A DNA stretch of 64,000 bases from Halosolutus gelatinilyticus (GCF_023028105.1 NZ_CP095491.1:186001-250000), one strand, 5' to 3'; shown: positions 1 through 64,000, counted from the stretch's first letter. Made by a program: numbers and translations. Notes: generated by a model not told the origin, from the letters alone.

Positions 1-2
1 TC

Positions 3-233
3 GTCATTATCGGGGCGATCACGTTCAAAGACTTCCTCATCTCGAGCGCGGCCGGCATCTACCTGTTGCTCAACCAGCCGTACAGCATCGGCGACGAGAT
101 CACGATCGGCGACCAGTCCGGGATCGTCCAGGAGGTCGACCTGTTCGTCACGAAGATCGAAGACGACTCGGAAGAATACATCGTCCCGAACCGCCGGGTG
201 TTCGAGAACGGCATCATCCGGGACCGAGAGTAG
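3..233 (+). CDS. MscS-family mechanosensitive channel, C-terminal part (cut by window edge)
   Basis: Only the last 76 codons are present; the start lies outside the window. The visible part runs from a hydrophobic stretch into the SAAGIYLLLNQPYSIGDEI segment and then the beta domain (ITIGDQSGIVQEV, EYIVPNRRVFENGII). This is the usual pattern of MscS channels, where the pore helix is followed by the cytoplasmic beta domain. The family opens under membrane tension to release solutes during osmotic downshock. The protein ends soon after the beta domain, so it has little of the alpha/beta C-terminal domain of E. coli MscS, which is common in archaeal members. Family assignment is firm; the subtype is unknown. 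Confidence 0.8.
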   Translation, partial: VIIGAITFKDFLISSAAGIYLLLNQPYSIGDEITIGDQSGIVQEVDLFVTKIEDDSEEYIVPNRRVFENGIIRDRE

Positions 234-327
234 GCTGCTACTGGCGTTCGATCGGCTGGCGGGGGCCGCCGGTTCGCGCGAGCAACTGATTCGCGGGAGC
301 GGCCAGCGGGCGTCGCCACCGACGGCG

Positions 328-1152
328 TTACTCGTCGATCGAGAGCCCGGCGTGCCAGTGATCGACGCCAGCCTCGCGCTTTTTGGCGTCCATCTTCGCG
401 AGCAGGTGGGTCGCGAGGGTCGCCGTCTCGGCGGCACGAGACTCGCCCTCCGTCCGGAACTCACCGGTCTCGCGGTTGGCGTAGACGGTACAGACCGCGC
501 CCGCCCGGAGCCCGTAGACGGTCGCGATCGTGAGGATGGCGCTGGCCTCCATCTCGATGTTTTTGACGTTGGCCTCGGAGAGCTGGTCGACGAGGTCTTC
601 GGCCCAGGCGGCCTCGAAGCCCTCGTAGCCCGGTCGCCCCTGCCCCGCGTAGAACGAATCCGCACTCATCGTCACGCCGGTGTGGTAGTCGTAGCCGAGC
701 CGTTCGGCGGCTGCGACGAGCGCCGAGACGACCTCGTAGTCCGCCGCCGCAGGGTAGTCCTCGCGGACGTACTCGTCGCTGGTCCCCTCCTGGCGGACCG
801 CGCCGGTCGTGATCACGAGGTCGCCGACGTCCATCTCGGCCTGGATCGCCCCGCAGGAGCCCACTCTGATGAACGTGTCCGACCCCGCGCGGGCGAGTTC
901 CTCGACGGCGATCGCGGCCGAGGGACTGCCGATCCCGGTCGAGGTGACGGAGATCGGCGTCTCTCGGTACCGGCCGGTCGCCGTTCGGTACTCGCGATGG
1001 TGGGCGACGATCTCGTGATCGTCCCAGTGGGCGACGATCTTCTCGAGGCGTTCGGGGTTCCCCGGCAGGAGGACGGTATCGGCGACGTCCTCGGGGCCGA
1101 CTTCGAGGTGGTACTGCACGTCGGCGTTCGGATCTTCGCTGTGACCAGTCAT
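328..1152 (-). CDS. udp: Uridine phosphorylase / nucleoside phosphorylase
   Basis: A 274-aa protein of the PNP/UDP family, which cleaves nucleosides with phosphate to give the free base and ribose-1-phosphate. Visible features are STGIGSPSAAIAVEEL (phosphate/base region), RVGSCGAIQ, MSADSFYAGQGR and NIEMEASAILT, whose E-M-E contacts the ribose in this family. I chose the start at 1152 (MTGHSEDPN) because the longer frame adds 33 residues unlike the family. Its neighbours on the same strand are cytidine deaminase and a nucleoside ABC transporter, so uridine is the likely substrate, though purine nucleosides cannot be excluded. Confidence 0.88.
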   Translation of the reverse strand: MTGHSEDPNADVQYHLEVGPEDVADTVLLPGNPERLEKIVAHWDDHEIVAHHREYRTATGRYRETPISVTSTGIGSPSAAIAVEELARAGSDTFIRVGSCGAIQAEMDVGDLVITTGAVRQEGTSDEYVREDYPAAADYEVVSALVAAAERLGYDYHTGVTMSADSFYAGQGRPGYEGFEAAWAEDLVDQLSEANVKNIEMEASAILTIATVYGLRAGAVCTVYANRETGEFRTEGESRAAETATLATHLLAKMDAKKREAGVDHWHAGLSIDE

Positions 1153-1211
1153 CGAATAGCGGCGATTGGAGCCGACACCTGATATAAATGCGGGGCGCGC
1201 GTAGCCCGCGT

Positions 1212-1652
1212 ATGGGAGATGCGACGCTTTCGGACACCTACGTCGCCGCAATCCAGCACGACCGGGCCGACGTCCCGCCGAACGTGACGCTCGTCGGCGT
1301 CGTCCGGAATCCGACGCCGTGGTTCCACGCGGCCGTCGACGAGAACGTCCCCGAACTGGGGCCGCCGCGGAGCCTGCTCGACTCGACGAAAGACGCCGAG
1401 GAGGACCTCAAGATGCAGGGGCTCTGCGAGGAGGGCGCGCACAACGCCGCCTGGGATCGGGTCGGATTCGACGATCGGTACCGCGAGCACCTCGACGAGT
1501 CTTCGGAGGCGCAGGCGGCGATCGAATCGCTGGCGGATCGGCTCGAAAGCGGCGAGTCGATCGCCCTCGTCTGTTTCGAGAACACGGACAAGAAGCGGTG
1601 TCACCGAACGATCCTCCGCGATCGGCTGGAGGGGAGTACGGACATCGCCTAG
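1212..1652 (+). CDS. DUF488 family protein
   Basis: A 146-aa protein with the DUF488 hallmark near its C-terminus: ALVCFENTDKKRCHRTIL, where the Cys and the CHR signature match the conserved C...CHR block of the family. It is transcribed divergently from the uridine phosphorylase; the 59-bp gap must hold both promoters. The start at 1212 (MGDATLSD) is preferred over an upstream frame start whose translation is Arg-rich and unlike the family. The function of DUF488 is not established, so no role is assigned. Confidence 0.8.
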   Translation: MGDATLSDTYVAAIQHDRADVPPNVTLVGVVRNPTPWFHAAVDENVPELGPPRSLLDSTKDAEEDLKMQGLCEEGAHNAAWDRVGFDDRYREHLDESSEAQAAIESLADRLESGESIALVCFENTDKKRCHRTILRDRLEGSTDIA

Positions 1653-1774
1653 TCCCGGTTTCGACTCGGGCGGGTCGATCCGATCGAGCGGTACATCTGC
1701 GTACTGAGCAGCGGATATGCATCGGGAACGGGTACCCTCACTTCGTTTTGAACGGGCGACGAATCGTCCCTCCT

Positions 1775-1781
1775 CTTTTTA
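1775..1781 (+). promoter_or_regulatory. TATA box of the 1806 gene
   Basis: The element ctttttaa lies about 27 nt before the ATG at 1806, the archaeal distance from TATA to transcription start. The transcript is therefore expected to be leaderless. Confidence 0.45.
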
Positions 1782-1805
1782 ACCCCTCAAACATATAATT
1801 TATCT

Positions 1806-2135
1806 ATGTCGTCACAACACTCGTTCATCGACGATGTCGGACTCCGGGATACCGGCTTTGCACTCGCCTGGCTTCTCGCTCTCGTCTTCCTCATTCCCAT
1901 CCAACTCGCTTCGATGATCGGTTTTGACGAAACTGGGCTCGACACGCTCTCACCCGATTTCGTCTTTATGGCCGTCGTTCCCGCTTTAATTCTCACCTTG
2001 TTCCCCACCCTCGTCGCTCGACACCTTTACACCCGTGGAACAACCCGTATTATCGCTATCGTCGCTTTCGTCGTCTTCACCGCTGTCGCTGCTTATACGT
2101 CACAGTTCTACGGGCTTTGCGGTCCGAACTGTTGA
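1806..2135 (+). CDS. Small membrane protein, unknown function
   Basis: A 109-aa protein with three hydrophobic stretches (about residues 16-38, 51-71 and 81-97), so probably three membrane helices with a short cytoplasmic N-terminus. It ends in GLCGPNC with two cysteines. I do not recognise a family. Codon use is richer in T than in its neighbours, which may point to recent acquisition or simply to a membrane protein. A TATA-like element 27 nt upstream supports a real leaderless gene. No neighbour suggests a role. Confidence 0.6.
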   Translation: MSSQHSFIDDVGLRDTGFALAWLLALVFLIPIQLASMIGFDETGLDTLSPDFVFMAVVPALILTLFPTLVARHLYTRGTTRIIAIVAFVVFTAVAAYTSQFYGLCGPNC

Positions 2136-2295
2136 GTTTTGTTGCGTATCTCCCCAGTACTGATCGCCCGCAGAAGCTACGTCGGCCTGTACGACCCGGC
2201 GCAGATCAGCATCTCGTGGGTCCCTCTGCGTCGACTACTGACTGAAGCCGATCGCGTTCGACGGAGTTCACCCAGCAGTGCAGGACCGATCGCCC

Positions 2296-2691
2296 CTAGT
2301 CGAGCATATCTTCCGTGATCGTGTTCGGCAGTAGTTCGCCGAGCGTGTACTCCGAGACATCGCCCTCGCCCTTGTCGCAGATCACGATCAGATCGTCGTC
2401 GCAGAACTCCGCGAGCGTCTGGCGGCACATCCCACAGGGGGTGACGCCGTCCCGCCGATCCGAACTGACCGCGATTCGAGAGAACTCGCGGCGACCGTTC
2501 TTTACCGCCTCGGCGATCGCGACTTCCTCGGCGTGGAGGCTGTTGCTGTAGTTCGCGTTCTCCAGGTTGCAGCCGACGAATACCTCCCCGTCGGCCGTCT
2601 CGAGGGCGGCCCCGACGCGGTACTCGGAGTAGGGGACGTGCGCCTGCGACTGGATCTCCCGGGCGGCGGCGACGAGTTCCTCTGCGGTCAT
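2296..2691 (-). CDS. cdd: Cytidine deaminase
   Basis: A 131-aa protein, the usual length of the small tetrameric cytidine deaminases that convert cytidine or deoxycytidine to uridine. The catalytic zinc site is visible: H53-A-E55 plus P-C86-G-M-C89. The common small-family motif is CAE, but here the first ligand is His, as in the long E. coli-type enzymes. The start (MTAEELVAAA) gives a full-length N-terminus. It lies 86 nt after the CaiB-like gene on the same strand, in the nucleoside salvage block, and would feed uridine to the phosphorylase at 328-1152. Confidence 0.92.
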   Translation of the reverse strand: MTAEELVAAAREIQSQAHVPYSEYRVGAALETADGEVFVGCNLENANYSNSLHAEEVAIAEAVKNGRREFSRIAVSSDRRDGVTPCGMCRQTLAEFCDDDLIVICDKGEGDVSEYTLGELLPNTITEDMLD

Positions 2692-2777
2692 GTCAAGGGG
2701 TATCCCGGGTTCGGAAAAGAAAGTACCGACCGGCCGTCCGCGATCGATCGCTCGTGGCGATCGCGATCGGCCTCCGC

Positions 2778-3917
2778 CTACTCCTCCAGCAACGCGTCGA
2801 TCGCCGCGTCGTCGTAGCCGGCGGATTCGAGAATCGATCGCGTGTGCTCGCCGTGATCGGGTACCATCGCCGGGGCGTCGGACGCCGCCGAGACGGGCGA
2901 GAGGATCGCCGGCGACTCGCCCCGACGGACCAGCTCCCGATCGGCGAACTGCGGGTGATGGAGCGCTTCCGCCGGCGTCAGCACGGGCGCGATCGGAATC
3001 TCCGGCTCCGCGAACTCGACCCACTCGTCGCGGGGACGATCGACGAAGATCGCTTCGAGTTCTTCTCGGAGCGCGGCCTGTTCCGCTTCGTCGATCGTCC
3101 CGTGGAGGGAGACGAGGTCCGATCGGTCGATCGCCTCGCAGAACGCCCGCCAGAACGTGGGTTCGAGCGCCGAGAGCGTAACGTAGCGATCGTCGGCGGT
3201 CTCGTAGACGTTGTACCAGGGATAGCCGCCGGTGAGCAGGCCGTCGCCCGGCCGGGGGTCGTCCCCGGAGAGGGCCGGGAACGCGACGGCCTGCGAGAAC
3301 GACAGGGCCGCGTCGGAGAGCGAGCAGTCCAAGTAGGTCCCGCCGCCGTCGCCGAGTTCCCGATCCAGCAGCGCCGAGACGATCGCGAACGCCGCGAACA
3401 GTCCGCCGGCCATGTCCGCGACGGGGTAGCCCGGAATTCTGGGTCGCTCCTCGGTATCCGATCGCGTCACGTCGAGCAGGCCCGCTAGGCCGACGTACCC
3501 TAGGTCGTGGCCGGCGTGGTCGCGGTACGGCCCGTCCTGGCCGTAGCCGGAGAGCGAGCAGTAGACGATATCGGGGTTGCGATCGCGCACGATCTCGTAG
3601 CCGACGCCGAGCCGATCGGCGACGCCGGGGCGAAAGCTCTCGATCAGGACGTCCGCGTCCTGGACGAGTCGCAGGAGCGCCTCCCGCTGGTCGTCGGCTT
3701 TCAGGTCCAGCGCGACGCTTCGCTTCCCGCGATTGACGGCCTCGAAGATCGCGCCGGCGCCGTCCTCGGTGAACGGGGGCAGGTGTCGCGCGTAATCGCC
3801 GCGATCGGGATCTTCGACCTTGATCACGTCGGCGCCGAGGTCCGCGAGCAACTGGGTGGCGTACGGGCCGGGGAGGAGCCGCGTCAGGTCGACGACGCGA
3901 ACCGCGTCGAGGGTCAT
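2778..3917 (-). CDS. CaiB/BaiF family CoA-transferase
   Basis: A 379-aa class III CoA-transferase. It opens with the typical LDAVRVVDLTRLLPGPYATQLLADLGADVIKVE block, and the catalytic Asp is expected in the GHDLGYVGLAGLL region. Other family blocks are NRGKRSVALDLK and DVLIESFRPGVADRLG. These enzymes move CoA between acyl-CoA and a carboxylic acid. It sits between the nucleoside transporter genes and cytidine deaminase on the same strand; the acid it handles cannot be read from the sequence. Its start is followed upstream by a 131-bp AT-richer gap, so it may have its own promoter. Confidence 0.88.
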   Translation of the reverse strand: MTLDAVRVVDLTRLLPGPYATQLLADLGADVIKVEDPDRGDYARHLPPFTEDGAGAIFEAVNRGKRSVALDLKADDQREALLRLVQDADVLIESFRPGVADRLGVGYEIVRDRNPDIVYCSLSGYGQDGPYRDHAGHDLGYVGLAGLLDVTRSDTEERPRIPGYPVADMAGGLFAAFAIVSALLDRELGDGGGTYLDCSLSDAALSFSQAVAFPALSGDDPRPGDGLLTGGYPWYNVYETADDRYVTLSALEPTFWRAFCEAIDRSDLVSLHGTIDEAEQAALREELEAIFVDRPRDEWVEFAEPEIPIAPVLTPAEALHHPQFADRELVRRGESPAILSPVSAASDAPAMVPDHGEHTRSILESAGYDDAAIDALLEE

Positions 3918-4048
3918 ACGATCGGTCACGGTTGCGGGACACTTTACTGTCAGTGCGGTTCTGCTGTAAACAGCTGTGGGAAATCCGAATCTATCGCTAC
4001 CGTAGCGAATAGACGTATTCCAAATACAGTCCACAAATCGAATCGCGA

Positions 4049-5095
4049 TCAGTCTTCGCCGGACTCGTAGTGGTCGCCGGCGGCTGCCGGGAGGCGGGTC
4101 CGACCGACGAAGACGAGCACGACGATGACCGTCACGTACGGGATCGTCCGGATGAGTTCGGACGGGATGGCGTAACCCGCCGTCTGGAGTCCGTTTTGCA
4201 TCGAGTTGAGCCCGGCGAAGAGGAACGAGCCGAGCAGCGCGCCGATCGGGTGGTAGTTCGCGAGCAGGTAGGTCGCGATCGCGATGAAGCCGCGGCCGCC
4301 GATCGCCGTGTCGCCGCCGCCGGCGAACGTGCCGAGGTGGCCCAGCGCGAAGCCGGCGCCGCCGAGGCCGGCGAACACGCCCGAGAGGAGTACCGCGGCG
4401 TACCGGACCTTGCGGACGTCGACGCCGGCCGTGTCCAGGGCCTTCGGGTTCTCGCCGCTGGCGACGACCCAGCGCCCGAACGTCGTCCGGGAGAGCACGT
4501 ACCAGCCCGCGGCCGCCCCGAGAAGCATGATGTACACCTGCGGCGGCGCGTCGAACAGCAGGTGGCCGACCAGGGGGAGCTCCGACAGCACCGGGACGGT
4601 CACGGCGCCGAAGCGTGTAATGTTCGCGGTGTTCGGACTGCCGAAGACGATCCGCGAGGCGAACGGCGCGAGCCCGAGCGAGATGAGCCAGACCGCGAGC
4701 CCCGCGATGATCTGGTCGGCTTCGAACTCGATGCAGACGATCGCGAAGACCAGCGCCAGCAGGACGCTGGCGAGCACGCCCGCGAGCAGGCCCCACCACT
4801 GGTTCGAGAGCCCCATCGTCGCGGCGCCGTCGCCGAGCCAGTGGACGGCGATGATCGAACTGAACGCCGACACGATGAGCAGCCCCTCGATCCCGATGTT
4901 GATGACGCCGCTCTTCTCGGCGAAGATGCCGCCGATCGCGGCGAGCGCGATCGGAACGGCCAGTCGCAGCGTCGCTGCCTGCCAGCTCGCGGGGGTGAGC
5001 CACAGGAACGCGAGCAGGAGGACGAGCCCGCCGATCGTCGCTTCGACCGGGCGACGGGCGGCCCGTTCGCGCGCGTTGTGCAGCGCGTTACGCAT
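4049..5095 (-). CDS. Nucleoside ABC transporter, permease (NupQ-like)
   Basis: A 348-aa polytopic membrane protein of the BMP-type (RbsC-like) permease family, with about nine hydrophobic helices. Family blocks include GIFAEKSGVINIGIEGLLI and GRWVVASGENPKALDTAGVD. The ATG at 5095 is preferred over the in-frame GTG at 5104 because GGAGG lies at a good distance before the ATG and directly abuts the GTG. The gene overlaps the upstream permease by 8 nt, which indicates translational coupling. With the preceding permease, ATPase and binding protein it should import nucleosides. Confidence 0.9.
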   Translation of the reverse strand: MRNALHNARERAARRPVEATIGGLVLLLAFLWLTPASWQAATLRLAVPIALAAIGGIFAEKSGVINIGIEGLLIVSAFSSIIAVHWLGDGAATMGLSNQWWGLLAGVLASVLLALVFAIVCIEFEADQIIAGLAVWLISLGLAPFASRIVFGSPNTANITRFGAVTVPVLSELPLVGHLLFDAPPQVYIMLLGAAAGWYVLSRTTFGRWVVASGENPKALDTAGVDVRKVRYAAVLLSGVFAGLGGAGFALGHLGTFAGGGDTAIGGRGFIAIATYLLANYHPIGALLGSFLFAGLNSMQNGLQTAGYAIPSELIRTIPYVTVIVVLVFVGRTRLPAAAGDHYESGED

Positions 5096-6341
5096 CGTCC
5101 GCACCTCCGTCGGCCCCGGCGGTGCCGCCGTCGGCTCGCACGGGCTCCGGCGATCCGACGTCGACGTACCGACGGCCGAGCAGCCGGAAGAACTCCGGCA
5201 TCGCGACGAAGAGGATGATCAGGCCGGAGAGGATGCCGACCAGTTCCGGCGGGACGTTCGTCGCGGTCCCGATCGATCGCTGCCCGCTCTTGATGACGCC
5301 GAACAGGAGCGCCGCGGCGCCGACGCCGATCGGGTTGTTGCCCGCCAGCACCGAGACGGCGATCCCGTCGAAGCCGATCGACGGGACGTTCTCGCGCCAG
5401 CTGCCGTGGACCATGAGCACCCAGAACGCGCCGGAGATGCCGCCGAGCGCCCCGGAGAGGGTCATGCTGGCGACGGTCATTCGCTTCTCGTCGACGCCGC
5501 CGTAGGCGGCCGCCGCCGGCTGGATGCCGCTGGTCCGCAGTTCGTATCCGAACGAGGTTCGCGCGAGCAGCCAGGCGATCCCGAGGATGAGCGCGACGGC
5601 GAAGCCGAGCGCGAGCAGCGAGAAGTCCATCCGCTCGAAGCCGACGTGCGGAATCGTCGGGATCTCGGCGTACTCGGGGACCGACCTCGTCTTCGAGGTG
5701 CTGCTGTTCGGGTCCTGGAACCGCCAGGAGAGCAGCGTCGACGTGACGCCGACGGCGACGAAGTTGAGCATGATCGTCGTGATGACCTCGTTGGCGTCGG
5801 CGTAGGCCTTCAGAATTCCCGGTATCGCGCCGTAGAGTCCGCCGACGACCGCGCCGGCGAGCACGCCCAGCGGGATGAGGACGATCGTCCCGACGAAGCC
5901 GCCGGGGACGATCGCCGCCGCGTAGACGACCGTGACGGCCGTCGCGAGCCCGCCGATCACGAGCTGGCCCTGGGTTCCGATGTTGAGCAGGCCGGCGCGG
6001 AACGCCACCGCGACCGACAGCCCGGCGAAGATCAGCAGCGTCGTCTGCTGGAGCGTGGTCGCGAGCCTGTAGTTCGTGGGGCTCCAGCCGCCCTCGAGCG
6101 GATGGCCCAGCGCGCCGAGGAACAGCTCGTAGTACACCTGCATCGGGTTGTAACAGAACGTCCGGCCGGCGAGATCGAGTCCGGCCCGACAGGAGGCGAA
6201 CCCCCCCGAGACGAACACGAGCACGCCGCCGACGAGGACGGCGGCCAGCAGCGCCGCGAGGCTGATGACGATCCGTTCGAGGACTGAGGCTCGGACAAGC
6301 CGTTCGAGCAGTCGATCGAGCCGCTCTTTCGGCGCGCTCAT
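5088..6341 (-). CDS. Nucleoside ABC transporter, permease (NupP-like)
   Basis: A 417-aa permease, the partner of the 4049-5095 permease. It starts with a cytoplasmic leader, one helix and a long extracytoplasmic loop with two cysteines (FASCRAGLDLAGRTFCYN), then the conserved core LSVAVAFRAGLLNIGTQGQL and the loop EVITTIMLNFVAVGV. The start ATG overlaps the stop of the ATPase gene in an ATGA arrangement (6338-6341). The C-terminal tail is Gly/Asp-rich and disordered. Heterodimeric permeases of this kind pair with one double-domain ATPase and a BMP lipoprotein. Confidence 0.9.
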   Translation of the reverse strand: MSAPKERLDRLLERLVRASVLERIVISLAALLAAVLVGGVLVFVSGGFASCRAGLDLAGRTFCYNPMQVYYELFLGALGHPLEGGWSPTNYRLATTLQQTTLLIFAGLSVAVAFRAGLLNIGTQGQLVIGGLATAVTVVYAAAIVPGGFVGTIVLIPLGVLAGAVVGGLYGAIPGILKAYADANEVITTIMLNFVAVGVTSTLLSWRFQDPNSSTSKTRSVPEYAEIPTIPHVGFERMDFSLLALGFAVALILGIAWLLARTSFGYELRTSGIQPAAAAYGGVDEKRMTVASMTLSGALGGISGAFWVLMVHGSWRENVPSIGFDGIAVSVLAGNNPIGVGAAALLFGVIKSGQRSIGTATNVPPELVGILSGLIILFVAMPEFFRLLGRRYVDVGSPEPVRADGGTAGADGGADDA

Positions 6342-8047
6342 CGGGCCTCACCCCCGGCGTCGGTCGGCTCGCGGTCGGCGCCGGAGCCGCCGGTACCGCC
6401 CGCGTCGCCGGTATCGACGTTGTCGCCGGACTCGCCGCGATCGTCCCCGGGCCGCTGGCCGGCCATGCGCAGGCCGAGTTCCTCCTCGGTCACGGCGTCG
6501 GGATCGGTGACGTCGATGAACTCGCCCTCGTAGATGACCGCCAGCCGATCGGACAGCGAGCGGACCTCGTCGAGTTTCGAGGAGACGAGCAGGATCGCGA
6601 CCCCCTCGCGGCGAAGCTCCAGGAGCCGATCGTGGATGAACTCTGTCGAGCCGATGTCGACGCCCCGGGTGGGGTGGGTCGCGACGACCAGCGACGGGTC
6701 GCGTTCGAACTCGCGCCCGACGATGAACTTCTGCTGGTTCCCCCCGGAGAACGATCGCGCGGCGGCGTCGGCGTCCGGCGGGCGGACGTCGTAGGTCTCG
6801 ATGATCTCCTCGGCGTGGTCGCGGACGCCGGCCCAGTCGATGCGGTCGCCGTCGGCGAACGCCGCCGATCGCTGGCTGCCGAGGACGCCGTTCTCGACCA
6901 GGTCGAACGGCATCACGAGCCCGCGCTCGTGGCGGTCCTCGGGGACGTACGCCATCCCGGCCTCGATCCGATCGCGCCGGGACCAGTCGGTGACGTCGTC
7001 GTCCCGGTAGCTGATCGTCCCCGTTTTGGGGATCCGCAGGCCGGTGATCGCCTCGACCAGTTCGGCCTGCCCGTTGCCGTCGACGCCGGCGATGCCGACG
7101 ATCTCGCCGGCCCGGACGTCGAGGTCGATCCCGGAGACGACCTCGACGCCGCGGGCGTCTTCGACCGTGACGTTCCGCGTCGAGAGCACGACGTCGCCCG
7201 TCTCGGTCGGTTCGGATTCGGCCTCGAGGATCACCTCCCGGCCGACCATGCGCTCGGCCAGGTCCTCGCGGCTCGTCGCGCCGGGGTCGACCGTTCCGAC
7301 GGACTCCCCGTCCCGGAGGACGGTGATCGCGTCCGCGGCGTGGGTCGCCTCCTCGAGTTTGTGCGTGATGAAGATGATCGTCTTCCCCCGGTCGGTAAGC
7401 TCCTCGAGGACGTCGTAGAGCCCCTCGACCTCCTGGGGCGTGAGGACGGCCGTCGGTTCGTCGAGGATGAGGACGTCGGCTCCCCGGTACAGCGCCTTGA
7501 GGATCTCGACGCGCTGTTGCACCCCGACGCTCAACTCCTCGACGGTCGCCCCCGGATCGACGTCGAACCCGTACCGATCGCAGAGGTCGCGGATCTCGCG
7601 CTCGATGCGATCGCGGTCGACCGCCATGCCGAACCACTTCGTCGGTTCGTCCCCCAGCGCGATGTTCTCGGCGACCGTCATGGGGTCGACGAGCATGAAG
7701 TGCTGGTGGATCATCCCGATGCCGGCGTCGATCGCGTCCCGGGGCGAGTCGAACGATCGCGCCTCGCCGTCGACGACGACGCGGCCCTCCTCGGGTTCGT
7801 AGAGCCCGTAGAGGACGTTCATCAGCGTCGTCTTGCCGGCGCCGTTCTCGCCGAGGAGGGCGTGGACGGTGCCCCGTTCGACGCGCAGATCGACGTCGTC
7901 GTTGGCGACGACGCCGGGGAACCGCTTGGTGACGCCGTCCATGTGCACGGCGAGATCGCCGTCCGGAGCCGTCCGGTCCGCGGATCCGTCTCCCGCCCCC
8001 GTGCTCGATCCCGTCCCGCCCGTCGTTCCCGTTCCCGACTCGGTCAT
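6338..8047 (-). CDS. Nucleoside ABC transporter, double-domain ATPase (NupO-like)
   Basis: A 569-aa protein with two ABC domains in one chain, like RbsA/MglA. Domain 1 has Walker A GENGAGKTT, signature LSVGVQQRVEIL and Walker B LILDEPTA. Domain 2 has a degenerate Walker A (GVDGNGQAEL), a good signature (FSGGNQQKF) and a degenerate Walker B (VVATHPTRGVD), as is normal for the second half of this family. Both termini are Gly/Asp/Thr-rich and low in complexity. The start MTESGTGTT at 8047 lies 4 nt from the stop of the binding-protein gene upstream (8052). Confidence 0.92.
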   Translation of the reverse strand: MTESGTGTTGGTGSSTGAGDGSADRTAPDGDLAVHMDGVTKRFPGVVANDDVDLRVERGTVHALLGENGAGKTTLMNVLYGLYEPEEGRVVVDGEARSFDSPRDAIDAGIGMIHQHFMLVDPMTVAENIALGDEPTKWFGMAVDRDRIEREIRDLCDRYGFDVDPGATVEELSVGVQQRVEILKALYRGADVLILDEPTAVLTPQEVEGLYDVLEELTDRGKTIIFITHKLEEATHAADAITVLRDGESVGTVDPGATSREDLAERMVGREVILEAESEPTETGDVVLSTRNVTVEDARGVEVVSGIDLDVRAGEIVGIAGVDGNGQAELVEAITGLRIPKTGTISYRDDDVTDWSRRDRIEAGMAYVPEDRHERGLVMPFDLVENGVLGSQRSAAFADGDRIDWAGVRDHAEEIIETYDVRPPDADAAARSFSGGNQQKFIVGREFERDPSLVVATHPTRGVDIGSTEFIHDRLLELRREGVAILLVSSKLDEVRSLSDRLAVIYEGEFIDVTDPDAVTEEELGLRMAGQRPGDDRGESGDNVDTGDAGGTGGSGADREPTDAGGEAR

Positions 8048-8051
8048 GCGG

Positions 8052-9104
8052 TTACAGTTCGCTCGGGACGTCGATCTCGCCGTCGATGATCGCCTGTTTC
8101 GACTCCGCCACCTGATCTTTGATCTCCTGGGGGATCTGGTCGCCGAGTTCGTCGCCGTAGACGGTGCCGACGCCGTCCTGCTCGAGGCCCAGCGTCTCCG
8201 TCTGACCGCCTTCGAACGCGTCGTCGACGACGGACTCGATCGCCGAGTAGACCGCGGTGTCGACGCGCTTGACCATGCTCGCGAGGATGACGTCGGCGAA
8301 GTCCGGGTTGGACATCGACTGGTCGTCGTCGACGCCGATCGCGAACCGCCCTTCCTCCTGGGCCGCCTGGAAGACGCCGATGCCGGTTCGGCCGGCCGCG
8401 TGGAAGATGATGTCCGCGTCCTGGTCCTGGTACATTGATCGGGCGGCCTCCTGTCCACGGGCCGTGGCGTTGAAGTCGCCGATGTACGAGGAGACGACCT
8501 CGGCGTCCTCGTTCGCGTACTCGACGCCCGCCTCGAACCCGGCGTGGAACGACTCGATCAGCGCCGTTTCGGTCCCGCCGACGAAGCCGACGACGTTCGC
8601 GTCGGGGTTCGTCTCGCCCGCGCCGGCCGAGAACTCCTCGGTGGTGAGCAACCCGGCCAGATGGCCGACCTGGAACGAGCCCTTCGGTTCGCCGAAGACG
8701 TAGCTCCGGACGTTGTCCGCGTCGACGACGGCGTCGACGATGGTGAAGTTCTGGTCCGGATACTGCTCGGCGTTCTCGATGAGGGCCTCCTCCTGGGCGT
8801 AGCCGATGCAGTTGATGAGGTCGTAGTCGCCGGATTCGGCGAAGCCGCGCTGTGCGTCCTCGAACTCGCCTTCGTTGTCCGGCTCCGTCTTCTCGTACGA
8901 GAGGTCGAATTCCTCGTTCGCCCGCTGAAGGCCCTGCTGGGCCATGTCGTTGAACGAGTCGTCGCCGAGGCCGCCGGTCGCGTACACCATCCCGATCTGG
9001 ACGTCCGACTCGGTGCCGGCCCCGAACCCACCGACGCAACCTGCCAGTGCCGTGAGTCCAGCAATCGCGCTCCCCTTCAATACTGTCCGCCGATCTCGTA
9101 CCAT
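8052..9104 (-). CDS. BMP-family nucleoside-binding lipoprotein
   Basis: A 350-aa extracellular binding protein and the first gene of the transporter operon. The N-terminus carries a Tat signal (RRTVLKG) and a lipobox LAGC with C23 as the lipidated residue, typical of haloarchaeal lipoproteins. The body has BMP/PnrA blocks such as IGMVYATGGLGDDSFND, GYAQEEAL, FVGGTETALIESFHAGFEAG and IGVDDDQS. PnrA-type proteins bind purine or pyrimidine nucleosides; salvage enzymes next door favour pyrimidines here. A TATA box about 25 nt upstream implies a leaderless transcript for the operon. Confidence 0.92.
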   Translation of the reverse strand: MVRDRRTVLKGSAIAGLTALAGCVGGFGAGTESDVQIGMVYATGGLGDDSFNDMAQQGLQRANEEFDLSYEKTEPDNEGEFEDAQRGFAESGDYDLINCIGYAQEEALIENAEQYPDQNFTIVDAVVDADNVRSYVFGEPKGSFQVGHLAGLLTTEEFSAGAGETNPDANVVGFVGGTETALIESFHAGFEAGVEYANEDAEVVSSYIGDFNATARGQEAARSMYQDQDADIIFHAAGRTGIGVFQAAQEEGRFAIGVDDDQSMSNPDFADVILASMVKRVDTAVYSAIESVVDDAFEGGQTETLGLEQDGVGTVYGDELGDQIPQEIKDQVAESKQAIIDGEIDVPSEL

Positions 9105-9128
9105 CGGGCGGACTAGCGTAAACCACTG

Positions 9129-9135
9129 ATTTATA
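9129..9135 (-). promoter_or_regulatory. TATA box of the nucleoside transporter operon
   Basis: On the minus strand the element reads tataaat and lies about 25-30 nt before the ATG at 9104, so transcription should begin at or next to the start codon. An AT-rich stretch continues upstream to about 9162. Confidence 0.55.
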
Positions 9136-9277
9136 CCTATCGAAACATATTTATCTTAAATAGCCGTTTCGGGCAGCTCATCGTCCAGCACGACCGCGAA
9201 ACCGATCGCGGACTGACGCCGACAATCGATCGGCTGGTCGTGGTCGATCGCCGCGCGAGACGATCGAGCGTCGGCAC

Positions 9278-10684
9278 CTACGCCGCGGTGACGTCGTCGA
9301 CCGTCGCCTCGACGAGCTCGCCGGCCTCGTCGGTCAGGGCGTCGACGTCGTCGCTCTCGGCGTAGAGCCGGACGTACGGCTCGGTTCCGCTCGGTCGGAC
9401 GAGGAGCCAGGACGCGTCGTCGAACTCCAGGCGAACGCCGTAGTCGGTGTCGACCGACGCGCCGGGGAACGCGTCCGGGAGGGCGGTTTCGAGCGCGGTC
9501 ATCACGTCGGCCTTGGCCGCGTCGGGACAATCGACGCTGACCTTTCGGTAGGGGCGTTCGGCGACCGGCTCCCGAAGCGCGTCGGTATCGCCCGCGTCGG
9601 CGACGAGCGCGGCGATCGCGGCGGCGCTCGTGATCCCGTCGATCCAGCCGCCGAACGCGGTGTGGACGTGCTTCCACGGCTCCGCGGCGAAGACGACTTC
9701 GGTGTCCGCGGCGCCGACCTCCCGTTCCCTGGCGATCCCCTCGTGGAGCGCCCCGAGTCGAACCCGCTCGACGCGACCGCCCGCCGCGCGAACCCGCTCG
9801 TCGATGCGGGCCGAGGCGTTCGGCGTGGTGACGACGACGGGATCGGCGGCCTCGCTCTCCGCGGCGTAGTGGGCCGCGACGACCGCGAGCACGGTATCCT
9901 CGTGGATCACCGCCCCGTCGGGATCGAGCACGACGAGCCGATCGGCGTCGCCGTCGTGCGCCACCCCGAGGTCGAACGACCCCGCGGCGAGGAAGTCGGA
10001 GAATTCCGACAGCGTCTCGGGGGTCGGTTTGCTCGGGCGGGCGGTGAAATGGCCGTCGACCGACGCGTTCACCGCGGTCACGTCGGCGCCGAGCCGATCG
10101 AGCACCTCCGGCGTGGCCAGCGCGCCCATCCCGTTGCCGCAATCGACGGCGACGGAGAGCCCCGCAAGCAGCCGATCGGTGGACGACTCCGCGCTCGCCG
10201 CCGATCCCGTCGCTCCGAACGCTTCGCGGACGTACGCCACGACGGCGTCGCGGTACTGTTCGAGGACGTCGAGCCGGCGCGACGACCCCCACTCGTCCCA
10301 CCGCGCGAGCGCGGGCCCGGAGCCCGCGACTCGATCCTCGATCGCCCGTTCGGCGTCCCGATGGTACTCGACGCCGTCGGCGAAGAGTTTGATCCCGTTA
10401 TCCGCCGGCGGGTTGTGACTCGCGGTGAGCATCACCCCGCGACGGCTCCGCGAGGCGAACGCGAGCGCGGGCGTCGGGACGACGCCGACGCGACGAACGT
10501 CCGCGCCCGCGCTTTCGAGGCCGGCCTCCATCGCCGCGGCGAGTGCAGCTCCCGTTTCCCGGCCGTCCCGGCCGACGACGAACGTCGCGCCGGGTTCGCC
10601 GGCGGCCTGTCCGACTTCGAGGGCGAGAGACGGGGGTACCTCCTCAACTGGCCCGCGAATTCCGGCGGTCCCGAACAGTGTCAT
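9278..10684 (-). CDS. glmM: Phosphoglucosamine mutase / phosphohexomutase
   Basis: A 468-aa alpha-D-phosphohexomutase. The phosphoserine loop is TASHNPP with the active S89, and the metal loop is DGDADR around residue 240. The C-terminal phosphate-binding block is LLVRPSGTEPYVRLYAES. The family interconverts hexose-6-phosphate and hexose-1-phosphate. The sugar-specificity loop reads AEPWKHVHTAFGG rather than the usual GE.SGH, so the substrate (glucosamine, glucose or mannose phosphate) is uncertain. A TATA-like aatataag about 27 nt upstream suggests a leaderless start at 10684. Confidence 0.85.
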   Translation of the reverse strand: MTLFGTAGIRGPVEEVPPSLALEVGQAAGEPGATFVVGRDGRETGAALAAAMEAGLESAGADVRRVGVVPTPALAFASRSRRGVMLTASHNPPADNGIKLFADGVEYHRDAERAIEDRVAGSGPALARWDEWGSSRRLDVLEQYRDAVVAYVREAFGATGSAASAESSTDRLLAGLSVAVDCGNGMGALATPEVLDRLGADVTAVNASVDGHFTARPSKPTPETLSEFSDFLAAGSFDLGVAHDGDADRLVVLDPDGAVIHEDTVLAVVAAHYAAESEAADPVVVTTPNASARIDERVRAAGGRVERVRLGALHEGIAREREVGAADTEVVFAAEPWKHVHTAFGGWIDGITSAAAIAALVADAGDTDALREPVAERPYRKVSVDCPDAAKADVMTALETALPDAFPGASVDTDYGVRLEFDDASWLLVRPSGTEPYVRLYAESDDVDALTDEAGELVEATVDDVTAA

Positions 10685-10869
10685 GGTGGCTCGTTTCGCG
10701 AGGAACTACTTATATTTCGGAGAAGGTCACTCGTCGGCCGATCGCGCCGGGTACGACGTGTCTGGCGGTCGCTACCGCGCGGTGAGCCAGGAGCAAATCG
10801 CCGGCGTCGAAGCCGCCTCGAGCCGCCGGCGCGGGGAACGCGAGAATCGAGCGGTTCCGATCGACGCGG

Positions 10870-11505
10870 TTACTCGGGGAGGTCGTCGATCAGGACGACC
10901 GCTTCGCCGTCGATCACCGTCGTGTCCTCGTCCTCGTTGCGGATGATCGTCTCGAGGCGGAACTGATCGTTACCCAGGTCTTCGACGACTTCGACGCGCG
11001 CGGAGACGCGATCGCCGATGGCGACCGGGCCGACGAATTCGAGATCCTGCGAGAGGTAGATGGTGAGTCCGGGCAGGCGAGCGAGCGCGGAGCTGATGAG
11101 TCCGGAGACCAGGGTCCCGTGGACGATGCGCTCGCCGAACCGCGTCTCGGCGGCGAACTCCTCGTCGAGGTGGAGTCGGTTCGTGTCGCCGCTGATGTGG
11201 GCGAACGCGCGGACGTCCGCTTCCGTCAGCTGCTTCTCGAAGGTGACGGCGTCGCCGACGCCGATCTCGTCACGATCGTCGACGGTCCGGTCGAACTGCC
11301 AGTCGAGACTCGAGTGATCGATCGACGGGATGGAGGCGGGAACGGTGTTGGAATCCGAACGATCCGAGCTCCCGGTCGGTGGCAACATCGCGGAGACGGC
11401 GGCCCGGTTTGCGGCGGTCGCGCTCTGCAACAGATGCTGCGTCATTTCCGACCAGGCGGTCGTAAGGGCGACGAAGTTGCTTCCCCCAGTGTTCTGCTGA
11501 GACAT
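10870..11505 (-). CDS. phaJ: MaoC-like (R)-enoyl-CoA hydratase, PHA locus
   Basis: A 211-aa protein. The C-terminal two thirds (from about residue 85) is a hot-dog MaoC/PhaJ domain with the hydratase motif ISGDTNRLHLDEEFA (Asp and His) and FGERIVHGTLVSGL. PhaJ enzymes make (R)-3-hydroxyacyl-CoA for PHA synthase. The first 70 residues are unusual: a short amphipathic helix (about residues 10-43) and a Ser/Pro linker, resembling the start of a phasin. It is divergent from phaR-P-E-C. A TATA-like sequence about 26 nt upstream suggests a leaderless mRNA. Confidence 0.87.
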   Translation of the reverse strand: MSQQNTGGSNFVALTTAWSEMTQHLLQSATAANRAAVSAMLPPTGSSDRSDSNTVPASIPSIDHSSLDWQFDRTVDDRDEIGVGDAVTFEKQLTEADVRAFAHISGDTNRLHLDEEFAAETRFGERIVHGTLVSGLISSALARLPGLTIYLSQDLEFVGPVAIGDRVSARVEVVEDLGNDQFRLETIIRNEDEDTTVIDGEAVVLIDDLPE

Positions 11506-11679
11506 CTATCCGCGGGTATGTGTGGGGGGGTTATGACTTCTTTGGCTGAAGCAATCCACTCTTTAAGGCGTCGAGACCGGCGCTCGGCAGGTTTCCGGGC
11601 GATTTGGCGATCGGCCGTGGTCGATCGTTCCGACCCAAACTGAACCAATTGATGGCATTAGATGGAATTTGAGGGTAAA

Positions 11680-11686
11680 CTTTATC
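11680..11686 (+). promoter_or_regulatory. TATA box of the phaRPEC operon
   Basis: The element ctttatc lies about 26 nt before the ATG at 11712, so the operon should start with a leaderless transcript. In Haloferax mediterranei, PhaR represses its own phaRP promoter, so a PhaR site is expected here, but I cannot identify one. Confidence 0.5.
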
Positions 11687-11711
11687 CGTTCGGGGCACCT
11701 CGGTACGGGTG

Positions 11712-12023
11712 ATGACGGACGACTCCGACCGATCGCTCTGGTTCCCGCCCGCGATGTTCGCCGAGCAGATGCAGGAGGCGGGCGAGCAGGTCGCCGAATC
11801 CCAGCAGGAGATGATGAAACGGCTGATGCAGGCGTCGTCGAACCCGCTCGACACCGCGTCGGCCTTCGGGCCGATGAACATGGGGACGGCGACGTTCAAG
11901 GCTCGCGTCCAGAGCGGCGGTCGGATCAGCATTCCCGGTCCCGAACGGGAGGCCCTCGACATCGAAGAGGGCGATATCGTCCAGACGATCGTTGTCCCGG
12001 TCAAACGCGACCGAGACGACTAA
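11712..12023 (+). CDS. phaR: PHA locus regulator, AbrB/SpoVT domain
   Basis: A 103-aa protein. The N-terminal half (about residues 12-40) is an amphipathic helix rich in Gln/Met (FAEQMQEAGEQVAESQQEMM) that looks like a granule-binding or coiled segment. The C-terminal half is a swapped-hairpin AbrB/SpoVT domain (KARVQSGGRISIPGPEREAL..EEGDIVQTIV). The same architecture and gene position occur in Haloferax mediterranei PhaR, a repressor that also sits on PHA granules. ATG at 11712 is chosen; a GTG directly before it (11709) is possible. Confidence 0.86.
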   Translation: MTDDSDRSLWFPPAMFAEQMQEAGEQVAESQQEMMKRLMQASSNPLDTASAFGPMNMGTATFKARVQSGGRISIPGPEREALDIEEGDIVQTIVVPVKRDRDD

Positions 12024-12044
12024 CCACACCCACACCACGTAACC

Positions 12045-12530
12045 ATGACACAGAACCCGATCCAACCCGTCTTCGACGCACAGCGCACCGCGGTCGAACA
12101 GTCCCAGAACCTCACCCACGACGCCCTCGAGGCCCAGAAGACCTCGATCGGCGCCGTCGCCGACGCCGTCCAAACGTCGGGCGCGCTGTTCGAGTCCAAC
12201 GCCGAGTTCACCCGCGGCGCCATCCACGCCTACTTCGACGCCGTCGAGGCGTCGCTCCCCGAGGACGTCGCCGACTTCGACGACGCTCGTGAACTCGTCG
12301 ACGAGGGCTTCGACGCCGCCACCGAGGCGCAGTCCCAGTCGCTCGAGGCGCTCGTCGAAGCGATCGACGAGTCCGAAGCCGCCTACGACGAGTTCGCCGA
12401 CAACTACTCCGAGGTCGTCGACTCCTCGTTCGACGCCTTCCTCGAGGCCCACGAGCAGGTCGAGCAGAACGTGACGGCCGTCGCCGAAAACGTCGAGGAC
12501 GCCGCCGACGAGTTCGACGTTTCGGCGTAA
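12045..12530 (+). CDS. phaP: Phasin-like PHA granule protein
   Basis: A 161-aa acidic, almost entirely helical protein without cysteine, with long Glu/Asp/Ala/Gln-rich stretches and a short N-terminal MTQNPIQPVFDAQRTAVEQ segment. Haloarchaeal PhaP coats polyhydroxyalkanoate granules and controls their size. It is identified by composition, length and its place between phaR and phaE, 21 nt after phaR. A T-run after the stop (12543-12548) may partly end transcription, allowing more phasin than synthase. Confidence 0.85.
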   Translation: MTQNPIQPVFDAQRTAVEQSQNLTHDALEAQKTSIGAVADAVQTSGALFESNAEFTRGAIHAYFDAVEASLPEDVADFDDARELVDEGFDAATEAQSQSLEALVEAIDESEAAYDEFADNYSEVVDSSFDAFLEAHEQVEQNVTAVAENVEDAADEFDVSA

Positions 12531-12542
12531 TCGCAGGCGCAG

Positions 12543-12548
12543 TTTTTT
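12543..12548 (+). terminator. Possible partial terminator after phaP
   Basis: A run of six T residues follows the phaP stop by 12 nt, with a second shorter T-run at about 12567. Archaeal termination often uses such U-runs without a hairpin. Partial termination would raise phasin over synthase. This is inferred only from the T-run. Confidence 0.3.
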
Positions 12549-12574
12549 CACTCGAACGCCACCACTTTTCACCA

Positions 12575-13126
12575 ATGGCAGACTCACAGCAGCCCCAGAC
12601 GCAGAACTGGAACGACTTCGTCGAACAGTGGAACGAACGATTCCTCGACGCGCTCGAGGACAACATGGAGGCCCAGGCCCGGTTCGTCGAGAGCTGGTCC
12701 GAAACCGTCGGCGAGATAAGCGAAGAGAACGAACTCTCCGACGGTGTCGAGGGGTACGCCCGCGCCTACGAGACGTGGATGAACGCCTCCCAGCAGATGG
12801 TCGATCGGACGAACGACGCCCTCGAGGGCGAGGACGTCGACATTGAGGAGTTCCGCGACATCTGGCTCAACACCGCCAACGAGGCGTTCAAGGAGGTCAT
12901 GTCGACGACGGCCTTCGCCCGGATGACCGGCGAAACCGTCGGCGACGTCCTCGAACTCCAGCAGCAGGCCGACGAAGCCGCCGAGGAGACGCTGCACACT
13001 CTCGGACTCCCGACCGAGAGCGACATCGTCGAAGTCGGCGATCGGCTCGTCGAACTCGAACGTCGCCAGCACGCCGTCGAGCAAAAACTCGACCGTGTCC
13101 TCGAACACATAGAAGACGAGCAATGA
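12575..13126 (+). CDS. phaE: Class III PHA synthase subunit PhaE
   Basis: A 183-aa haloarchaeal PhaE, much shorter than bacterial PhaE. It begins [21 protein letters not shown] and ends in a probable coiled coil ([19 protein letters not shown]). PhaE is the non-catalytic partner that activates PhaC. The last codons overlap phaC by 4 nt (ATGA, 13123-13126), so the two subunits are translationally coupled. Confidence 0.9.
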
Positions 13127-14691
13127 CGAATCCATTCACAACCGTCCTGGATATGCAACGCCAGGCCTGGGAACAGGCGGCCGACGTGGCCGAGAAAACC
13201 CGGGTCGCCCCCGACCGGACCGAAACGGTCGAGAACGTCGACGTCGGTCAGACCCCGAGCGAAGTCGTCTACGAGGAGAACAAGCTCGAACTCCTCCACT
13301 ACGAGCCCCGGACCGAGGAGCAACACGACGTGCCGATCCTCGTCGTCTACGCGCTGATCAACAAGCCGTATATCCTCGACTTGCAGCCGGATCGATCGGT
13401 GGTCGGGACGCTGCTCGAGGCCGGTTTCGACGTCTACCTGATCGACTGGGGCGAGCCCTCGATCCTCGATCGATCGCTCACGCTCGACGATTACGTCGAC
13501 CGGTACGTCGACAACTGCGTCGACGCCGTCCGCGAGCGCTCGGGCCAGGACGCGATCAACATCCTCGGCTACTGCATGGGCGGAACGATGTCGGCAATGT
13601 ACGCCGCCCTCTACCCCGAGAAGGTCCGCAACCTCGGCCTGATGGCCGCCGGACTCTGCTTTACCGGCGATGGCGGCGTCCTCGAACTCTGGGGCGCCGA
13701 CGAGTACTACGACCCCGAAGTCGTCACCGAGACGTTCGACAACGTTCCCGCGGAGTTCCTCGACGTCGGCTTCGCGCTGATGGATCCCGTCGCGAACAAC
13801 CTGACGAAGTACGTCAGGTTCTACGACAACATGGAAGACGGGGACTTCGTCGAGAACTTCGCCCGGATGGAGCGCTGGCTCAGCGAGGGGATCGACGTCG
13901 CCGGCGCCGCCTACGAGCAGTTCATCGAGGACATCTACCAGGAGAACAAGCTCGTCGAGAACGAACTCTACCTGGACGGCAAACACGTCGACATCACCGA
14001 GATCGACATGCCCGTCCTCCAGATCGTCGCCGAATACGACCACCTCATCCCGCCGGAGGCCTCCAAGCCGTTCAACGACGCGATTCCCTCGGCGGACACC
14101 GAGATCATGGAGTTCGCGACGGGCCACATCGGCATGTCCGTCTCCTCGCGGAGCCACGCCGAACTCTGGCCCGACGTCTGCGAGTGGTTCGAGGAGCGAT
14201 CCGACGGCGAGGACGCCGTCGACGCCGAACCCGCCGCGCCCGAACCCAAGGAGGCGGACGCCGCGCTCGCCGAGGACGTCGAGGGCGACGAAACGGGCGT
14301 TGCGGATGCGACCGACGGCGGCGCGCGATCGGAAGGCGGCGTGCAGGCGGAGGGCGAACACCTGAGCGACGAGGCCCGATCGGACCGGGAGATCGCGGAA
14401 CGCGCCACGGACGACGTCCAGGAGGAACCCGCCGAACCGGGCGAGATGACCGTCGACGATGACCTCGCCGACGACATCACCGACGAGGACGTCTCCGACG
14501 CGATCGAGGCCGAAACCGACGATCTGACGGACCTCACCGGCGTCGGCCAGGCGTACGCGGAGGATCTCTCGGCGGCGGGCATCGAAACGTTCGACCAACT
14601 GGCGAACGCCGACGCGGCCGAACTCGCGACCGAAACGAGCATTTCACCCAGCCGGATCGAAGGCTGGATCGAACAGGCGACCGAGAAGTGA
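13123..14691 (+). CDS. phaC: Class III PHA synthase PhaC with C-terminal helix-hairpin-helix extension
   Basis: A 522-aa catalytic subunit that polymerises (R)-3-hydroxyacyl-CoA. The lipase-like box is GYCMGG with nucleophile C151; the triad is completed by D306 (EYDHLIPP) and H335 (TGHIGMS). The alpha/beta-hydrolase core ends near residue 358. It is followed by about 110 very acidic, low-complexity residues and then a folded tail (about 468-522) with the helix-hairpin-helix pattern [18 protein letters not shown]. The tail is unlike bacterial PhaC. The gene is coupled to phaE by an ATGA overlap. Confidence 0.94.
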
Positions 14692-14874
14692 TCGCGACCG
14701 CGACGCCCCTCGATTTCTCTCTCCCTCTCACCCGGTTCTCGTCCCGACGGTCTCGAACGGCAGCGTTCGGCGGCCGCGGCTCCCCCGACGCCGATCGGCT
14801 GGAACCGATCGTCGACCGGGAGCGGGCCACCGGAGCCGTCGCCACGGCAGTACGTCCTGTCATTCCACGGGTCG

Positions 14875-14881
14875 TTATATA
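14875..14881 (+). promoter_or_regulatory. TATA box of phaB
   Basis: The sequence ttatata lies about 28 nt before the ATG at 14906, so phaB has its own promoter and is expected to be leaderless and not simply part of the phaC transcript. Confidence 0.55.
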
Positions 14882-14905
14882 GGACCGGAGGTGCAACGTT
14901 CACGT

Positions 14906-15649
14906 ATGTCCATGGAGGGGCGCACCTGCGTCATCACAGGCTCGGCACGCGGCATCGGGCGAGGGATCGCCGAATACCTCGGAGAGGAGGGCGCGAACGT
15001 CGTGATCAACTATCGATCGTCGGAGGGATCAGCACACGACGCCGTCGAGGCGATCGAAGCGTCGGGCGGACGGGCCGTCGCGGCGCAGGCCGACGTGACG
15101 AAACGCGAGGAAGTCGAGCGCATGCGCGAGGTGTGCCACGAGGCGTTCGGTCCGGCCGACGTCCTCGTGAACAACGCCGGCATCACGGCCGACGTCCAGT
15201 TCACGGACATGTCGCGGGAGGAGTGGGACCGCGTCATGGACGTCAACCTCGGCGGGACGTTCAACTGTACGCAGGAGTTCTACGACGACATCTGGAACGC
15301 CGACGAGGGGCGGCTGATCAACATCTCCAGCGTCGTCGGCAAACAGGGGAACTTCGGACAGGCGAACTACGCCACGGCGAAAAGCGGCATGTTCGGCTTC
15401 ACGCGGACGATCGCGCTCGAACTCGCCCAGGGTGGGTCGACGGCCAACTGCGTCGCGCCCGGCTTCACTCGGACGGACATGTTAGAGAGCGTCCCGGACA
15501 AGGTCCTCGATCGGATCATCGCGGGCATCCCGCTCGAACGACTGGCGGAGGTCGAAGACATCGCCGCGGTCGTACGCTTTCTCGCCAGCGAGGACTCCTC
15601 GTACGTCACCGGCGAAGTGATCGACGTCAACGGCGGGATGGACCTCTGA
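14906..15649 (+). CDS. phaB: Acetoacetyl-CoA reductase, SDR family
   Basis: A 247-aa short-chain dehydrogenase. It has the NADP(H)-binding motif TGSARGIGRGIA, NNAG (in DVLVNNAGITADV), the catalytic Ser in SSVVGKQGNFGQ, and YATAK. The length and GITAD/QGNFGQANY blocks match FabG/PhaB acetoacetyl-CoA reductases, which make (R)-3-hydroxybutyryl-CoA for PHA synthase. It lies 214 nt after phaC with its own TATA box. Start MSMEG at 14906 is chosen; an ATG two codons later is also possible. FabG-type reductases of other acyl-CoAs are the alternative, but the context supports PhaB. Confidence 0.85.
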   Translation: MSMEGRTCVITGSARGIGRGIAEYLGEEGANVVINYRSSEGSAHDAVEAIEASGGRAVAAQADVTKREEVERMREVCHEAFGPADVLVNNAGITADVQFTDMSREEWDRVMDVNLGGTFNCTQEFYDDIWNADEGRLINISSVVGKQGNFGQANYATAKSGMFGFTRTIALELAQGGSTANCVAPGFTRTDMLESVPDKVLDRIIAGIPLERLAEVEDIAAVVRFLASEDSSYVTGEVIDVNGGMDL

Positions 15650-15724
15650 TCGGGGGTGGACGCCGGTGCAGTACGGCGTGACCGTCGATCGTCGACGGCC
15701 GAACCGAGTTCGTACGCCCGCCCG

Positions 15725-15742
15725 GCTAAAATATATTTTAGC
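15725..15742 (+). promoter_or_regulatory. Perfect 18-bp palindrome covering the psmB2 TATA box
   Basis: The sequence gctaaaatatattttagc reads the same on both strands. Its centre is the only good TATA element before the proteasome beta gene (ATG at 15779). A protein bound as a dimer here would block TFB/TBP, so it is a likely operator for a repressor. Transcription is expected to start near 15760, leaving a leader of about 18 nt with no clear ribosome binding site. Confidence 0.6.
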
Positions 15743-15778
15743 TAACAGTTATTCCGAGCCGTCCCGTCTCTTCCGTCG

Positions 15779-16567
15779 ATGGAACACGCAACACACGATC
15801 CCACGGCACCGGGCTGGAGGGACGCCGCTGTCGGCGAGCGGGCGGTCGACCGCTCCTCGTCGGCGCACCGATCGATCGACCGGAGCGGAACGACCGACGA
15901 CGGCATCGTCGAGACCGGGACGACGACGCTCGGCGCCGTCGGCCACGGGGGCGTCGTGCTGGCGGCCGACACGCGGGCGAGCATCGGCGGCGGTCGGTTC
16001 GTGACGAACCGCGCGGTCCAGAAGGTCGAGGCCGTCGACGAGCGAACGGCCGTCGCCTTCGCGGGCGGCGTCAGCGACGCTCAGTCGTTCGTGCGCCACC
16101 TTCGCGCCGACCTCCGGGTCTACGAACTGCGCCACGACCGCTCCGCGTCGGTCGAGACGGCGGCGACGGTGGCCGGAGACCTGCTCCGGCGCGGTCCGTA
16201 CCGGATCCTCGACCTCGTGCTCGCCGGCGTCGACGACGAGCCGGCCGTCTACCAGATCGGCCCCGGCGGCGGCGTCATGCGAAGCGAGTACGCGGCTAGC
16301 GGCAGCGGCAGACAGCTCGCCTACGGCGCGCTCGAGAGCTTCTACGAGGCCGACCTCCCGCTGTCGGACCTGCGATCGATCGCCGCGACCGCCGTCCGAG
16401 GTGCGACCGAACGCGACACCGCGAGCGGCGACGGGATGACGATCGCGACGATCACTTCCGACGAGTTCGAACTGGCGCAGTACGACGGCGTAGAGCGCGC
16501 GATCGCGGCGACCGAGGAGGGCGGACCCGCCGACGCGGCGGGCGACGGAACCGAGGAGGTGGCCTGA
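15779..16567 (+). CDS. psmB: Proteasome beta subunit (second, paralogous type)
   Basis: A 262-aa 20S proteasome beta subunit. A 47-residue propeptide ends in ETG, giving mature T48 (TTTLGAVGHGG) as the catalytic N-terminal Thr. Mature-chain residues D17 and the K of AVQKVEAVD (two positions later than the usual K33 because of a GG insertion) are kept, as are SGSGRQLAYGALE and RDTASGDGMTIA. It therefore looks catalytically competent. The tail is Gly/Ala/Glu-rich. It is followed at once by an alpha subunit gene. Most described haloarchaea carry unlinked core proteasome genes, so this is probably a paralogous pair. Confidence 0.9.
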   Translation: MEHATHDPTAPGWRDAAVGERAVDRSSSAHRSIDRSGTTDDGIVETGTTTLGAVGHGGVVLAADTRASIGGGRFVTNRAVQKVEAVDERTAVAFAGGVSDAQSFVRHLRADLRVYELRHDRSASVETAATVAGDLLRRGPYRILDLVLAGVDDEPAVYQIGPGGGVMRSEYAASGSGRQLAYGALESFYEADLPLSDLRSIAATAVRGATERDTASGDGMTIATITSDEFELAQYDGVERAIAATEEGGPADAAGDGTEEVA

Positions 16568-16568
16568 G

Positions 16569-17330
16569 ATGGAGTCGAGCGCCCACCAGCAGGCCTACGA
16601 TCGCGGCAGCACGATCTTCTCTCCCGACGGGCGGCTCTACCAGGTCGAGTACGCCCGGGAGGCAGTCGAACGGGGGTCGCCGAGCGTCGGCGTCGTCACC
16701 GACGACGGCGCCGTTCTCGCCGCCAGAAAGCGGCTGCGATCGCCGCTGCTCGAGTCGACGACCGTCGAGAAGATCCACCGCATCGACGATCACCTGGCGA
16801 TCGCGTCCGCCGGCCACGCCGCCGACGCGCGGCAACTCGTCGACGTCGCCCGCCGGGTCGGCCAGCAGCACCGCGTCCGCTACGGCGAACCGATCGATAC
16901 GCGAGCGCTCGCGACCCACGTCGCCGATCACGTCCAGGAACACACCCAGAGCGGCGGCTCGCGGCCGTACGGCTCAGCCCTGCTCGTCGCCGGGATCGAT
17001 CGTGGAGGTTCGGACGGGGCCGGCGGTCGGCCGCGGCTCTTCGAGGTCGACCCGAGCGGGACCCCGTACGGTTGGCGGGCGACGGCGATCGGCCACGACG
17101 CGGCCGCAGTCAGGGGATTCTTCGAGGATGAACTGGCCGACGGTAGCCGGAGAGACCTCCAGCAGGGAACCGCGGTCGCGCTCGAGGCGCTCGATCTGAC
17201 GACTGACGACGACCTCGCACCGGCGGCCCTCGACGCGTGGACGCTCGACGCGACGTCCGCAACCGTCGCGCCGCTCTCGGACGACGACCTCGAAGGCGCG
17301 CTCGAAGAACTCGACGACGAGGATCGATAG
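16569..17330 (+). CDS. psmA: Proteasome alpha subunit (second, paralogous type)
   Basis: A 253-aa 20S proteasome alpha subunit with the N-terminal alpha signature YDRGSTIFSPDGRLYQVEYAREAV and the GSPSVGVV strand. It starts one base after the beta stop codon, so the two are cotranscribed and probably assemble together. Compared with typical alpha subunits, the helix-2 to strand region (ESTTVEKIHRIDDHLAIASAG) is normal, but the mid-region has a Gly/Asp insertion (GGSDGAGGRP), and the C-terminus ends in an acidic tail. The acidic tail is common in haloarchaeal alpha subunits. Confidence 0.9.
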   Translation: MESSAHQQAYDRGSTIFSPDGRLYQVEYAREAVERGSPSVGVVTDDGAVLAARKRLRSPLLESTTVEKIHRIDDHLAIASAGHAADARQLVDVARRVGQQHRVRYGEPIDTRALATHVADHVQEHTQSGGSRPYGSALLVAGIDRGGSDGAGGRPRLFEVDPSGTPYGWRATAIGHDAAAVRGFFEDELADGSRRDLQQGTAVALEALDLTTDDDLAPAALDAWTLDATSATVAPLSDDDLEGALEELDDEDR

Positions 17331-17361
17331 CGCGGCGACGGCCAGAGTCGGGGATCGGCCG

Positions 17362-18375
17362 TCAGTCGGTCGTCTCCTCGGCCGCCCGCTGGACGTCGAC
17401 CACAGTCAGTCGCTCGTCCACGTAGAGCGCGAGCACGTCCGAGTCGAGTTCGACGACGACGCGAACGGCGAGCGGCTCCTCGGAGAGCACCCGCTCGGCC
17501 CACTCGTGCCCGACGTTCCAGATCGGCCGATCGCGGACGGCCTCCCCGCGCTCGTGGTAGAACGAGACGATCGCCGGGTGCTCGAGCAGCGCGAGCGAGA
17601 CGGGACAGCGGACGGCCGTTCCGCAGGACCCGCACTCGAACTCGGCCTGGACGTGGGTCGCGAGCTCTTCGGGGAGCGCGTCGGCGACGTCCGCCGACGG
17701 CGTGACGAGCCCGGCGGTAACCGCGCCGCTGCAGTCCGGACAAACTCCGTCCCGAAACAGGGCGAGTCGGTGGCGGTGATGGCGGTCGAAGGCGGCGGGG
17801 AAGTCCCGACCGTGGGCCTCCAGCCCGGCCGGCGGGAACCCGAGGCGCAACAGCGCTCGGTCGCAGTCGTCGCAGGCGACCGTCACGACGTTATCGGTCG
17901 ATCGGGCTTCGAGGGCCGCCCCGTCGCAGAACGGGCAGGGATCGTCGAGAGGGACCGGAGGGAGATCGACCCTGCGAGTGTACGTGCCGGTAGCGATCGC
18001 CCGGGCGATCCGCTCGCCGGCGTACGTGAGTTCGTAACCGTCGTCGTACTTTCGCAGGTAGGGTCCGACGAGTTGCTCGAGGTGGTAGGCGAAGCCGGCG
18101 GACGTGTCGACGTCCGAGTCCTCGAACAGTTCGGAGAACGGAGTCCGGGACCGGTTCTCGCCGTCGGTCCGATCGAGCATCGTCTCCAGGATCCCCATCC
18201 GGATCTCGTTCCCGAGCGCCTGGAACGCGTCGCTGGGCTCCGAGACGAGTTCGGCTCGCCCGGCGGTCGACTCCGTCGGCTCCGCCGCGCTCGCCGGTTC
18301 GACGGCGGCGTCCGACTCGCTTCGGTCCGGCTTCGGTGATCCGGCCGCTACCTCGTCCGCGTCCTCGGACGGCAT
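17362..18375 (-). CDS. ArsR-like winged-helix regulator with zinc-binding C-terminal part
   Basis: A 337-aa protein. An acidic, Ser/Pro/Glu-rich leader (about 1-45) is followed by a winged helix-turn-helix (SDAFQALGNEIRMGILETML..FSELFE..AGFAYHLEQLVGPYLRK..DGYELTYAGERIARAI). The C-terminal 200 residues hold paired cysteines: CPFC, CDDC, CPDC and CGSC, probably two zinc sites. This layout is common among haloarchaeal regulators that belong to unnamed DUF families. Its target genes are unknown. It converges with the proteasome operon. Start at 18375 chosen because the upstream extension is an unrelated gene remnant. Confidence 0.78.
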   Translation of the reverse strand: MPSEDADEVAAGSPKPDRSESDAAVEPASAAEPTESTAGRAELVSEPSDAFQALGNEIRMGILETMLDRTDGENRSRTPFSELFEDSDVDTSAGFAYHLEQLVGPYLRKYDDGYELTYAGERIARAIATGTYTRRVDLPPVPLDDPCPFCDGAALEARSTDNVVTVACDDCDRALLRLGFPPAGLEAHGRDFPAAFDRHHRHRLALFRDGVCPDCSGAVTAGLVTPSADVADALPEELATHVQAEFECGSCGTAVRCPVSLALLEHPAIVSFYHERGEAVRDRPIWNVGHEWAERVLSEEPLAVRVVVELDSDVLALYVDERLTVVDVQRAAEETTD

Positions 18376-18509
18376 GAGTCGCCGTAGGCCGCGGAGAAAA
18401 AAGTAGCTTCCGCGCGAACGGGGCGTCGATGCAGTGACGGGAGGGCGGCGGCCGATACCGGATCGCCGCTTCAGTCCGCCAGATCCGCCGCCGCGAGTTC
18501 GGAACCGGG

Positions 18510-18582
18510 CGCTCCCGATCGGCGCCTGGACGATCGGATGCTCGATCCCGATCGTCTCCCCGAGTTTCGTTTGGAGTGTCAT
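18510..18582 (-). pseudogene. Remnant of a nitronate monooxygenase N-terminus
   Basis: Read on the minus strand from an ATG at 18582, the first 25 residues (LGETIGIEHPIVQAPIGSA) are an excellent match to the start of FMN-dependent nitronate monooxygenases. After that the frame is lost: a one-base shift restores GSELAAADLAD, which resembles the next family block (PELAAAVSNAGGLG), and then a stop follows. The remaining 300 or so residues are missing and the frame runs into the regulator gene at 18375. This is a truncated, frameshifted remnant. Confidence 0.6.
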
Positions 18583-18762
18583 CTCGATCGAGCTGCACCC
18601 GCGAAACGGGACCGTTTCGGTGCCCCTAACGGTCTCGATTTCCGACGCGAGTCGTATCGACCCCCAGTTCGATGTCCGGCCGCGTGAGGCGTTCTCACGG
18701 CCGCGATCGACTTCACATCGCAGTAGTATCGAATTATGTTGACGTAATTCGGTCTTTCCAGT

Positions 18763-18791
18763 TTACTCGCAGCGAGTAATCACAAGTGATT
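18763..18791 (+). promoter_or_regulatory. Two adjoining palindromes before the 44-aa protein gene
   Basis: First palindrome: ttactcgc-a-gcgagtaa (18763-18779). Second: aatcac-aa-gtgatt (18778-18791). They overlap by two bases and lie 25-50 nt upstream of the TATA element at 18816, the usual place for an archaeal activator site. No other position in this gap shows such symmetry. Confidence 0.5.
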
Positions 18792-18815
18792 TTGTACAGT
18801 CACGATTACGATACA

Positions 18816-18820
18816 TTTAT
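18816..18820 (+). promoter_or_regulatory. TATA box of the 44-aa protein gene
   Basis: The AT-rich element catttattg lies about 30 nt before the ATG at 18849, predicting a leader of only a few bases. Confidence 0.45.
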
Positions 18821-18848
18821 TGTGTTCGCATACCGTTCGTAGCATGCA

Positions 18849-18983
18849 ATGTCCGAAGATAACAGCAGCTTACTGGCGCACATCACCGAAAACCCGCGGC
18901 TGATCGGCATCCTGTTCGCGATCCTGCTTGCGCTCTCGCAGGCTGGATCGGCAGCGGCCGCCGCCGGCGGAACCACCTACTGA
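18849..18983 (+). CDS. 44-aa hydrophobic protein beside the CHAT protease gene
   Basis: A small gene of 44 residues. The N-terminus is polar (MSEDNSSLLAHITENPR), followed by one hydrophobic helix (LIGILFAILLALSQA) and a small-residue tail (GSAAAAAGGTTY). It looks like a single-span membrane or secreted peptide. I recall similar short haloarchaeal proteins of a DUF7503-like type, usually near HalOD1/DUF7504 genes, but cannot confirm this here. It has a TATA box and upstream palindromes. It converges on the CHAT protein gene with only 28 nt between stops. It could be a partner or substrate of that protease; this is inference. Confidence 0.65.
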   Translation: MSEDNSSLLAHITENPRLIGILFAILLALSQAGSAAAAAGGTTY

Positions 18984-19011
18984 AAGCGTACAACTGTAAT
19001 TTTCGCAGGAA

Positions 19012-21123
19012 TTAGCGGTCGAAGACGTCGACCGCGTCCGTCCACCCGGCCGACCCGTCGAAGACGAGAGGGAGGTCCTCGAGACGAAGGTACTGGGTTA
19101 GTTCGTCCGCTTCGACCGCGAAGGTGGGCAGCGCCCCGCCGGTCAAAAAGTGCGAGTCGACGTCGTCGAGGTACGGGATGTACATCGCTCCCATCCCCGC
19201 CTCCACCGTCGGATAGGTTTCGGCTACCAGATCGTACCGGCCGTCGTCCCGCGAGTCGACGCGAAAGCGAACCGGCGTCCCGCCCTCGCTCTGTGCGACC
19301 TGCGCGGAACCGTCGCCGACGACGAGGTATTGCGTGCCGACGATTCGATGATCGCGAGCGATGACGAGCGCCGATCGAAGGGAGAACCCGGCGTTCAGCA
19401 GCCGCGCGATCGACCGTCCGATCGCCGTCGCGTCCTCGTTGCCGACGTCGCTGTGCGTGACGATTCCGCCGACGCTTCCGCCCTCGACCAGCCTGATTCC
19501 TTGCTCGTAGGAGGTACAGCCGTTGAGGAGGAACGCGTGGGGACCGATCCGATCGACGTCGGCCGCGTTCACCCGGCCGTCGTGACAGATGAACGCGTCC
19601 GACTCGCTGTGGCCGATGTAGTGCAGAAAGTCGGTGTCGGTCGCGAGGACGTCTTCGAGTTCCGCCGTGGCGAGATCGTAGTGAACCGTGACGTCGAACG
19701 GTAGTTCGTGGCGGTTACCGTACAGCGATCGATTCGCGTCGTCGTACTCGGCGCTCATCGCCGGATCGTTACAGACGACGGTGATCTCCACCTCGTCGGA
19801 CGGCCGCCCTCGTTCGATGCGGTGTTCGAACCCGCAGTCGAGCAGGTGGTTCGCGCCGACGGGCCGTTCGTCACCGAGCCACGCGATCTCCAGGGAGTCG
19901 GTGTCCGGGAGCGAGACGTAGGACGCGTCGGCGGGTTCGGGTCCTTCGCTCGATCGCCTCGTCGTCCCGACGGCGGTATCCGCCGGTGCCCGCGACGATC
20001 TGAAGAACTCGTCGATACCGGGAGCCGCCGCGGCCGGTTCCGGCGTCGACGATCGGCCGACCGCCGATCGAATCAACGAGAGTTCGTTGACGACGAACGG
20101 CAGCGAGGTGGCGTTGTGCGGGGCCGGGGTCGCGTACGTTACGAGTCGCCAGGACGGGACGAGGTCGGCGAGGTCGGCGTACGGGACCGACAGGTACGTC
20201 TCCAGTCGGTCGGCGGGCGACGCGTCGTACGCCGCCCGCCAGTCGACGTCGAGTCGATCGTCGAGCACGTCGCGCTCGTGGAGGGCGATCCGATAGAGCC
20301 CTTCGGTCCTCGCGACGCAGTCGAGCAGGAAACACCGCCCGAGGACCCGTTCCACCTCGTCTTCGAAGTCGCGACCCTCGCCCGAGAGCGGGTACGTCCG
20401 ATCGGTTCGCGTGACGATCTGTGGCTCCGGTCCCGGCTCGAGGGTCGCCCCGAGATAGTACGCGAGGGTGCTCGCCGCGTAGACCGTCGATCGCTCCGGC
20501 GGGAGCTCGATCCGAATCCCGGTTTCCGGCGCGGAGAGTTCGTCGGGGATCCGGAGTTCGCCGCCGAGTTCGAGCCGGGGCGGGTGCCCGCGGAGGGAGG
20601 GGAGCGAGCGCTCCGGCGAGAGCGTCTTCAGCGCGGAGCCGAACGTCGAGACGGCCGCCATCAGATCGGCCGGGTCGGCCGTCGTCGTCACCGTCGTTTC
20701 CGGACGGCGGTGGTTCGAGCGCGCGCCGATTTCCAGGCGGCGGCGCTCGTCGAACTCGATCCGCATGTGATCGGTCGAGGACGCGATCGTCACCGGCCCG
20801 CCGACGCGGACGTAGATCTTTATCGGCGCCATCAGCTCCAGCACGTACTCGCCCGGCGGAAGCTCCTCGTAGGCGAAGTGCTCGGCTTCGGCGACTAGTT
20901 CGCCGTCGGCGACGTCGCGAACGTACACCGCGACGACGAACGGGAGCGTGATTCGATCGGTCTCGATCGTCGTCGCGCCGTCGACCGGGAAGAGGAACCG
21001 GTCGTCATCAGCCGGTTTCGGATCGACCGCGCTGCGGGTTCGGAGCGGGAACTGACGGCCCTGAATCGGGTCGTGAACGACGATTCCGCTCGTGCCGTTG
21101 GCCGGTCGAAACGTCGGTTTCAT
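19012..21123 (-). CDS. CHAT/caspase-like protease domain protein
   Basis: A 703-aa protein with no signal peptide. The C-terminal third carries a CHAT-type catalytic dyad: H505 in DFLHYIGHSESDAF and C536 in FLLNGCTSYEQG, followed by the GGIVTHSDV strand that lines the active site in CHAT proteases. The first 200 residues look beta-rich (GEYVLELMAPIKIYVRVGG) and may be a recognition domain; residues 355-400 are a Pro/Ala/Ser linker. CHAT is a clan CD cysteine peptidase fold related to caspases. The gene follows the HalOD1 protein gene by 48 nt on the same strand, so they probably form an operon. Its substrate is unknown. Confidence 0.8.
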   Translation of the reverse strand: MKPTFRPANGTSGIVVHDPIQGRQFPLRTRSAVDPKPADDDRFLFPVDGATTIETDRITLPFVVAVYVRDVADGELVAEAEHFAYEELPPGEYVLELMAPIKIYVRVGGPVTIASSTDHMRIEFDERRRLEIGARSNHRRPETTVTTTADPADLMAAVSTFGSALKTLSPERSLPSLRGHPPRLELGGELRIPDELSAPETGIRIELPPERSTVYAASTLAYYLGATLEPGPEPQIVTRTDRTYPLSGEGRDFEDEVERVLGRCFLLDCVARTEGLYRIALHERDVLDDRLDVDWRAAYDASPADRLETYLSVPYADLADLVPSWRLVTYATPAPHNATSLPFVVNELSLIRSAVGRSSTPEPAAAAPGIDEFFRSSRAPADTAVGTTRRSSEGPEPADASYVSLPDTDSLEIAWLGDERPVGANHLLDCGFEHRIERGRPSDEVEITVVCNDPAMSAEYDDANRSLYGNRHELPFDVTVHYDLATAELEDVLATDTDFLHYIGHSESDAFICHDGRVNAADVDRIGPHAFLLNGCTSYEQGIRLVEGGSVGGIVTHSDVGNEDATAIGRSIARLLNAGFSLRSALVIARDHRIVGTQYLVVGDGSAQVAQSEGGTPVRFRVDSRDDGRYDLVAETYPTVEAGMGAMYIPYLDDVDSHFLTGGALPTFAVEADELTQYLRLEDLPLVFDGSAGWTDAVDVFDR

Positions 21124-21171
21124 AGGAGTCTCTTGGGTCTCGAATCCGTCGAGCCGCGCCGTCGGTACCGA

Positions 21172-22389
21172 TTACGTCTCGGTACCGCCGACATCGGTTT
21201 GGAACCACTCGGTCGTGTGTCCCGTCTCGCGGATGTGCCAGCGCTGTTCGGGGCCGTCGGCGCCGACGCGCAGTTCGACGACGACGTCAAACAGTTCCTC
21301 GACGGCTCGCACGTGTTCGGAGGTGCGATCCGTCAGCATCACGTAATGGCCGATCCCCGAGGCCCGTCGAACCCGGTCCGTGACGGTTTCGAGAAAGTCG
21401 GCGACGGAGTCGCCGTCGTACTGCGATCGAATCGAGCCGAGGGAATCGAGACAGACGCGAAGCTGTCCGGGGGAGAGTCCGTCGCACGCGGCCGCGAGCG
21501 TCTCCACTGCGTCGACGAGCTCCGCGGCCAGCGCGTCGAGATCGCCGGCTACCGGTCTGACCGACGGCCGTTGGGGTGCCGCCTCCATCGCGGCGACGGA
21601 TCGGCTGCCGCCGCCGTGATCGACGACGACGGAGCGCGGGGGAGCGGCCTCGACCGCGTCCAGCCGATCGATCGCGCTCTCGACGTCGTGTCCGTGGACG
21701 GCGACGACGCGGGCGCGATCCGGGGCCGTCCCGAGCAGATCGCGGCTGGTCGCCTCGCTGACTTCGTGCGGGACCGAGCCCACGACGAGGAGGTTCCCGC
21801 CGGTTCGGTTGATTCGGGTGAGCGTCGGCTGGACCGTCACCGTCCCGCCGCTGCGGACTATGATATCGTACTCGTGAAACGGCACGCGGAGTCCGCCCTC
21901 ACCGCGCGCGACTCCGTTTCCTCGGGGGCGAAAGAGCGCGTTCAGCGCGTTCCGATCGAGAACCGCGTCGATCGCGTCCCGGACGGCGATCGGGTCGGCG
22001 TCGGTCGCGGCCGTAACCGCCGAGACGACCGTGGAGAGTAGCGATTGCGGGCCGTCCCAGTCGTGAGTGACCGTCGCCGCCGCCGCGTCGTCGATCGCGC
22101 CCAGCGCGTCCGTCGCGGACGCGCTCGGCCGATCGAGAACGGTTATCGTTTCGTCGCTCTCGACGATCGAAACCGCGTCGTCGATTTCGAGTGCGACGAC
22201 CACCGTCGGCGAGTCGGCGGTCGCGGGGTCGAAGAGCGCGTTCAGTGCGTCGGGATCCACGATGTCGTTGAGCACGGGGACATCGTACGGGCTGGCTCCC
22301 GTCGCCTCTGCGACCGCGCGTACCAGCCCGGACGCGACCGCCGCTCCGTGTGTTCCCGAGGTGTCTACCGACGACTCGTCGCCGTTCAT
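21172..22389 (-). CDS. Tandem HalOD1 sensor protein with DUF7504/KaiC-like C-terminal part
   Basis: A 405-aa protein. Two HalOD1 output-domain copies are visible: residues about 15-88 (VLNDIVDPDALNALFDP) and 113-190 (AIDAVLDRNALNALFRP). They share the core NALNALF and a following strand ending in a V-x-V-L/Q motif. The C-terminal half (about 195-405) resembles the haloarchaeal HTR-like/DUF7504 group (GGNLLVVGSVPHEVSEATSRDLL, LRVCLDSLGSIRSQYD), a degenerate RecA/KaiC fold that lacks a good Walker A. HalOD1 is found on haloarchaeal two-component outputs. Start at 22389 agrees with a TATA-like gtattcat about 28 nt upstream. Confidence 0.7.
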   Translation of the reverse strand: MNGDESSVDTSGTHGAAVASGLVRAVAEATGASPYDVPVLNDIVDPDALNALFDPATADSPTVVVALEIDDAVSIVESDETITVLDRPSASATDALGAIDDAAAATVTHDWDGPQSLLSTVVSAVTAATDADPIAVRDAIDAVLDRNALNALFRPRGNGVARGEGGLRVPFHEYDIIVRSGGTVTVQPTLTRINRTGGNLLVVGSVPHEVSEATSRDLLGTAPDRARVVAVHGHDVESAIDRLDAVEAAPPRSVVVDHGGGSRSVAAMEAAPQRPSVRPVAGDLDALAAELVDAVETLAAACDGLSPGQLRVCLDSLGSIRSQYDGDSVADFLETVTDRVRRASGIGHYVMLTDRTSEHVRAVEELFDVVVELRVGADGPEQRWHIRETGHTTEWFQTDVGGTET

Positions 22390-22477
22390 ACAGCCCCGTT
22401 CGTGATCCAGAGATGAATACCCATCGCTCAAACGGGGTTCGTCTGGACGATCAATTTCAATGATCCAGCACGACCTG

Positions 22478-22483
22478 TTAATA
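22478..22483 (+). promoter_or_regulatory. TATA box of the 22509 regulator gene
   Basis: The element ttaata (in gttaatacg) sits about 28 nt before the ATG at 22509, so a leaderless transcript is expected. The gap to the divergent HalOD1 gene is 119 bp and must contain both promoters. Confidence 0.5.
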
Positions 22484-22508
22484 CGTTCGACCACGATAGC
22501 GTGCACTG

Positions 22509-22919
22509 ATGACCGAAGACGCCGACGATCGATCCGGGGATGCCGGCTCGAATATCCCGCACGACCTCTCGATGCGGTTGGCCACAGAGGGTGAGCGATC
22601 GCGCGTCGACGAACTCTTCGACGCGCTCTCTCACCGGCGGCGTCGTCTCGTGCTGTACTATCTGAAAGCCAACGAACAGACCACCCTCGACGAACTCGCC
22701 GACTGGGTCGCTACGATCGAAGCCAGACCGAACGGAAGCGAAGCGACGGCCGAGCAGCGGGAAGCCGCCGCAATCGATCTCTTTCACATCCACCTTCCGA
22801 AACTGGCCGATCTGAAGGTTATCGAATACGACCGTCGAAGCGGCGACGCCAGGTACCGCGATCCGCCGGAGACGGTCGACCAACTGCTCCGGGCGGCGGC
22901 GGTGATGGAGTTCGAGTAA
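22509..22919 (+). CDS. Winged-helix transcriptional regulator (DUF7344-like)
   Basis: A 136-aa protein built around one winged helix domain: DELFDALSHRRRRLVLYYLKANEQTTLDELADWV, an insert, then AAIDLFHIHLPKLADLKVIEYDRRSGDARY. This arrangement is typical of the haloarchaeal DUF7344 group of ArsR-like regulators, which often lie beside HalOD1/DUF7504 genes. It is divergent from the HalOD1-CHAT operon and is the natural candidate to regulate it and the 44-aa protein gene. Confidence 0.78.
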   Translation: MTEDADDRSGDAGSNIPHDLSMRLATEGERSRVDELFDALSHRRRRLVLYYLKANEQTTLDELADWVATIEARPNGSEATAEQREAAAIDLFHIHLPKLADLKVIEYDRRSGDARYRDPPETVDQLLRAAAVMEFE

Positions 22920-22947
22920 GGGACGACTACCGTCTCGGTCGATCGGT

Positions 22948-23445
22948 TCAGCGGCGGCGTTTCTCCTTCTCGAGCACCCGGACGTTCTCGAGTCCCGTCT
23001 CCGGATACCGTCCCCGTTCGTCCTTCTCGACGGCCTTGACCATGTCCCAGACGACGTTCAATCCGGTCGTGACGCCCTCCAGAGCCTCCATCTCGCAGCC
23101 GGTCTTGCCGGTGGTCTCGACGGCGACCTCGAGTTCGATCCGATCGTCGCGGAGGTCGAATGCGGTGTCGACGTTCGTGATCGGGATCTGGTGGCACATC
23201 GGGATCGCCTCCCAGGTGTGTTTGACCGCCTGGATCGCGCCGACGCGGGCCGTCGCGAGCACGTCGCCCTTTCCCACCTGGTCGTCGCGGATCGCCTCGA
23301 TCGTCGACGGCCGGAGTCGGATCTCGCCGGCGGCGACGGCACGGCGCTCGCTGTCGGGTTTGTCGCCGACGTCGACCATCTGCACGTCGCCCTCGGCGGT
23401 CGTGTGGGTGAGGTCGTCGGCCGCTGACTCGTCTTTCTCACCCAT
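22948..23445 (-). CDS. moaC: Cyclic pyranopterin monophosphate synthase MoaC
   Basis: A 165-aa MoaC, which forms cyclic pyranopterin monophosphate in molybdenum cofactor synthesis. Signature blocks are MVDVGDKPDSERRAVAAGEI, IPMCHQIPIT and TTGKTGCEMEALEGVTTG. A catalytic Lys of the family lies in the C-terminal VWDMVKAVEKD segment. The start at 23445 overlaps the end of the NAD(P)HX repair gene by 8 nt, so the two are coupled. Confidence 0.95.
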   Translation of the reverse strand: MGEKDESAADDLTHTTAEGDVQMVDVGDKPDSERRAVAAGEIRLRPSTIEAIRDDQVGKGDVLATARVGAIQAVKHTWEAIPMCHQIPITNVDTAFDLRDDRIELEVAVETTGKTGCEMEALEGVTTGLNVVWDMVKAVEKDERGRYPETGLENVRVLEKEKRRR

Positions 23446-24886
23446 CGGTCTCACCCCACAGTGCCTCCGGGATCGCATACAGCATGTCGGACGCGACGTA
23501 GCCGTTGGCGTCGGTCTCGGCCAGTCGCTCCCCCGCGAGCCCGTTGACATGCGCGCCCGCGGCCGCAGCGTCGATCGCGTCGGCGTGGTCGAATAGGGCG
23601 GCGACGATACCGGCGAGCAGGTCTCCGGTGCCGCCGACTTTCATGCCCGGGGTGCCCGATCGGCTGATCCGCGTCCGATCGCCGTCCGTGATAACGTCGG
23701 CGGCGCCCTTCGCGAGGATCACGTGGCCGAGGTCGGCCGCGAAGGCCTCGATTTCGTCGGCCGCCGCGGCCAGATCGTCGGTGTCGGGTCCGCCCATCGC
23801 CGCCAGCTCCCCGCGATTGGGCGTACAGATCAGCGTCGCCTCGGTCTCGACCTCGGGCACGACCCGGAGGGCGTCCGCGTCGACGACCGCACGGCCCGTA
23901 TGTGATTCGAGGAACCGGCGGGTCGCGTCCAGGGTCTCGTCGGCGTTCCCGAGTCCGGGGCCGATGACGACGACGTTCTCGTACCGCTCCGCGGTCTCGA
24001 CGAGGTCGTCGACCTGGTCCGGAGTGAGACGGGCGCCCTCGTAGGGCTGGACGATCAGATCCTCTGCGTAGCTCTGGATCTCGCCAGTCACGGACTCGGG
24101 GGCCGCAACGAACGAGAGCTCGGCGCCGGCCCGCAGCGCGGCCTGCGCGGCCAGTGCCGGCGCGCCGGTGTACGGTCCGCCGCCGATGATATAGGGTCGG
24201 CCCTCCCGATCGTCGGGCCGGGCGAGACGGACGTCACCGGGGCCGACGAACCGCTCGGCGGCCGCCGGAATGCCGATATCGGCGACCGTCACCTCGGCGT
24301 CGAGATCGGACAGCCCCGGCTTCTCGTCGTGGAACGTGACGACGTAGTCCGCTTCGACGCCGTTTTCGGCGTGGTCGCCCGCGTCCTCCGCGTCCGGTTC
24401 GGCGTTCGCGTCGAACCCGGACGGAACGTCGACCGCCACGACGGTCGCGTCGGCCTCGTTGATCGCCCGCGCGGCGGTCGCGGCGGGCTCGCGCAGTTCG
24501 CCGCTGATCCCCGTCCCCAGCATCGCGTCGACGGTCACGTCGCAATCGGGCAGCTCGAACTCGCTCGAATCCGTTACTTCCCGCGTCTCGTACCCCGCCC
24601 GCCGGAGGGCCTCCCAGTTCTCGCGGGCGATCTCGGTCCCGATCGCGTCCGATCGGCCGAGCAGGATCGTCGTCGCATCGTACTCGTCTAAAAATCGGGC
24701 GGCGACGAACGCGTCGCCGCCGTTGTTCCCCCGGCCGGCGACGATCGCGACCCGATCGCCGGGGTCGGCGACTTCTCGAACCTGCCTGGCGACGGCGTTC
24801 CCGCTGGACTCCATCAGCTGCTTTCGTGGTACGCCGAGCGCGGCGGCGTTCTCGTCGACGGCAGCCATCCGCTCGCCTGTGATCAT
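23438..24886 (-). CDS. nnrD: Bifunctional NAD(P)H-hydrate epimerase / ADP-dependent dehydratase
   Basis: A 482-aa two-domain enzyme that repairs hydrated NAD(P)H. The N-terminal epimerase (YjeF_N) shows AGRGNNGGDAFVAARFL and VDAMLGTGISGELREP. The C-terminal ribokinase-like dehydratase shows VVIGPGLGNADETL, CTPNRGELAAMGG and the GTPGMKVGGTGDLLAGIVAAL block with the catalytic Asp. Start at 24886 (MITGERMAAVDENAAALGV) fits the usual N-terminus; an in-frame ATG at 24919 would add 11 residues. It precedes moaC with an 8-nt overlap. Confidence 0.93.
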   Translation of the reverse strand: MITGERMAAVDENAAALGVPRKQLMESSGNAVARQVREVADPGDRVAIVAGRGNNGGDAFVAARFLDEYDATTILLGRSDAIGTEIARENWEALRRAGYETREVTDSSEFELPDCDVTVDAMLGTGISGELREPAATAARAINEADATVVAVDVPSGFDANAEPDAEDAGDHAENGVEADYVVTFHDEKPGLSDLDAEVTVADIGIPAAAERFVGPGDVRLARPDDREGRPYIIGGGPYTGAPALAAQAALRAGAELSFVAAPESVTGEIQSYAEDLIVQPYEGARLTPDQVDDLVETAERYENVVVIGPGLGNADETLDATRRFLESHTGRAVVDADALRVVPEVETEATLICTPNRGELAAMGGPDTDDLAAAADEIEAFAADLGHVILAKGAADVITDGDRTRISRSGTPGMKVGGTGDLLAGIVAALFDHADAIDAAAAGAHVNGLAGERLAETDANGYVASDMLYAIPEALWGETDG

Positions 24887-25039
24887 ACACTGGTCTTCGT
24901 CCGGCCCGCCGTTCAACATTGCGGACCTCGCGGGTCACGTGCGACCGCCGACCCGCGACGGCGACGGTGGCGAACAGACGTTCGCCGACGAGGATCCGCG
25001 TCCACAGGATATTTCGTGTCAGCCGTTCTCGAATCGCAC

Positions 25040-26203
25040 ATGCAAGAGGCAGTTATCGTCGACGCCGTTCGGACGCCGTTCGGCGATCGCGACGGCGCGT
25101 TTGCGGACGTCCACCCGCAGGATCTCGCGGCGGAGCCGCTGCTCGCCTTAGAAGAGCGACTGGGGTTCGATCCGGAGCGGACGATCGAGGACGTCATCTA
25201 CGGCTGCGTGACGCCGATCGGCGAGCAGGGCGGGAACATCGGCCGGCTCGCCCCGCTGGTCGCCGGCTGGGGCGACGACGTGCCGGGCGTCCAGTTAAAC
25301 CGGATGTGCGGCTCCGGCCAACAGGCGGTCAACTTCGCCGCCGGCGCGGTCGCGACGGGCGCCCACGACGTGCTCGTCGCCGGCGGCGTCGAGCACATGA
25401 CTCGGGCGCCGATCGGCAGCGACTACGATGGCGTCGCGTCCTCGTACTTCGACCACTACGACGAACTGGTCCACCAGGGCGAGAGCGCCGAACGGATCGC
25501 CGAGGAGTGGGGGTTCGGCCGTCGCGAGTTGGACGAACTCGCCGCCGACTCACAGCGGCGGTGGAAGGGGGCCTGGGACGCGGGGCGATACGAGTCGCAG
25601 ATCACGCCGGTCGAAGTCGAGGTCGACGGCGAGACGCGCGTTGTCGACGCGGACGAACACCCGCGGCCGGAGTCGACCGCGGACGGCCTCGGCGAATTGC
25701 CGCTCGCGTTCCGCGATGCGGGCGACGGCGTGATCCACGCGGGCAACTCCTCCGGGATCGTCGACGGCGCGAGCGCAGTCCTCGTCGCGAGACGCGAGGT
25801 CGCCGAGGAACGCGGCTGGGAGCCGATGGCCCGCATCGTCCAAACCGAAGTGGTCGGCGTCGATCCCGTCACGATGCTCACCGGCCCGATCCCCGCGACC
25901 GAGGGCGTACTCGAGAAGACCGACCTGACGATCGACGACGTCGACCTGTTCGAGGTCAACGAGGCGTTCGCCTCCGTCGTCGCCGCCTGGCTCGAGGAGA
26001 TGGACGTTCCGCGGGCGGAACTCTGGGAGCGGACGAACGTCAACGGCGGCGCGATCGCCCACGGCCACCCGCTCGGGGCGACCGGCGCGGCGCTGATCAC
26101 GAAACTCGTCCACGAACTCGATCGAACCGGGAAAGACGTTGGCCTCTCGACGATGTGCATCGGGTTCGGCCAGGGGATCGCGACGATCGTGGAACGAATC
26201 TAG
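25040..26203 (+). CDS. Acetyl-CoA C-acyltransferase (thiolase)
   Basis: A 387-aa thiolase. The nucleophile C90 is in QLNRMCGSGQQAV; the NGGAIAHGHPLGATGA block gives the catalytic His, and CIGFGQG gives the second Cys near the end. It could condense two acetyl-CoA to acetoacetyl-CoA (feeding phaB and PHA) or act in fatty-acid breakdown; the sequence does not decide. ATG at 25040 is preferred over an in-frame GTG at 25016 because MQEAVIVDAVRTPFG is the standard family start. It is followed by a decayed SDR gene, which hints at a former thiolase-reductase pair. Confidence 0.92.
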   Translation: MQEAVIVDAVRTPFGDRDGAFADVHPQDLAAEPLLALEERLGFDPERTIEDVIYGCVTPIGEQGGNIGRLAPLVAGWGDDVPGVQLNRMCGSGQQAVNFAAGAVATGAHDVLVAGGVEHMTRAPIGSDYDGVASSYFDHYDELVHQGESAERIAEEWGFGRRELDELAADSQRRWKGAWDAGRYESQITPVEVEVDGETRVVDADEHPRPESTADGLGELPLAFRDAGDGVIHAGNSSGIVDGASAVLVARREVAEERGWEPMARIVQTEVVGVDPVTMLTGPIPATEGVLEKTDLTIDDVDLFEVNEAFASVVAAWLEEMDVPRAELWERTNVNGGAIAHGHPLGATGAALITKLVHELDRTGKDVGLSTMCIGFGQGIATIVERI

Positions 26204-26221
26204 GGTATCGATTCGTACTGG

Positions 26222-26422
26222 ACCAAAATCAGCCCCCGAATACGATCGCCCGTCGTTTTCGAGGACACCGCGACGGACATCTCCCGGACGACGCCAGCGG
26301 GCCACCTCGGCCGCGGGGAGGACGTCGCGACGCTCGCCGTCTACTTCGCGAGCGAGCAGGCGGGGTTCGTCACGGGCCAGGCCGTCGGCGTCACCGGCGG
26401 CGTCGATCTCTTCACATACTGA
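26222..26422 (+). pseudogene. C-terminal remnant of a short-chain dehydrogenase
   Basis: The frame ending at 26422 encodes ISPRIRSPVVFEDTATDI and then GHLGRGEDVATLAVYFAS and GFVTGQAVGVTGGVDLFTY. These are the last 60-odd residues of an SDR/FabG enzyme (ISPG..TP, RxGxPEDVA, ASE..FVTGQ). No start codon or Rossmann part precedes it; only 18 nt separate it from the thiolase stop. It is a 5'-deleted remnant. Confidence 0.72.
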
Positions 26423-26514
26423 TCGGCGATCGGCGCCGGTTTTCGACGGCGGTTTCTCGCCGGCGGGCGTCGGATACATCTATTCGTCTGACCGCAGTAT
26501 CGACGATACTCACT

Positions 26515-26634
26515 ATGCTCTGCCCGCAGTGCCAACAACGATTCAGACCGAGAGCGACCGACGATACCGTCGGCGGAAAGAACGTGGTTTTCATCAGTTG
26601 TAGAACCTGCAACACCGTCATCGGAATCGTGTGA
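26515..26634 (+). CDS. 39-aa zinc-ribbon protein
   Basis: A very small gene, MLCPQCQQRF...VVFISCRTCNTVIGIV, with two C-x2-C pairs (CPQC and CRTC) 28 residues apart, the pattern of a single zinc ribbon. Such one-ribbon proteins are common and poorly annotated in haloarchaea. It has a clean start and stop and lies in an otherwise empty gap. Its function is unknown; RNA, DNA or protein binding is possible. Confidence 0.6.
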   Translation: MLCPQCQQRFRPRATDDTVGGKNVVFISCRTCNTVIGIV

Positions 26635-26682
26635 TTCCGCTCGGTCGGGTCGCACGATCGAGCGGGTACCCGCCTCCGGCAA

Positions 26683-26961
26683 TCAGTACCGGACCTCGAA
26701 TCCCTCCTCGCCCCGCGGCTCTTCGTACTCGACCGCGACGTCGTTCACATCGGCCGCCGGGCTGCCCTCGTGGCAGAACTCGATCATCGACTCGACGGCG
26801 TTCTCGGGGCCCTCGAAGACGGCCTCGACGCGTCCGTCCTGCAGGTTCTTGACCCAGCCGTCGACGCCGTGCTCGCGGGCCGTCTCGCGGGTCGTCGCTC
26901 GATAGAAGACGCCCTGTACCTTTCCCGAGACGAAAACGTGCGCCCGGCTTCGGTCTGTCAT
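26683..26961 (-). CDS. acyP: Acylphosphatase
   Basis: A 92-aa acylphosphatase, which hydrolyses carboxyl-phosphate bonds such as acetyl phosphate or 1,3-bisphosphoglycerate. The active-site loop GKVQGVFYRATTRETA contains the phosphate-binding Arg, and DGWVKNLQDGRVEAVFEG contains the catalytic Asn. The length is standard. It stands alone, with no coupled neighbour. Confidence 0.93.
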   Translation of the reverse strand: MTDRSRAHVFVSGKVQGVFYRATTRETAREHGVDGWVKNLQDGRVEAVFEGPENAVESMIEFCHEGSPAADVNDVAVEYEEPRGEEGFEVRY

Positions 26962-27041
26962 GTGCGAGCCATCGATCGCGATCGGTAAAAATCCCGTTCG
27001 TTCCGCGATCGACCGCGACTAGTCGCCGACAGCGGCAATCG

Positions 27042-27434
27042 TCAGTCCTCGATGGGCTCGGTGAGTTGCTGACACCGATCGATCCACCGCACCTCGTAGG
27101 TTCCCGGACCGACCACGCGTCCGTGAAGATCGGTAATCGTTTCGACGCCTGCGTCCGTACACCAGTCGATACAGGTCAGATACGCCCCGAAATCGAACGT
27201 CTCGTGAAGCGTCGCGTCCCGTTCGATCCGTACCGTCTCGAACCCGGCGAGCGCAGTCGCGAACGCACGCGTGTGGCCGTCGGATAGGTACCACGCCCCG
27301 TCGTATTCGAAGGCGGGAAGCGGATCGTAGTTCGGCTCGTCGAAATCGAACCACTCCACCACGTCCGCCAATTTTTCGCTCGATATGTACAGCTGGGTGG
27401 GGCGGATCTCGTCGATCGGAAGACGACGTGTCAT
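27042..27434 (-). CDS. ParB/Srx-fold small protein
   Basis: A 130-aa protein. The first 80 residues read RPTQLYISSEKLADVVEWF, PLPAFEYDGAWYLSDGHTRAFATAL, which matches the ParB N-terminal (ParB/sulfiredoxin) fold with its D-G-H-T/N-R phosphate-binding motif. It has no HTH DNA-binding domain, so it is not a chromosome-partition ParB. Three cysteines and three Trp occur in the C-terminal part. Members of this fold can bind or hydrolyse nucleotides; the role here is unknown. Confidence 0.65.
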   Translation of the reverse strand: MTRRLPIDEIRPTQLYISSEKLADVVEWFDFDEPNYDPLPAFEYDGAWYLSDGHTRAFATALAGFETVRIERDATLHETFDFGAYLTCIDWCTDAGVETITDLHGRVVGPGTYEVRWIDRCQQLTEPIED

Positions 27435-27477
27435 TCGACCGGTTAGATCTACGCGACCGTACGGAGAATACTCCTTT

Positions 27478-27553
27478 GGTGCCGCTGACGCCCGCGGTAC
27501 CGTCGGCCAGGTCGATGTCGTCAGCCATGCCGACCACGTGTTCCGTTCGACCC
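27478..27553 (+). pseudogene. Remnant duplicate of the metallo-beta-lactamase nuclease gene start
   Basis: The frame reads GAADARGTVGQVDVVSHADHVFRST, which parallels residues near the start of the intact nuclease at 28300 (VADARNAVGEVNVVSHAHADHTFRST). Two residues of the HxHxDH metal motif are missing. No start codon or remaining domain is present. It is a decayed copy about 0.8 kb upstream of the intact gene, with a methyltransferase gene between. Confidence 0.6.
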
Positions 27554-27625
27554 TACTTCGACGCTCCCTGATCCATCATCGCCCTGACCACACCCTATAG
27601 GTCAGCGGAGCCGAATGTTGTGGTG

Positions 27626-28240
27626 ATGAAGTTCGACGAACTCGAGCGCGTGTACGGATGCGACGAGTACTACTGGGGAACAGAGCCGAACGAGATGGCC
27701 GAGCGGACGGCGGCGCTCGCGTCGGAGACGATCGACGACGTCACGGCGATCGATATCGGCGCCGGAGAGGGGCGCGACGCGGTGTACTTCGCCGAACGGG
27801 GGTGGGACGTGTACGCGCTGGACGTGTCGCCCAACGGCTTGCGGAAGGCGGAGCGACTCGCGCGGGACCGCGGGGCATCCCTTCGGACGATCGAAGCCGA
27901 CGCGAACGAGGCCGTCCCTCCCGAACCGGTCGACGTCGTCTACTCGGCGGGGACGATCCAGTACATCCGGCCCGAGAACCGACGGCGCCAGTTCGATCGG
28001 TTCAAGGAGCGGACGGTCTCCGGCGGACTGCACGCAATGTTCGCGTTCGTCGATCACCCCGCAATCCCGACGCCACCGGACTGGACGGAAAACGAGCACT
28101 TCTACTCACCTGGCGAGCTGGCGGGCTACTACGAGGACTGGGACGTCGTTCGCCGCCGAGAGATCGTGTTCGACGACGACTCGGGCGACGAACCCCACCA
28201 GCACGCGGCGGAGATACTGTTCGCGCGGAAATCGTCCTGA
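27626..28240 (+). CDS. Class I SAM-dependent methyltransferase, TehB-like
   Basis: A 204-aa methyltransferase. Motif I is AIDIGAGEGRDAVYFAERG, followed by VYALDVSPNGLRKAERLA (acidic loop) and DVVYSAGTIQYIRPENR (motif IV). The general layout resembles TehB/tellurite-resistance-type enzymes. The natural substrate is unknown. ATG at 27626 is chosen over two preceding in-frame GTGs. It sits between the decayed and the intact copies of the metallo-beta-lactamase nuclease gene. Confidence 0.8.
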   Translation: MKFDELERVYGCDEYYWGTEPNEMAERTAALASETIDDVTAIDIGAGEGRDAVYFAERGWDVYALDVSPNGLRKAERLARDRGASLRTIEADANEAVPPEPVDVVYSAGTIQYIRPENRRRQFDRFKERTVSGGLHAMFAFVDHPAIPTPPDWTENEHFYSPGELAGYYEDWDVVRRREIVFDDDSGDEPHQHAAEILFARKSS

Positions 28241-28299
28241 ATCGAATCCGGGTCGCGGAACCGACAACCCAAGGTGGTCCGACCCCGTATCCGGTCCCA

Positions 28300-29304
28300 G
28301 TGACCGTACGGCATCGGGACGGGATCCACTTCGAGTTCGAGGCTGACGGCGAGGCTGCAGTCGTCGCGGACGCGCGCAACGCCGTCGGCGAGGTGAACGT
28401 CGTTAGCCACGCCCACGCCGATCACACGTTCCGATCGACGCCGGGAACCGTGGTCTGCTCCGCCGAGACGGCGGCGATCGCGGCCGCCCGAACTGGGACC
28501 GAGTTCGAGTACGTCGATCGCGCGCCGGGGATCGACCTCGTCCCGGCGGGCCACGTCGTCGGCTCCCGCGCGGCCCTGATCGAAGACGAGGCCGGACGAC
28601 GATACTGTTACACCGGCGACGTCTCGATCCGCGATCGGTGCTATCTCGACGGGTTCGATCCGAGCGCGATCGAGGCGGACGTACTGGTGATCGAGACCAC
28701 CTACGGCAGACCGAAGTACCGATTTCCGCCCCAGGCCGACCTCGAATCCGAAATCGTCGACTGGATCCGCGACAACGACGATCGGCCGCTGTTCCTGTTC
28801 GGCTACTCGCTCGGCCGGGCGCAGAAACTGCAGTGGATAGCACGGGAGGCAACCGAGCGATCCGGCGATCGAGAGATCCTGGCCTCCGAGTCGATTCGCG
28901 ACGTCACGCGAGCGATCGAGTCGGCGACCGACCTCTCGTTCGACGGCCAGCCGTACGATTCGCTGCGCGGACTGACCGACGAGATCGTGATCCTGCCGTC
29001 GAACCAGGCCCGATCGGAGTGGGTCGAGCGGACGGTCGATCGCGAGGACGGACTGAAGGCCGGCTTTTCGGGCTGGGCCGTCGACGACTCCTTTCGGTAC
29101 CGGGGGAACTACGACGCCACCTTCCCGCTGACCGACCACTGTGACTTCGACGAACTCGTCTCGGTAGTCTGCGAGATCGATCCCGAGGTCGTCTACACCC
29201 ACCACGGCTCCGACGAGGCGTTCGCGGACGCGCTCGCGACCGAGTACGGCTACCGGGCGCGACCGCTGAAACGCGATCAGCGAACGCTCGGGGAGTTTTG
29301 CTGA
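28300..29304 (+). CDS. Metallo-beta-lactamase fold nuclease, mRNA 3'-end processing type
   Basis: A 334-aa protein. Metal motifs are HAHADH (in NVVSHAHADHTF), the AGHVVGSRAALIE strand, YTGDVS and ETTYG, and a late H in ADALATEYG-type C-terminus with VYTHHGS. This matches the archaeal group annotated as mRNA 3'-end processing factor or exonuclease (beta-CASP relative). The GTG at 28300 fits the family N-terminus (VTVRHRDGIHFEFE). A further gene starts within its stop codon (TGATG), so the two are coupled. Confidence 0.82.
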   Translation: MTVRHRDGIHFEFEADGEAAVVADARNAVGEVNVVSHAHADHTFRSTPGTVVCSAETAAIAAARTGTEFEYVDRAPGIDLVPAGHVVGSRAALIEDEAGRRYCYTGDVSIRDRCYLDGFDPSAIEADVLVIETTYGRPKYRFPPQADLESEIVDWIRDNDDRPLFLFGYSLGRAQKLQWIAREATERSGDREILASESIRDVTRAIESATDLSFDGQPYDSLRGLTDEIVILPSNQARSEWVERTVDREDGLKAGFSGWAVDDSFRYRGNYDATFPLTDHCDFDELVSVVCEIDPEVVYTHHGSDEAFADALATEYGYRARPLKRDQRTLGEFC

Positions 29305-29552
29305 TGGGGGTCCTCGATCGCCTCGAAGACGAGTTCGTCGACGTCTCGAGTCGCCGCGCGACGATCCGGGAGTTGCTCGAACTCGCCGTCGGCGCGCTCG
29401 TGTTCGTCCTCGCCGCGGCCGGACTCGCGTACTACATGGCCGGACGGACGGCCGCGATCGGCGTCGCCGTAGTGTTGGCCGCCGTGTTCACGGTGACGAT
29501 CGCCTCGCAGGCCTACTGGGCGGTGACGGGGAGAAAGGACTACGACGAGTGA
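29304..29552 (+). CDS. Small two-span membrane protein
   Basis: An 82-aa protein with a charged N-terminus (LDRLEDEFVDVSSRRATIRELLE) and two hydrophobic helices (about residues 27-46 and 50-70), ending in GRKDYDE. Its start codon shares one base with the stop of the nuclease gene (TGATG), so they are translationally coupled. No family is recognised. Confidence 0.72.
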   Translation: MGVLDRLEDEFVDVSSRRATIRELLELAVGALVFVLAAAGLAYYMAGRTAAIGVAVVLAAVFTVTIASQAYWAVTGRKDYDE

Positions 29553-29568
29553 TCGTCCGCTGATCGTT

Positions 29569-29886
29569 TCAACGAGCCGTTTCGTACCGGCGGGTACCGC
29601 GAATCATTCGAACGGTTAGTAGCCCGACACCGACCACGAACGCGATCCAGACGCCCTCGCTCGCGTCGATCGGTTCCGCGTACTCGACGGCGGCGACCGC
29701 GAGCAAGAGCGCGGCGACGTACAGCGTGTTCGTCCCGATGAAATCCGCGAGTCCCTCCTCGTCGGTCACGGCGTCCGGATCGTACCCTGCGATCAGGGAG
29801 ACCATCCCTGCGTACTTGATCAGCGCTCCGAATAGGCCGACGAATCCGGCCGCGACGAGCAAGGAGACGATCGTTCCCGTACTCAT
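29569..29886 (-). CDS. DUF3784-like membrane protein
   Basis: A 105-aa protein with three hydrophobic helices. The segment FGALIKYAGMVSLIAGYDPD, a first helix followed by a GY motif, resembles DUF3784 membrane proteins. Function is unknown. It converges with the 29304 gene with a 16-nt gap. Confidence 0.72.
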   Translation of the reverse strand: MSTGTIVSLLVAAGFVGLFGALIKYAGMVSLIAGYDPDAVTDEEGLADFIGTNTLYVAALLLAVAAVEYAEPIDASEGVWIAFVVGVGLLTVRMIRGTRRYETAR

Positions 29887-29962
29887 ACGCGATAGTTGAC
29901 GGTTATCCAACAAAACTGTTCCGCACGGCCGGTGCGGGCTGCGAGCGCGGGTCTGAGCCGGT

Positions 29963-30874
29963 TCACTCGCCGGTTCGGAGGTGATGAAACACGTACGTCT
30001 GCGCGTACCCCGCACACTCGCCGCCGAATCGCTGGCGGATGGCCCGCGAGGTCGCCGCGTACGAGCCCCGATCGCAGTCGGGGTAGTGCTCCTCGATCGC
30101 GGACCTGATCCAGGTGTCGAGCGGGACGGCCTCGTCGAAGCCCAGCGAGAACAGCAGGATGCAGTCGGCCACCTTGTCCCCGACGCCGACGAACCGGGTG
30201 AGGTAGTCGCGGGCGGCCTCGTACTCGAGATCCCGCGCCTCGGCGGGGTGGGCCTCGCCGTTCGCGACCATCTCGGCCGTTCGCACGACGTACGGGGCGC
30301 GGTAGCCCAGTCCGAGCTCGCGAAGCTCCGACTCGGTCGCGGCCGCGAGCTGCTCCGGCGTCGGGAACGCGTACACGGCCTCGCCGTCGAACTCGATCGC
30401 GTCGCCGTACTCGCGGGCGAGCGTCGAAACCATGCGGTGGATGCGCCTGACGCGCATCTGGGCCGAGCAGATGAAGGAGATCAGCGTCCCGAAGGGCGGA
30501 TCCGCGACGAGGCGCATCCCGCAGTGTGCCTCGTAAGCCTCCCGGACCAGCGGATCCTCGGGGGCGGCCGCGGCGATCGACTCGAGGTCGTCGTCGAGGC
30601 GCAGGAGTCGGCGGAGGATCGGTTCCGCGTCGGTCGTCGACCGCCACTCCAGTACGCCGTCTCGCTGTCGAACGCGGATCACCTCCCCGGAAGACGAGCC
30701 GTCGCCGACGAAGCGCCCGTCGACGACCGTGTGGTACCACGCCTCGGGCGCGGGGTCGCCGCCGTACATCTCGCCGTCCGATCGACGCCAGAGGTAGCTC
30801 TGGCCGCTTTCGAGCGTCCGGTAGAGGTCGAGTCCGCCCGCGAGGTCGTCGATCGCGATCGCGCCCGTCTGCAT
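29963..30874 (-). CDS. ogg: OGG1-family 8-oxoguanine / DNA glycosylase-lyase
   Basis: A 303-aa HhH-GPD glycosylase. The N-terminal OGG domain is visible (LDLYRTLESGQSYLWRR), and the helix-hairpin-helix GPD motif is VGVGDKVADCILLFSLGFDEAVPLDTW. K234 is the predicted Schiff-base lysine and D253 the catalytic Asp, aligned with OGG1 K249 and D268. It should excise oxidised guanine and nick DNA. Start at 30874 (MQTGAIAIDD) gives a normal N-terminus. No coupled neighbour. Confidence 0.87.
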   Translation of the reverse strand: MQTGAIAIDDLAGGLDLYRTLESGQSYLWRRSDGEMYGGDPAPEAWYHTVVDGRFVGDGSSSGEVIRVRQRDGVLEWRSTTDAEPILRRLLRLDDDLESIAAAAPEDPLVREAYEAHCGMRLVADPPFGTLISFICSAQMRVRRIHRMVSTLAREYGDAIEFDGEAVYAFPTPEQLAAATESELRELGLGYRAPYVVRTAEMVANGEAHPAEARDLEYEAARDYLTRFVGVGDKVADCILLFSLGFDEAVPLDTWIRSAIEEHYPDCDRGSYAATSRAIRQRFGGECAGYAQTYVFHHLRTGE

Positions 30875-31035
30875 TCGAACGAGAGTTGGTGAGGAACGGC
30901 TTGGCCCTTTCGAACCGGTCCCCTGCAGAGGGAACCTCGAGAGAACCGCCGCTCGGGGGCGCTGACTCGGTACGCGGGCCGGATCCCGGGTCACCGAGGC
31001 GAACCTTCATACCGGATGCGATACAATAACCGTGT

Positions 31036-31512
31036 ATGAACTGCAGGGTCGTCGTCGAAGCCGCGGTGCCGGTGTTCGACGTGGAGACGGAAGACGAGGC
31101 GATCCGTATCGCCATCTCGAAGACGGGCGAGATGTTGAACCCTGATCTGAACTACGTGGAGATCAACATGGGCGAGCGGACCTCACCGTCGGGGGAGGAA
31201 CTCCCGCCCGCGTTCATCGCAGCGGACGAGGCGCTCGTCGCGCTCGAACTGGAGATGACCGTCTTCAACGTCGAGCGCGAGGAACACGCCTCGCGAATCG
31301 CACGCAAAGAGATCGGGCAACGGCTCGAAAACATCCCGCTGGAGGTCAACCAGGTCGACGTGCTCGAAGAGGAGGACGACGACGAGAAAACGGCGGACGC
31401 GGAGACGGACTCCGACGATACTGAGTCGGATTCAGACGCCGACGCGGAGCCGTCGGACGAAGACGACGACGACGAGGAGATCCTTCCCGAGTTCGAAGAC
31501 CTCGTCGAATAG
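31036..31512 (+). CDS. DUF555/UPF0212 family protein with acidic tail
   Basis: A 158-aa protein. The first 110 residues are the conserved DUF555 domain (MNCRVVVEAAVPVFDVETEDEAIRIAISKTGEMLNPDLNYVEI), and the last 45 are almost only Asp, Glu, Ser and Thr. Members are archaeal and of unknown function. A TATA-like tcatacc about 26 nt upstream supports a leaderless start. Confidence 0.88.
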   Translation: MNCRVVVEAAVPVFDVETEDEAIRIAISKTGEMLNPDLNYVEINMGERTSPSGEELPPAFIAADEALVALELEMTVFNVEREEHASRIARKEIGQRLENIPLEVNQVDVLEEEDDDEKTADAETDSDDTESDSDADAEPSDEDDDDEEILPEFEDLVE

Positions 31513-31676
31513 TACGGCCCCGGTTTCCCGCTGAAACAGTCGGTAATCGATCGTCACCGGCGCCGATCTCCGATCGCGACGATCGTTTCGGTCGGAACGA
31601 GTTTAGCGGAGACAAAGAGGAGAACGAGAGACGGTCGTCTCTGCAATCGATTTCGGTCAGAGGTGCAGCGTAAAAC

Positions 31677-31919
31677 TCAGTCTGCGGTAGCGGCGACGGC
31701 TTCCTGCTCCCCCTCTCGCATGTTCGTCGTGATTCCCCCTGCGAGTGCAAAAACAGCAGCCTTGTGGTCGGTTTTTGATTTGTGAATCGATGTCGGTCGA
31801 ATACCGAGCGATTCGTACTCTTCGAGATCGATCTGGCAGTCGTTCCACTCCGCGCACTGGTTCGATACTTCGGCGAGAAGGCCGTGAAGGTGAATGAGCT
31901 CCTGCTTCTTCATAACCAT
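31677..31919 (-). CDS. UPF0058 family small protein
   Basis: An 80-aa protein that begins MVMKKQELIHLHGLLAEVSN, the UPF0058 signature, with a Cys pair (CAEWNDC) in the middle. The family is archaeal and uncharacterised; a metal-binding role has been suggested from its conserved residues. A TATA element (aatataac, about 31940-31947 on the minus strand) points to a start at 31919, though the ATG at 31913 would give the more usual MKKQEL start. Confidence 0.82.
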   Translation of the reverse strand: MVMKKQELIHLHGLLAEVSNQCAEWNDCQIDLEEYESLGIRPTSIHKSKTDHKAAVFALAGGITTNMREGEQEAVAATAD

Positions 31920-32183
31920 CCAATGGTATCCACTGCAGGGTTATATTATTATCTTGAGTCGCGTTAACATGCAGCCCCTGTTCGATTACTAGTGTATCAG
32001 TTTATGAGACCGATCGAAACCGTCGCCTACTGTCGATAATCTCGATTCCACTGGGCTCGTAAACGCTGCGTTATCGCCGTAAGGCGCTGTTTCTCTCCAT
32101 CTTTTGACAGCGGTTCGTTCGAGAGCTAAACGGCCGCCACGACGAAAAAATATGACGGGCGAAAACGGAACGAGCGCGACCGA

Positions 32184-32363
32184 TCAACCGAGTTGTTTCA
32201 ACGTCTGGAGATCGCGGTCCGTCCGCATAAACTCGGACGTACGCCGAGACGCGTGACAGTTCGGGCAGTGGAACATTTCGGCGGGCGTCGGGAGTTTGTC
32301 CGGCGAAAGCTGCCAATCTTTCGCACACTCGGGACACAACAGTTGAACGGTCGTTTCATCCAT
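32184..32363 (-). CDS. 59-aa zinc-ribbon protein
   Basis: A small protein with two C-x2-C pairs, CPEC (in QLLCPECAKDW) and CPNC (in MFHCPNCHAS), about 20 residues apart, so one zinc ribbon. Start at 32363 (MDETTVQLLCPEC) is chosen because the longer frame has no similarity to the ribbon. Such ribbons accompany many haloarchaeal regulators. It precedes tfb on the same strand side but is read downstream of it, 114 nt after the tfb stop codon. Confidence 0.7.
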   Translation of the reverse strand: MDETTVQLLCPECAKDWQLSPDKLPTPAEMFHCPNCHASRRTSEFMRTDRDLQTLKQLG

Positions 32364-32477
32364 GATACCCGTTTGCACACGGGGCGACAAAAGCTTTGTC
32401 GCGCGTACGACGGCACCGCGAAAATCCGACAAGTCAAGCTGAACCGAACGTCGAGACGCCGACCCGGATACCAGTCT

Positions 32478-33446
32478 TCAGGCCGGCGCCGCGGTGTCCG
32501 ACGCTTCGAGCAGTTCCTTGTAGCGGTTGCGAATGGTCACTTCGGAGATGCTGGCGACCTCGCTGACGTCGTTCTGGGTGACCTTCTCGTTGGTCAGCAG
32601 CGCCGCGGCGTAGACCGACGCGGCCGCGAGGCCGACCGGCGACTTGCCGCTGTGGACGCCCTTCTGACGGGCCGATTCGAGCAGTTCCCGTGCCATTCGC
32701 TCGGTCTCGTCGGAGAGATCGAGGTCGCTGACGAACCGCGGGACGTAGTGTTCGGGATCGGCCGGTTTGACCTCGAGGCCGAGCTCGCGAATCACGTACC
32801 GGTACGTGCGGGTGAGCTCCATCTTGTCGACGCGGCTGACGGCCGAAATCTCGTCGAGGCTGCGCGGCGTCCCCGCCTGTCGGGCGGCGGCGTACAGCGA
32901 GGCCGTGGCGACACCCTCGATCGATCGGCCGGGGAGGAGGTCCTCTTCGAGCGCGCGGCGGTAGATGACCGAGGCGGTCTCGCGGACGTTCTCGGGGAGG
33001 CCGAGCGCGCTTGCCATTCGATCGATTTCGCCGAGCGCCTGCTTGAGGTTGCGCTCCTTGGAGTCGCGGGTGCGAAAGCGCTCGTTCCAGGTGCGCAGGC
33101 GCTGCATCTTCTGGCGTTGGCGACTGGAGAGCGTCCGGCCGTAGGCGTCTTTGTCCTGCCAACCGATGTTGGTCGAGAGCCCCTGGTCGTGCATCATGTT
33201 CGTCGTCGGGGCGCCCACGCGGCTCTTCTCGTCCTTCTCGGCGGCGTCGAACGCGCGCCACTCCGGCCCGCGATCGATCTCGTCCTCCTCGACGACCAGT
33301 CCGCAATCCTCGCAGACGGTCTCGGCGTGCTCCGTGTCCGAAACGAGTCGACCACCGCACTCCGGACAGTGCTCGCGCTCGTCGGTTCGCGGCGTCGATT
33401 CCTCCTCCGCCTCTCTCTCGTACGTTCGGATATTGGTGTCTGTCAT
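32478..33446 (-). CDS. tfb: Transcription initiation factor B (TFB)
   Basis: A 322-aa TFIIB homologue. The N-terminal zinc ribbon is CPECGGRLV..CEDCGLVV, followed by the B-finger/linker (GPEWRAFDAAEKDEKSRVGAP..TNIGWQDKDAYGR) and two cyclin-fold repeats (RSIEGVATASLYAAARQ and KSPVGLAAASVYAAALL). Haloarchaea keep several tfb paralogs with different promoter choice; which one this is cannot be told. The leader is long (about 65 nt) if the ctttatat element near 33540 is the TATA box. Confidence 0.95.
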   Translation of the reverse strand: MTDTNIRTYEREAEEESTPRTDEREHCPECGGRLVSDTEHAETVCEDCGLVVEEDEIDRGPEWRAFDAAEKDEKSRVGAPTTNMMHDQGLSTNIGWQDKDAYGRTLSSRQRQKMQRLRTWNERFRTRDSKERNLKQALGEIDRMASALGLPENVRETASVIYRRALEEDLLPGRSIEGVATASLYAAARQAGTPRSLDEISAVSRVDKMELTRTYRYVIRELGLEVKPADPEHYVPRFVSDLDLSDETERMARELLESARQKGVHSGKSPVGLAAASVYAAALLTNEKVTQNDVSEVASISEVTIRNRYKELLEASDTAAPA

Positions 33447-33803
33447 GGGATATCGGGTCGGTTACTCGGGGCTCCCGGGTGGGGTAACCAGAAGAAACCC
33501 GGTCGCCTCAGCTAACATAGAGTAAGGCCGTAAGGGATATAAAGATTTCGGCCAGCTTATAAACTGTCTGGATATCCTGTTATATATGTTTCGGTTATAT
33601 GGTTATTAATCGTTCGGAATGTGTGGGTTGCCCACCCGGCGATACTCGCCGCGTCGATCGTCGGTGACCGGGCGAAGCCGGATTCGGTCGCGGGAGACGA
33701 CGGCACGGGACCACCTCGTCGTTCGGACGTCCATTCCGGACGGATAAAACAGTAGTACCCACACAGATTGGAGCTCGCGTCTCCTGGAACCGCCGAAGCC
33801 GGC
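33447..33803. other. tfb upstream region, no gene seen
   Basis: No coding region supported. The stretch 33527-33610 is AT-rich and holds two possible minus-strand TATA elements: ctttatat (33537-33544) and tttataag (33557-33564). The rest looks like ordinary spacer; the minus-strand open frame here has no family resemblance. Confidence 0.5.
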
Positions 33804-34088
33804 TCAAACCGTGAATAGGTGGCCGTCCGTTGGAACATCGAACAATCCGACTCGCGCACCGGCGTCGAGCCACGCGTGTCCGTACGAAAACGACGCGAGC
33901 GCGTTGACGAGGTCGCCGTTCTCTCGAAAGTGATCGCCGTCGGCGAGGTACGACGCGGCCATCTCTCGGCATTCTTCGGCTGCCGTCGCCATCGGCGTAC
34001 CCTCCGGCGGGGCGATCGTCGCCGCTTCGAGCGCTTCGGCGAGCAGGTCGCCGTACCGATCCGTTTTCTCTTCGAGATCCGCGGTCAT
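33804..34088 (-). CDS. DUF357 family protein
   Basis: A 94-aa helical protein: MTADLEEKTDRYGDLLAEAL, CREMAASYLADGDHFRENGDLVNALASFSYGHAWLDAG. This is the DUF357 pattern, a small archaeal helical protein seen beside diverse genes. The function is not known. It is cut off from tfb by the AT-rich gap. Confidence 0.85.
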   Translation of the reverse strand: MTADLEEKTDRYGDLLAEALEAATIAPPEGTPMATAAEECREMAASYLADGDHFRENGDLVNALASFSYGHAWLDAGARVGLFDVPTDGHLFTV

Positions 34089-34198
34089 ACCCGGGACGAC
34101 GCCGGTCGAGTCCGTAAATCCGTCGAGGGCCGATCGACGCCACGAGGAGATACCGCGTCGGCGTATCGGTTTTACGCGAATCGTCGTGGACGCTGCAA

Positions 34199-34336
34199 GT
34201 GCGACCGATCCAGGTCCTCGTCCCGGGTCGCAAACGGACCGAGGTGTTCCGAACGCTCGGGCGCGAAGAGATCGACTACGTCCGGACCGTGGAACGAAGC
34301 GACGTCGATCGAGTCCGCGATCGACGAGCGGATTAG
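34199..34336 (+). pseudogene. Possible remnant of a DUF389 protein start
   Basis: From a GTG at 34199 the frame reads VRPIQVLVPGRKRTEVFRTL and IDYVRTVERSD, similar to the start of DUF389 membrane proteins (R.IQVLVP...V...L...IDYV.T). A stop follows after 45 codons, and no membrane part is present before thioredoxin reductase. A small real protein cannot be excluded. Confidence 0.4.
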
Positions 34337-34491
34337 AGAGGAGGTATCCGTCACCATCGAGTTCGTGGAGGGGACGAAGCCGTCCGGGTGGGGACGCCGG
34401 CGCGTCAGTGACTGCATTCGGTGCGTCGTAGCAAACGGGTGCCGTTGCTGAGAACGCAAGGGGTTTAGGCGCAGTTTCCCAAGTGTCTGGC

Positions 34492-35811
34492 ATGAGCGAT
34501 CAGCCTCGTGTCGAGATCTATACCAAAGAGGAGTGCCCCTATTGTGAGAAGGCAACGGATCTCTTCGACAGCAAGGGAGTCGAGTACGAGACCTACAACG
34601 TCACCGGAGACGACGATCGCTTCGAAGAGATGGTCGAGCGCGCGGACGGCCGCAAAACCGCACCCGAAGTGTTCATCGACGACGAACTGATCGGCGGCTG
34701 GGACGACACCAGTGCCCTCGACGAAACCGGCGAACTCGACGAGAAACTGGGGATCGACGACGACGGCGACAACGAGGTGGAACACCGCAAGCTGATCATC
34801 GCCGGCACCGGCATCGCCGGCCTCACCGCCGCGATCTACGCCGGCCGCGCGAACAACGAGCCGCTGGTCATCGAGGGTGACGAACCCGGCGGCCAGCTCA
34901 CGCTCACGACCGACGTCGCGAACTACCCCGGCTTCCCCGAGGGGATCAGCGGCCCCGAACTCGTGAATAACATGAAAGCGCAGGCGAAGAAGTTCGGTGC
35001 CGATCTCATCAACGGCGTCGTCGAACGCGTCGACACCGACACCCGCCCGTTCCGCGTCGAACTGACCAACGGCGACGTCTACACCGCCGACGCCATCATC
35101 GCCGCCTCCGGTGCGAGCGCCCGCACGCTGGGCATCCCCGGCGAGGACGAACTCATGGGCTACGGGCTCTCTACCTGCGCGACCTGCGACGGCGCGTTCT
35201 TCCGCGACGAGGATATGCTCGTCGTCGGCGGCGGCGACGCCGCCATGGAGGAGGCCACCTTCCTGACGAAGTTCGCCGACACCGTCTACATCGCCCACCG
35301 TCGCGACGAGTTCCGCGCCGAAGACTACTGGGTCGACCGCGTCCACGAGAAGGTCGAAGAGGGCGAAATCGAGATCATGAAGAACACCGAACTGATCGAA
35401 ATCCACGGCTCTCAGGAGGAGGGCGTCGACCGCGTCACCCTCGTCCACAACGAGCAGGGCCATCCGACCGATCGAATCGCCGATCCCGAAACCGAGGAGT
35501 TCAAGTTCGACGTCGGCGCCGTTTTCTTCGCGATCGGTCACACCCCGAACACCGAGTACCTCGAAGAGACTGGCGTCGAGATGGACGACGAGGGCTACCT
35601 CCGCACCCAGGGCGGCGACGGCGGCGGCCAGACCGAGACGGACGTGCCCGGCATCTTCGGCGCCGGCGACGTCGTCGATTACCACTACCAGCAGGCCGTG
35701 ACCGCGGCCGGCATGGGCAGCAAGGCCGCCCTCGACGCTGATGAGTACCTCGAAGACCTCGAACGGGCGAACGCGAGCACCGAGACCGAGGCCGCTGCCG
35801 CCGACGACTAG
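34492..35811 (+). CDS. Glutaredoxin-thioredoxin reductase fusion
   Basis: A 439-aa flavoprotein with an N-terminal glutaredoxin domain (residues 1-90; redox pair C15-P-Y-C18, cis-Pro in TAPEVFID) joined by an acidic linker to a thioredoxin reductase (FAD motif AGTGIAGLTAAIYA, redox pair C229-A-T-C232, GHTPNT and GIFGAGDV). The reductase half should transfer NAD(P)H electrons to a disulfide; the fused Grx may be its first acceptor. ATG at 34492 is chosen; GTG at 34483 is possible. The C-terminal tail is Thr/Glu/Ala-rich. Confidence 0.9.
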   Translation: MSDQPRVEIYTKEECPYCEKATDLFDSKGVEYETYNVTGDDDRFEEMVERADGRKTAPEVFIDDELIGGWDDTSALDETGELDEKLGIDDDGDNEVEHRKLIIAGTGIAGLTAAIYAGRANNEPLVIEGDEPGGQLTLTTDVANYPGFPEGISGPELVNNMKAQAKKFGADLINGVVERVDTDTRPFRVELTNGDVYTADAIIAASGASARTLGIPGEDELMGYGLSTCATCDGAFFRDEDMLVVGGGDAAMEEATFLTKFADTVYIAHRRDEFRAEDYWVDRVHEKVEEGEIEIMKNTELIEIHGSQEEGVDRVTLVHNEQGHPTDRIADPETEEFKFDVGAVFFAIGHTPNTEYLEETGVEMDDEGYLRTQGGDGGGQTETDVPGIFGAGDVVDYHYQQAVTAAGMGSKAALDADEYLEDLERANASTETEAAAADD

Positions 35812-35990
35812 TTCGACTTCTCTCTCCACCGATTCGCGAGCAACGCCGCGATGACGATTCCGAACGTCAGCGCGGACGACAACCCGAGCAGCAACTCGTC
35901 GAAGACGATCACGAATACGGCGCCGATCGCGAGACCGATCGGCAGCCCGATCGCGAGCGCCAGTACGGTCCGTTCGGTTTGTTCGTCCAT
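35808..35990 (-). CDS. Small two-helix membrane protein
   Basis: A 60-aa protein: MDEQTERTVLALAIGLPIGLAIGAVF, then a second hydrophobic helix, ending RWREKSN. The stop overlaps the stop of the thioredoxin reductase gene on the opposite strand (tail to tail). No family recognised. Confidence 0.68.
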   Translation of the reverse strand: MDEQTERTVLALAIGLPIGLAIGAVFVIVFDELLLGLSSALTFGIVIAALLANRWREKSN

Positions 35991-36158
35991 CAGTCGTCGC
36001 CTCCGCGATGGCGCGTCGTCCCGTTCGAACTCCGGTCGCTCATACCGACTTCTGGTCGGTCCCGGTGCTTCAGCGTGCTGATCGTCCCCGCACGGGTTCG
36101 AGGACGGCGATCGGTCGATCGCGAAAAAGACGGCGCCGATCGAGACTCGCTCGCGGCG

Positions 36159-37748
36159 TCAGGAGTACGTCCGCTGGACGAACTCGCCCGAGCAGTCGTA
36201 TTCGATCAGCTTGACCTCGACGACGTCCGGTTCGTCCTCGTACGGCCCGGACCGGTCCGACAGCCCGTAGACGGTAAGCCGTTCGACGTCGGTCTCGTGC
36301 GAGCGGTTCCAGCGTTCACACAGGTAGTTGGCGAAGTACGACCGGTGTTTCCTATTGCCGGCGAAGCGCATGTTCGAGATGTACTTTCGCTCGCGCGCGG
36401 TGTCGTAGGTCGCGTCGACGTTCGGGGGCCGATCCCAGTCGACGTCCGATTCGTGCAACACGTCGACCTCCGATCCGTCCTCCAGTTCGCCCGGAACGAC
36501 GAGCCACTGGGCCGTCGATATCGGGTTCGGCGCGAACATCCGCCAGCTCTGATCAGCTTGCAGCGTATCGAGGGCTGCCGCTCCCGGCTCGGGAACCTCC
36601 GTGTAGCCGACCGCCTCCGCGTTCGAGAGGACGACGAGCACCAGCAACAGCCACGGAATCACCGTCGCGAACAGGACCCGGCCGCGAGCGGTGACGACCG
36701 AGAGCGATGGGACGTGCGATCGAACTCCGCCGATCTCGGTCGGTCGAGGAACCGCCAGCACGGGCGCCGTCGCCTGGAACCGCGCCAGAAGCCGCTGCAG
36801 CGGATCGGCGATCCCGATTCGCGTCGCGATCGCGGAGACGCCGTCCCAGACGCGGGGTGGGTAAAACAACACCAGTCCCGCGATCACGATCAGCGGGAAC
36901 AGGTCGATCCGGAGCGTGACGAGCATCCCGAGGTGCATGCCGGCGAACACCGTCGCGATCGCCGCGCGCCCGCGTCCGGTCAGGAGGACGAGCAGCGGGG
37001 ACAGGAGGATCAGTCCCATCCACGCGTACGTGAACGCGCGCAGCAGCAGGATCTGGTCGGCGAGGTGGTTTCCGAGCAGATAGGTGAAGTGATCGGCCTG
37101 GAAGATGTAGGCGACCGCCTCCCCGCCCGTCCACTTTTCGCTCTGGAATTTGTGGATGGCGTTGGTCACGTACATGAGCAGCACCTGCAGCAGGACCGCC
37201 ATCGTCCCGACGGACGCCACGGTCGGACTCAACTGGGACCGATCTACCCGACGGGCGTCGACCGCCCACCGCGAATCGAGGGGCAAGAAGATCGCCCAGA
37301 ACAGGAGCATTCGCAACAACACGTCGCCGCCGTTGATGGCCATCGGATTCCGAAGGTGAAGCGAAACCAGCAACAGCCACGAGGCGATCGTCGCGATTCG
37401 CGTCCGATACCCCACGAGCAACGCGAGGGCGAACGCCCCCGCGACGCAGAACAGGAGCGCCTGCGCCCACGTCTCCCCCGAGAGCGTGTGGAAGGTGTTG
37501 GAGTAGAGCGGCGAATAGTCCGAGTACAGCGCCTCCCGGGGGAGCACGCCCGAATCCGTGTAGAAATCCTCGAGCTTCCGCGCCCGGCGCAGGAGGTCGG
37601 CGAGCAACAGCGCGCCGACTGCGATGCGAAACGCGGCGAGGGCCCGACGGTCGATCTCGAACCGACGTCTGATTCCGTTCGCGGTGCGATCCGCGCCGTC
37701 TGCGAGGCGATTCCGTGCGTTTGCGAGTCGTTGCCGGTCCAGTGCCAT
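36159..37748 (-). CDS. HTTM-domain membrane protein (vitamin-K-dependent carboxylase-like)
   Basis: A 529-aa polytopic protein with about eight hydrophobic helices followed by a 170-residue soluble tail. The N-terminal region is the HTTM domain (LAAFRIAVGALLLADLL, FRIAVG; then HLRNPMAINGGD and VTNAIHKFQSEKW). HTTM is shared with gamma-glutamyl carboxylases, but the carboxylase function has not been shown for archaeal members. It is divergent from a DCC-family protein gene; HTTM and DCC genes are often neighbours and sometimes fused, so the two probably cooperate. Confidence 0.85.
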   Translation of the reverse strand: MALDRQRLANARNRLADGADRTANGIRRRFEIDRRALAAFRIAVGALLLADLLRRARKLEDFYTDSGVLPREALYSDYSPLYSNTFHTLSGETWAQALLFCVAGAFALALLVGYRTRIATIASWLLLVSLHLRNPMAINGGDVLLRMLLFWAIFLPLDSRWAVDARRVDRSQLSPTVASVGTMAVLLQVLLMYVTNAIHKFQSEKWTGGEAVAYIFQADHFTYLLGNHLADQILLLRAFTYAWMGLILLSPLLVLLTGRGRAAIATVFAGMHLGMLVTLRIDLFPLIVIAGLVLFYPPRVWDGVSAIATRIGIADPLQRLLARFQATAPVLAVPRPTEIGGVRSHVPSLSVVTARGRVLFATVIPWLLLVLVVLSNAEAVGYTEVPEPGAAALDTLQADQSWRMFAPNPISTAQWLVVPGELEDGSEVDVLHESDVDWDRPPNVDATYDTARERKYISNMRFAGNRKHRSYFANYLCERWNRSHETDVERLTVYGLSDRSGPYEDEPDVVEVKLIEYDCSGEFVQRTYS

Positions 37749-37953
37749 CCTGCTGTTACACCGTCTACCACGAGTCTCGACCGGACTCGTATAAGCTTGT
37801 TGAACGGTGAAATGATCGTTGCACCGTTCCCGAAGTCGGCGGGCGTCGGGCCGTTCGGGGCCGGGTCGGTCGTCCGCTGTCGGTCGACTGCGCTGGGGCT
37901 GCGTGCGATCGCAATACTGAACTGCCGAGCCGCCAAACGCTAGCCCAGTGCCG

Positions 37954-38370
37954 ATGAGCGTCGAGATTCCGGATGACGATCCGATCGTCCTCTTCGACGG
38001 CGTCTGTAACCTCTGTAACGGGTTCGTGCAGTTTCTCGTGCCGCGGGACTCGGAGGAACGGTTCCACTTCGCATCGCTCCAGTCGGAGGTCGGGAAACAG
38101 CTGTTAGCCGACCACGATCTCCCGACCGACGAACTGGAGTCGATCGTGCTCATCGAGGGCGACGACTGCTACGTCAAGTCCGGCGCGGTCATTCGGATCG
38201 CGGCGCTGCTCGGCGGCGTCTACGCGCTCTGCTCCCCGTTTCGGTTCGTGCCGCGATCGGTTCGCGATCGCGCGTACGACCTCGTCGCCAGTAATCGGTA
38301 CCGCCTGTTCGGCGAGCGCGATCGCTGCATGATGCCGACCGGGAACGTCCAGGAGCGATTCCTCGAGTAA
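37954..38370 (+). CDS. DCC-family thiol-disulfide oxidoreductase-like protein
   Basis: A 138-aa protein with the DCC1-like signature DGVCNLCN (C18 and C21, DxxCxxC), followed by FHFASLQSEVGKQLL, the predicted thioredoxin-like core, and DRCMMPTG near the end. ATG at 37954 is preferred over a GTG two codons earlier. It is paired head to head with the HTTM gene across 205 bp. Confidence 0.87.
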   Translation: MSVEIPDDDPIVLFDGVCNLCNGFVQFLVPRDSEERFHFASLQSEVGKQLLADHDLPTDELESIVLIEGDDCYVKSGAVIRIAALLGGVYALCSPFRFVPRSVRDRAYDLVASNRYRLFGERDRCMMPTGNVQERFLE

Positions 38371-38581
38371 CGTCGAGCACCGCGGCAGCGGACTGCATCG
38401 TTTTTCTCGATTCGCGCCATGGGGTAGCCGTTCCTGTACGCAGTCGTCAGTCCGATCACGACCGATCGTTAGTCACGATGACGGCCCGTGGTACGATCGA
38501 GAAGTACAGCCGTTGCTACCCGGTATAGCGCCAATAAAATGAAACCGCAAAGGCCGGAGTGATCCGGTGGTTAGTTACTGG

Positions 38582-40912
38582 TTAGTCCTTGCGGACGGCC
38601 AGCATGGCGGCGGCGAGCAGCGCGACGAGCGCGACAGCGACGCCGAAGCCGGGTACGGGGTTGTCGCCGTCATCGCCGTCACTGTCGGTGTCGTTACCGC
38701 CAGTGTCATCAGAGCCGCCGGTGTCATCGGAGTCACCGTCACCGGAGGTGCCGTCACCGGGAGTGCCGTCACTCTCATTTGTAACGGTCAGCGTGCCGGA
38801 GTCTTCGGCGTCGTCGGTGGTGACCGACCACTCGATGTCGCCTGCGGCGCTGGTGTTGAAGTCGTAGGAGTTCTCCCAGGATTCGCTAGCGTTGAGGTCG
38901 AGTTCGCCGCTGTCGACTTCTTCGCCGGCGATGGTGACCGTGTAGTTGGTCATGTTCGCCTCATCACCGTTGTTGGTGATGTTCACGTCGAGGGTTGCTT
39001 CCCCGTCGACTTGGACCGTCTCCGGTGCGTTAGTCTCGAGGTTGATCCCTTCGGGTTCTTCGACGGGTTCGCCCTGGACGAAGATACCTTCCGACACTGC
39101 CTTCGTGTCACTGTCGATCATGGCACGGACCAGACGGATTTCCTCGCCGGGATCGTGGCTGCTGAGATCGAACGTCGTCGAGACTTTACCGTTCTCGTCG
39201 ACGGTGGCGGCGTCGGTGTAGATCTCCGAAGTTGCACGCACACGGAAGTCAGTTGTCGTACCGGGTGCGACGTTCGTCGTAGCGGCGATTTCGGACGCTT
39301 CGCCGTTACCAACCTTGAAGCGGTCGTCGTCGTCGAACTCACCGTCGAGTTCGATAGTGGGTTCTTCGACGTCGAAATCGGCGTCAGCGACTTCGTTCTC
39401 ATCGACGTACGGGTTGGCTTCGGTTACGTTGAACTCAGCGTTCCAAGTTTCGTCGGCGCCGAGGTCCTCGACCGCGCCGACATCGACGACGACGTAGAAC
39501 CTGTTGTTGTCTTCGTCAGTGACGATGTTGTATTCGGAGCTGTTCAGATCCTCAAGCGTGAAACTGTCGGGCGTGCCGTAGCGCGGTTTGTCCGTGTCTT
39601 CGAAGTTGAACTCGAGACCCTCGCCGCTCGCCCAGTTACCGTCGTCGAACGCGTAGCCGTAGATACCGGACGCTTCGACTTCGGTGACCAGGAGGTCACG
39701 CTCGGTCACGTAGTCGCGTTCGGTAGCGTTGTCCGCGATGATGTCGGCGTCGACATCGTCGACGTTGTAGTCACCGGGGAGGACCGACGGCTTCAGGTCG
39801 CTGGTCGATCGCTCGGTGAGGAGCAGGACCGCAGCGTCGACTTCGTCGGACTGACCATTGACGTAGGCTTCGAGGTCGTAGTCGCCCGGAAGGAGACGCT
39901 GATCGTCACCGAACGTCGCATTCTCGTCGCCGCCGAGGTACTCGGTGACGGTCACGTCGCTGCCGGAGATTGGTTCACCCTCGTCATCGAGGACGGTCAC
40001 GACGTCATCGTTACCGTGGCCGGCCTTGTACGAGTTGAACTGAACGGTCACGTTGTCCTCGTCGCCGATGTTCTCGACGGCGATCTCAGCACGGTAGTAC
40101 CCTTCCTGGTCCGTCACGTTGACAACGAGATTGTTGGTCGACTGGACGTCGACGGTGAATTCGGCGACGTCGCCGGCGTTCTCCTCGTAGTTTCTGTCGT
40201 CGAACGAAGCGTCAGAGTCGATCGCCTCGTTGACGGTGACCTCAGCGGTTTCTTCGGCGGTCGTGTCGGCGACGGAAACCGTGAACGTGTAGTTACCGGT
40301 GTCCGAATTGGAGAAGTCAGCCGAGACGCTGTCACCGTTAGTGTCGTTAACCGTCACTGCGACTTTGTCCTCGTCGTCGACCTGCGTGTCTTCGCCGAAG
40401 ATTTCTTCGAGGTCGCTTGCGCTGAGCGATTCGCCGTCGCGCTCACCGCTGATGTGGAGAGTGACATCTCCGGCACGGGCTTCCTCACTACTGACGTCGT
40501 CGTACGTGAGGGAGGTTTCTTCCTGATTGACCGTGCTGTCTTCGAACCCGACGTCGATCTTGTGCTCGAAGATCCAGAAGGTTTCCGTTGTCTGGTTACC
40601 GTGCTGGATCTCGTAGCGACCTTGGTCGAGGTCGCTCGTATCGAGGGTCGCGTTACCGCTGTCGTCGACGTAGAGGTTTCGGACAGCGTCGTCGCCCTGC
40701 ACTAAGTCAGCAGGTTTGTTGAGATCCGTAATTTGCACTTGTTGGCCGATCCATACGTTCTCGACATCGTCCGCGCTGAACGTGGCGTCGATGTGGTTGT
40801 CGGCGGCGACAGCGCCCGTAAAGGAAGCTGCCATCGCGACAACGGAGAGGACCATAAGCGCGGCCAGGAACACTGCGCGTCCCTTTTCGCGGTATGATGG
40901 TTCGTTTGTCAT
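38582..40912 (-). CDS. PGF-CTERM surface glycoprotein (S-layer type)
   Basis: A 776-aa secreted protein. The signal peptide (REKGRAVFLAALMVLSVVAMAASFTGAVAA) has the usual start of haloarchaeal surface glycoproteins. The body is strongly acidic, beta-rich and carries many N-x-S/T sequons (for example NATLD, NVTDQ, NITNN, NESDG), expected to be N-glycosylated. The C-terminus is a Gly/Asp/Thr-rich stalk, then PVPGFGV and a hydrophobic helix ending in RKD: the PGF-CTERM tail processed by archaeosortase A and replaced by a lipid anchor. It may be the major S-layer protein. Confidence 0.85.
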   Translation of the reverse strand: MTNEPSYREKGRAVFLAALMVLSVVAMAASFTGAVAADNHIDATFSADDVENVWIGQQVQITDLNKPADLVQGDDAVRNLYVDDSGNATLDTSDLDQGRYEIQHGNQTTETFWIFEHKIDVGFEDSTVNQEETSLTYDDVSSEEARAGDVTLHISGERDGESLSASDLEEIFGEDTQVDDEDKVAVTVNDTNGDSVSADFSNSDTGNYTFTVSVADTTAEETAEVTVNEAIDSDASFDDRNYEENAGDVAEFTVDVQSTNNLVVNVTDQEGYYRAEIAVENIGDEDNVTVQFNSYKAGHGNDDVVTVLDDEGEPISGSDVTVTEYLGGDENATFGDDQRLLPGDYDLEAYVNGQSDEVDAAVLLLTERSTSDLKPSVLPGDYNVDDVDADIIADNATERDYVTERDLLVTEVEASGIYGYAFDDGNWASGEGLEFNFEDTDKPRYGTPDSFTLEDLNSSEYNIVTDEDNNRFYVVVDVGAVEDLGADETWNAEFNVTEANPYVDENEVADADFDVEEPTIELDGEFDDDDRFKVGNGEASEIAATTNVAPGTTTDFRVRATSEIYTDAATVDENGKVSTTFDLSSHDPGEEIRLVRAMIDSDTKAVSEGIFVQGEPVEEPEGINLETNAPETVQVDGEATLDVNITNNGDEANMTNYTVTIAGEEVDSGELDLNASESWENSYDFNTSAAGDIEWSVTTDDAEDSGTLTVTNESDGTPGDGTSGDGDSDDTGGSDDTGGNDTDSDGDDGDNPVPGFGVAVALVALLAAAMLAVRKD

Positions 40913-41337
40913 GTATTATGTTGTTATCGTGATTGTGTGGTTCGCGTGCGATTCGCCTGGAGCGCGAACCAACCACCGATGCAATGACCGAGGTGGTCGG
41001 CTCGCACCGGGTAGGGGTATCCGGATGTATTAAAGGGTCTGTAATAAGTTTTCTGGATGAACAGTCAGTCTGTTGTACCAAGTAAACATCGGCATAATCA
41101 GGGGGCTCAACCGGGTTCGATCGGTTTTTCTCGATTTCCATCACCGATCGAGACACACAGGACAACGCGTGATTATCCGTCCCGCGTCGGTCGGAGTCGA
41201 CGATCCCGTTCCGATACTGTCGGCGTATTCGCAAATCGGCGTGTTCGGTTCGAACGCTCGAATTTCGATCCGGAGCCGACGGCGATCGGTAGTCGAGCCA
41301 GAAATACTTTATGGGCACACTTTCAACCGTTCTCCCG
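40913..41337. other. Upstream region of the surface glycoprotein and of the 41338 gene
   Basis: No gene supported in this gap. Minus-strand TATA box tttaatac (41027-41034) suggests a leader of about 90 nt for the surface glycoprotein, long for a haloarchaeon but known for S-layer mRNAs. Plus-strand TATA ctttat (41307-41312) serves the lipoprotein at 41338. Confidence 0.5.
41027..41034 (-). promoter_or_regulatory. TATA box of the surface glycoprotein gene
   Basis: On the minus strand the element reads tttaatac. The start codon is at 40912, so the predicted leader is about 90 nt. Confidence 0.5.
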
Positions 41338-42465
41338 ATGGAACTCAACCGACGAACGCTGCTCGAGCGAGCGGGGGCGACGGCGGCGGTGTCTACGGGT
41401 GCGATAGCCGGCTGTCTCGGCGGGGGCGACTCCGGTGGAAGCGACGACGGGGCTGGTGAGAACGACGGCGACAGCGAGGAAGCCGGGAGTAGCCTTCCTT
41501 CGTACGCGCGATGGTTATCATGGGATGAAGACGAGAAGGCGACGTTTTACACGTACGTCGACTGGGCGGCCCTCGACGCTGCCGGCGAGGCCGGCGAAAC
41601 GACGGGCAACTGGAGCGACGAGGGTGCAGAGAACGAGCTCCTCGACCAAGAGGACGTGATGCTCGCCTTGCCGATGATGAGCGTTCTGGTCGTCGCGTTC
41701 GTCGGCGGATTTGGTCTGGTGGGGACCGGGCTCTCGGGGCTGCTCACCACTGACGAGAGCGAATCAAGCGCGACGGGAGCGTCGACCGAGTTCGAGACGA
41801 CGATCGACGAGATCCTCCTGGTCAACGACGCGATCGTCATGGCGGGCGACGTCCGGGCGGACGAGATTCACGACGCGTTGACGGACGCACCCGAGGACGA
41901 CTGGTCGGTAGCGATCCAGTACGAAGAAACCGACGCGATCGGTGAGTTCGCCGTCTACGAACCGGGCGAAGGAGCGAGCCGAGAACAAGGCGGTGCGATC
42001 GCCGTCGGCGCCGATGGGATCGTCATCGCGAACGGTTCCGATGGCGGTGACGCGGTCGGCACCCTTCGCGGCCCGATCGAAGCCTCCACCGGCGACGGCG
42101 AGCGGGCGGCCGACCGCGGTGGCGACTTCGAGTGGATGCTGGGACAGGCCGGTCACGGCGACACCGTATTCGGCGGCTACGGCGAATTCGACGACGCCGG
42201 AGACGTCGAGGGAGATGTCGAGTCCGTCGACGGGGCCGAACTCGACGAGCTGGGCGACGCAAAGGGTGTCGTTAGCTCGCTCACGATCGAGAGCGAGACG
42301 GAGTGGTCCGGCGAGTTCGCCGCCGCCTTCGAAGAACTCGACGGGGACGCCGAAGCCGAACTCGAGGCGAGACTCGGGGCGTCCGCGGACGAGGTGTCCT
42401 ACGAAGTCGACGGCAACCGAGTCACCGCGTCGGCGACCTGGAACGAAGACGTTCTGGACGAGTAG
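41338..42465 (+). CDS. Tat lipoprotein of unknown function
   Basis: A 375-aa protein. The N-terminus has a Tat signal and lipobox (NRRTLLERAGATAAV..AIAGC), then a Gly/Ser/Asp-rich spacer and an otherwise unknown domain. A short hydrophobic stretch (LALPMMSVLVVAFVGGFGLV) follows the first 100 residues and may be a buried strand or membrane contact. The rest is acidic. No family recognised. A TATA box about 27 nt upstream supports ATG at 41338. Confidence 0.7.
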   Translation: MELNRRTLLERAGATAAVSTGAIAGCLGGGDSGGSDDGAGENDGDSEEAGSSLPSYARWLSWDEDEKATFYTYVDWAALDAAGEAGETTGNWSDEGAENELLDQEDVMLALPMMSVLVVAFVGGFGLVGTGLSGLLTTDESESSATGASTEFETTIDEILLVNDAIVMAGDVRADEIHDALTDAPEDDWSVAIQYEETDAIGEFAVYEPGEGASREQGGAIAVGADGIVIANGSDGGDAVGTLRGPIEASTGDGERAADRGGDFEWMLGQAGHGDTVFGGYGEFDDAGDVEGDVESVDGAELDELGDAKGVVSSLTIESETEWSGEFAAAFEELDGDAEAELEARLGASADEVSYEVDGNRVTASATWNEDVLDE

Positions 42466-42516
42466 CCGCCGATCGCCGACCGGTCCGACGCGAACCGAAC
42501 GGTATCGAATCGAGGG

Positions 42517-43311
42517 TCAGAACGGGAACAGCGAGTCGGCCTCGGGATCGCGTTCGAGCAGTTCGATCTCGTGGCCGTCCGGGCCCCTCGTGAACGCGTA
42601 CATGTTGTCGTTGCTCTCGGGATCGCGGTGGTCGTCGGCTTCGCGTTCCACGAGCACGTGCCAGTCGTCTTCGAGGTCGTCGACGCGGATACAGAGGTGG
42701 CCCCAGGCGTCGCCCATGTCGTAGGTGCGGCCGTCGTAGTTGTAGGTGAGTTCGACGGACATCTCCTCGGGTGCGGCGCCCTCGCGCTCGACGAAGTAGT
42801 TGGCGAAGGTGTCGGACTCCCAGCGTCCGGCCTCGTCGTACTCGAACTTCCGGGTCCAGAAGCCGAGCGCCTCGTCGGCGTCCTCGACGCGGATCATGGT
42901 GTGATCGAGCGACCACAGCGCGCCCTCGGCGGGGTCGCGCTGGACGATCTCGACCTCGTGGCCGTCGGGGTCCTTGACGAAGGCGTAGCGGCCGCCGCAG
43001 GACTCGGGGTCGCGGTAGTCCTCGACGCCCTCGTCCATCAGCTGCTGGTAGTAGTCCTCGAGTTCGCCCTCGGGGACGCGGACGGCGATGTGGCCCCAAG
43101 CGTCGCCGACCTCGGGCTCCTCGCCCTCATTGTGGGTGAGCTCGAGCATGGCGCCGTTCTCGTGCATGTCCTCGGGCCCGAGGTAGACGATCGTGAAGCC
43201 GTCGCCCTCGTAGCGGTCCTTCTCCTCGTAGTCGAGGTGGGTCCGGTACCAGTCGAGGGAGTCCTCGAGATCGGCGACGCGAATCATCGTGTGATCGAGC
43301 GTTCCGTCCAT
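42517..43311 (-). CDS. Two-domain VOC/glyoxalase family protein
   Basis: A 264-aa protein with two VOC halves of about 130 residues that repeat LDHTMIRV (residues about 5 and 137), DAWGHI/DAWGHLCIRV and DPDGHEVEIV/GPDGHEIELLERDP. Each half keeps His and Glu metal ligands (HTMIRV, GH-E). It resembles lactoylglutathione lyase duplicates, but haloarchaea use gamma-glutamylcysteine and not glutathione, so the thiol partner is uncertain. It runs convergently with the lipoprotein gene. Confidence 0.82.
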   Translation of the reverse strand: MDGTLDHTMIRVADLEDSLDWYRTHLDYEEKDRYEGDGFTIVYLGPEDMHENGAMLELTHNEGEEPEVGDAWGHIAVRVPEGELEDYYQQLMDEGVEDYRDPESCGGRYAFVKDPDGHEVEIVQRDPAEGALWSLDHTMIRVEDADEALGFWTRKFEYDEAGRWESDTFANYFVEREGAAPEEMSVELTYNYDGRTYDMGDAWGHLCIRVDDLEDDWHVLVEREADDHRDPESNDNMYAFTRGPDGHEIELLERDPEADSLFPF

Positions 43312-43374
43312 ACGTGGGGGAACGTGTGCCCGGCGCAAAAGGTTGTGGAAGTCGGCCGATTCGTCGGCGATCGC

Positions 43375-45201
43375 CTAGCCGGCGTCTTCCGTCCGATCGT
43401 CGACGCGAGTGCTCGAGTCCGTCGGCGACCCCGATTCCGCCGCCGGTTCGTCGGGCCCCGACGTGGCCGTCGTGTCGGCGGCGGGTTTCCTCGGTCCGCC
43501 CGTGGTCTCTCGCGACGCGTTGACCGACACCGGGTCGACCCCCTTGCGCCGGGCGTCGAGTTCGGAGAGGCCGTAGACGAGGGCGATGAGCACCGCCACG
43601 CCGATCGGCAGGAGGACCAGCGGCGTGATCCGGGTGACGCCCCACACGAGCAACAGCGCGATCGCCACGATACCGACCGTTACCGCGTAGTAGAGCTGGG
43701 TCCTGACGTGGTCGACGAGGTCGGCGCCGGTGAACGTCGACGAAAGCACGGTGGTGTCGGAGATCGGAGAGGAGTGGTCGCCGAAGATCGCGCCGGAGAA
43801 GACCGCCCCGACGACCGCCGCGACCATCGTGTGATCGTTCGCGAGCCCCCAGGCGACGGGGATCGCGATCGGCGTCAGGATCGCCATCGTCCCCCAGGAG
43901 GTTCCGGTCGAGAACGCGATGAACGCCGCCGTCAGCAGGACTACGGCCGGGAGCACGGCCGCGGGGAGGAACTCTCCGACGTACGTGGCGACGTAGTCGC
44001 CCGTCGCCAGGGCCGCGACGACCTCGCCGATCCCCCAAGCGAGCACGAGAATCGAGACGGCGGTGAGCATGATTCCGAAGCCGTCGATCGTCGTGTCCGT
44101 CGCCTCGCGGAAGTCGAAGATGTCGTAGACCCTCCCCAGGACGAACCCGGAAACGACCATTGCGAACGAGCCGTAGGTCAGCGCCGCCGCGTAGTCGGCG
44201 TTCGTCACCATGTCGTACAGGCTGGCCCCGGACTCGTGCCCCGTCAGGAGGGCCGAGCCCACCGTGACGACGACGAGCACGGCGACCGGCGCGAAGAAGT
44301 TCACCAGCCGGGGGGTCGCGGCCGCGGGTTCGCCGAGGTCGGCCTCGACGTCTTGCATCGGCTGAGCGTCTTCGCGATAGACCTTCCCGGTTCGCCAGGA
44401 GCGGTGCTCGGCGTCGAGCATCTCGCCGTAGTCCCGTCGGCTGACGACGACGATCGCCACCATCGCAATAGCGAGGATGGCATACATATTGAACGGAATG
44501 GAGTTGAGGAAGACCTCGAACGCCGAAGGGGGGTCTTCCACCCCGAGATCGCTGTACGCGTCGCGGATGAGGCCGAGCTGAAACGCGACCCACGACGAGA
44601 TCGCAAGCGTCGCGACCGGGGCCGCGGTCGAGTCGACGATGTACGCCAGCTTCTCGCGGGAGATCCGGAGCTGGTCGGAGACGTCTTTCATCGCGCTCCC
44701 GACGATTGCCGTGTTGGCGTAGTCGTCGAAGAACAGCAGGACGCCGAGCAGCCAGGCGGCCACGCCCGCCCCGCGCGGGGTCTCGATCTTCGAGAGCGCC
44801 CAGTCCCGGACGGCGTAGGAGCCACCGAGGTTCCAGATCATAGCGACGCCCGACCCGAGTAACAGGGTGAACAGCAGGATCTGCGCGTGGAACCCGTCGT
44901 CTGCGATGATTGCGGCGACGATCCAGTCGAAGGTTGGAACCAGGCCGAAGCCGGAGGTAACGACACCCTCGCCCCACGAAACCGGATCACCGAAAAAGTT
45001 CGCCTCGGGCGAGATCGTCCCCTCCGTAACAAGGCCTCGAAGCCAACCGCCCGGATCGTCGAACAGGATCGGTCCCCCAGCGTGTAGGATCCCGCCCGAC
45101 CAGATCCCGAGGAACAGCGAGAGCACTGCTTTTCTCGTGACGATAGCCAGCACGATCGCTAACAGCGGCGGGACGAGCGAGAGTGCACCGAATTCGGACA
45201 T
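43375..45201 (-). CDS. nhaC: Na+/H+ antiporter, NhaC family
   Basis: A 608-aa polytopic membrane protein with about 12 predicted helices. Family blocks are GVAAWLLGVLLFFDDYANTAIVGSAM (DDYAN), AFSTGTSWGTMAILTPIAIP and FGDHSSPISDTTVLSS. NhaC exports Na+ in exchange for H+, which suits the high-salt habitat. The C-terminal 80 residues are Ser/Thr/Asp-rich and disordered. No other gene shares its operon. Confidence 0.9.
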   Translation of the reverse strand: MSEFGALSLVPPLLAIVLAIVTRKAVLSLFLGIWSGGILHAGGPILFDDPGGWLRGLVTEGTISPEANFFGDPVSWGEGVVTSGFGLVPTFDWIVAAIIADDGFHAQILLFTLLLGSGVAMIWNLGGSYAVRDWALSKIETPRGAGVAAWLLGVLLFFDDYANTAIVGSAMKDVSDQLRISREKLAYIVDSTAAPVATLAISSWVAFQLGLIRDAYSDLGVEDPPSAFEVFLNSIPFNMYAILAIAMVAIVVVSRRDYGEMLDAEHRSWRTGKVYREDAQPMQDVEADLGEPAAATPRLVNFFAPVAVLVVVTVGSALLTGHESGASLYDMVTNADYAAALTYGSFAMVVSGFVLGRVYDIFDFREATDTTIDGFGIMLTAVSILVLAWGIGEVVAALATGDYVATYVGEFLPAAVLPAVVLLTAAFIAFSTGTSWGTMAILTPIAIPVAWGLANDHTMVAAVVGAVFSGAIFGDHSSPISDTTVLSSTFTGADLVDHVRTQLYYAVTVGIVAIALLLVWGVTRITPLVLLPIGVAVLIALVYGLSELDARRKGVDPVSVNASRETTGGPRKPAADTTATSGPDEPAAESGSPTDSSTRVDDRTEDAG

Positions 45202-45305
45202 ACCGGAGATTCATCGAGCGATCGGATAATCTTGATCCTTCGACAGCCATTACATTCCAAACAATTTAGAAGTGATAAGAAAATGGCATCGCGGTCGGGA
45301 CCGCG

Positions 45306-46415
45306 CTACCGCCGCAGAATCAGCTTCAGCACGTCTTCGTCCTCGAGAACGTGATCCTTCCCCACCTGCTGCTCGTCGTGGGTCGCGCTGGGGCCGGTGA
45401 CGCGGGCGAAGCGGAACCGCTCTTCCATCTCGCCGCCGAGCTTCTCGATCGCTTCGCCGACGGTCGTTCCCTTCCGGACGACCAGGGGCTCTTCCCAGTC
45501 GATGCCCCGTCCGGGTTTGTTCATGTAAACCCGGATGAGGCCGAGGTTCTCCCAGATTCGATCCTTGAGCGCGTCGAGGCCCTTCTCCTTCTCGGCGCTG
45601 ATGAACGTCACCTCCTCGGGGTCTAAGTCGCGTTCGCGGAGCTGCTCGTCGACGGTCTCCTTGTAACTGGGCTCGATCAGATCGACCTTGTTCACGCAGG
45701 CGATCGAGGGGATGTACTCGCGGTTCTTCATCAACCCGTCGACCAGCCGATCGATGCTCACCTGCTCTTGGAGGTTGACGTCGGCGTTGACGTAGCCGTG
45801 CTCGCGGAGGACGTCCTTGATCGTCTTCTCGTCTAACTCCTGTTCGACGCTCGAGGTGATCTTGATGCCGTCTTTGATCTTCGGCCGGACCGTGACCCGC
45901 GGGGGCTCCCGATCGACGCGGATGTTGATGTCGTACAGTTCCTCTTGGAGCCGATCGTACTGGTCGATCTCGAACACCGAGAGGACGAAGACGATCAGAT
46001 CGGCGTTGCGGACGACCGCCAGCACCTGCTGGCCATCGCCCCGACCCGTCGCGGCGCCTTCGATTAGCCCGGGCACGTCGAGCATTTGGATGTTCGCACC
46101 CCGGTGCTGGAGCATGCCGGGATTGACGTCCAGCGTCGTGAACTCGTAGGAGCCGGTCTCGCTCTCGGCGTTAGTCAGCGAATTCAGCAGCGACGACTTG
46201 CCGACGCTGGGAAACCCGACGAGGGCGACGGTCGCGTCGCCGTGTTTCTCGACGGAGTAACCGGTCCCGCCGCCCGCCGAACTCTGGTTTTGCAGCTTCT
46301 CTTTTTTCTCCGCGAGTTTCGATTTCAGACGGCCGATGTGGGCCTCCGTCGATTTGTTGTAGGGCGTGTTGGCGATTTCTTCCTCGATCTTCTCGATCTC
46401 CTCCTCGAGCCCCAT
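45306..46415 (-). CDS. DRG-family GTPase with TGS domain
   Basis: A 369-aa GTPase of the DRG/Obg type. G-motifs are GFPSVGKSS (G1), DVPGLIEGA (G3) and CVNKVDL (G4). The N-terminal basic coiled region (EKIEEEIANTPYNKSTEAHIGRLKSKLAEKKEKL) and C-terminal TGS domain (LIRVYMNKPGRGIDWEEPLVVRKGTTVGEAIE) are typical of archaeal and eukaryotic Drg proteins, which bind ribosomes. It is predicted to act in translation. Confidence 0.92.
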   Translation of the reverse strand: MGLEEEIEKIEEEIANTPYNKSTEAHIGRLKSKLAEKKEKLQNQSSAGGGTGYSVEKHGDATVALVGFPSVGKSSLLNSLTNAESETGSYEFTTLDVNPGMLQHRGANIQMLDVPGLIEGAATGRGDGQQVLAVVRNADLIVFVLSVFEIDQYDRLQEELYDINIRVDREPPRVTVRPKIKDGIKITSSVEQELDEKTIKDVLREHGYVNADVNLQEQVSIDRLVDGLMKNREYIPSIACVNKVDLIEPSYKETVDEQLRERDLDPEEVTFISAEKEKGLDALKDRIWENLGLIRVYMNKPGRGIDWEEPLVVRKGTTVGEAIEKLGGEMEERFRFARVTGPSATHDEQQVGKDHVLEDEDVLKLILRR

Positions 46416-46516
46416 TTGTCCCTAGCAAGCCGGTCGCGTCGAAAAACCCTTTCGAGAATCGCCGATCGAATCCGATCCCGAGGCTGCCGCGGTGTCGCCG
46501 CCGACCGCGATCGACG

Positions 46517-47836
46517 CTACCGTTCGGGGTGCGTCGGCGCGTCGAACCCGCCCCGGACCAGGGGTTTCGCGATGTGTCGGCGGGCGCACGGGGGCACCTC
46601 GTACCAGCCCGGTTCGAGGTCGCGATCGATCTCGATCGTCGCCTTCCCGTCGGCGTGGGTCCCACAGTCCCGACACCGATAGCCCTGGTTCCGGCCGGCG
46701 CTCTCCATCGTCCGCTCGCAGGCCGGACAGATCGGCGTCGCGCGATCGGTCGTCACGAGGTCGCGAACGGCGATCTTCTCGAGTTTGAGCGTCCCGCGGG
46801 CGACTTCGCCGCAGACGGTGAGCCGATCGCCGACGCGAAGCGCCCGGACGCGATCGCGGAACCGTTTCGTGGGTTCGAAAGCGGCACACGGCAGTTGCGG
46901 CGTTTCGGGGTCGCAGGTATCGTCCGCGGCCGCGGACTCTCGGTCGGTAGCGTCGGCTTCGAGTTCGAAGAACACGTGGCCGCCGCGACGCGTTTCGGGT
47001 ACCGTCGCCACCCGGCCGTCGAGTCGGTAGGCGCGGCCGTCCGCCGCCGACTCGATCGAGCCCTCCCGTAGGTGGACGTCGGTCCCCTGGTTCGTGCGAA
47101 ACAACTGACTCGCAGCGACGGGTTCGCTCTCGATTTGATCCGCGACCGCCCGGACGCCGTCCGGGTCGTCGCCGCGGATCCCGTGGAGGATCGGCCCCGG
47201 CGTGTGCGGGACGCAAACCGTCTCGCCCTCGCCACGGTCGACGGTGTCCCATACCTCGGGATAGCCTCGATCGGCCGCCGCGAAGACGGTCTCCCTGTCG
47301 ACCTCGCGCTCGGTGCCCCACCGATCGGGCTCGCGGTAGGAGATGAACTCGTAGGTCCACTCGTCGAGGGCGTCCCAGCTTCCGACGGCCGCGAGCGCCC
47401 CGATCCGGCCGCGGCCGGTTCCCTCGCCCCACGACAGGTAGCCGACGCGATCGATCAGCGCCGCGGCGTCCGCGGGGTCGAGGTGGTCGCGGATCGCTCG
47501 TCGGGTGAAGCCGCTCACCTCGGTCGGCGCGTCGCCCGGGCCGTGATCGGCCACGACGAGCCCCGGGTTCGTCCGCTCGTCGGTCGTCTCCGCGAGGTCC
47601 GCGAGCCGATCGCGCGCGAGTGCGAACGCCCGTTCGGGCGCGGCGTCGGTGTGGATCGCCAGCGCGGCGTTCCCCCGCGTCTTGTACTCGACGGCGGGGT
47701 TGAGCCTGACGAGGAGCAGTCGCGTGACCGAGGCGCCCACCTCGTGGCGCAGTCGCTGGGCGACCTGTGTGGCGACGTAGGTCGTACACATTCCTCGCTC
47801 GCGAGAGTCCGTATCGTCGATCCCGACGACGGTCAT
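46517..47836 (-). CDS. tiaS: tRNA(Ile2) 2-agmatinylcytidine synthetase TiaS
   Basis: A 439-aa enzyme that attaches agmatine to C34 of tRNA-Ile2 so it reads AUA. The N-terminus is VVGIDDTDSRERGMCTTYVA, the characteristic TiaS kinase-like block, followed by GIRGDDPDGVRAVADQI. Near the C-terminus a zinc ribbon (CPACERTM..GYRCRDCGTHA) follows an OB-fold. Start at 47836 (MTVVGIDDTD) gives the proper N-terminus. Confidence 0.94.
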   Translation of the reverse strand: MTVVGIDDTDSRERGMCTTYVATQVAQRLRHEVGASVTRLLLVRLNPAVEYKTRGNAALAIHTDAAPERAFALARDRLADLAETTDERTNPGLVVADHGPGDAPTEVSGFTRRAIRDHLDPADAAALIDRVGYLSWGEGTGRGRIGALAAVGSWDALDEWTYEFISYREPDRWGTEREVDRETVFAAADRGYPEVWDTVDRGEGETVCVPHTPGPILHGIRGDDPDGVRAVADQIESEPVAASQLFRTNQGTDVHLREGSIESAADGRAYRLDGRVATVPETRRGGHVFFELEADATDRESAAADDTCDPETPQLPCAAFEPTKRFRDRVRALRVGDRLTVCGEVARGTLKLEKIAVRDLVTTDRATPICPACERTMESAGRNQGYRCRDCGTHADGKATIEIDRDLEPGWYEVPPCARRHIAKPLVRGGFDAPTHPER

Positions 47837-47973
47837 CGCTGGCCCTTGTAACCCGGCGGAGTAACGCCTTTCGGGACGGTGCGATCGGCGTGAACGATCG
47901 TGAACCACTATATAATGGTGTTGCCGAGATGAATTGAAATCGCATGCGGGCAGCGTGGTTCAGTCGGGGAAAC

Positions 47974-47981
47974 CTTATTAT
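47974..47981 (+). promoter_or_regulatory. TATA box of the 48006 regulator gene
   Basis: The element cttattat lies about 26-30 nt before the ATG at 48006, predicting a leaderless transcript. Confidence 0.5.
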
Positions 47982-48005
47982 ATGAGGAATCACTTACATC
48001 CCCGT

Positions 48006-48971
48006 ATGTCCCGCTCCGCACTGGTCGGCAACGTGACCGCGATGTTAGAGGACGCGGAATTCGTGGTCAGCGACCGGTGTGCGATCCGACCGAAGAGCTT
48101 CGACGTCGCCGCGCGGCGGAGCGACGACCTCCTGCTCGTGAAGATCCTCGGCAACATCGACGCCTTCAACGAGGAGACCGGCCACGAGATGCGCCGCCTG
48201 GGCACCTATCTCCACGCGACGCCGCTCGTGATCGGCCTTCGCAGTCGCGACGAGGATCTCAAACCGGACGTCGTCTACTTCCGCCACGGCGTCCCCGTTC
48301 TCAGTCCCGACACCGCGTACAACCTGTTCATCGAGGGCGTTCCGCCGCTGATCTACGCGGCACCCGGCGGCCTCTACGTCAACATCGACGGCGACCTGCT
48401 CGCCGACGAGCGCGAGGATCGCGACTGGAGCCTCGGTCGGCTCGCGAACGAACTCGGCGTCTCGCGGCGCACCGTCTCCAAGTACGAAGACGGCATGAAC
48501 GCCTCCGTCGAGGTCGCCATGGCGCTTCAGGAGCTGTTCGACGCGCCGCTGACGAGCCCCGTCGACGTACTGGAGGGCGCCGACGACGTCCACGAATCGG
48601 AATCGACCCCGGCGGACCCCGAGGCCGACCCCGACGACGAGAAGGTCGTCGCTGTCCTCACGCGGGCGGGTTACCAGGTTCACCCGACGGTCCGATCGCC
48701 GTTCAAAGCCGTCAGCGAGGACGAAGACGACAGCGACGTCGTCCTCACCGGCCACTCCAAGTTCACGAAAGCCGCCGAGAAACGCGCTCGGATCATGAGT
48801 TCGATCGGGCGCGTCACACGCACGCGATCGATCTACGTCGTCGACCGGGCGAAACGCGAGTCCGTCGACGGCACCGCGCTGGTCGAGCGCGAGGAACTCG
48901 AACAGCTCAGGGACGCGGACGAACTCCGCGACGTCATCCGTGAGCGATCCGAGCGCGAGGAAGCAGCCTGA
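48006..48971 (+). CDS. Archaeal XRE-type transcriptional regulator (COG1395-like)
   Basis: A 321-aa protein. Residues 1-130 resemble the archaeal domain that precedes an HTH in COG1395 proteins ([35 protein letters not shown]), an endonuclease-like fold without clear active-site function. An XRE helix-turn-helix follows ([27 protein letters not shown]), then a 60-residue acidic stretch and a C-terminal domain ([20 protein letters not shown]). Its targets are unknown. It is single copy in the window and has a clear promoter. Confidence 0.83.
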
Positions 48972-49117
48972 CTCCCGGTCGTCTCTCGTCTCGCCGCGCC
49001 CGCATTCGAGAGGGCGCTCGTTCCACCGCGAATCTACCGGATCGATAGCGACGCCGACGGCCCCGTCCACTCAGTCCGCGGCCTCGTCGGCAGTCGGTCG
49101 GACGGCGCGACGGCCGC

Positions 49118-49375
49118 TTACGCAGCGCCGTCGCCGTACGTCTCCTCTAAGTACTCGACGATGTCGTCGCTCTCGGGCATCCCTTCGACGCCGTGGGCTT
49201 CGTCCGTGATGACGGGGACGCCTGTTTGGCCGCTGACCGTCTCGACGTCCGTGCGCTCGGCGTGCGATCGCGGGACCTCGATCGTGTCGTAGTCGAGGCC
49301 GAGCGCTTCGAGTTTCGTGCGGACTTTCGCGCAGTACGGACAGCCGGGCAGTTCGTAGAACGTGATATCAGCCAT
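49118..49375 (-). CDS. Glutaredoxin-like protein
   Basis: An 85-aa thioredoxin-fold protein with the redox motif C-P-Y-C (ELPGCPYCAKVRTKLEALG), a cis-Pro (TGVPVITDE) and a SDDIVEYLEETYG tail, close to glutaredoxins and to GST N-terminal domains. It is the second such CPYC domain in the window, the first being fused to thioredoxin reductase. Start at 49375 (MADITFYE) is clear. Confidence 0.88.
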   Translation of the reverse strand: MADITFYELPGCPYCAKVRTKLEALGLDYDTIEVPRSHAERTDVETVSGQTGVPVITDEAHGVEGMPESDDIVEYLEETYGDGAA

Positions 49376-49484
49376 CGTGAGTTCGACTGGGGACTCGATC
49401 CCTAAGAACGCAGTGGTTGCAGCGGATTTCGGACGAGGACGCGGCAATAGAGCGGGGAACGGGGCGGTACAGCGACGATCGCCG

Positions 49485-50933
49485 TCAGCCGAGCATGCCG
49501 CTGGTGTAGACGTAGAAGTAGCCGATCAGGACGAGGGCGATTCCCCACTGGCCGACGCGGACGTCCTCGAACTCGCCCATCGCGGTCTTGATGAGCGGGT
49601 AGGCGATGATCCCGGCCGCGAGGCCGTTCGCGATCGAGTAGGTCAGCGGCATGACGGTGATCGTCAGGCCGGCCGAGACCGCCCACGCGGGGTCCTGCCA
49701 GTCGATGTCGAGGACGCCCTGGAGCATGATAACCCCGACGACGACGAGCGCGATGAACGAGGCGTAGGCGGGGATCATCGCGACGAACGGGATCAAGATG
49801 AGGGTGGCCAGGAAGAGCGCGCCGACGACGAAGGCGGTGAAGCCGGTTCGGCCGCCCTCCTCGATTCCGGCCGAGGACTCGATGTACGTCGTCACCGTGG
49901 AGGTGCCGACCATCGCGCCAAAGGTCGTCCCGATCGCGTCGGCCATCAGCGGCTTTTCAATCTCGGGGAGATCGCCGTTCTCGTCGAGGAAGCCGCCGAA
50001 CTGGGAGACGCCGATGAGCGTCCCCGCGGTGTCGAAGAAGTCGACGAAGAAGAACGTGAAGACGACCAGCGCGAACGTCAACGGATCGACGTCGCGCAGG
50101 CCCTCGACGAACGCGCCGACCAGCGGGGTGATGTCGTAGTGGGGCGACGTGACCATCTGGAAGGAGACCTCGCCGGTCTCCTGGTCGAGCAACACCTCGG
50201 GAGCCAGCGTGGAGGCGTTCGCGACGCCGGCGAGCAACAGCGCCCAGCCGGCGGCCGCCGTCCCGAGGATGCCGAGGATGATCGCCCCGGTGATCCCGCG
50301 AGCCCAGAGGATGAACGTCAGGAAGAGGCCGAGCAACGCGAGGATCGCGGTCGGATTCTGCGCGATGTCGCCGAGGGCGACCATCGTCGCGGGGTCGGCG
50401 ACGACGACTTGCATCTCCTGGAGGCCGATGAACAGGAGGAACACACCGATACCGGCGCCGACGGAGAACTTGACCGGTTCGGGAAAGAGGCTGATGACGT
50501 ACTTCCTGGCGCCGACGGCGGTGATCACGATGAAGATGATTCCTTCGACGAAGACGGCGGCGAGCGCCGTCTGCCACGGGATTCCCAAACCAATGACGAC
50601 GGTGAACGTGAAGAAGGCGTTCAACCCCATCCCCGGCGCCAGCCCGAACGGACGTTTGGCGTACAGTGCCATGACCGCGATCGCGACCACCGACGCGATG
50701 ATCGTCGCGATCGCGAGCATCTGGAACACCTCCGGCGCGGTGTACGTCGCACCGTCGATCGTGGTCTGCCGGTTTATATCGCCGTTCTCGTTGAACCCCA
50801 TGATCGCCGGGAGGAGGACGTTCGGGTTGACTACGATGATGTACGACATCGCGAGGAACGTGGTGATTCCGGCGACCAGTTCGGTCGACAGATCGGTGTC
50901 GTGTTCGTCGAAATCGAAGTAATCCGCGATCAA
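49485..50933 (-). CDS. NCS2-family nucleobase permease
   Basis: A 482-aa polytopic permease of the AzgA/PbuG branch, which imports purine bases such as adenine, guanine or hypoxanthine with protons. Family blocks include ELVAGITTFLAMSYIIVVNP, LAPGMGLNAFFTFTVV, VDFFDTAGTLIGVS and TSTVTTYIESSAGIEEGGRTG. No ATG exists at the family start; a TTG at 50933 preceded by GGGGG is my choice, with an upstream TTG (50969) as an alternative. It may feed salvage together with the nucleoside system at 0-9 kb. Confidence 0.85.
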   Translation of the reverse strand: MIADYFDFDEHDTDLSTELVAGITTFLAMSYIIVVNPNVLLPAIMGFNENGDINRQTTIDGATYTAPEVFQMLAIATIIASVVAIAVMALYAKRPFGLAPGMGLNAFFTFTVVIGLGIPWQTALAAVFVEGIIFIVITAVGARKYVISLFPEPVKFSVGAGIGVFLLFIGLQEMQVVVADPATMVALGDIAQNPTAILALLGLFLTFILWARGITGAIILGILGTAAAGWALLLAGVANASTLAPEVLLDQETGEVSFQMVTSPHYDITPLVGAFVEGLRDVDPLTFALVVFTFFFVDFFDTAGTLIGVSQFGGFLDENGDLPEIEKPLMADAIGTTFGAMVGTSTVTTYIESSAGIEEGGRTGFTAFVVGALFLATLILIPFVAMIPAYASFIALVVVGVIMLQGVLDIDWQDPAWAVSAGLTITVMPLTYSIANGLAAGIIAYPLIKTAMGEFEDVRVGQWGIALVLIGYFYVYTSGMLG

Positions 50934-51161
50934 ATCTCTGCCCCCATATTGGATGCGCGAGCATACCAACAGGGCTCAGTTAAGTGTTTTCGTCTCCGTC
51001 GGCGGATATCTATACACGCTCGTGCGCAGCCGTGGACGCATGACGGTCATCGACGACGGAAATATCCGGTCGGGCGACCGCTCGGGACCCTCGTCGGGAG
51101 GCGACGTTCGCCGCCGATCGCGAACGAACGTATTTGACCCCGGAGCGTGTATCTCTCTCCC

Positions 51162-51824
51162 ATGAGGTTTGTCATCGTGGGATACGGTCGGGTCGGCTCC
51201 CGAACGGCGCGCATCCTCACCGAAGAAGGGCACGACGTCGTCGTCGTCGACGGCGACCTCGATCGGGTCGATCGGGCCGACGACGACGGGTTCGAGACGG
51301 TCCACGGGGACGGCGCCGACGAGGCGGTCCTCGTCGACGCGGGGATCGAGGACGCCGACGCGATCGGCGCGTTCACGCCCGATCTCAACGCCAACTTCGC
51401 CGCCTGCATGGTCGGAAAACACCACGGCTGTCGGACCGTCCTGCGGATAGACGAGGACTACCGCCAGGACATCTACGAGAAGTACGCCGCCGACGTCGAC
51501 GAGATCATCTACCCCGAACGCCTCGGGGCGGCCGGCGCGAAGACCGCCATGCTGGGCGGCGACTTCAACGTCGTCGCCGACCTCGCGACGAACCTCCAGC
51601 TAACGGTCATCGGAATCAGCGAGGGATCCCCCGCCGTCGGCAAGCGGATCAGCGAACTCGACCTGCCAGAAGATTCGCGAATCTACGCACACGGGCGCGC
51701 AAACGAACCGCTGACGATCCCGCTTCCGGGCACCGAACTGGACGTCGGCGACGAGGTCGCGGTCATCGTCGAGGCCGACCAGGCGGCAGCTCTCCGATCG
51801 GCGCTGCTCTCGACGGCCGCCTGA
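51162..51824 (+). CDS. TrkA-like NAD-binding protein
   Basis: A 220-aa regulator of potassium channels. The N-terminal Rossmann domain starts with FVIVGYGRVGSRTARIL (GxGxxG), with VVVDGD as the acidic end of the second strand. The C-terminal TrkA-C domain is ISELDLPEDSRIYAHGRAN..LDVGDEVAVIVEAD. No transporter gene is beside it, so it may act on an unlinked Trk or Kch channel. Confidence 0.88.
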   Translation: MRFVIVGYGRVGSRTARILTEEGHDVVVVDGDLDRVDRADDDGFETVHGDGADEAVLVDAGIEDADAIGAFTPDLNANFAACMVGKHHGCRTVLRIDEDYRQDIYEKYAADVDEIIYPERLGAAGAKTAMLGGDFNVVADLATNLQLTVIGISEGSPAVGKRISELDLPEDSRIYAHGRANEPLTIPLPGTELDVGDEVAVIVEADQAAALRSALLSTAA

Positions 51825-52093
51825 TCGCGATCGAACGTCGGTTTTCGGGGCGAAGCGGTTCCGCACGGCCGGTCACGATCAGTGCGCATTGGCGCGGCGC
51901 GCCGCCGGCCGAACCGAGATCGCTCTCGCCGAGAAACGGGACGGGAGCAGTGGGGGCAGGCGCGCGACGGTGATGGATGGGAGGGGGGAGTCCGTGCAGC
52001 GCGCCTACGTCGGCCGACGAACTGAACGGAGATAAAACCGCGTCAGACGGCCGAACGACGGGGGTCAGACGCGGCTCGCGGAGCGCCGCGAGG
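51825..52093. other. Spacer with no supported gene
   Basis: The plus-strand continuation after the TrkA stop has open frames but none resembles a protein. No palindrome or TATA stands out. Confidence 0.4.
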
Positions 52094-53182
52094 TCAGTCG
52101 GCGTCGTCGGCCTCGGGTCGGAACACGAGCACGTTCTGGTGGACCATCGAGGGGACGAACGAAAACGGGTAGCCGTAGACGTGGAGGTCCTTCGTGGGAT
52201 CGTACCAGATCAGATTCGCCGCGAGTGCGAGCGGTGCGGTCGACTCGATCGCCCGCGCGAGGTCCGCCGAGAGAAACTCGTAGGACTGCTCGCGGTACAT
52301 GTCGCCGATGAAGACCACGACGTGCCCGTCCGGGGCCACCGCGTCGGCGAACCGGTCGAACTTCTCGGCCATGTCCGCGAGCCACTCGGCTTTCGTTCCC
52401 GTCTCTCCCGCCTCGTCGTCCGAGTCGCGACCGGGATCGTCCTCGGTTTCGCCGTCGCCGGTTTGACCGTCGCCAGCTTCGTCGGCGTCGAAGGAACCGA
52501 GTTTGCTCTCCCGCGTCCGCCGCTCGTTGCGAGTCTGCTCGAGTTCGTCCATGTGCCAGTAGGGCACGTCGGTCAACAGGAGGTCGATCGAGTCGTCGGG
52601 GACGTCCGCGATCAGGTCGGCGCAGTCGCCGTGGCGTATTTCCTGTGCTGCCAGGGGCGGCTCGCCGCGGACGCGCCGCTCCTCGTTCTCTCGCTCCAGG
52701 ACCTCCTCGTAGATCTCGATCCAGCGGGCGTTGCGCTCGAAGCCGATCGCCTCGCGGAGACCGGTCCCCTCGTGTTCGCAAAAACTCGCCCCGAGCAGGG
52801 TACCGCCGACGCCGGCGAGCGGATCGAGGACGGTGTCCCCGGCCTTGCTGAACCGGCCGATCAGCTCGGCGCAGAGCCGCGGCGGCTTCTGGCCGCCGTG
52901 TTCGCTCCGCAGGTCGTGCTGGACGTCCGGTGGGTACCCCTCGGCGATCACCGACTTCGTCGCGTACTTCCACTCCTTGCCGGTGAGGTCGTTGACCCGG
53001 TTGCGCTCGTCGTAGATGCCGCGTCCCTGAATGTACCGTTGATGATCCGCGAGCTGGTCGGTATCGACGACCTCGCCGTCCTCGACCGGCAGGGACTCGT
53101 CTCGCGCCCGGTTCGCGTCGAACGCGCCGTCCTCGTCCGTGAACAGGCGACTCTGTCGGTGCCGATCCCCGTCGTCTGCCAT
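52094..53182 (-). CDS. DNA methyltransferase-like protein (orphan)
   Basis: A 362-aa Rossmann-fold methylase. The SAM-binding motif DTVLDPLAGVGGTLLGA (about residues 115-131) comes before the catalytic motif LLTDVPYWHMDE (about 205), so the order is I then IV. The motif is DVPYW instead of the usual DPPY or SPPY. A highly acidic insert (about residues 225-255) follows. No restriction endonuclease is beside it, so it would be an orphan modification enzyme; an RNA substrate is also possible. The start at 53182 has a clean N-terminus. Confidence 0.72.
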   Translation of the reverse strand: MADDGDRHRQSRLFTDEDGAFDANRARDESLPVEDGEVVDTDQLADHQRYIQGRGIYDERNRVNDLTGKEWKYATKSVIAEGYPPDVQHDLRSEHGGQKPPRLCAELIGRFSKAGDTVLDPLAGVGGTLLGASFCEHEGTGLREAIGFERNARWIEIYEEVLERENEERRVRGEPPLAAQEIRHGDCADLIADVPDDSIDLLLTDVPYWHMDELEQTRNERRTRESKLGSFDADEAGDGQTGDGETEDDPGRDSDDEAGETGTKAEWLADMAEKFDRFADAVAPDGHVVVFIGDMYREQSYEFLSADLARAIESTAPLALAANLIWYDPTKDLHVYGYPFSFVPSMVHQNVLVFRPEADDAD

Positions 53183-53321
53183 GTATCGTGTGGTCTCGCC
53201 GATCCCCTAAATACTGGTGTGGATCTCGTCGATCGACATCGTCGGTTGCCGGGAGCGATCGAAACCGACCGACGGCGACGATAACGGCGTTTTTCACCCG
53301 GCCGTCGAACTGACAACGCGA

Positions 53322-53515
53322 ATGACTCCCGACGGAGAAGTTACGTTCGTGCTCGTTGGCGCCCTCGCGCTGTGGGTCGGCGCCCGCTGGTTCCGGTGCG
53401 CGATCGGGTAGCCGGGCGGACGATCGGAGTCCCGGCGCTGCCTGTCGCGGCCATTGTTCTTGGCGATCCTGGAGAATGGTGGGTCTCGCTGTTTGCCGCC
53501 GGAATCGTGAATTAA
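53322..53515 (+). pseudogene. Small two-helix membrane gene with a frameshift
   Basis: Frame 1 from 53322 reads MTPDGEVTFVLVGALALWVGARWFR and then stops at 53411. Reading on from 53402 in another frame gives DRVAGRTIGVPALP VAAIVLG, then WWVSLFAAGIVN and a stop at 53515. Adding one G in the ccggtgcgcg stretch joins them into one 65-residue protein with two hydrophobic segments. It is either a true frameshift mutation or a sequencing error. The family is unknown. Confidence 0.45.
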
Positions 53516-53614
53516 GCCTTGTGAGGCAGAGGAGTTGGGACACTAGCCACTCTCAACGGTGAGATAGCATCAACCAGAGTGGTTGTCTCTGAGCATGCAT
53601 ACCACAGCCAACGC

Positions 53615-54265
53615 TTACTTCTCGGCTGTGGATTCCACTGAGCCCGTATCGCCATCGGTTCTTTCGGCGACAAGGACTCCCACTTGGTCGTGTACGCGCT
53701 CGACCGCCGTCAGCGCAAATCCGGCGTCGGTGAGTTCGTCAACGAGCATTCCGACGGGTTCCGCATCAACCCCGTGGCCGAATAACGGCTCCTCAGGATC
53801 GGGCGAACCGAAGAACATTGCGTCGCCGAGGACGACCCGACGCGGACCGAGATCGGCGATGACCTCAATGGCCTCGCGTTTCCCCTCGTTGGGCAGGTGG
53901 TGGAGGGCAAAGTTCGAGACGACGATGTCCACTTCGACGTCGTATTGCGGGTCGCGGAACTCGCCGTAACCGAACTCCACGTTCTCGATACCGTTGTCAG
54001 CGGCCTTCTCGCGTGCCTGATCCAGCATCCCCTCGCTGATGTCGCGCCCGACTACACGCTCGGCGTTCCCGGCGAGCGCGAGTGCAATCAGGCCCGTACC
54101 GGTTCCAAGGTCGAGTACGACATCGTCGGAACGTGGGTCGGCGTGGTCAATGACGAGCGAAGCGCACGCATTGTATATTTTCTTGTCTTCACTGTCGTGC
54201 TTATCGTCGTAGCGATGGGCTATCTGCGAGAAGCGATCGGCGAGCTCCTTGAGGTCCTTGTCCAT
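53615..54265 (-). CDS. Class I SAM-dependent methyltransferase (island gene)
   Basis: A 216-aa methyltransferase. Motif I is VVLDLGTGTGLIALALAG, then GRDISEGMLDQAREKA, and DIVVSNFALHHLPNEGKREAIE holds motif IV. The start ATG shares its A with the stop of the oxidoreductase gene (TAATG, 54265), so they are coupled. I chose this ATG over a GTG at 54274. Codon use is less GC-rich than its neighbours. The substrate is unknown; a metalloid, sulfur or small thiol compound is a guess based on the redox partner. Confidence 0.82.
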   Translation of the reverse strand: MDKDLKELADRFSQIAHRYDDKHDSEDKKIYNACASLVIDHADPRSDDVVLDLGTGTGLIALALAGNAERVVGRDISEGMLDQAREKAADNGIENVEFGYGEFRDPQYDVEVDIVVSNFALHHLPNEGKREAIEVIADLGPRRVVLGDAMFFGSPDPEEPLFGHGVDAEPVGMLVDELTDAGFALTAVERVHDQVGVLVAERTDGDTGSVESTAEK

Positions 54266-55212
54266 TATTTCCACCCCCCTTCAAACGCTTCTTGCGAGAG
54301 TTCCATATTGACGGTTTTACCGACTTCCGTCCCGTCGCCGACAGCAGTCGCTATTGAATGAGAAGAGCCGCTCGAGGCATCCCCTGCGATGAAGAGCCCC
54401 TCGACCGACGTGAAGCCAACACCATGCTGCGACTGTGTAGCTTCGACTAACCCAGCCTGGTTCACTTCGAGGCCGAACTGTTCCGGAAGCTCACTGTGTT
54501 GCTTCATCGGCGGGACGTAGAAGAGGGCGTGGCGGGCGATGTCGCGCCCATCCGCGACCGAGACGCTTTCGAGGCCGCTGTCAGAACCATTGAGCGCAGT
54601 AATCGGTTCGTCTTCGATTTTGATCCCGCGCTTGACGAACGCTGACCGAGTTTCCTCGTCGAAGACGTCCTCCCCATCGGTGAACACAACCAGGTCCCTA
54701 CTCAGATTATAGATGAGTTTCGCGTATTCGAGCATGTGTTGGTTGTTGACGAGGACTCCGAGTGGTTCATCACGGACTTCGTAGCCGTGACAGTAGGGAC
54801 AATGATGCACCCCGTTACCCCACAATTCCTCGAATCCGTCGGTATCAGGGAGGCGATCGCTGACACCAGTCGCTAAAATAACTTTCCGGCTTGTGACAGT
54901 TTTGTCATTATCGAGTGTGCTGACGAATCTGTTCCCGTTTTTCGTAACCGCTGTTACCTGCGAATCTTGGAACTCACCGCCATATTGAGCTACTTCTTCA
55001 CATCCGACGCGACGGAATTCTTGGGGTTCGGTGCCGTCCCGTGTCAGATATCCGTAAGCCTTCGTTGCCGGACCGTTGCGGGGTTCGTCGTTATCGCAGA
55101 CTAAGACGTTGCGGAGCGAGCGTCCTAACTGGAGTGCAGCACTCAAACCCGCTGGTCCACCACCGATAACGAGAACGTCGTAGTCCACATCGTCGCCGCC
55201 AGTTGTTTGCAT
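54265..55212 (-). CDS. Thioredoxin reductase-like FAD oxidoreductase (island gene)
   Basis: A 315-aa flavoprotein. The FAD motif is VLVIGGGPAGLSAALQLGR; the redox pair is C138-P-Y-C141 in VHHCPYCHGYEV, and the end is GLFIAGDASSGS. It is the short TrxR type, without the GHTPNT NADPH loop of the 34492 protein, and CPYC replaces CATC. It should pass electrons to a disulfide or small oxidant. It starts the island operon and is coupled to the methyltransferase downstream. A TATA-like cttatcac lies about 27-35 nt before the start. Confidence 0.85.
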   Translation of the reverse strand: MQTTGGDDVDYDVLVIGGGPAGLSAALQLGRSLRNVLVCDNDEPRNGPATKAYGYLTRDGTEPQEFRRVGCEEVAQYGGEFQDSQVTAVTKNGNRFVSTLDNDKTVTSRKVILATGVSDRLPDTDGFEELWGNGVHHCPYCHGYEVRDEPLGVLVNNQHMLEYAKLIYNLSRDLVVFTDGEDVFDEETRSAFVKRGIKIEDEPITALNGSDSGLESVSVADGRDIARHALFYVPPMKQHSELPEQFGLEVNQAGLVEATQSQHGVGFTSVEGLFIAGDASSGSSHSIATAVGDGTEVGKTVNMELSQEAFEGGWK

Positions 55213-55397
55213 AACTAGCGCAATGAGGACAATAGTGATAAGATTGTCGCTCGCGGATTAAGGAACGACGCGACTCCATGAACGCGCCACAATCCGGAGA
55301 TATACCGCGTGAATCTGCTCAAGGCACTCGGTTAGAGCGAATTGAACGTTTAAGATTTTTTGTACGACTGTAGAGATGTATGCAGTAGATGTGCAAT

Positions 55398-55404
55398 CTT
55401 TATC
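55398..55404 (+). promoter_or_regulatory. TATA box of the island regulator gene
   Basis: The element ctttatc lies about 30 nt before the ATG at 55432, so a leaderless transcript is expected. The 219-bp gap also holds the promoter of the divergent oxidoreductase-methyltransferase operon. Confidence 0.5.
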
Positions 55405-55431
55405 TGGTAGCAGCACCAAATACCGACAACA

Positions 55432-55830
55432 ATGGCAGACGCTGTCCTAAAACAACTCCAAGACGAACGGGAATGCGAGGGACTTCTCGAATGTATGCTC
55501 GGGCTGAATGAGCTCGACAGAGGGGTGTTTAGACTGTTAGTGAAGTGTCCCGAGTCGCTGACTGTGGATCAGATCGCGGACGTTATTGACCGTGAACGGA
55601 CGACGGCATATCGTTCGGTCAAACGCCTCCAGGAGGCTGGAGTTGCCAAGAAAGAGCAAGAAAGCTGTCCCAAGGGCGGCTATCATCATGTCTACCGGCC
55701 CACAGATCCCGACGAGATTGCAGATGAGTTCCAACGAATGCTCAACGAATGGTATGCGAATACTGGACAACTAATTCAGGAGTTCCGAGATACGTACACG
55801 GAGGGCCATCCTCCAGAAACAGGCCCATAG
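55432..55830 (+). CDS. TrmB-like winged-helix regulator (island gene)
   Basis: A 132-aa protein with one winged helix: LTVDQIADVIDRERTTAYRSVKRLQEAGVAKKEQESCPKGGYHHVYRPTDP. This is the haloarchaeal TrmB/MarR-like pattern without a sugar-binding domain. Three cysteines (C14, C21 and C37) lie before the helix-turn-helix, and a fourth falls in the wing (QESCPKGG). It is divergent from the oxidoreductase-methyltransferase operon, which it probably controls. Cysteine content and the redox operon make a redox switch plausible. Confidence 0.78.
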   Translation: MADAVLKQLQDERECEGLLECMLGLNELDRGVFRLLVKCPESLTVDQIADVIDRERTTAYRSVKRLQEAGVAKKEQESCPKGGYHHVYRPTDPDEIADEFQRMLNEWYANTGQLIQEFRDTYTEGHPPETGP

Positions 55831-55836
55831 GTGGCA

Positions 55837-56511
55837 TTATCGTCTCTTCTGGCTTCCCCATTCTACCCAAGATCCATCGTAATTCCTCACTGAGTCGAAC
55901 CCGAGCAACTCAGACAGGACAAACCAGAATAACGAGGATCGGTATCCGGCAGCACAGTAGATAATTATCTCTTGATCTGCGTTTAACTGGTTGCACTCCA
56001 CGATGGAGCGAAGTTCTTCAATCGGTCTCAGCGTACCGTCCTTATCAACGATCGTTTCAAATGGTATATTCTTACTTCCACGGATACGTGGTTTACTGAA
56101 GAGTGAGTTCTTGATAAATCGTGGTACCGCGGTCGCTGAGAGTTCTCCTCGCACCATAAGAGTGGCCCAAATGAGCGTATATGTGAGAGACCCCGTATGC
56201 TCTTTTGGATTCCGAACACTAATCACAGGATTATCCTGGTGGGTTGCTTCTTCGACTTCAGTGATCGTTGCTCTGATCTCGGTTCGTACAGTAGAAACTT
56301 CGTATCGCTGCGGGGTAAAATCGCTCGGTGAGTCCGTGGTCGGATAATCCGTTGCCATCCAACGGTCTTTTCCACCGTCGAGGAGGCGGACATTATCGTG
56401 TCCGAAATATACGAAGTGCCAATACGCATAGGCTGCAGGCGTGTTCTTCTGATCACTATAGAGAACTGGTTGATTACTATTAGTATCATTCGATCCGTTA
56501 CCGAGTGATGT
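55837..56511 (-). pseudogene. Truncated thiosulfate sulfurtransferase (rhodanese)
   Basis: The minus-strand frame contains QPVLYSDQKNTPAAYAYWHF, FGHDNVRLLDGGKDRW and then IIYCAAGYRSSLFWFVLSELLGF and VRNYDGSWVEWGS, all strong rhodanese blocks; the active Cys lies in YCAAGYRSS. The first 85 or so residues of a two-domain rhodanese are missing: an upstream stop precedes residue 1 and the first ATG (56358) is inside the protein. The second domain has lost the VDVR block (SVRNP) and the GHIPGA block. It is a 5'-deleted, degraded gene. Confidence 0.7.
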
Positions 56512-56685
56512 TCATGTGATGCGACGAGAGGTCGACGATACAACCGCCGTCTTCCATCTGCTGGGCCGCCTGCTGACAGGCAAAGTCGCTGACGTCAGCC
56601 TCGATAGCGACTGTCACACATCTCCGTCTTCGGTGTCAGCTACGGCCTTCGCGGCCTCGTCCTCGCTATCCGCGGAAGGAGAGAC
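56498..56685 (-). pseudogene. Remnant of a second short-chain dehydrogenase
   Basis: Read on the minus strand, one frame gives SADSEDEAAKAVADTEDGDV and then a stop; a shift to another frame continues with VAIEADVSDFACQAAQQ, IVDLSSHHMNIT and a stop at 56498. These match the second and fourth blocks of SDR enzymes (DEAAKAVAD..V.ADVSD, IVN.SS). The two frames are out of register by one base and the catalytic YxxxK is missing, so this is a decayed gene. It adjoins the rhodanese remnant at 56498-56511. Confidence 0.6.
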
Positions 56686-56688
56686 GAA

Positions 56689-57531
56689 TCAAAGTCCCAG
56701 TATCTCGCGCGTCTGTGCGGGCGTCGCGACCTCGCGGCCGAGTTCCTCGGCGACGCGGACGACCCGCTCGACGAGTTGCGCGTTGCTCTCGGCGAGTTCG
56801 CCCTTGCGGTAGTAGACGTTGTCCTCGAGGCCGACGCGGACGTGGCCGCCGAGCAACACGGCGAGCGTCGCGAACGGTAGCTGGTGGGGGCCGAATCCGA
56901 GAGTGTTGAACTTCGCCCCCTCGGGTAGGTTGGAAACGGCGTTGAACAGATTCCGGGGCCGCGGCCGGGTGAGCGTCCCGCCGCCGAAGATCAGCGTCGC
57001 GTAGACCGGTTCGACGAGGTCGCGCCGCTCCAGTAACCCGTGGACTTCGTTCAGGTGGCCGTCGTTGAACACCTCGAGTTCCGGCTTGATGCCGCGATCG
57101 CGCATCTCCTCGTGGAGCGAATCGACCAACGCTCGCGTGTTCTCGCTCGTGAGGTGGTCGTACCGATTCAGCGGCCCCATGTCCAGCGAGGCCATCTCCG
57201 GCGGCGGATCGGTCCGCAGCGGCAGGTGCCGATCGGCGTTCGGCGCTGCGGTGCCGCCCGTCGAGTGCTGGACGATCACGTCGTCGGCGCGGCGGCGAAC
57301 CTCGTCGTCGATCGCCTGGAACCGCTCGGTCGCGAACGATCGCTCCCCGTTCGGCTCTCGAGCGTGCAGGTGAACCACCGACGCGCCGGCCGCCTCGACG
57401 GCCGCGGCGGCTCGACCGATCTCCTCGGGCGTCTCCGGCAGGTTCGGATTCGCCTCCTTGCCGTGGACGCCGCCCGTCAGCGCCGCGGTGACGATAACCG
57501 GCTCGCCCGACAGGTAGTCCTCGTAGCTCAT
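56689..57531 (-). CDS. BKACE-type beta-keto acid cleavage enzyme
   Basis: A 280-aa DUF849 protein. BKACE enzymes cleave a beta-keto acid with acetyl-CoA to acetoacetate and a CoA ester; KCE cleaves 3-keto-5-aminohexanoate. The N-terminus is VTAALTGGVHGKEANPNLP; zinc ligands are H54 and H56 in VVHLHARE, and a Glu is expected in the LEVFNDGHLNE region. The substrate is unknown. It overlaps the 73-aa gene by 4 nt (ATGA, 57528-57531), so they are coupled. Confidence 0.88.
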   Translation of the reverse strand: MSYEDYLSGEPVIVTAALTGGVHGKEANPNLPETPEEIGRAAAAVEAAGASVVHLHAREPNGERSFATERFQAIDDEVRRRADDVIVQHSTGGTAAPNADRHLPLRTDPPPEMASLDMGPLNRYDHLTSENTRALVDSLHEEMRDRGIKPELEVFNDGHLNEVHGLLERRDLVEPVYATLIFGGGTLTRPRPRNLFNAVSNLPEGAKFNTLGFGPHQLPFATLAVLLGGHVRVGLEDNVYYRKGELAESNAQLVERVVRVAEELGREVATPAQTREILGL

Positions 57532-57749
57532 TCGTCGGCTTCCTCCGCGGAGTCCGCCGGTTCGGTCGCCCCCACAGCGTGCTCTCGGTAGATCTCGCAG
57601 TGGTCGCTGTGGACCAGGTCGTACCGATCGTTACAGATGTCGGCGCGCATCGGCTGGACGAACCGGTCGGCTGCGGTGCAGTACGCCCGCTCGCGATCGA
57701 ACGCGAGGTCGCCCGACTCGCGCCGGTACTCGAGGTAGGGACAGCCCAT
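57528..57749 (-). CDS. Cys-containing 73-aa protein coupled to the BKACE gene
   Basis: A 73-aa protein with four cysteines (C3, C24, C39, C51): MGCPYLEYRRESGDLAFDRE, then AYCTAADRFVQPMRADICND and SDHCEIYREH. This spacing could bind a metal or an iron-sulfur centre. The final 15 residues are acidic. The start ATG and BKACE's start overlap by 4 nt, which signals a shared function. I do not recognise the family. Confidence 0.7.
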   Translation of the reverse strand: MGCPYLEYRRESGDLAFDRERAYCTAADRFVQPMRADICNDRYDLVHSDHCEIYREHAVGATEPADSAEEADE

Positions 57750-57859
57750 ACCACCGTCTCGATCGGAGCCCGATTAAGGGTGGTGCTAACACGGATCGTC
57801 CCAGGTAACACCGGCGTCAGCTAAACGATACCCGTGTCCGCTCCCTACCGGAAGCCATC

Positions 57860-58825
57860 ATGACACCGACGACCCCCGGACTCCACCACGTGACGGCGAT
57901 CGCCGGCGATCCGGACGCAAACGCCGACTTCTACGTCAATACGCTCGGTCTTCGGTTCGTCAAGAAAACCGTCAACCACGACGACACCGGAACGTACCAC
58001 TTCTACTTCGGCGACGAGCGAGGAACGCCGGGAACGAACATCACGTTCTTCCCGTGGACCGATCGGGGCCGTCAGGGCCGGTTCGGGGCGGGTCAGACCC
58101 GGGACGCGGCCTACCTCATTTCACCCGGTTCCGTGGACTACTGGGTCGATCGGCTCGAATCCCGCGGCGTCGGGATCGATCGATCCGAGCGGTTCGGCGA
58201 GCCGGTGCTCCGGTTCGCCGATCCGGACGGGATCGGCCTCGAACTGATCGCGAGCGAGGACGCGCTGGAGGCCGACATCCGGCCCTGGGGTGAGGGACCG
58301 GTCCCGACTGACCGGCAGCTTCGGGGGTTTCACAGCGTGACGCTCGCCGTCGACGACGTCGGTCCGACGGCCGAGGTGCTCACCGGCGTTCTCGGCTACG
58401 AGTTCCAGGGCGAGACGGGCGATCGGCGCCGGTACCGGACGCCCGAGGGTGGTCCAGGGTCGGTCGTCGACCTCGTCGAAACCGACGCCGACAGGGGGCA
58501 GATGGGCGTCGGCACTGTCCATCACGTCGCGTACAAGGCGGCGGACGTCGAGGAGCAGGAACGGTGGCGCAGCGCGTTCCAGGACGGCGGGTTGAACGTG
58601 ACGCAGGTGATCGACCGCAAGTACTTCCGATCGATCTACTCGCGGGAACCCGGTGGCGTGCTCTTCGAGGTCGCGACGACGGGGCCCGGCTTCGCCGTCG
58701 ACGAGGACGTCGACGAACTCGGATCTTCGCTCACCCTCCCGGAGTGGCTCGAGGACGAACGCGAGCGGATCGAGGCCCAGCTACCGGCGTTCGACGGCCC
58801 GAACGTCGAGGACGGGGGCAAGTAA
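57860..58825 (+). CDS. Ring-cleaving dioxygenase (VOC superfamily)
   Basis: A 321-aa protein of two VOC repeats. The first half starts with GLHHVTAIAGDPDANADFYVNTLGLRFVKKTVNHDD, the second with GFHSVTLAVDDVGPTAEVLTGVLGYEF. Metal ligands are probably H10 in LHHV, H219 in VHHVAYKA and an E in VLFEVATTGPGF. It resembles MhqO/LinE-type ring-opening dioxygenases for hydroquinone or chlorinated catechols. The divergent neighbour is the BKACE pair; an Fe-ADH follows 66 nt later on the same strand. Confidence 0.85.
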   Translation: MTPTTPGLHHVTAIAGDPDANADFYVNTLGLRFVKKTVNHDDTGTYHFYFGDERGTPGTNITFFPWTDRGRQGRFGAGQTRDAAYLISPGSVDYWVDRLESRGVGIDRSERFGEPVLRFADPDGIGLELIASEDALEADIRPWGEGPVPTDRQLRGFHSVTLAVDDVGPTAEVLTGVLGYEFQGETGDRRRYRTPEGGPGSVVDLVETDADRGQMGVGTVHHVAYKAADVEEQERWRSAFQDGGLNVTQVIDRKYFRSIYSREPGGVLFEVATTGPGFAVDEDVDELGSSLTLPEWLEDERERIEAQLPAFDGPNVEDGGK

Positions 58826-58891
58826 CGTGCGTCGAACGAACGACGCGAGCCGGACAAGACGCGTCGAACGGACGAGCGAGAGGGGATCCGC

Positions 58892-60130
58892 GTGAGTAGA
58901 CCCGACGGCTTCCGATTCGAGTACGACCCCGGTACCCTCCGGTTCGGCTCCGGGAGCGTCGGCGACCTCGCCGACGAACTCGATCGACGGGGTCTCGATC
59001 GGGCGCTCGTCGTCTGCGGGTCGACGGTCGGGACCTCCCCCGAGGTGATCGGCCCCGTCACCGAGGGCCTGGGCGATCGACTCGCGGGCGTCTTCGCGGA
59101 GACGACACCCGCGAAACGCCTCGCCACGGCGTTCGACGGACTCGCGGCGATGGAAGACCGCGGCGCCGACGTCCTCGTCGCCCTCGGCGGCGGCAGCAGC
59201 CTCGACGTCGCGAAGGTCGTAAGCGCGCTCGCGGCCGACGATCGCGATCCCGACGCGGTCGGTCGGGAGTTCCAGGATCGAGGAACGATCTCGATCCCTG
59301 ACGGCGAACTGCCGCCGATCGTGGCGATCCCGACGACGCTGGCCGGCGCCGACCTCTCGACCGGCGCGGGCGTCACCGCCTCGCCCGACTCCGGTCTCGT
59401 CGACGAGCCGGCGGGCGGCGGCGTCGGCGATCCGCGACTGATGCCGAGCGCGATCGTCTACGATCCCGCGCTCGTCGCGACCACGCCGAAGCGGATCCTC
59501 GCCGCGTCGGCGATGAACGGCTTCGACAAGGGGATCGAGACGCTCTACGCGGCGAACGCGACGCCGGTCACGGACGCGACCGCCGTGCGCGGCCTGGGTC
59601 TCCTGCGGAATGGCCTCCGGCGACTCGGCGAGGAGGACCCCGCGGAGGACGTGCTCGAACCCGTTCTCGAGGGGACGATGCTCGTCCAGTACGGAATCGC
59701 CAGACCCGGCGAGACGACGCTGTCGATCATCCACGCGTTCGGACACGGCCTGACCCGATCGTACGACGTCCAGCAGGGCGCGGCCCATGGCGTCGTCGCA
59801 CCGCACGTCCTGCGCTACCTATTCGATCAGGTCGACGGCCGGCGCGATCTGCTCGCGGACGCGCTTGGCGTCGACGGTGAAACCGATCGCGATGGCGCGG
59901 CTGATCGCGAGGCGCTGGACGATCGAGCCGAGGCGATCGTCGAGGCCGTCGCGGACGTTCGCGACGCGCTGGATCTGCCGGCGCGGCTTCGGGACGTCGA
60001 TGGCTCGGAACCCGACGAATTCCCGGCCGTCGCCGACGCGATTCTGGCCGACTCCTTCATGGCGAACGCGCCGTCTGGACTGGAGCCGACGCGGGCGGAG
60101 ATCGAAACCGTGCTCGAAGCGGCGTACTGA
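58892..60130 (+). CDS. Iron-type alcohol dehydrogenase family protein
   Basis: A 412-aa dehydrogenase with the family's nucleotide motif LVALGGGSSLDVAKVV, PPIVAIPTTLAGAD and HAFGHGL. In FucO-type enzymes the metal is held by Asp, His, His, His; here they align with D212, E216, H284 and H298, so the second ligand is Glu in the motif FDKGIETLY. Maleylacetate reductases and alcohol dehydrogenases share the fold. The product of the preceding ring-cleaving dioxygenase could be its substrate. The start is a GTG at 58892. Confidence 0.82.
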   Translation: MSRPDGFRFEYDPGTLRFGSGSVGDLADELDRRGLDRALVVCGSTVGTSPEVIGPVTEGLGDRLAGVFAETTPAKRLATAFDGLAAMEDRGADVLVALGGGSSLDVAKVVSALAADDRDPDAVGREFQDRGTISIPDGELPPIVAIPTTLAGADLSTGAGVTASPDSGLVDEPAGGGVGDPRLMPSAIVYDPALVATTPKRILAASAMNGFDKGIETLYAANATPVTDATAVRGLGLLRNGLRRLGEEDPAEDVLEPVLEGTMLVQYGIARPGETTLSIIHAFGHGLTRSYDVQQGAAHGVVAPHVLRYLFDQVDGRRDLLADALGVDGETDRDGAADREALDDRAEAIVEAVADVRDALDLPARLRDVDGSEPDEFPAVADAILADSFMANAPSGLEPTRAEIETVLEAAY

Positions 60131-60227
60131 CGGCGGTCAGTGAACGCCAGTTCCGACGATCGCGCAGCCGACGCCGGTTACGCGAGGGTTAGCGAGGACA
60201 CTTTTGCGTCCGGGTCCTAGTCGGGGT

Positions 60228-61235
60228 ATGAACATGCTCGTCGACGGCGAGTGGCGCACCGACGCCTCCGAATCGAACAGCGACGACGGGTCCTTCCAGC
60301 GCCAGGAGACGACGTTCCGGGATCGGGTCCGCGACGATCCGGACGCCGAGTTCCAGCCGGAGGTCGGCCGGTACCACCTCTACGTCTCCTACGCCTGTCC
60401 GTGGGCGCACCGGACCCTGATCACCCGCGCGCTGAAGGGTCTCGAGGACGCCGTCTCCGTCTCGGTCGTCGACCCCTATCGCGACGAGGACGGCTGGCAA
60501 TTTACGCCCGAGAAGGAGGGCTGCACCCGCGATCACGTCCACGGCGCGGACTACCTGCGCGAACTGTACGTCCGGGCCGACCCCGACGCCACCTGCCGGG
60601 TGACGGTCCCTGTCCTCTGGGACACGGAGCGGGACACGATCGTCAACAACGAGTCGAAGGAGATCATGCGGATGCTGGATACCGAATTCGACTCGATCGC
60701 GACGAACGACGTCGACCTCTACCCCGAAGGCTACCGAGAAGAGGTCGATCGGATCATCGACGAGATCTACGAGCCGATCAACAACGGCGTCTACCGGGCC
60801 GGGTTTGCGACCGAACAGGAGCCCTACGACAAGGCGGTCGACGACCTGTTCGCGGCGCTCGATCGCTGGGACGACGTGCTCGGGGAGCAGCGCTACCTGG
60901 CCGGCGATCGGCTCACCGAGGCGGATATCGCGATGTTCACGACGCTGGTCCGATTCGACACCGTCTACCACACTCACTTCATGTGTAACGTCCAGTACGT
61001 CCGCGAGTACGAGAACCTCTGGCCGTACCTGCGCGACCTCTACCAGACCCCCGGTTTCAGCGAGACGGTGCGGATGGACCACATCAAGGAACACTACTAC
61101 ACGACCCACCCGGACGTCAACCCGAACCGGCTCGTCGCTCGCGGTCCCGACCTCGACTTCGAGGCGCCCCACGGTCGGGACGAGTTGCCCGGGGAGGCGC
61201 CGCTGTCAGCCGCGTCGGCGGGCGCGGACGACTGA
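60228..61235 (+). CDS. Glutathione S-transferase-fold reductase (glutathionyl-hydroquinone reductase-like)
   Basis: A 335-aa protein with the catalytic Cys C57 in SYACPWAHRTLI, followed by EIMRMLDTEFD and the C-terminal block LAGDRLTEADIAMFTTLVRFDTVYHTHFMC. This is the pattern of glutathionyl-hydroquinone reductases such as XenC/PcpF. Haloarchaea are not known to make glutathione but use gamma-glutamylcysteine, so the thiol donor is open. The start at 60228 (MNMLVDGEW) is preferred over one 8 codons earlier. It follows a dehydrogenase and a ring-cleaving dioxygenase, suggesting quinone or aromatic detoxification. Confidence 0.88.
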   Translation: MNMLVDGEWRTDASESNSDDGSFQRQETTFRDRVRDDPDAEFQPEVGRYHLYVSYACPWAHRTLITRALKGLEDAVSVSVVDPYRDEDGWQFTPEKEGCTRDHVHGADYLRELYVRADPDATCRVTVPVLWDTERDTIVNNESKEIMRMLDTEFDSIATNDVDLYPEGYREEVDRIIDEIYEPINNGVYRAGFATEQEPYDKAVDDLFAALDRWDDVLGEQRYLAGDRLTEADIAMFTTLVRFDTVYHTHFMCNVQYVREYENLWPYLRDLYQTPGFSETVRMDHIKEHYYTTHPDVNPNRLVARGPDLDFEAPHGRDELPGEAPLSAASAGADD

Positions 61236-61353
61236 TCGGGACTCTATCGCGGCTCTCGATCGAAACTCGGCCGCGGACGCCGATCGGCGTCGACGCCGTA
61301 GACCGATCGACGAGTCGCGCAGAAACCGATACGAAAACCGAACTCCTCACGCT

Positions 61354-61575
61354 TTAGGAACCGCTCGGCGGTCGACCCGACTGCTCGCGCCACGTCTGGT
61401 AACTCGGTTCGATCTCCTCTTCGGAGGTGACGGCGCGCCAGACGAGCCAGAAGAGCACAAGGATCGGGAGCAACGGCAGCAGTATGATGACGATGGGGAC
61501 CGCGATAATGTACCCGAATACGGACATCTCGAGGTTTTCCGTGTAACCCGCCCACTCCGACACCTTGTCTGACAT
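61354..61575 (-). CDS. Single-span membrane protein
   Basis: A 73-aa protein: a polar N-terminus (MSDKVSEWAGYTENLEMS), one long hydrophobic stretch (IIAVPIVIILLPLLPILVLFWLVW) and a charged tail (EEEIEPSYQTWREQSG). Start at 61575 is chosen, as the longer frame adds residues without similarity. Function unknown. Confidence 0.68.
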   Translation of the reverse strand: MSDKVSEWAGYTENLEMSVFGYIIAVPIVIILLPLLPILVLFWLVWRAVTSEEEIEPSYQTWREQSGRPPSGS

Positions 61576-61671
61576 GTGTTGGAGTAGGACGGTTCCGCTA
61601 TTGCGTGTTTCGATATCGGGAATCGATCGCACCCGGTCGGGCGAGTGCGATCGGTGCGAGCGCGCCGTCCC

Positions 61672-62472
61672 TCACGTCGTTTCCAGCCCGTTTCGGCCGT
61701 CGACCTCGTCGTCGAGGACTTCGGCCGCGTCGTCTCTGGGCCGATAGTCGAACTCGAGCATCGTCTCCGACAGCGAGAGGAATCGCTCGGCGTTCCGGGA
61801 GATGCCGTGGGCGACCGTCGGCGTCTCGCCGAGCGATCGCGTCGCAGTCGCGCGGATCACGCGCTGACAGTCGCCGGGGCTGAGCCACATCGCGCGGGCG
61901 TAGCGTTCCCCGGCCCCGTCGCGATCGGCGATCTCCTCGCGCAGTTCGTCCCGCGAGAGCAGCCAGCCGATCCGTAGGTTGACGACGTCCAGTCCGTGGC
62001 GCTTCGCGTAGTACGACCCCATCGCCTCGCCGAAGACCTTGCTCACGCCGTAATAGGTGTCCGGATTCGGCGGGTCATCGGGGCGGACCACGTCTGGTTT
62101 GCCGACCGTCGACTCCGGGCGGATCGGGGAGACGGCGTTGTCCATGTTGACCGCGTGGTTCGAACTCGCGAAGACGACGCGCTCCAGATCGTTCTCGACG
62201 GCCGCCTCGTAGGCGTTGTAGACGCCGTCGACGTTCGGCCCCTCGATCGTGTCCCACTCGGCCCGCGGATCGGGGTTGGCAGCGAGGTGGATCAGCACGT
62301 CCTGGTCGCCGAGCGCGTCGACGAACTCGTCTCGATCGGCGACCTCGAGCGGCGTCGTGTCCAGATCTTCCGACTCGCTGTGCGAGAAGAGCGTCAGGTC
62401 GTCGTCCGGAAACGCCTCGATCGCCTCCCGCCCGACCCGGCCCGACGCACCGGTGATCGCGATGTCGGTCAT
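61672..62472 (-). CDS. NAD-dependent epimerase/dehydratase, Azf/uronate dehydrogenase-like
   Basis: A 266-aa SDR-extended protein: DIAITGASGRVGREAIEAF (Rossmann), NVDGVYNAYEAAVENDLERVVFASSNHAV, and YGVSKVFGEAMG (YxxxK). The FASSNHAV and MWLSPGDC (QxMWLS) blocks resemble uronate dehydrogenases and Haloferax Azf, an NAD-dependent glucose-6-phosphate dehydrogenase. The substrate cannot be fixed from sequence. It lies 69 nt after the zinc-type dehydrogenase on the same strand. Confidence 0.83.
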   Translation of the reverse strand: MTDIAITGASGRVGREAIEAFPDDDLTLFSHSESEDLDTTPLEVADRDEFVDALGDQDVLIHLAANPDPRAEWDTIEGPNVDGVYNAYEAAVENDLERVVFASSNHAVNMDNAVSPIRPESTVGKPDVVRPDDPPNPDTYYGVSKVFGEAMGSYYAKRHGLDVVNLRIGWLLSRDELREEIADRDGAGERYARAMWLSPGDCQRVIRATATRSLGETPTVAHGISRNAERFLSLSETMLEFDYRPRDDAAEVLDDEVDGRNGLETT

Positions 62473-62541
62473 ACGGGACGGACGCCGACCGGCGTGAAAT
62501 AGGTCGGGCCGGCGCGTTCTGGCACGGATTGGATCCGATCC

Positions 62542-63555
62542 CTACGGTTCGACGACGAGCTTCCCGACGCTCTCGCGCTCTCGCATCGCCGCGAACGCGT
62601 TCCCGGTCTCCGCCAGGGGGTATGTCTCGTCGATCGCCGGGTCGAGGTCGCCGGCGGCGACGAGGTCGACGAGTCGCCGGAGGTCGTCCTGGGTCCCCAT
62701 CGTCGAGCCGACGATCCGCTTGTGTCCCAGGAACAGATCCGGGACGTCGATCGACGACGCGTTCCCCGCGGTTCGCCCGCAGACGACCATCGTCCCGCCG
62801 CGGCGCAGCGCGTCCTGACCGAGGGCGGTGTACTCGCCGCCGAGGTGATTGATCACGGCATCGGCCGGGCCAAGGTCCGCGAGGCTATCGCGGATCTCGT
62901 CGGGATCGGTCGACTGGATCCCGTGATCGAGTCCGAGATCGCGGACCCGATCGAGTTTCGCCGCCGACGAGGAGGTGCCGACGGTTCGGGCGCCGACGAT
63001 CGACGCGAGCTGGACGGTCGCGACGCCGACGCCACCGGTCGCGCCCGGGACGAAGACGAGATCGCCGGCGCCGACGTCAGCCCGCCGGAGCATGTGGAAG
63101 GCGGTCAGATACGCCGTCGGAAGCGCTGCCGCGGCGGTCGCGGAGACGCCCGCCGGGCGTTCGAGGAGGCGATCGGCCCGGACGGTCGCGGCCTCGGCGA
63201 GGCCGCCGTGGTACAGCGAGAACTCCTCGCACAGGTTCTCCGGGCCCTCCCTGCAGAACCGGCACGTTCCGCAGGTCTCGTTCGGGCAGAGGACGACCTC
63301 GTCCCCGGGGTCGATTTCCGAGACGTCGTCGCCGACCTCGCGGACGACGCCGGCGACGTCCAGCCCCGTGACGAACGGCAGGTCGGCGGCGTCGACCATC
63401 GCGGAGTCGCCCTCGAGGATCCACAGGTCGTGGCGGTTGATCGCGCAGGCTTCGACGTCGACGACGGCCTCGCCGGGACCGGGGTCGGGGGCCGGCCGAT
63501 CGATCACGCTGACTCCGTCCGGGCCGATCAACTCGGTGAAGGCTGCGGCGCGCAT
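62542..63555 (-). CDS. Zinc-dependent alcohol dehydrogenase (MDR superfamily)
   Basis: A 337-aa MDR protein. The catalytic-zinc region starts with CAINRHDLWILEGD and TGLDVAGVVREVGDDVSEIDPGDEVVL; the structural zinc loop is CPNETCGTCRFCREGPENLC with four cysteines. NAD(P) binding is VFVPGATGGVGVATVQLASIVG. Substrate is unknown. Start at 63555 (MRAAAF) is clear. Together with the SDR gene downstream it could form a two-gene operon. Confidence 0.88.
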   Translation of the reverse strand: MRAAAFTELIGPDGVSVIDRPAPDPGPGEAVVDVEACAINRHDLWILEGDSAMVDAADLPFVTGLDVAGVVREVGDDVSEIDPGDEVVLCPNETCGTCRFCREGPENLCEEFSLYHGGLAEAATVRADRLLERPAGVSATAAAALPTAYLTAFHMLRRADVGAGDLVFVPGATGGVGVATVQLASIVGARTVGTSSSAAKLDRVRDLGLDHGIQSTDPDEIRDSLADLGPADAVINHLGGEYTALGQDALRRGGTMVVCGRTAGNASSIDVPDLFLGHKRIVGSTMGTQDDLRRLVDLVAAGDLDPAIDETYPLAETGNAFAAMRERESVGKLVVEP

Positions 63556-63781
63556 CGAGTTCCGAGTCGGCCGCGACGGCAAAGACCCTAGGGGAGGCGG
63601 CACTCGCCGTCGCACCGGCTCTCGTCTCGCATCGATCGCCGTTACCGCGCATCGATGCTCGGTATGATCGTTCCTCGTTTTGCTGTGGTCGCGCGTACGC
63701 GAGGAAGTCGCCGAACTCGTCGAACCGATCGCGCCGCGTGATCGGCCGTCGTCGAACGCGTCGGTTCCGGCGGCCGACGTC

Positions 63782-64000
63782 CTACTCCGGATTCGGCGAC
63801 GGAAGCGCGCGAAGGCGTCGTGGCGGAACGAAGTAGTTCGCCCTATTGCGCACCGTCATGTACTGGAGGATGCCGTTGTTCGTCCGGGCGCCGACGGCCC
63901 CGTCGGTGAGATCGCTGCCGGTCATCGCCTCGCGCGTCGCGACGAAGTCGGCGATCGATCGCTGGTGGGCGAGAAAGTGCAGGCCGGCCTGATCGTCGTC
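63782..64000 (-). CDS. Dyp-type peroxidase, C-terminal part (cut by window edge)
   Basis: The last 72 codons of a gene whose start is beyond the window. The visible part reads QAGLHFLAHQRSIADFVATR, TNNGILQYMTVRNRANYFVPP and ends RLRALPSPNPE. These match the C-terminus of dye-decolourising peroxidases (GLLF.AYQRDI..F, NxxLxxY...FF.PP). Heme and catalytic residues lie further upstream and are not visible. Some haloarchaeal members are exported by Tat; this cannot be seen here. Confidence 0.7.
   Translation of the reverse strand, partial: DDDQAGLHFLAHQRSIADFVATREAMTGSDLTDGAVGARTNNGILQYMTVRNRANYFVPPRRLRALPSPNPE

Follow-up and report, generated by a model that had tools for sequence, protein, structure and literature searches.

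A divergent CHAT peptidase family of haloarchaea and its convergent DUF7503 microprotein

Described CHAT peptidases and the haloarchaeal protein

The closest described systems are CHAT peptidases of clan CD, among them SAVED-CHAT, Csx29 (TPR-CHAT), separase, and gingipain. Separase is inhibited by securin, and bacterial gasdermins are effectors that are activated by proteases. In Craspase, the type III-E CRISPR system, Csx30 is the substrate of Csx29, and the C-terminal part of Csx30 is needed for recognition and cleavage (PMC10028731). Within the archaea, very high caspase-like activity has been described in extracts of Haloferax volcanii; archaeal genomes were said to have no clear caspase homologues, and the authors asked for the responsible protein to be found (PMC3615174).

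Here we analyze a locus of Halosolutus gelatinilyticus contained in a 64,000-nt stretch of DNA (hereafter the window; positions are counted from its first nucleotide). The original prediction had read four neighboring genes as one CHAT-protease signaling system, and all four open reading frames were found where it had placed them. By predicted fold and dyad, the 703-aa product of one of them (19012-21123, minus strand) is a CHAT (caspase-fold) peptidase, presumably a catalytic one. Its AlphaFold model, obtained with an alignment of 74 homologues (pLDDT 90.8, pTM 0.90), is composed of an N-terminal part (residues ~1-360), a disordered linker (368-390), the CHAT domain (~400-610), and a C-terminal part (~618-700). 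The top fold match in the PDB is the SAVED-CHAT filament protein 8tl0 (E 4.5e-7); further matches are separases (5fby, 5fc3), gingipains, Csx29 (8eey, 7zoq), and, more weakly, caspases including caspase-6. The predicted catalytic residues, His505 (codon 19609-19611, minus strand) and Cys536 (codon 19516-19518, minus strand), are invariant among the 74 homologues, and each is kept in 139 of the 143 sequences of a wider alignment. The AlphaFold model, the fold search, and the conservation of the dyad all agree with the H505/C536 pair proposed originally, and structure prediction shows a CHAT fold around both residues.

The exceptions in the alignment of 143 sequences are L106, which is truncated and contains an ambiguous base, the outgroup sequence L167, and L181 and L182. 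The last two are long-branch homologues with a Pro in the His505 column, a gap at Cys536, and no partner microprotein, and they are probably degenerate or misaligned copies.

The likeness to the described clan CD enzymes lies in the fold of residues ~400-610 and in the His-Cys dyad. The partner differs, being a convergent microprotein here instead of Csx30, cohesin, or a CRISPR/SAVED sensor, and so does the sequence. The Pfam CHAT model (PF12770) does not match the window protein, and its relatives reach only 13-17 bits against a cut-off of 24, aligned at the right place, which marks a subfamily that is divergent and for the most part unannotated. No above-threshold match for the protein came from Pfam, from NCBIfam, or from single-sequence and profile searches of PDB sequences, and its fold was revealed by structure comparison alone; no domain match was reported for its N-terminal ~360 residues.

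Occurrence of the family, its partner, and its neighbors

Full-length homologues of the peptidase were found in 100 of the 117 genomes that were sampled across the haloarchaeal order (87 of the 97 good genomes and 41 of 49 genera), often in several copies; a single genome has as many as 11 match places, a part of these being split pieces. In a wider sample of the phylum, other matches were found only in four genomes of one family. Some haloarchaeal plasmids carry copies, mostly annotated as "hypothetical protein," and neither the phage records nor the viral contigs searched contain any. This pattern of occurrence indicates a widespread haloarchaeal family and not a defense island. In a FastTree phylogeny of 115 CHAT proteins, some of them on long branches, DUF7503 is confined to one large clade (A), and a paralogue clade (B) and an outgroup have no profile-detectable DUF7503.

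The role in immunity or cell death that had been suggested for the locus is not borne out. PADLOC returned no match for the DUF7503, CHAT, or HalOD1/DUF7504 proteins and only weak Csa3-type winged-helix matches for DUF7344. No gasdermin or CRISPR genes were recognized among the CHAT neighbors, and Pfam gave no gasdermin match in the four proteins of the window. Given the lack of PADLOC, phage, and viral-contig matches for CHAT, and its widespread multicopy occurrence, phage defense was rejected as its function.

The 44-aa gene (18849-18983, plus strand) encodes a member of DUF7503 (PF24335, E=2.1e-14, 53.3 bits against a cut-off of 27). Its association with CHAT, supposed from proximity, is real, although the gene is convergent with CHAT, with 28 nt between the two stop codons, and lies outside the CHAT operon. 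Among the 117 genomes, DUF7503 scores over its cut-off in 95, every one of which also has CHAT, and in no case does it do so in the 17 genomes that lack CHAT (Fisher p=2e-16). A listed convergent CHAT gene is present at 117 of the 150 listed DUF7503 places. Out of the remaining 33, we fetched 29, and 26 of these have an unlisted convergent CHAT gene; the three exceptions are a contig end (L097), a CHAT gene on the same strand 1.4 kb away (L107), and a lone copy (L123). Seen from the peptidase, a convergent DUF7503 gene stands at 103 of 140 scorable CHAT copies (~74%) and at most of 45 named CHAT loci, which are largely from Halorubrum. The layout is also tight: stop codons lie -21 to +20 nt apart in 103 of 127 pairs (81%), compared with 21 of 117 control pairs (18%), which were other convergent long-ORF pairs of the same loci.

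Tandem or duplicated DUF7503 genes were seen beside CHAT at L097, L112, and L057, with differing tails (NNTGMTNGP and NQIGANPGP at L112), and two DUF7503 copies with equal scores are found at G056:C1:486534-486796. Additionally, in one genome the DUF7503/CHAT/DUF7504 copy has another CHAT gene beside it (L124, 5694-7712; C1, ~1.817 Mb), for which no partner was detectable.

The 405-aa protein (21172-22389, minus strand) is encoded on the same strand as CHAT and 48 nt upstream of it, the gap having been given correctly by the original prediction. The domain calls made there, namely tandem HalOD1, a DUF7504-like C-terminus, and a DUF7344-like regulator, likewise correspond to Pfam matches above cut-offs. 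HalOD1 matches in two stretches (E=8e-24, 84 bits), the best PF18545 stretch being the second domain (residues 115-188; 21826-22047, minus strand), and DUF7504 (PF24336; E=1e-43, 150 bits) occupies residues 197-373 (21271-21801, minus strand). Divergent from this gene, a 136-aa winged-helix-type protein (22509-22919, plus strand) matches DUF7344 (PF24035, E=6.4e-23).

In the AlphaFold model of the 405-aa protein (pLDDT 84.5), DUF7504 has a KaiC/RecA-like fold that matches the KaiC CI domain (E=2e-8, TM-score (target) 0.56). A Walker A P-loop (GxxxxGK[ST]) is missing from the window's DUF7504 and from the family consensus GxNLLVVGxVxxxxxxxAxxxLLG, so we call the domain a KaiC-like fold and not an ATPase. 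A fold of this kind lacking the canonical Walker A motif suggests that the role of DUF7504 across haloarchaea is non-catalytic or one of unusual nucleotide sensing; the domain occurs in all of the 97 good genomes. The HalOD1 domain is shared with DdfA, the disk-determining factor of H. volcanii (PMC10869688), and the NCBIfam DdfA model NF053557 reaches 72.5 (cut-off 70) when summed over the two HalOD1 stretches. We did not file the window protein as DdfA because its architecture differs: the tandem HalOD1 is fused to DUF7504 and lies beside CHAT, not beside rdfA/sph3, and orthology is not implied.

Only DUF7503 and DUF7504 are broadly recurrent CHAT neighbors, the latter lying upstream of 49 of 133 scorable copies (~37%). 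The HalOD1-DUF7504 fusion appears once on the CHAT tree, in the window's clade, with HalOD1 at 9 of 121 CHAT loci. DUF7344 is found at 7 of 117, six of them being the loci of the window's clade that have enough flank and keep DUF7503, and one lying elsewhere; it occupies the same place in L006-L009 and L230. Independent events of DUF7503 and DUF7504 co-loss on the tree are few. The four-gene module was rejected as a unit because the tree shows a single appearance of HalOD1, with DUF7344 all but limited to the same clade. What stands of it is the recurrence of CHAT with the 44-aa gene, whereas HalOD1 and DUF7344 are mainly limited to the window's clade and the companion of broader occurrence is DUF7504 lacking HalOD1. 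The core unit is the two-gene CHAT/DUF7503 pair, and the HalOD1/DUF7504 fusion and DUF7344 are best regarded as control elements particular to a clade.

CHAT, DUF7503, DUF7504, HalOD1, and DUF7344 are already named families, and the window proteins score above the curated Pfam cut-offs for the last four. DUF7503, DUF7504, and DUF7344 are listed in Pfam as being of unknown function, with no link to CHAT. Among open-licence PMC papers, we found none that names these three families and no description of the CHAT pairing.

Other genes near the module were also noted. A 406-aa ORF with DUF7347 and DUF7351 domains (17362-18582, minus strand) adjoins it and does not recur near other CHAT copies in the fetched loci. 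About 2 kb from the module, two neighboring genes (15779-17330, plus strand) resemble proteasome beta- and alpha-type subunits when their translations are read by eye, and an alpha-subunit homologue also lies ~4-6 kb from clade-B CHAT copies in Natrialbaceae-type genomes (L125, L169-L173).

Leaders, tails, and Gly-Pro ends of the microproteins

In the leaders of 127 distinct DUF7503 sequences, a near-invariant Pro is followed by Arg/Lys, a hydrophobic run of 12-13 residues, and then a cleavage-like site, where 92% have a helix breaker at positions -6 to -4 and 100% have a small or aliphatic residue at -3 and a small residue at -1. This pattern is signal-peptidase-I-like, from which cleavage, export, and topology can be predicted. 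On sequence statistics, DUF7503 combines an export-type leader with a variable, short mature part: the tail has 7-9 residues with few charges, 122 of the 127 tails are distinct, and paralogues of one genome differ in their tails. Despite this variability, 74 of 88 distinct DUF7503 proteins end in Gly-Pro. In the window, the family alignment places the predicted variable tail, the seven residues AAGGTTY (18960-18980, plus strand), after a signal-peptidase-I-like AxA at which the leader may be cut. It belongs to a minority type without Gly-Pro that occurs in several CHAT clades, including the window's.

The microprotein gene has its own promoter-like region. A conserved AT-rich, TATA-like block is present in 88 distinct upstream regions and reads ATACATTTATT in the window (18811-18821, plus strand; -38 to -28 from the ATG). 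Farther upstream, at -60 to -52, lies another AT-rich block that is likewise conserved, and the bases directly preceding the ATG show a conserved T-G-C/T; these elements are possibly a regulator site.

Codon comparisons covered 34 loci, almost all from Halorubrum. The leader has a pN/pS of 0.29 and the C-terminal Pro-Gly-Pro one of 0.06, while the five variable tail codons have a pN of 0.47 and a pN/pS of 0.60 with pS saturated. Positive selection on the tail is not supported by these values, and with a ratio of this size and saturated pS its variable part may be a relaxed spacer within Halorubrum. The alternative that Gly-Pro reflects a terminator hairpin at the DNA level is disfavored because the C-terminal codons change often at synonymous positions (pS 0.68) and seldom in the amino acid that they encode (pN 0.04).

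Similar ends are found beyond DUF7503. At CHAT loci without profile-detectable DUF7503, 17 of 37 have a convergent small ORF that ends in Gly-Pro at the CHAT stop codon, compared with 11 of 424 control long genes (2.6%; p=1e-17); the 17 cases correspond to about five independent lineages, for which a conservative count gives p ~1e-4. For instance, Natrialbaceae-type members of clade B encode a microprotein ending in ...KRVSTYGGP, in which a dibasic KR immediately precedes VSTYGGP and the tail codons vary only synonymously in most members. Other CHAT-adjacent microproteins are hydrophilic and end in ...CTYSGP, or divergent and hydrophobic and end in ...STGP. Further loci have more Gly-Pro microproteins beside CHAT, and some clade-B and Halorubrum CHAT paralogues have none. 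Overlap with the 3' end of CHAT is seen for the ORFs of L129-L132 and L234, whose tails could therefore in part mirror CHAT coding. Since unrelated leaders beside CHAT share the Gly-Pro end, the C-terminus of the microprotein, and not its membrane leader, is likely to be the recognized part, as judged from these comparisons.

The same observations bear on whether the two proteins interact at all. Stop codons that abut or overlap in most pairs, together with a conserved and independent DUF7503 promoter, would also be expected if the tail-to-tail transcripts regulated each other in antisense, or if the genes were co-inherited and their products never touched. We consider such a purely regulatory neighborhood decidedly unlikely: pairs whose genes lie 50-675 nt apart are still retained, the near-absence of amino-acid change in the terminal Pro-Gly-Pro indicates constraint on the microprotein at the protein level, and a shared end behind unrelated leaders argues in the same direction.

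The 44-aa protein had been described as hydrophobic and membrane-active-looking. Its hydrophobic segment is confirmed, but membrane activity is only one reading of a leader that resembles a signal peptide, and the conserved recurring feature is the C-terminal tail. A membrane-active DUF7503 peptide, kept harmless or activated through cleavage by CHAT, would be a miniature gasdermin-like switch of death or immunity, as first imagined. The hydrophobic segment beside a dedicated caspase-fold protease would fit this, as would the analogy with the protease-activated gasdermins of bacteria. We nevertheless hold it to be very unlikely, since several partner microproteins are hydrophilic, the hydrophobic run is short and the tail poor in charges, and the family is widespread and multicopy, with no defense-model matches for CHAT and no viral copies.

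Proposed mechanism and significance

The reading that we prefer, and to which we give about an even chance, is that the tail of the microprotein gates its partner, a caspase-fold endopeptidase, or is acted on by it, and that control by the KaiC-like/HalOD1 and winged-helix proteins is optional. The CHAT protein would be a cytoplasmic Cys endopeptidase, and the tail would switch it on or off as its cognate ligand, as its substrate, or as an inhibitory pseudosubstrate. Each paralogous CHAT protease would have its own tail, and optional upstream control would come from the DUF7344 regulator and from the KaiC-like DUF7504, which is fused to HalOD1 at this locus. The output is more likely to be stress or cell-state signaling than phage defense.

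Csx29-Csx30 and securin-separase serve as models for a gated or cleaved partner of this kind. Csx29-Csx30 (PMC10028731) is alike in that a CHAT protease has a dedicated partner encoded beside it; it differs in that the haloarchaeal locus has no Cas7-11 or TPR, and in that the partner is ~45 aa long, convergent, and variable in its tail, with cleavage here a prediction. Tails without Gly-Pro, in the window and elsewhere, and ~20 sampled CHAT copies with no detectable partner microprotein speak against a ligand or substrate role. The CHAT residues conserved exclusively in the DUF7503-bearing clade are spread over the whole protein and thus indicate no single interface.

The chief difficulty lies in topology. 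The leader resembles a signal peptide and has positive charge before its hydrophobic run, which predicts a tail outside the cell, so a cytoplasmic CHAT protein would need its re-import or its recognition before export, and this makes a released peptide signal the strongest rival. Signal peptidase I would then cut the DUF7503 leader to free a peptide of 7-9 residues, usually ending in Gly-Pro, as a self or cell-cell signal; CHAT and DUF7504 would act downstream of re-import, or CHAT would help in processing. The signal-peptidase-I-like leaders, the diversity of the tails and their differences between paralogues of one genome, the microprotein's own promoter, and the dibasic site of clade B are all consistent with secretion. 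However, the leader residues are more conserved than a generic signal peptide would need, the partner microproteins of L129-L132 and L235 have no hydrophobic leader, and no dedicated transporter or receptor recurs beside the CHAT/DUF7503 pair, which leads us to regard a secreted signal as unlikely.

Returning to a peptidase controlled through the tail of its microprotein, a broader proposal can be put forward tentatively, and we are inclined to doubt it in its full extent. The haloarchaeal CHAT proteins and their tail-to-tail microproteins may form an undescribed peptide-gated protease system, in which the tail is released or displayed as a paralogue-specific switch signal. Such a system might represent an archaeal peptide-signaling or caspase pathway and might possibly be the genetic basis of the caspase-like activity of H. 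volcanii. This species has DUF7503 and DUF7504, which served as a positive control in our profile searches, and a CHAT protein is expected there from DUF7503 co-occurrence alone; we propose the CHAT family as candidate genes for that activity. With a widespread caspase-fold family whose dyad is intact, the question of the caspase activity becomes testable by deleting named genes.

The CHAT/DUF7503 pair is a rare case in which the partner of an archaeal microprotein is clear, the gene layout is conserved, and a short, defined motif can be mutated. In a so far unstudied gene family that is present in most haloarchaea in one or more copies, this layout points to a dedicated enzyme-peptide switch.
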